A DNA stretch of 11,216 nt from Candidatus Roizmanbacteria bacterium (GTDB taxonomy: Bacteria; Patescibacteriota; Microgenomatia; UBA1406; GWC2-37-13): NCBI GenBank assembly GCA_016186235.1, contig JACPMD010000108.1:1-11216 (forward strand), in the 5' to 3' direction. Within the stretch, counting starts at the first letter, position 1, and each line of letters starts with the position of its first letter. Both the position numbers and the translations under genes were made by a program. Below the pieces are notes generated by a model. It had not been told where the DNA came from. It saw only the letters and a program-made list of their open reading frames with translations, and did not search any database. Below are positions 1 to 11,216 of the stretch, one piece after another.

Positions 1-787
1 ATAATTTTTTTGTTTTTATCGACACTACTCCTAGCATCTCGAGCAACACCTGATTATTAACAATCGACTGCATAAAAAACTTTGTATCCTCTTTAACGAG
101 CGAAACCACAATCCTTTTTGTCACTTTTTCTACATCATTCAAAATTTGCTCAACAAATCGATATTTTTGATTCAATCTTTTACCTACTAGATTAATCATT
201 TCTGCTGTAGATTCTCTTGGTCTTCCAGAATCAATCAAATATAGTCTGTCCTCGATGTTTTTGGTAATTTTAAAATTCAACGATGAGATATTCTTCAAAA
301 ATTCAAATTCTTTCCGAAAATAGATCAACCCTCCGAAACAAGATGCAGAAACATCAAGACCTGAAGGAATTTTGTGAAAATGCTTCTCAATTTCATATGC
401 AAGGTTATTTATTTTTTCTTTTTCAAATTCTTTTCCGGTATAAAATTCCAAAAATGCTGCAGCTGTTGCTACCGATAGAGCAGCAGAGGAGCCTAATCCT
501 CTTGCTAAAGGAACCGCAGATTTTATCATACAGCTAAATTTTTTATCATGAAAGTGGTCTTTTTGCTTCTTCAAGTAACTCCTTACTTTATCTGAAATAA
601 GGGAAATTTCTTTCGAAGTATTTATTTTTTTGCTCGATCCCTCATGTTCGGTAATGGAGCATGTCAATCGAAGGTCAATTGCCGAAACTAAGGCTGGTTT
701 ACTATATACAGCTGCATGCTCGCCTGAAAGAATGACTTTAGCAGGAGCGCTATAACTAACTATTGTATTTGAGGTTTTATGTTTCAT
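1..787 (-). CDS. mvk: mevalonate kinase, GHMP family (3' end cut by window edge)
   Basis: ATP-dependent phosphorylation of mevalonate to 5-phosphomevalonate in the cytoplasm. Reading the minus strand from the ATG at 787 gives 262 residues without a stop up to the left edge. Seen motifs: the N-terminal GHMP segment SAPAKVILSGEHAAVYSKPA (about 12-32), the phosphate-binding glycine/serine loop PLARGLGSSAALSVA (about 93-107), and the catalytic-aspartate region HKIPSGLD (138-145), followed by FGGLIYF, as in mevalonate kinases. The usual form near the aspartate is HGxPSGxD, so K139 is a variant. It is the last visible gene of the mevalonate operon, 16 bases after the DUF35 gene. The C-terminal GHMP domain is only partly present because the window ends. 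Another GHMP kinase (phosphomevalonate kinase or a decarboxylase) is less likely, given the N-terminal motif and context. Confidence 0.88.
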   Translation of the reverse strand, partial: MKHKTSNTIVSYSAPAKVILSGEHAAVYSKPALVSAIDLRLTCSITEHEGSSKKINTSKEISLISDKVRSYLKKQKDHFHDKKFSCMIKSAVPLARGLGSSAALSVATAAAFLEFYTGKEFEKEKINNLAYEIEKHFHKIPSGLDVSASCFGGLIYFRKEFEFLKNISSLNFKITKNIEDRLYLIDSGRPRESTAEMINLVGKRLNQKYRFVEQILNDVEKVTKRIVVSLVKEDTKFFMQSIVNNQVLLEMLGVVSIKTKKL

Positions 788-803
788 GTTTTACGTTTTA
801 CTC

Positions 804-1103
804 TTACGTAGGTTTAAACTTTATTCCATATACCAAAACATCCTCAGCTCCTCCCTCTCGGACTTTGCGAAGAATGGCGACAACTTTTCTTCCTATTTTT
901 AAATCATCTTTATCATAATCTACTAATTGAGCTGTGGCTTTTTGATGGTTTTCTAACTCAACGATAACGATAGGATAGGGAGCGAATTTTTTAAACTCTG
1001 GTCCGGCTGCGTAAATAATCGACCAGGTTAGAATTTTTCCTTTCTTTCCCAGAATACTCCTGATTTCCTTTTGCCTTCTCCAGATTTTTACCGGGCTTAT
1101 CAT
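804..1103 (-). CDS. DUF35 OB-fold protein, scaffold-like partner of thiolase and HMG-CoA synthase, zinc ribbon absent
   Basis: A 99-aa protein. In methanogenic archaea a DUF35 protein bridges acetoacetyl-CoA thiolase and HMG-CoA synthase in one complex, and the same role is inferred here from gene order. Seen: the N-terminal helix SPVKIWRRQKEIRS, then directly the OB-fold: GKKGKILTW, APYPIVIVELE, the AQLVDYD strand, KIGRKVVAILRKV and the terminal YGIKFKPT, which matches the typical YGxKFxP end. There is no cysteine at all, so the four-Cys zinc ribbon normally found between the helix and the OB-fold is missing. I chose the ATG at 1103, five bases after the thiolase stop. A longer TTG start at 1130 would only read the thiolase C-terminus out of frame. 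Confidence 0.82.
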   Translation of the reverse strand: MISPVKIWRRQKEIRSILGKKGKILTWSIIYAAGPEFKKFAPYPIVIVELENHQKATAQLVDYDKDDLKIGRKVVAILRKVREGGAEDVLVYGIKFKPT

Positions 1104-1107
1104 ATAG

Positions 1108-2259
1108 TTAGTTGCCCAAAATCGTAACAACAGCGGTTCCGCCGCTCCCGCCTACATTATGGGCGAGTCCACATTTGGCATTTTTAACCTGTCTGTTGAC
1201 GGCTTGGTTTGTGAGTTGCAAAAAAACCTCTCCGATTTGTTTTATGCCTGTTGCTCCAACCGGATGACCTGAAGCTTTTAATCCTCCTGACGTATTCACA
1301 ATAAGATCATTGCCTGAGCCATACATTGTTACTCGTTCTTTCGCTTTTTTTCCGCCGCTTCCTTTTTTCCAAAAGCCGAGATCCTCCATGGCAAAAATTT
1401 CAGCTATGGAAAAACAGTCATGGACCTCGGCGACTTTCATATCTTTTGGCCTCAATTTAGAATGATTAAAGGCTTTTTCTGCAGCTATTCTCGTTGCAAA
1501 AATTTCATCGAGACTTTTTCTTCCTTTGAGAGAAATGGTATCTGTTGCTACCTCAGAAGCCAACACAGCTGCCTTATGGTTTGCTTTTGCAATGAGTAAT
1601 TTATCTGAGGAAAGGATGATGGCAGAAGCTCCATCTGAGATTGGTGAACAGTCTAAAACCTTAAGAGGTGATGCAATGTAGGCGCTTCGTAATATTTGAT
1701 CTACAGTAATTTTTTTTCTAAAGTGGGCTTTATCATTGAGGCTTCCGTGATAATGATTTTTATAGGAAATATGAGCTAGATGTTCTTCTGTATATTTGTA
1801 TTTTTCCAAATATACCTGCGCCATCATCGCATAGAGACCAGGGAATGTTAGCCCTGCTTCCTGCTCTTCGCCAGAGGCGGCAGATGCCAAAGCGTTCGTT
1901 GTCTCTTCAGGCGAATAATCGGTCATTTTTTCTGCGCCTACGACCAGTACGGTTTTTGCAGGGTGCGATTCTAGATAGTTTTTTGCAAGGTGAAATGCGA
2001 CTCCGCCTGAGGCGCAAGCCGCCTCAACTCTGAAGATGGGAATATGGACTCCAAGTATTTCTGCTATTTTTGACGGAGCATGTAGATTATTTTCAAGAAC
2101 GCCAGCGAGCATATTGGCAAAAAAAATTGCGTCAATCTCTCGTTTGTCCATAAAGGAATTGTTCAATACTCCGTCTACAGATTCCTCTATCAGATCGCTA
2201 AAAGACTTTTCCCAAAGTTCGCCAAATTGTGTTGTGTAATACCCTATGACAGATGTCAT
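1108..2259 (-). CDS. acetyl-CoA C-acetyltransferase (archaeal/SCP-x type thiolase)
   Basis: Claisen condensation of two acetyl-CoA to acetoacetyl-CoA, the first step of the mevalonate pathway. The protein has 383 aa, a normal length for the family. Seen: the nucleophilic cysteine in VEAACASGG (C82), the HDCFSIAE motif (H280), the GGLKASGHPVGATG motif with the catalytic histidine (H332), and the C-terminal CGLAHNVGGSGG segment (C363, H367). The HDCF and LAHNVGGSGG motifs are those of the archaeal/SCP-x thiolases rather than classical bacterial AtoB. The ATG follows the HMG-CoA synthase stop directly (TAAATG, no spacer), which suggests translational coupling. It is followed five bases later by the DUF35 gene. 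This arrangement supports a channelled thiolase-DUF35-synthase complex in which the endergonic thiolase step is pulled by the synthase. Confidence 0.9.
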   Translation of the reverse strand: MTSVIGYYTTQFGELWEKSFSDLIEESVDGVLNNSFMDKREIDAIFFANMLAGVLENNLHAPSKIAEILGVHIPIFRVEAACASGGVAFHLAKNYLESHPAKTVLVVGAEKMTDYSPEETTNALASAASGEEQEAGLTFPGLYAMMAQVYLEKYKYTEEHLAHISYKNHYHGSLNDKAHFRKKITVDQILRSAYIASPLKVLDCSPISDGASAIILSSDKLLIAKANHKAAVLASEVATDTISLKGRKSLDEIFATRIAAEKAFNHSKLRPKDMKVAEVHDCFSIAEIFAMEDLGFWKKGSGGKKAKERVTMYGSGNDLIVNTSGGLKASGHPVGATGIKQIGEVFLQLTNQAVNRQVKNAKCGLAHNVGGSGGTAVVTILGN

Positions 2260-3282
2260 TTAGATCATGTGCATAAATTTCAAATAGGTGGGGTAAGTGA
2301 TGTAGTTTTTATCCTGCAAAAAATTATTGAATGGTCGTTTCTTTTTCGCAAGGTGTTCTGTTACTTTAAATATAAAGCCATCTGAACCGGCTCCCGAACC
2401 ATACGATGCAAAGAATATAAGATCTCCTTTTTTCGCCACTTCTAAAACCGAAACTAATCCCATTAAAGCAGAAGCAGCATATGAGTTGCCTAAATATTTG
2501 ACAATAAGGGACTTTTCTATCTGTTTTTCTTTAAAACCTAGTGTCCTTGCTATTTCTACAGGAAATTTTCCATTCGGCATATGAAACACAGCATGCGCAA
2601 AATCTTCAGGTTCGAGTCTATTTTTCTTCAAGAGAATACGAGAAACCTGTTGAATATGATGAAAGTATGAAGGCTTGCCGGTAAACCTTCCGCCGTGCGA
2701 TGGGTATCGAATTCCTTCTCTTCGCCAAAAATCCGGAGTATCAGACGAGTATGAAGCTTTGTCAATGACTTCAAGAATGACATTATTTTTTCCTAGAAGC
2801 AAACTGACCGAGGCCGAAGCGGCGGTATATTCAAGGAGATCATGAGGTTTGGCGTTTGCTTTATCTGAAGCTACCACTAATGCGTACTTTGTAAAATTAG
2901 TTTCGACGAGCGATAAGGCTGAAATCATCGCTCCTGTTGCTGCCTTACAAGCAAACTGCGTATCGTATGCAAGATAGTTATGATCTACGCCGAGAAACTC
3001 ACCTAGTATTGTTGAGGCTGGGTTAACAACATACGGAGGGGTCTCCGATCCAAAAAAAATAGTTTTCAAATCGGAGTCTTTCATCTCTAGATCTTTCAGT
3101 GCCATAGATGCGGATTGATACCCCATCGTTAAAGAATCCTCGTCTTCCTCAGACACAGCCTTTTCTTCTACTCCTAAAGAAGCGCGAACATTTTTTGGAT
3201 CTTTTCCCCATACGTTTGCAATCTCATCGATTCTGATTCGATTGCGAGGAATGTAAAACCCGTAAGAAACAATGCCTGTCAT
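2260..3282 (-). CDS. hydroxymethylglutaryl-CoA synthase, archaeal type
   Basis: Condenses acetyl-CoA with acetoacetyl-CoA to HMG-CoA. The protein has 340 aa from the ATG at 3282, which has an AAGGAG ribosome binding site 4 bases upstream. A TTG start at 3297 is possible but places the ribosome site inside the gene. Catalytic triad seen: E80 in FGSETPPYVV, C112 in QFACKAATGAM, and H234 in FHMPNGKF. Other landmarks are the N-terminal GIVSYGFYIPRNRI, the SYGSGAGSDGFIFKV strand near 293-307, and the C-terminal ITYPTYLKF. It is short, like archaeal HMG-CoA synthases. The gene lies 16 bases after HMG-CoA reductase and abuts the thiolase. Confidence 0.92.
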   Translation of the reverse strand: MTGIVSYGFYIPRNRIRIDEIANVWGKDPKNVRASLGVEEKAVSEEDEDSLTMGYQSASMALKDLEMKDSDLKTIFFGSETPPYVVNPASTILGEFLGVDHNYLAYDTQFACKAATGAMISALSLVETNFTKYALVVASDKANAKPHDLLEYTAASASVSLLLGKNNVILEVIDKASYSSDTPDFWRREGIRYPSHGGRFTGKPSYFHHIQQVSRILLKKNRLEPEDFAHAVFHMPNGKFPVEIARTLGFKEKQIEKSLIVKYLGNSYAASALMGLVSVLEVAKKGDLIFFASYGSGAGSDGFIFKVTEHLAKKKRPFNNFLQDKNYITYPTYLKFMHMI

Positions 3283-3286
3283 ATTT

Positions 3287-3292
3287 CTCCTT
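3287..3292 (-). promoter_or_regulatory. strong Shine-Dalgarno site of HMG-CoA synthase
   Basis: The minus strand reads AAGGAG, then AAAT, then ATG. It decides the ATG start at 3282 over the upstream TTG. It is the clearest Shine-Dalgarno site in the window; I did not see an equally strong one at the other starts I inspected. Confidence 0.75.
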
Positions 3293-3298
3293 GTCAAT

Positions 3299-4423
3299 TT
3301 ACCTTCCTAATTTTTTGTGCGCTTTTGCGAGCGAACCCTCTGATAATGAAGCGAGTAACGAGAGTTCTCCAGCCAAAACCGCTCCACCCACAACTTCAGC
3401 TAACTCAATCGATGTGTTTACGCCGGTGATTGATCGTGCCTCTTCTTGAGTTTTTAGCCCGGTTCCGCCGCCTACTGTGCCGAGCATAACTGCAGGAAGA
3501 TATATAGAAATATATAAATCCTCGCTTGGCAGAACTTTCATCGTCGTAATTCCTAAACTTCCTTCAACAACGTGGGCCAAATCCTGACCTGTAGCAGCAA
3601 AAAAAGCGGCAACGACATTTGCAAAGTGGGCATTAAAACCAAGCGACCCGCTCATGGCCGATCCGATCATACATTTCGCCAACCATACGTCAAATATCTT
3701 TCCTAGCGTTGTCTTTAATACTTCTTTTACAATTCTTGCTGAGATAACTACTTCTGCCCATACTTTGAAACCGCGGTTATTAATAAAGTTCATCCATGCA
3801 GCTTTTTTATCAACATCGAAGTTTCCTGCTAAAGAAAGACACTGGAAGCCTGTTTTTTCGGAAATGTAGTCAACCATTTTTTCGGATGCAATTGTCGCCA
3901 TATTCATTCCCATGGCATCCTGAGTATCAAAGTAAAAGCGAATGAAGGCATAACTGCCTACAGTTCTTATGTCATATTTTTTGAATGAAAGATGCGATGA
4001 TGTGCTTTCGGCTACTTTGGTAAGCTGTTTTTCATTTCTCTTTAACCATTGATAGAATTCCTCGCTTTTTCTGATAGAGCCTGTATAAAAAACCGGTCCA
4101 CGTGTCGTTCCAACTCGGTGAGCATTTACCAACGCACCTCCTGATAACGTAATTGCTTTACATCCCCTACTGACTGAGGCGACTAATGCTCCTTCTGTCG
4201 TTGCTAGTGGAATATATACAGTCTCATTTTTTACGTTTTCGCCCTTTAGCTCCAATGGTCCTGCTATCCCTACCGGTAAAGAGATTGCTCCGATGAGATT
4301 TTCACAATGAATATCCTCCTCCCTGTCTATTAAAACCTTTCTGATGTTTTTTAATTCAACGCGCTGGTCTTTCTCGAGAAGATTTTGTCTTTCCTCAAGG
4401 CTTTTCAAATGGCGTAGTGTCAT
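3299..4423 (-). CDS. hmgA: hydroxymethylglutaryl-CoA reductase, class I-like
   Basis: Reduces HMG-CoA to mevalonate with two NAD(P)H, the committed step to isoprenoids. The protein has 374 aa, close to the usual length of soluble archaeal and bacterial class I-like enzymes, with no membrane anchor. Seen: catalytic glutamate E77 in ATTEGALVAS, the cofactor motif DAMGMNM (169-175), the catalytic lysine in VDKKAAW (about K206), the aspartate in ATGQDLAHVVEGS (D281), the glycine-rich GTVGGGTGL (315-323), and a C-terminal histidine in AKAHKKLGR (H369). All core catalytic residues are therefore present. The DAMGMNM motif points to NADPH by family analogy, but this is not proven. The start is ATG at 4423, 47 bases after the Yip1-like gene, the longest gap in the operon, so a secondary promoter is possible; none is clear. 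Confidence 0.93.
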   Translation of the reverse strand: MTLRHLKSLEERQNLLEKDQRVELKNIRKVLIDREEDIHCENLIGAISLPVGIAGPLELKGENVKNETVYIPLATTEGALVASVSRGCKAITLSGGALVNAHRVGTTRGPVFYTGSIRKSEEFYQWLKRNEKQLTKVAESTSSHLSFKKYDIRTVGSYAFIRFYFDTQDAMGMNMATIASEKMVDYISEKTGFQCLSLAGNFDVDKKAAWMNFINNRGFKVWAEVVISARIVKEVLKTTLGKIFDVWLAKCMIGSAMSGSLGFNAHFANVVAAFFAATGQDLAHVVEGSLGITTMKVLPSEDLYISIYLPAVMLGTVGGGTGLKTQEEARSITGVNTSIELAEVVGGAVLAGELSLLASLSEGSLAKAHKKLGR

Positions 4424-4470
4424 ACCTATCTTTTGTCGGTTGTGAAGAGGAAATCATTTCTTTTCTAGCC

Positions 4471-5082
4471 TTAAATAAACGGCACGCGAAAGATCTTAAA
4501 ATAATAAAGGAGAAGCGCATAAGGAATAAGTATGCAGAGATAAAGCAGAATAAGGTATATCACCGCATAAAATTGCAGTCTTGTAGAAAATCTTACAGAA
4601 AGATAGAAAAGGATGATTTTCCAGGCCAAAACGCTTACTGAAAAGGCGATGAAAAAAATGCTAAACGCCTTACCCAAAAGAGAAGCCGAACGAGGAGGTG
4701 GTAAAAAATAATAAAATAAAGAACTTACAATAAACCAAAGCAACGTAGGGAAAAGGCTATAGGATAAGGTGAAGACGAGACTTTTCAAAGAGATATTTTT
4801 TTTTGCTGGCTGGGATAAAAAATAGAAAAAGAGAACGGTAAAGAAAAAATTGATGACGAAAAAAATAAAAATTATGTAAGGGGGATAAAAAAACGCCCTC
4901 AACTTATGCGCGAACTGAAAGTATAGGAAAACGAGAAGAAAAATAATTCCTACTTGCAACGCGTCTTCCTCGAGGCTTATTCTTCGTAAGGTTTTGTAGG
5001 GAGATACTATTAGAAAGGCAAATCTTCGAAATACAATCAGCAAAGAAGTCAAAGCTTCAGCAAATCTATTCCTAAAAACCAT
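4471..5082 (-). CDS. Yip1-like polytopic membrane protein
   Basis: A 203-aa, very hydrophobic protein with five probable membrane helices (about 42-58, 68-90, 103-127, 138-160, 171-195). A short N-terminal amphipathic part carries the sequence SPYKTLRRI before the first helix. Five helices after a P-x-x-T-x-x-x-I segment resemble Yip1-domain membrane proteins; this is fold-level recognition, not a confirmed family call. The ATG at 5082 overlaps the upstream gene's end by 11 bases. A TTG at 5109 would give 9 more residues and has no better ribosome site. It sits between the sigma-factor gene pair and HMG-CoA reductase. A role in membrane sensing or isoprenoid-lipid handling is only suggested by position. 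Confidence 0.65.
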   Translation of the reverse strand: MVFRNRFAEALTSLLIVFRRFAFLIVSPYKTLRRISLEEDALQVGIIFLLVFLYFQFAHKLRAFFYPPYIIFIFFVINFFFTVLFFYFLSQPAKKNISLKSLVFTLSYSLFPTLLWFIVSSLFYYFLPPPRSASLLGKAFSIFFIAFSVSVLAWKIILFYLSVRFSTRLQFYAVIYLILLYLCILIPYALLLYYFKIFRVPFI

Positions 5083-5305
5083 ACTGGAGAAGCGAAACCA
5101 ATTTGACAATCAAAGGTCCCAGAAGAATGTAAATGAAAAATGCTAAAAGAAATGATAACGGAACTATATATAAAAATGGCATACTTTTAAGAAAAGAGGT
5201 AATCATTTTATAGATATGAGTTATGTGAGCAGGCCCTAAGTCTGCAGGTTCTAGAAAAAAGACCTCATCCATTTTTTGCTGAAGTCTATATTGGAATGTT
5301 CTCAT
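5072..5305 (-). CDS. small single-helix membrane protein of unknown function
   Basis: A 77-aa protein that I do not assign to a family. The N-terminal half is soluble (residues 1-40, with the segment EPADLGPAHITHIYKM), followed by one hydrophobic stretch at about 42-66 and a short tail. Its ATG at 5305 lies 20 bases inside the end of the sigma-factor gene, and its own end overlaps the next gene by 11 bases. This tight coupling supports a real gene. A membrane protein directly after an ECF sigma gene could be an anti-sigma factor, but no HxxxCxxC zinc anti-sigma motif is present and there is no cysteine in the protein, so this remains a guess from position. Confidence 0.6.
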   Translation of the reverse strand: MRTFQYRLQQKMDEVFFLEPADLGPAHITHIYKMITSFLKSMPFLYIVPLSFLLAFFIYILLGPLIVKLVSLLQYGF

Positions 5306-5840
5306 ATAGTTTCCTGAATGCTTTTCTTGCCCGAAAGAGCAGACTTTCGGTCGCCTTAAATCCTAACGACAATTTTTCGGCAATTTTTGCAACTTTTTCC
5401 CCATCTATATATTTAAGTCTTAATATGAGTTGATAATCATTTGGTAACGACTCTAAAACTCTTTTTATTTTGCTTTGTAACTCCTTTCGTTCAATCTCAT
5501 CGTCGATCAAAATTGTCTTCAATCCTTCTACAAAATAAGAGGGGAGCGAAGAGAAAAGGATTTTTTTTATCTTCTTCTTCCGAATGACGTCGATTACTTT
5601 ATTTTTCGCAATAGAAAAAAGAAATGTTTTTATCGAACATTGATATCTAAAATCTCTCAAACTCTCTATAAAATCCAGAAAAACATCCTGAGCCAGCTCT
5701 TCTGATTCATGATAATTTTGCAGTTTCCGATTAATAAACTGAAAAATTACTTTGTGGTATTTCTTATGCACGAGAATGAGACTTTTTTCGTCTTTGTGGA
5801 GAATTCTGTCGATTGTCTTTCTCTCTTCGTCTGTAGTCAC
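5286..5840 (-). CDS. RNA polymerase sigma factor, sigma-70 family, ECF type
   Basis: A 184-aa alternative sigma factor that directs RNA polymerase to a specific promoter set. Region 2 is at about 20-90: SEELAQDVFLDFIESL, then RYQCSIKTFLFSIAKNKVIDVIRKKK, the typical core-binding and -10-reading helices. Region 4 is at about 118-182: LESLPNDYQLILRLKYIDG, then KVAKIAEKLSLGFKATESLLFRARKAFRKL, the helix-turn-helix reading the -35. Regions 1 and 3 are absent, as expected for ECF factors. The start is a GTG at 5840 with no ribosome site. The predicted transcription start falls on or next to this codon, so the mRNA may be leaderless. It is first gene of the unit that goes on to the mevalonate genes, which suggests, but does not show, that it controls them or itself. 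Confidence 0.88.
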   Translation of the reverse strand: MTTDEERKTIDRILHKDEKSLILVHKKYHKVIFQFINRKLQNYHESEELAQDVFLDFIESLRDFRYQCSIKTFLFSIAKNKVIDVIRKKKIKKILFSSLPSYFVEGLKTILIDDEIERKELQSKIKRVLESLPNDYQLILRLKYIDGEKVAKIAEKLSLGFKATESLLFRARKAFRKLYENIPI

Positions 5841-5845
5841 TGTTG

Positions 5846-5851
5846 TATAAT
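5846..5851 (+). promoter_or_regulatory. predicted -10 box of the DUF4340 gene
   Basis: A perfect TATAAT on the plus strand, 18 bases before the ATG at 5870. No convincing -35 was found at the right distance (the region 5822-5829 is CT-rich). It overlaps the -10 box of the divergent operon, so the two promoters would compete for polymerase. Confidence 0.35.
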
Positions 5852-5876
5852 ACTATTCTATCAAAACGCATGTCGA
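5847..5876 (-). promoter_or_regulatory. predicted sigma-70-like promoter of the sigma/mevalonate operon
   Basis: On the minus strand TCGACA (5871-5876, 5 of 6 bases matching TTGACA) is separated by 18 bases from TATTAT (5847-5852, 5 of 6 matching TATAAT). A start about 7 bases downstream falls at around 5840, the first base of the GTG codon. The -35 box lies inside the first codons of the divergent gene. Confidence 0.45.
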
Positions 5877-6754
5877 AAAATCGCGCAAGACTTAAGAAAT
5901 TAATAGCCCTGATCATTCTTCTTGTATTTGCATATTTTTTAAAAGATTTTGCTGTAACATTCTTCGCTTCTAAACCTCAACAACCTTCATCTTCATTAGA
6001 AAAAAGTGCTATTTCCGAAATTCTCATCAAGAATGATAAACAGGAATTCAGTCTCTATAAAAAGGGCGGAAGATGGCTTACAAAAAAGGCGGGCGAGGAA
6101 TTCCAAGCAGACGAAGAAAAGATCAGTCAAATAATCGAGAGTATTGCCGTACTTAAGAAGGACGAGATTGTTTCAAAAAATAAAAATAAACATGAAGAGT
6201 TTGGAATCGGCAACCAGACGATAACTTTAAAATCCGGTGGAAAATCATATGTGATATTCGTAGGAGATTCTGCAGGGATAACGAAAAATTATGTACGAAT
6301 CGATGATGAAAATGAAGTGTTTGCCGCTACCGGTTTTGATACTGTCTTTGCAGATACGGACTTTCTAGATCTCTCCCTTCATTTGATCAAAGACGAAAAC
6401 TTCATAACATCGGTAACAACCTATCTTGAAGGGAATACTTTATCGTTGGAAAAAAAGGGAAACGACTGGAAAATCGAAGATAGAACTGCCAAAAAAGACA
6501 GGGTTGATTTTTTCCTCAACGACCTAAAAACTTTAAAGGCAAAAGACATCCTCAAAAAACAAGAAAACTATCTGGACGTTAACCCTATACTATCTATAAT
6601 AATTAAAGAAAATAACAAAGAAAAAAATATTGGATTTTATTCCCAAAACGAAGAAGAATATTTTGTCAGAATCAATCCTTCTTCATATGATTATATTGTT
6701 GCCTCAGGTTTCGTGGCTTCGCTAAAAAAAGAGGAAAAAGATTTTTTTGAATAA
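5870..6754 (+). CDS. DUF4340-type membrane-anchored protein
   Basis: A 294-aa protein: a basic N-terminus, one membrane helix at about 9-25, then an all extracytoplasmic body. The pattern SEILIKNDKQEFSLYKKGGRWLTKKAGEEFQADEEKI fits the DUF4340 repeat: a strand pair ending in W, then an acidic stretch and a helix that counts down to a hinge. A second copy of the pattern appears later around TLSLEKKGNDWKIED and DRVDFFLNDLKTLKAKDIL. DUF4340 proteins are often found with ABC-type export or gliding genes; no transporter is seen here. I chose the ATG at 5870, since the in-frame TTG at 5843 lies upstream of or within the predicted -10. The function is unknown. It is the only protein gene on the plus strand in this window. 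Confidence 0.75.
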   Translation: MSKNRARLKKLIALIILLVFAYFLKDFAVTFFASKPQQPSSSLEKSAISEILIKNDKQEFSLYKKGGRWLTKKAGEEFQADEEKISQIIESIAVLKKDEIVSKNKNKHEEFGIGNQTITLKSGGKSYVIFVGDSAGITKNYVRIDDENEVFAATGFDTVFADTDFLDLSLHLIKDENFITSVTTYLEGNTLSLEKKGNDWKIEDRTAKKDRVDFFLNDLKTLKAKDILKKQENYLDVNPILSIIIKENNKEKNIGFYSQNEEEYFVRINPSSYDYIVASGFVASLKKEEKDFFE

Positions 6755-6771
6755 TTAATCTAAAGAAATCT
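6739..6771. terminator. possible bidirectional terminator between convergent genes
   Basis: AGATTTTTTT (6739-6748) can pair with AAAGAAATCT (6762-6771), a 10-bp stem with one G-T pair and a 13-base loop that contains both stop codons. T-rich stretches follow on both strands. The stem is AT-rich and therefore weak. It is plausible because two genes meet here tail to tail. Confidence 0.3.
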
Positions 6772-8542
6772 TGTAAATTTTTTCTGCAAACAAGAGGTAT
6801 GCTGCGTCTTTAAAGACGATAAAGTCTGTAGCTTTCGTTAATATACTCGATTTTATCTGACGTTCATAAGTTCCATTTTTTTCCATCACGTAGATTGCGC
6901 CTTTTTGCTTATCCCAGCCGTAAACTTTTTCTACATTCTCGTCTGTAAATATTTTTGTCATGGTAATTGTTTCCTCTGGAAAAGAGGTTTTAAACTCGTC
7001 GCGGACTCCACCAGTATACTTAAGAATATGGTCCTTAAATCCAATATATACAGATGAATCAATCGCCAAAGAGGTAGCGCCTTTCAAACTATTTCCCTCG
7101 CCCGATTGGATATAGGACGTCTTGCCTGAATATCCACCCTCTGCGACGAGATATTTATATACTTGGTCCTTTCCCTTATCGAGTAGATATATATTGCGAT
7201 TAAAGGTCCACATGTCAACGATCTCTCCCCACTCCTTATCTTTCTCTATCACCTTCTTGAGTTTATTTGACGAATCTGCTTTATAGACCTCGTCTTTTTC
7301 AGTAAAAAACAAAGTGTCATTTTGGTCCGATGCGACTAACGCACTATTTTTTATCTCTTTAGAACTTCTTTTGTCCAAAGATTTTTTGCTGAGAGAAAGA
7401 ATGTAGATTACACCTCTTTTATTGTCGAGGATTGAAAGATTTTCTCCCTGAAGATAGAATCTCGTCCCTTTCGCTTCTTTTGCATCGATAGTAAGATCGA
7501 AAAACTCATCGAATGACTTCTCTTCTTTTTTTGTAATTATGTTCTCCTTGGTTTTAATCAGCTGATTTAATTCCTCTACTTCCTTTTTATTATTATCGCC
7601 AAGCTCTTTTTTTAGTATAGAAAGCTCCTCTTTTGCTTCGGCGAGCAAAACCATCGACCTGGATAGATTGAGAAAAGCTACCTCTTCTGCTTGGTCAAGT
7701 TTTTGTGTAATAAGTTCTTTCGTAAGGGTAATCCTTTCTCTACTTTTTCCCTCACTTCTCCTTTTATATCCTAATCCAACGCTCCAAACAAGAACAAGAA
7801 AAATGACAATAACGGCAACAAATGTTAACCTTTTTCTTTTTCCTGAACGAGAAGCAAGGAGAATAACTGATTGATATCGTTGATCTAAAAAAGATTTTGC
7901 CTTTTCTAAAAGAGACGGTCTTACCGGAGCAGGCTCGCGTTCAGAAGTAGTGTATGACTGGTCTGTTTCTAATGAAGCTGCTATAACTGATTCTGGCTTT
8001 ACAAATAAACATATTAATCCCTGATCATCTCTACTTTTTAACTCCGGCGTGATCTCATCAACGATCTCGTGTGGACTTTTTGCGTCAAAAACGCGCTGTA
8101 ATTTATCTTCGCCTCCAAAATCTTGGAGAAAATGCCTCGTGGTAAAGATGAATAAATCATCTTTCTCTCTATATCCTGAAGCGCTAGTCTCACCACTAAT
8201 GAGTTTGGCAAACCGTTTCCCACGGTGGATGTAGATCTCGCCTTCTCCGGTTGTTTTTAGATACAAAGTTTGTTCTTTTAGGTACCCTGACGCTATGGAA
8301 ATACCGGCTGGAAGATTATATGCTTTTATTTTGTGCGCAATAAAAGATTCAAACTCAGATAGATTTGATATCGTCTCACCTGAAAGGGAATCTTTAAGCA
8401 GTTTTACAATCTCTCTTCCACGATCAGAGGATAATCCCTCCTCGACCTCGATAATCAAAAAAAGATTATTTTCACATACAAACCCCGAAAATCCATTTGG
8501 TTTCTCTCCACCTAAATAAACGGCAAAATTGGGACTCGTCAT
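6755..8542 (-). CDS. PP2C-like (degenerate) domain, membrane helix, coiled coil and probable beta-propeller protein
   Basis: A 595-aa protein. Residues 1-183 have the layout of a PPM/PP2C phosphatase: FLIIEVEEGLSSDRG where active enzymes have a V-x-D-G-x-G-G motif, DDLFIFTTRHFLQDFG where they have DxLLLxTDGL, and a final SRDDQGLICLFV like the DDxT motif. The first and second metal-binding aspartates are replaced, so it is probably inactive and may act as a binding module. A linker leads to one membrane helix (about 239-258, preceded by basic SRSGKRKR, so the N-part is cytoplasmic). A coiled coil (about 265-340) and a strand-rich region (about 350-595) with repeated motifs such as GVIYILSLS, IYLLDKGKDQVYKYL and VYGWDKQKGAIYVME follow, fitting an extracellular beta-propeller. 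Seen: the layout. Inferred: an inside-outside sensor. Confidence 0.65.
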   Translation of the reverse strand: MTSPNFAVYLGGEKPNGFSGFVCENNLFLIIEVEEGLSSDRGREIVKLLKDSLSGETISNLSEFESFIAHKIKAYNLPAGISIASGYLKEQTLYLKTTGEGEIYIHRGKRFAKLISGETSASGYREKDDLFIFTTRHFLQDFGGEDKLQRVFDAKSPHEIVDEITPELKSRDDQGLICLFVKPESVIAASLETDQSYTTSEREPAPVRPSLLEKAKSFLDQRYQSVILLASRSGKRKRLTFVAVIVIFLVLVWSVGLGYKRRSEGKSRERITLTKELITQKLDQAEEVAFLNLSRSMVLLAEAKEELSILKKELGDNNKKEVEELNQLIKTKENIITKKEEKSFDEFFDLTIDAKEAKGTRFYLQGENLSILDNKRGVIYILSLSKKSLDKRSSKEIKNSALVASDQNDTLFFTEKDEVYKADSSNKLKKVIEKDKEWGEIVDMWTFNRNIYLLDKGKDQVYKYLVAEGGYSGKTSYIQSGEGNSLKGATSLAIDSSVYIGFKDHILKYTGGVRDEFKTSFPEETITMTKIFTDENVEKVYGWDKQKGAIYVMEKNGTYERQIKSSILTKATDFIVFKDAAYLLFAEKIYKISLD

Positions 8543-8551
8543 GTCTTTATT

Positions 8552-8791
8552 CTAAATAAGGAGTAATGAAATAAATACAAGCGCTAGTCCTATAATTATT
8601 TGTATCAAAGAAATAAGCAAAATGAAACTATTGCTGTCGTTTTCCAGCGTCTTCGTCATTACCTGTGTCTGCTTAAAAATGACAAGCGAATAGATAAGGT
8701 AAAGAAAAGAAAAAATAACGGCAAACGTCTTGAAGAAAAGCCCGATGATATTTTGATTTGCAAAAAGGGTAAATAAATCGTCAAAGTTCAT
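8552..8791 (-). CDS. small two-helix membrane protein
   Basis: A 79-aa protein with two hydrophobic helices (about 18-40 and 58-79) joined by a polar loop with KQTQVMTKTLENDSNS. The size and layout resemble the small two-helix proteins (DUF5657-like) seen in candidate-phyla genomes, but I recognise this from memory only. The ATG at 8791 lies 8 bases after the PH-domain gene, and its stop is 9 bases before the next gene, so it is cotranscribed with both. Function is unknown; it may help assemble the neighbouring membrane proteins. Confidence 0.65.
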   Translation of the reverse strand: MNFDDLFTLFANQNIIGLFFKTFAVIFSFLYLIYSLVIFKQTQVMTKTLENDSNSFILLISLIQIIIGLALVFISLLLI

Positions 8792-8799
8792 ATGTATAA

Positions 8800-9348
8800 T
8801 TACTTTGGTACTAACTGGTTAATGATTTTTGTCACTTCGGATGGTTTTGGAACGTTGTAAAATTCAATATTTACTTCTGTTCCTGCGGTCTGGACAAAAA
8901 CATTCCCGTAGTTGAAAACAGACGCAAAAAAACCTCCACTTTTTGCAGTAACATCCTCTACTTTCCCAAGTTGGGCTTCGGTTACTTCTTTGTAAAGTAC
9001 CGAATGAAAATCGACGTCAATAATTCGTTCATTTGTTATGATCCCAACATTAAAAAACCAGCCCAAAAAGTTAAACCAAATATAGGCAAAGATTACGGCA
9101 AACCCGAATACGTTCGCAAAAAAAATTTGGGCAGGATTCAAAACACTCGGCAGGAAAAAATTAAGGATGATTAAGACGATAAGAAATACAATGCTATTGA
9201 TGATCCAAGGAAGCTGCGTAACAGGATGTGCGCGAAGCACGAGAATTACTTCCTCTCGTGTATGTTGACTTTCAAATCGATACCCGGGTTTTACGCAAAA
9301 TGCATGTAAAATCTGATGGGAAGTCTTTACTTTATCCATCGAAAACAT
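8800..9348 (-). CDS. bacterial PH-domain membrane protein (internal start of the long frame)
   Basis: The C-terminal half of the long frame read as its own 182-aa gene from the ATG at 9348 (or 179 aa from 9339). It begins FSMDKVKTSHQILHAFC and has two membrane helices (about 48-66 and 75-98). The bacterial PH domain (PF03703-like) lies at about 100-178, with the typical NERIIDVDFHSVLYKEVTEAQLGKVEDVTA pattern and a closing VPKPSEVTKIINQL helix. Such proteins are small membrane-peripheral proteins whose ligand is usually unknown. No ribosome site precedes either ATG because the upstream DNA is the 5S gene, so initiation would have to be weak or coupled. The 5S promoter lies across its first codons on the opposite strand. 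Confidence 0.6.
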   Translation of the reverse strand: MFSMDKVKTSHQILHAFCVKPGYRFESQHTREEVILVLRAHPVTQLPWIINSIVFLIVLIILNFFLPSVLNPAQIFFANVFGFAVIFAYIWFNFLGWFFNVGIITNERIIDVDFHSVLYKEVTEAQLGKVEDVTAKSGGFFASVFNYGNVFVQTAGTEVNIEFYNVPKPSEVTKIINQLVPK

Positions 9349-10050
9349 TATAATACATTTCGCCCTGGTTATTGGAGCGACTTGGTCCCACCCTTTCCCA
9401 TCCCGAACAAGGAAGTGAAACAGGTCAGCGCCGATGATACTTTCACGCTTAGCGTGAGGGGAAAGTAGGTCATAGCCGGGAAGTTCGAATATTGAATCTT
9501 CTATTTCTTCCTTTTTACACGCGCTCGCCAATTTCTCAACCGAAAATGTACTTGTATCAAATTTGCTGGTGACTTCATTTTTTGGCAGAAAGTTAAATGC
9601 TTGACTCATATCAAGAATGTTTAATTGAGAGAGTGTATCAAACAACGTGAGAAATGTTGATATTTCGCAAAGCTTTTCTCCGCTCGTGGAATTTTTTTTC
9701 CATGTATATAAACAATCGCCCTTTACTAAAAAGAGTGATGCCTCCGCAGATGCAATAGTTTCTGCAAAAACATTCCTATTTTTGATATAGGCGTTTATGG
9801 TAGATTCTTTCGAAGAATAGGAACATCTGAGCGGTCCTTGCAGATTAAGTTTTGCCGGAGACGAGGCAGTCAGGTCTTTTTCGTAAACAGATTTTTCATC
9901 AGGTGTTGGCGTCAATACAGTCTTTTCCGGCGCAATCGCTGCATTTTGAGAAAGCTTCATAAAAAGTACTACTATTATTACTGCAAGAGGAATAAAAATC
10001 ACCATTCTTGAGAAAAAATAGAGTACATCTTCGAGCGTGTCTTTTGACAT
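8800..10050 (-). CDS. single 416-codon frame: anchored four-cysteine domain plus PH-domain membrane protein, joined across antisense 5S rRNA
   Basis: One uninterrupted frame from the ATG at 10050. Residues 1-189: a membrane anchor (about 13-33), a Pro/Thr-rich linker, then an extracytoplasmic domain with four cysteines (76, 113, 128, 178) that may form disulfides; I do not recognise this family. Residues about 190-230 are read from the reverse of a 5S rRNA gene, so this stretch has no protein ancestry that I can see. From about residue 235 on, a two-helix membrane protein with a bacterial PH domain follows. Translation beginning at 10050 has no stop before 8800, so a fusion would be made if this start is used. 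More likely these are two former genes, the first having lost its stop at the 5S border near FELP. The start lies 8 bases after the DUF2130 gene. Confidence 0.5.
   Translation of the reverse strand: MSKDTLEDVLYFFSRMVIFIPLAVIIVVLFMKLSQNAAIAPEKTVLTPTPDEKSVYEKDLTASSPAKLNLQGPLRCSYSSKESTINAYIKNRNVFAETIASAEASLFLVKGDCLYTWKKNSTSGEKLCEISTFLTLFDTLSQLNILDMSQAFNFLPKNEVTSKFDTSTFSVEKLASACKKEEIEDSIFELPGYDLLSPHAKRESIIGADLFHFLVRDGKGWDQVAPITRAKCIIMFSMDKVKTSHQILHAFCVKPGYRFESQHTREEVILVLRAHPVTQLPWIINSIVFLIVLIILNFFLPSVLNPAQIFFANVFGFAVIFAYIWFNFLGWFFNVGIITNERIIDVDFHSVLYKEVTEAQLGKVEDVTAKSGGFFASVFNYGNVFVQTAGTEVNIEFYNVPKPSEVTKIINQLVPK
9326..9354 (+). promoter_or_regulatory. promoter of the 5S rRNA gene
   Basis: On the plus strand, TTTACT (9326-9331, 4 of 6 matching TTGACA) is followed after exactly 17 bases by a perfect TATAAT (9349-9354). 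The expected start is at about 9361-9362, one or two bases before the 5S helix begins. It overlaps the first codons of the PH-domain gene on the other strand. Confidence 0.7.
9363..9481 (+). rRNA. rrf: 5S ribosomal RNA
   Basis: About 119 bases. Seen: the bacterial signatures TTGGTCCCACC, TCCCGAAC and GGAAGTGAAAC, then GCGCCGATGATA. The ends pair as helix I (9364-9372 with 9472-9480, 9 continuous pairs with G-T wobbles). Helix II is 9379-9384 with 9421-9426 (6 pairs). The distal arm is TACTTTC 9438-9444 with GAAAGTA 9461-9467, topped by a CACGC-TTA-GCGTG hairpin (9444-9456). The fold is complete, so the gene is probably functional. No 16S or 23S is adjacent, so it is separate from any rRNA operon. 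Its whole length lies antisense inside a protein-coding frame. A short GGAAG/CTTCC stem with TTTTT after it at 9479-9516 is a weak terminator candidate. Confidence 0.93.
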
Positions 10051-10058
10051 ACGTTCAA

Positions 10059-11216
10059 TTAGAATAACGTTTCTCTTTTTTCCTCGGAATCTCCGTTTGA
10101 ATGAGAAGGAAGTATGTTTGTACCTTTTATCTCAGGAAGCGATTTTCCAACAATACTCTGAAGGTCGCCGCTCATTCCTAATATATTATTAATGATGCTT
10201 GAGATATTTTTCTCTTGTTTTGCCCACTTGAGAGTAAACCAACGTTTTTCTTTTTCTAAATCTTCTTTTATCTGTTCATATGCGTCATAAATTGCCTCGA
10301 TCCTTTGTTTAAATTCTATACCAGTTAAATAATTCCACAAAATCTCTTTCTTTTCTTTTTTGCCAACCATTGAAGTCTTAACAAGGGCTGTTTTAATGAG
10401 GGTGTCTCTTAATAACATCGTCAAACCAACAATAGATTCATAATTACAGACGAAGATCTCGCTTTTCATTGCAAAATTCTTGACGCCATCCGGCAATACC
10501 TGAGAAATTATGACGGCTATATCTGCTTTTACAACTCTTTGGTCTTGCTTCAGTTTCACTACCCACCCGTCCGTCCAGGCTTTTGCCCGCTTTGATTCCC
10601 AAATAATCATTCCGCACGGTTTGCCGAAATCATTGCAGACAATGTGTAAAATATCTGCTCCCCTCACTCCTTTTGGAACCTCTTTAATTTCGTCTGTTGG
10701 AAATTCTGCTTTTAACAATCTCTCCAATTCAAGCTCAAGAACCTCGCCTTGCGTCTGTTGGGAACCTTGTTCAAGTTTTCGCTTTAATTCGTTATTCATC
10801 TTTAATGCATCTTGAAGCTGCTTCTCTTTTTCCAATATCTTTAATCGATACTCTTCGTCTACTCTCTTTTTTTCCTCAAAGCGAATTTTTTCTTGTTCTA
10901 CGGCCAATTTTTTTTCAAGTTCGAGTCGAGTCTCCTCTTTTTCAGTTTTAAGTTGACGGATAAACCTGTTCAGTTCAAGAAGCTGTTCTTGCAGCTTTGC
11001 ATTTTGTCTCTGCAGTTCTTCTGCTTCATTCTCTTTGTCTTTGAGCTGAAAATGCATTTCATTTTTTATTTTTTTTGTAAGCTGATCCCTGATTTCTTCG
11101 GCGAGTTTTGTCTTTTCTTCAACAAGTCTTTGGGCAAAATACTTTTGATATTTTTCTCGAATTTGATGCGAGAGTGCTTGAGTCAAGGGAATTGTTTTTC
11201 TACAGTTGGGGCAGAT
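10059..11216 (-). CDS. DUF2130 coiled-coil protein (5' end cut by window edge)
   Basis: 385 visible residues; the frame is open through the right edge, so the start lies outside. The edge codes ICPNCRKTIPLTQALSHQ, an N-terminal CxxC zinc-ribbon half as expected in DUF2130 proteins. A long charged coiled coil follows (about 20-150, rich in E/K/Q heptads). The DUF2130 core comes next, with the hallmark segments LERLLKAEFPTDEIKEVPKG, VRGADILHIV, CGMIIWESKRAKAW and KADIAVIISQVLP. The restriction-endonuclease-like pattern around WESKR is often noted for this family; activity is not shown. An internal TTG at 11186 would drop the zinc motif and is unlikely as the start. It precedes the four-cysteine/PH frame by 8 bases. 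Confidence 0.87.
   Translation of the reverse strand: MCPNCRKTIPLTQALSHQIREKYQKYFAQRLVEEKTKLAEEIRDQLTKKIKNEMHFQLKDKENEAEELQRQNAKLQEQLLELNRFIRQLKTEKEETRLELEKKLAVEQEKIRFEEKKRVDEEYRLKILEKEKQLQDALKMNNELKRKLEQGSQQTQGEVLELELERLLKAEFPTDEIKEVPKGVRGADILHIVCNDFGKPCGMIIWESKRAKAWTDGWVVKLKQDQRVVKADIAVIISQVLPDGVKNFAMKSEIFVCNYESIVGLTMLLRDTLIKTALVKTSMVGKKEKKEILWNYLTGIEFKQRIEAIYDAYEQIKEDLEKEKRWFTLKWAKQEKNISSIINNILGMSGDLQSIVGKSLPEIKGTNILPSHSNGDSEEKRETLF

Follow-up and report, generated by a model that had tools for sequence, protein, structure and literature searches.

The minus-strand frame of 416 codons at 8800-10050 in this Candidatus Roizmanbacteria genome is probably a by-product and not a gene. Judging from comparison with related genomes, we think that an orphan 5S rRNA gene lies here between two separate genes, A and B, and that the divergent promoters of 5S and B have collapsed into one element. 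Gene A, followed up to its last family-like residues, covers 9481..10050 on the minus strand (190 codons, with no stop of its own and no Pfam match). Gene B, at 8800..9339 on the same strand, encodes a PH-domain-like membrane protein of 179 aa and is predicted to be leaderless. The run-through stretch that links the two frames (9340..9480, minus strand) is antisense to 5S and is judged not to be a gene. Sequence comparison yielded the conserved site, the separateness of A and B, the overlapping -10 boxes of 5S and B, and the changes of 5S orientation. By the window we mean the whole stretch of DNA that was analysed, 11,216 nt in length.

The 5S rRNA gene and its site in relatives

The 5S gene that the earlier note had placed at 9363..9481 is real. 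In a covariance-model search, RF00001 was matched over its full model (1-120) at 9364..9481 on the plus strand, with 75.5 bits against a gathering score of 38 (E 6.1e-15); the end of the proposed span was thus correct, while the start is at 9364. This is the single 5S located in the source assembly, a draft of 820 kb in 162 contigs, 80% complete. No 23S gene was present within the 11,216 nt, and the 16S and 23S genes of the source genome were not found in the 80%-complete draft. In relatives from the family and from the sister family f2 that have 5S and 23S on one contig (G004, G007, G010, G019 and G025), the two are separated by about 20 kb, as in G004, or more, up to several hundred kb. In the remaining relatives of both families they are on different contigs, or 23S was not found. 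16S is likewise apart, and the rRNA genes of these relatives are scattered.

Unlinked rRNA genes of bacteria were reportedly treated by Brewer and colleagues in 2020. The genomes analyzed here are similar in that 16S, 23S and 5S are apart in relatives. They differ in that one neighbour of the orphan 5S, B, is retained in two families, with 5S switching strand at the same site. Outside the order, 5S follows 23S at about 110 nt or less in G051, G053 and G054, the distance is 0.9 kb in G052 and 1.7 kb in G055, and the two genes are on different contigs in G056. G054 comes from a different family of the class. Its 23S is found together with 5S about 3 kb from B (G054:C1:247423-253919), an arrangement that may preserve a trace of the way in which B and 5S came to adjoin. 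For another Microgenomates genome, all three rRNA genes are described as one cluster in an excerpt of PMC7143001.

The position of 5S proved to be the same in relatives, i.e. the gap between A and B. A search of 72 genomes of the family detected 5S in 64 and B in 65. Both were on one contig in 61 of the 64 genomes, and in all of these 61 they were adjacent, the aligned part of B being at most 404 nt from 5S. The three exceptions were G010, which lacked a B match, and G022 and G036, in which B was on another contig. In sister family f2, 5S was located near B (45-996 nt) in each of the eight genomes with 5S. The upstream frame, where found in this family, is unlike A (6/8, by eye).

Of 72 loci, 65 have a T run within 15 nt 3' of 5S; among the seven without it, G086 has no flank. 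In the source genome the T run is absent, and a terminator scan detected no terminator. A weak hairpin with a T-rich tail at 9479..9516 on the plus strand (fold -6.6 kcal/mol, with 30 of 200 shuffles equally stable) might serve as a substitute terminator of 5S.

Promoters of 5S and B

The putative 5S promoter, TTTACT-17-TATAAT (9326-9354, plus strand), consists of a -35 at 9326..9331, inside B codons 3-5, and a -10 at 9349..9354, 9 nt before the mature 5' end. The earlier note had called this promoter good, which holds as far as its 10/12 matches and its conservation in relatives are concerned. The promoter scan taken alone, however, was no better than chance (1 found vs. shuffle mean 0.9). 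A -10-like box, defined as at least 5/6 to TATAAT and 5-12 nt before the mature 5S end, occurred in 67 of 71 loci, compared with 4-17 of 71 in seven control windows further up. G054 was omitted from the promoter counts as non-adjacent and from another family; 71 of the 72 loci entered the 5S control windows. The -35 signal is visible family-wide: at a spacer of exactly 17 bp the mean match to TTGACA is 3.37/6, against 1.06-2.10 at other spacers from 8 to 29, and 31 of 71 loci match at this distance in at least 4/6 positions.

Gene B has its own -10, TATAAT, at 9347..9352 on the minus strand, 7 nt before the ATG. Across the loci, a -10-like box precedes the B start in 65 of 68 (controls 2-20/68), a count somewhat favoured by the script, which preferred a good -10 when choosing the start. 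No -35 was apparent for B promoters family-wide, the highest mean match being 2.03. In a leaderless mRNA the transcript begins at the start codon, without a Shine-Dalgarno leader. B resembles such mRNAs, its start being predicted: in 63 of 68 loci the box and the start codon are 6-8 nt apart, and an SD-like 4-mer within 18 nt of the start was found in 1/68 only. From the position of the -10 box 7 nt before the ATG and the lack of a Shine-Dalgarno sequence, a leaderless mRNA is predicted for gene B. Its promoter is predicted to be weaker than that of 5S.

In the source genome, the -10 boxes of 5S and B share 4 bp and together form the palindrome ATTATAAT (9347-9354). Such an overlap was seen in 21 of the 53 family loci with opposed genes that could be scored; the total of opposed family loci is 57, and G010, G022, G036 and G062 had no scorable B start (G062 was also omitted from the count of shared and separate boxes). 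The offset is 2 in the source genome (G000) and in G011 and 4 in the 19 others, including G069, which was assigned by its sequence and a second rule (the first script gave 9). Assuming that transcription starts 7 nt past the -10, the predicted start spacing would be 21 bp at offset 2 and 23 bp at offset 4. Almost all offset-4 loci (18/19) carry TTGTTT, a 3/6 match to TTGACA, in the first B codons at a distance of 17 bp. In the other 32 loci the boxes do not overlap: they are 16 bp apart in G009 and 24-89 bp apart in 31, and some of the 32 have poor -10 calls, e.g. G008, G080 and G084. In the 5S-B gap of one genome, G014 (locus L024), the B -10 region contains AGTATATAAT, the symmetric element of the overlapping group, and the 5S promoter is elsewhere.

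A tree of 67 B proteins was used, i.e. a gene tree standing in for the species tree, with G004 and G028 left out as too short. On this tree the overlap requires two changes, both forced by well-supported branches. A single clade of overlapping loci is disfavoured (AU p 0.010), the p-value being lenient as the one-clade tests were picked after tree inspection. The source genome is nested in a group in which the boxes are separate in G001 and G058, the remaining opposed members; the 20 other genomes with overlap, together with G062, constitute one group (support 84/94).

These loci may be compared with the bidirectional promoters studied by Warman, Grainger and colleagues, for which we draw on excerpts of PMC12825309 and PMC10268837. 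The class is defined there by starts 7-25 bp apart (PMC10268837), and in E. coli the commonest start distance is 18 bp, with 10 and 23 bp also common (PMC12825309). The source genome combines an overlap of 4 bp with a predicted start distance of 21 bp, and both this distance, shared with G011, and the 23 bp of the 19 species with offset 4 lie within 7-25 bp. The differences are that an rRNA is paired here with a predicted leaderless mRNA, that a -35 is present on the 5S side only, and that the starts are predicted. In the excerpted passages of PMC10268837 on bidirectional promoters the word rRNA does not occur. Neither a 5S gene with a shared divergent promoter nor its in-place strand change was seen for these bacteria in open-access titles and abstract openings, which is weak evidence of absence.

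The A/5S junction and the orientation of 5S

A frame upstream of 5S was detected by script in 56 of the 64 family genomes. It ends 3 to 200 nt before 5S in 54 of the 56 and 12 nt inside 5S in G036, and it reads through 5S in the source genome only. The typical tail of A has a Cys followed by roughly F-x-x-P-K-N-I/V-x-F and a few more residues. This motif was found in 42 upstream frames; the 14 outside the pattern, the source genome included, were taken as A on account of their position and similar end. In the source genome, the frame matches the A tail up to the proline and continues as antisense 5S, the stop and the conserved last codons of A being missing. Since the proline codon CCC (9478-9480) is formed by the last helix letters of 5S, the simplest history would be that the DNA lying between the original proline codon of A and the end of 5S was deleted.

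The earlier note had also considered that the minus-strand unit might be broken at 5S. The end of A is indeed altered, but the interruption of a single gene or unit is not supported: throughout the family 5S is located in this gap, the frames of A and B are distinct in relatives, and a -10 directly precedes the ATG of B. The idea that the 416-aa frame was a once-intact gene into which 5S was inserted was likewise rejected, as 5S is flanked in relatives by A and B as two distinct frames.

The alternative that survives best, although we give it a low probability, is that the A/5S junction was misassembled. A would then end in a normal stop, followed by a spacer, in the real genome, and there would be no 416-codon frame. 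Such an error would fit with read-through in one of 56 genomes, with a draft in 162 contigs whose junction is on one of them, and with the lack of a second copy of the species, the best other B match being 78% identical (among 120 listed of 467). However, only a few letters (CCC) are common at the junction, a repeat presumably too short by itself to mislead an assembler. Moreover, A nearly abuts 5S in many relatives, and its stop in G036 is even inside 5S. An artefact of this kind would leave the part of our explanation that concerns 5S and B standing.

As for orientation, 57 of the 64 family genomes have 5S opposed to B, or to A if B is missing, whereas 5S runs the same way as A and B in seven (G006, G015, G033, G035, G057, G059 and G060). 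When G054, from another family and with 3 kb between 5S and B, is taken in, the opposed loci total 58. In sister family f2, 5S is co-oriented with B in all eight genomes. Where 5S is co-oriented in the family, both its -10 box and its T run accompany it. Orientation requires five changes on the tree of B proteins (4-6 over bootstrap trees), and at least four of them are forced by well-supported branches. A topology with all co-oriented loci in one clade is rejected (AU p 9.7e-6, lenient for the reason given for the overlap test). The sister genomes G057 and G058 (99/91) even have 5S in opposite orientations.

These changes bear on the suggestion of the earlier note that 5S might be tuned by antisense transcription, with transcripts of A crossing 5S and lowering or timing its output by collision or antisense RNA. 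The opposed layout in most family genomes would suit such a mechanism, and so would the many opposed loci in which A ends at most 30 nt from the 3' end of 5S, leaving little room for an A terminator. However, because 5S is co-oriented in seven of the 64 family genomes and in all eight of f2, a conserved antisense control is disfavoured. In addition, with a -10 of its own, B would not need read-through for its expression. We therefore regard antisense tuning as unlikely; antisense RNA from A across 5S is possible in our preferred explanation, but it is not needed.

Genes A and B and the proposed shared promoter element

The minus-strand frame is open across the whole of 5S, as had been claimed: it runs for 416 aa without a stop, residue 191 is the first with a codon in 5S, and residue 235 is a Met able to start B. 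Such openness is unsurprising, since at least one stop-free antisense 5S frame exists in 58 of 72 loci. Searched separately, and with the source genome counted in both, A was matched in 32 of 57 genomes and B in 54 of 57. When A alone served as a protein query, nothing was matched, not even A of the window itself, and its homologues are thus known solely from six-frame genome searches. For B, the protein collection contains an entry of 179 aa from a contig of 11,216 bases (P0040), identical to B from the ATG at 9339. Its score against bPH_2 (PF03703) was 18.3 bits, below the Pfam cut-off of 22, for which reason we call it PH-like only; some relatives carry PF03703. The B matches in G004, G005, G017 and G021 contain one stop each, and that of G004 (G004:C1:74171-74702) is split over two frames.

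With the 416-aa frame as query, 7997 candidates sharing most words were scored and 39 matches were obtained. The alignment starts at residue 237 or later in 34 of them and at residues 199, 218, 222, 223 and 226 in the other five. None of the 39 joins A to B; homologues continuous through residues 190-230 where 5S is absent, which in the earlier note would have spoken against its claim, are thus lacking among them. Matches longer than B were considered as possible A-B fusions and rejected: in the nine sequences read (P0001, P0005, P0008, P0015, P0020, P0032, P0033, P0035 and P0038, including the five early-starting matches) the N-termini are their own and, by eye, unlike A. The nearest named relatives are metagenome genomes of Candidatus Roizmanbacteria, which account for five of six loci examined; the sixth is a chance match. 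A candidate for a second natural A/5S fusion, on a Scalindua contig (L122, residues 177-206), was also discarded, as its frame looks like a histidine kinase by eye and 5S was not found. That A, 40-odd antisense-5S residues and B are really made as one 416-aa chain is, in spite of the open frame in register with B, very improbable, given the lack of a joining match among the 39 obtained, the separately listed B protein, the cheapness of open antisense 5S frames and the fact that the same stretch must also serve as 5S.

The minus-strand neighbours had been described as co-oriented, which is true of all genes except the one at 5843-6754, located on the plus strand. This gene (DUF4340) is divergent from an ECF-type sigma factor gene at 5286-5840 on the minus strand (Sigma70_r2, r4_2), with almost no gap between them. 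The minus-strand run at 2-4423 encodes a GHMP kinase, an OB-fold protein (OB_ChsH2_C), a thiolase, an HMG-CoA synthase-like protein and an HMG-CoA reductase, and looks like the upper mevalonate pathway. Beside gene A, at 10059-11216 on the minus strand, lies a gene for a DUF2130 protein with a long coiled-coil-like N-terminal part.

In Candidatus Roizmanbacteria, then, our favoured explanation of a collapsed divergent promoter would work as follows; from the comparisons we infer its start sites, leaderless translation, mutual exclusion and order of events. The orphan 5S, in its family-typical site, would be transcribed from its own promoter. B would be transcribed in the opposite direction and at a lower level, from a -10 box of its own within the same melted region, and its mRNA would be leaderless. 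In the source genome, the gap between 5S and B would have shrunk until the opposed -10 boxes overlapped in ATTATAAT, and the loss of A's stop and last codons would have left its frame open through antisense 5S into B. RNA polymerase would bind in one direction at a time, and starts of 5S and B would exclude each other. According to the excerpt of PMC12825309, opposing polymerases cannot occupy a bidirectional promoter together, and high 5S output should for this reason hold B down; the five promoters tested there all had too little basal activity for the polymerases to compete, except when one direction was activated. Because the -35 is on the 5S side only, 5S is predicted to be favoured over B.

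More tentatively, and with much less confidence than in the explanation for the source genome, we propose a generalization to part of the Roizmanbacteria family. From a single symmetric -10, the only 5S found in the genome may be transcribed in one direction and a leaderless mRNA for a membrane protein in the other, an arrangement that would have arisen at least two times as a divergent promoter shrank. The 5S cassette (-10, gene and T run) may also turn in place, perhaps helped by the inverted repeat of its closing helix.

If this is true, each choice of the polymerase would yield either a part of the ribosome or membrane protein B. A spurious fusion gene would be removed, and there would be a natural, repeated example of apparent competition between an rRNA gene and an mRNA for a single promoter. 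A ready comparison for the coupling of ribosome production to another gene would be available in the 21 genomes whose boxes overlap and the 32 scored genomes whose boxes do not. For these small-genome bacteria, it would mean that an orphan 5S gene has been kept in one place across a family despite its strand changes.
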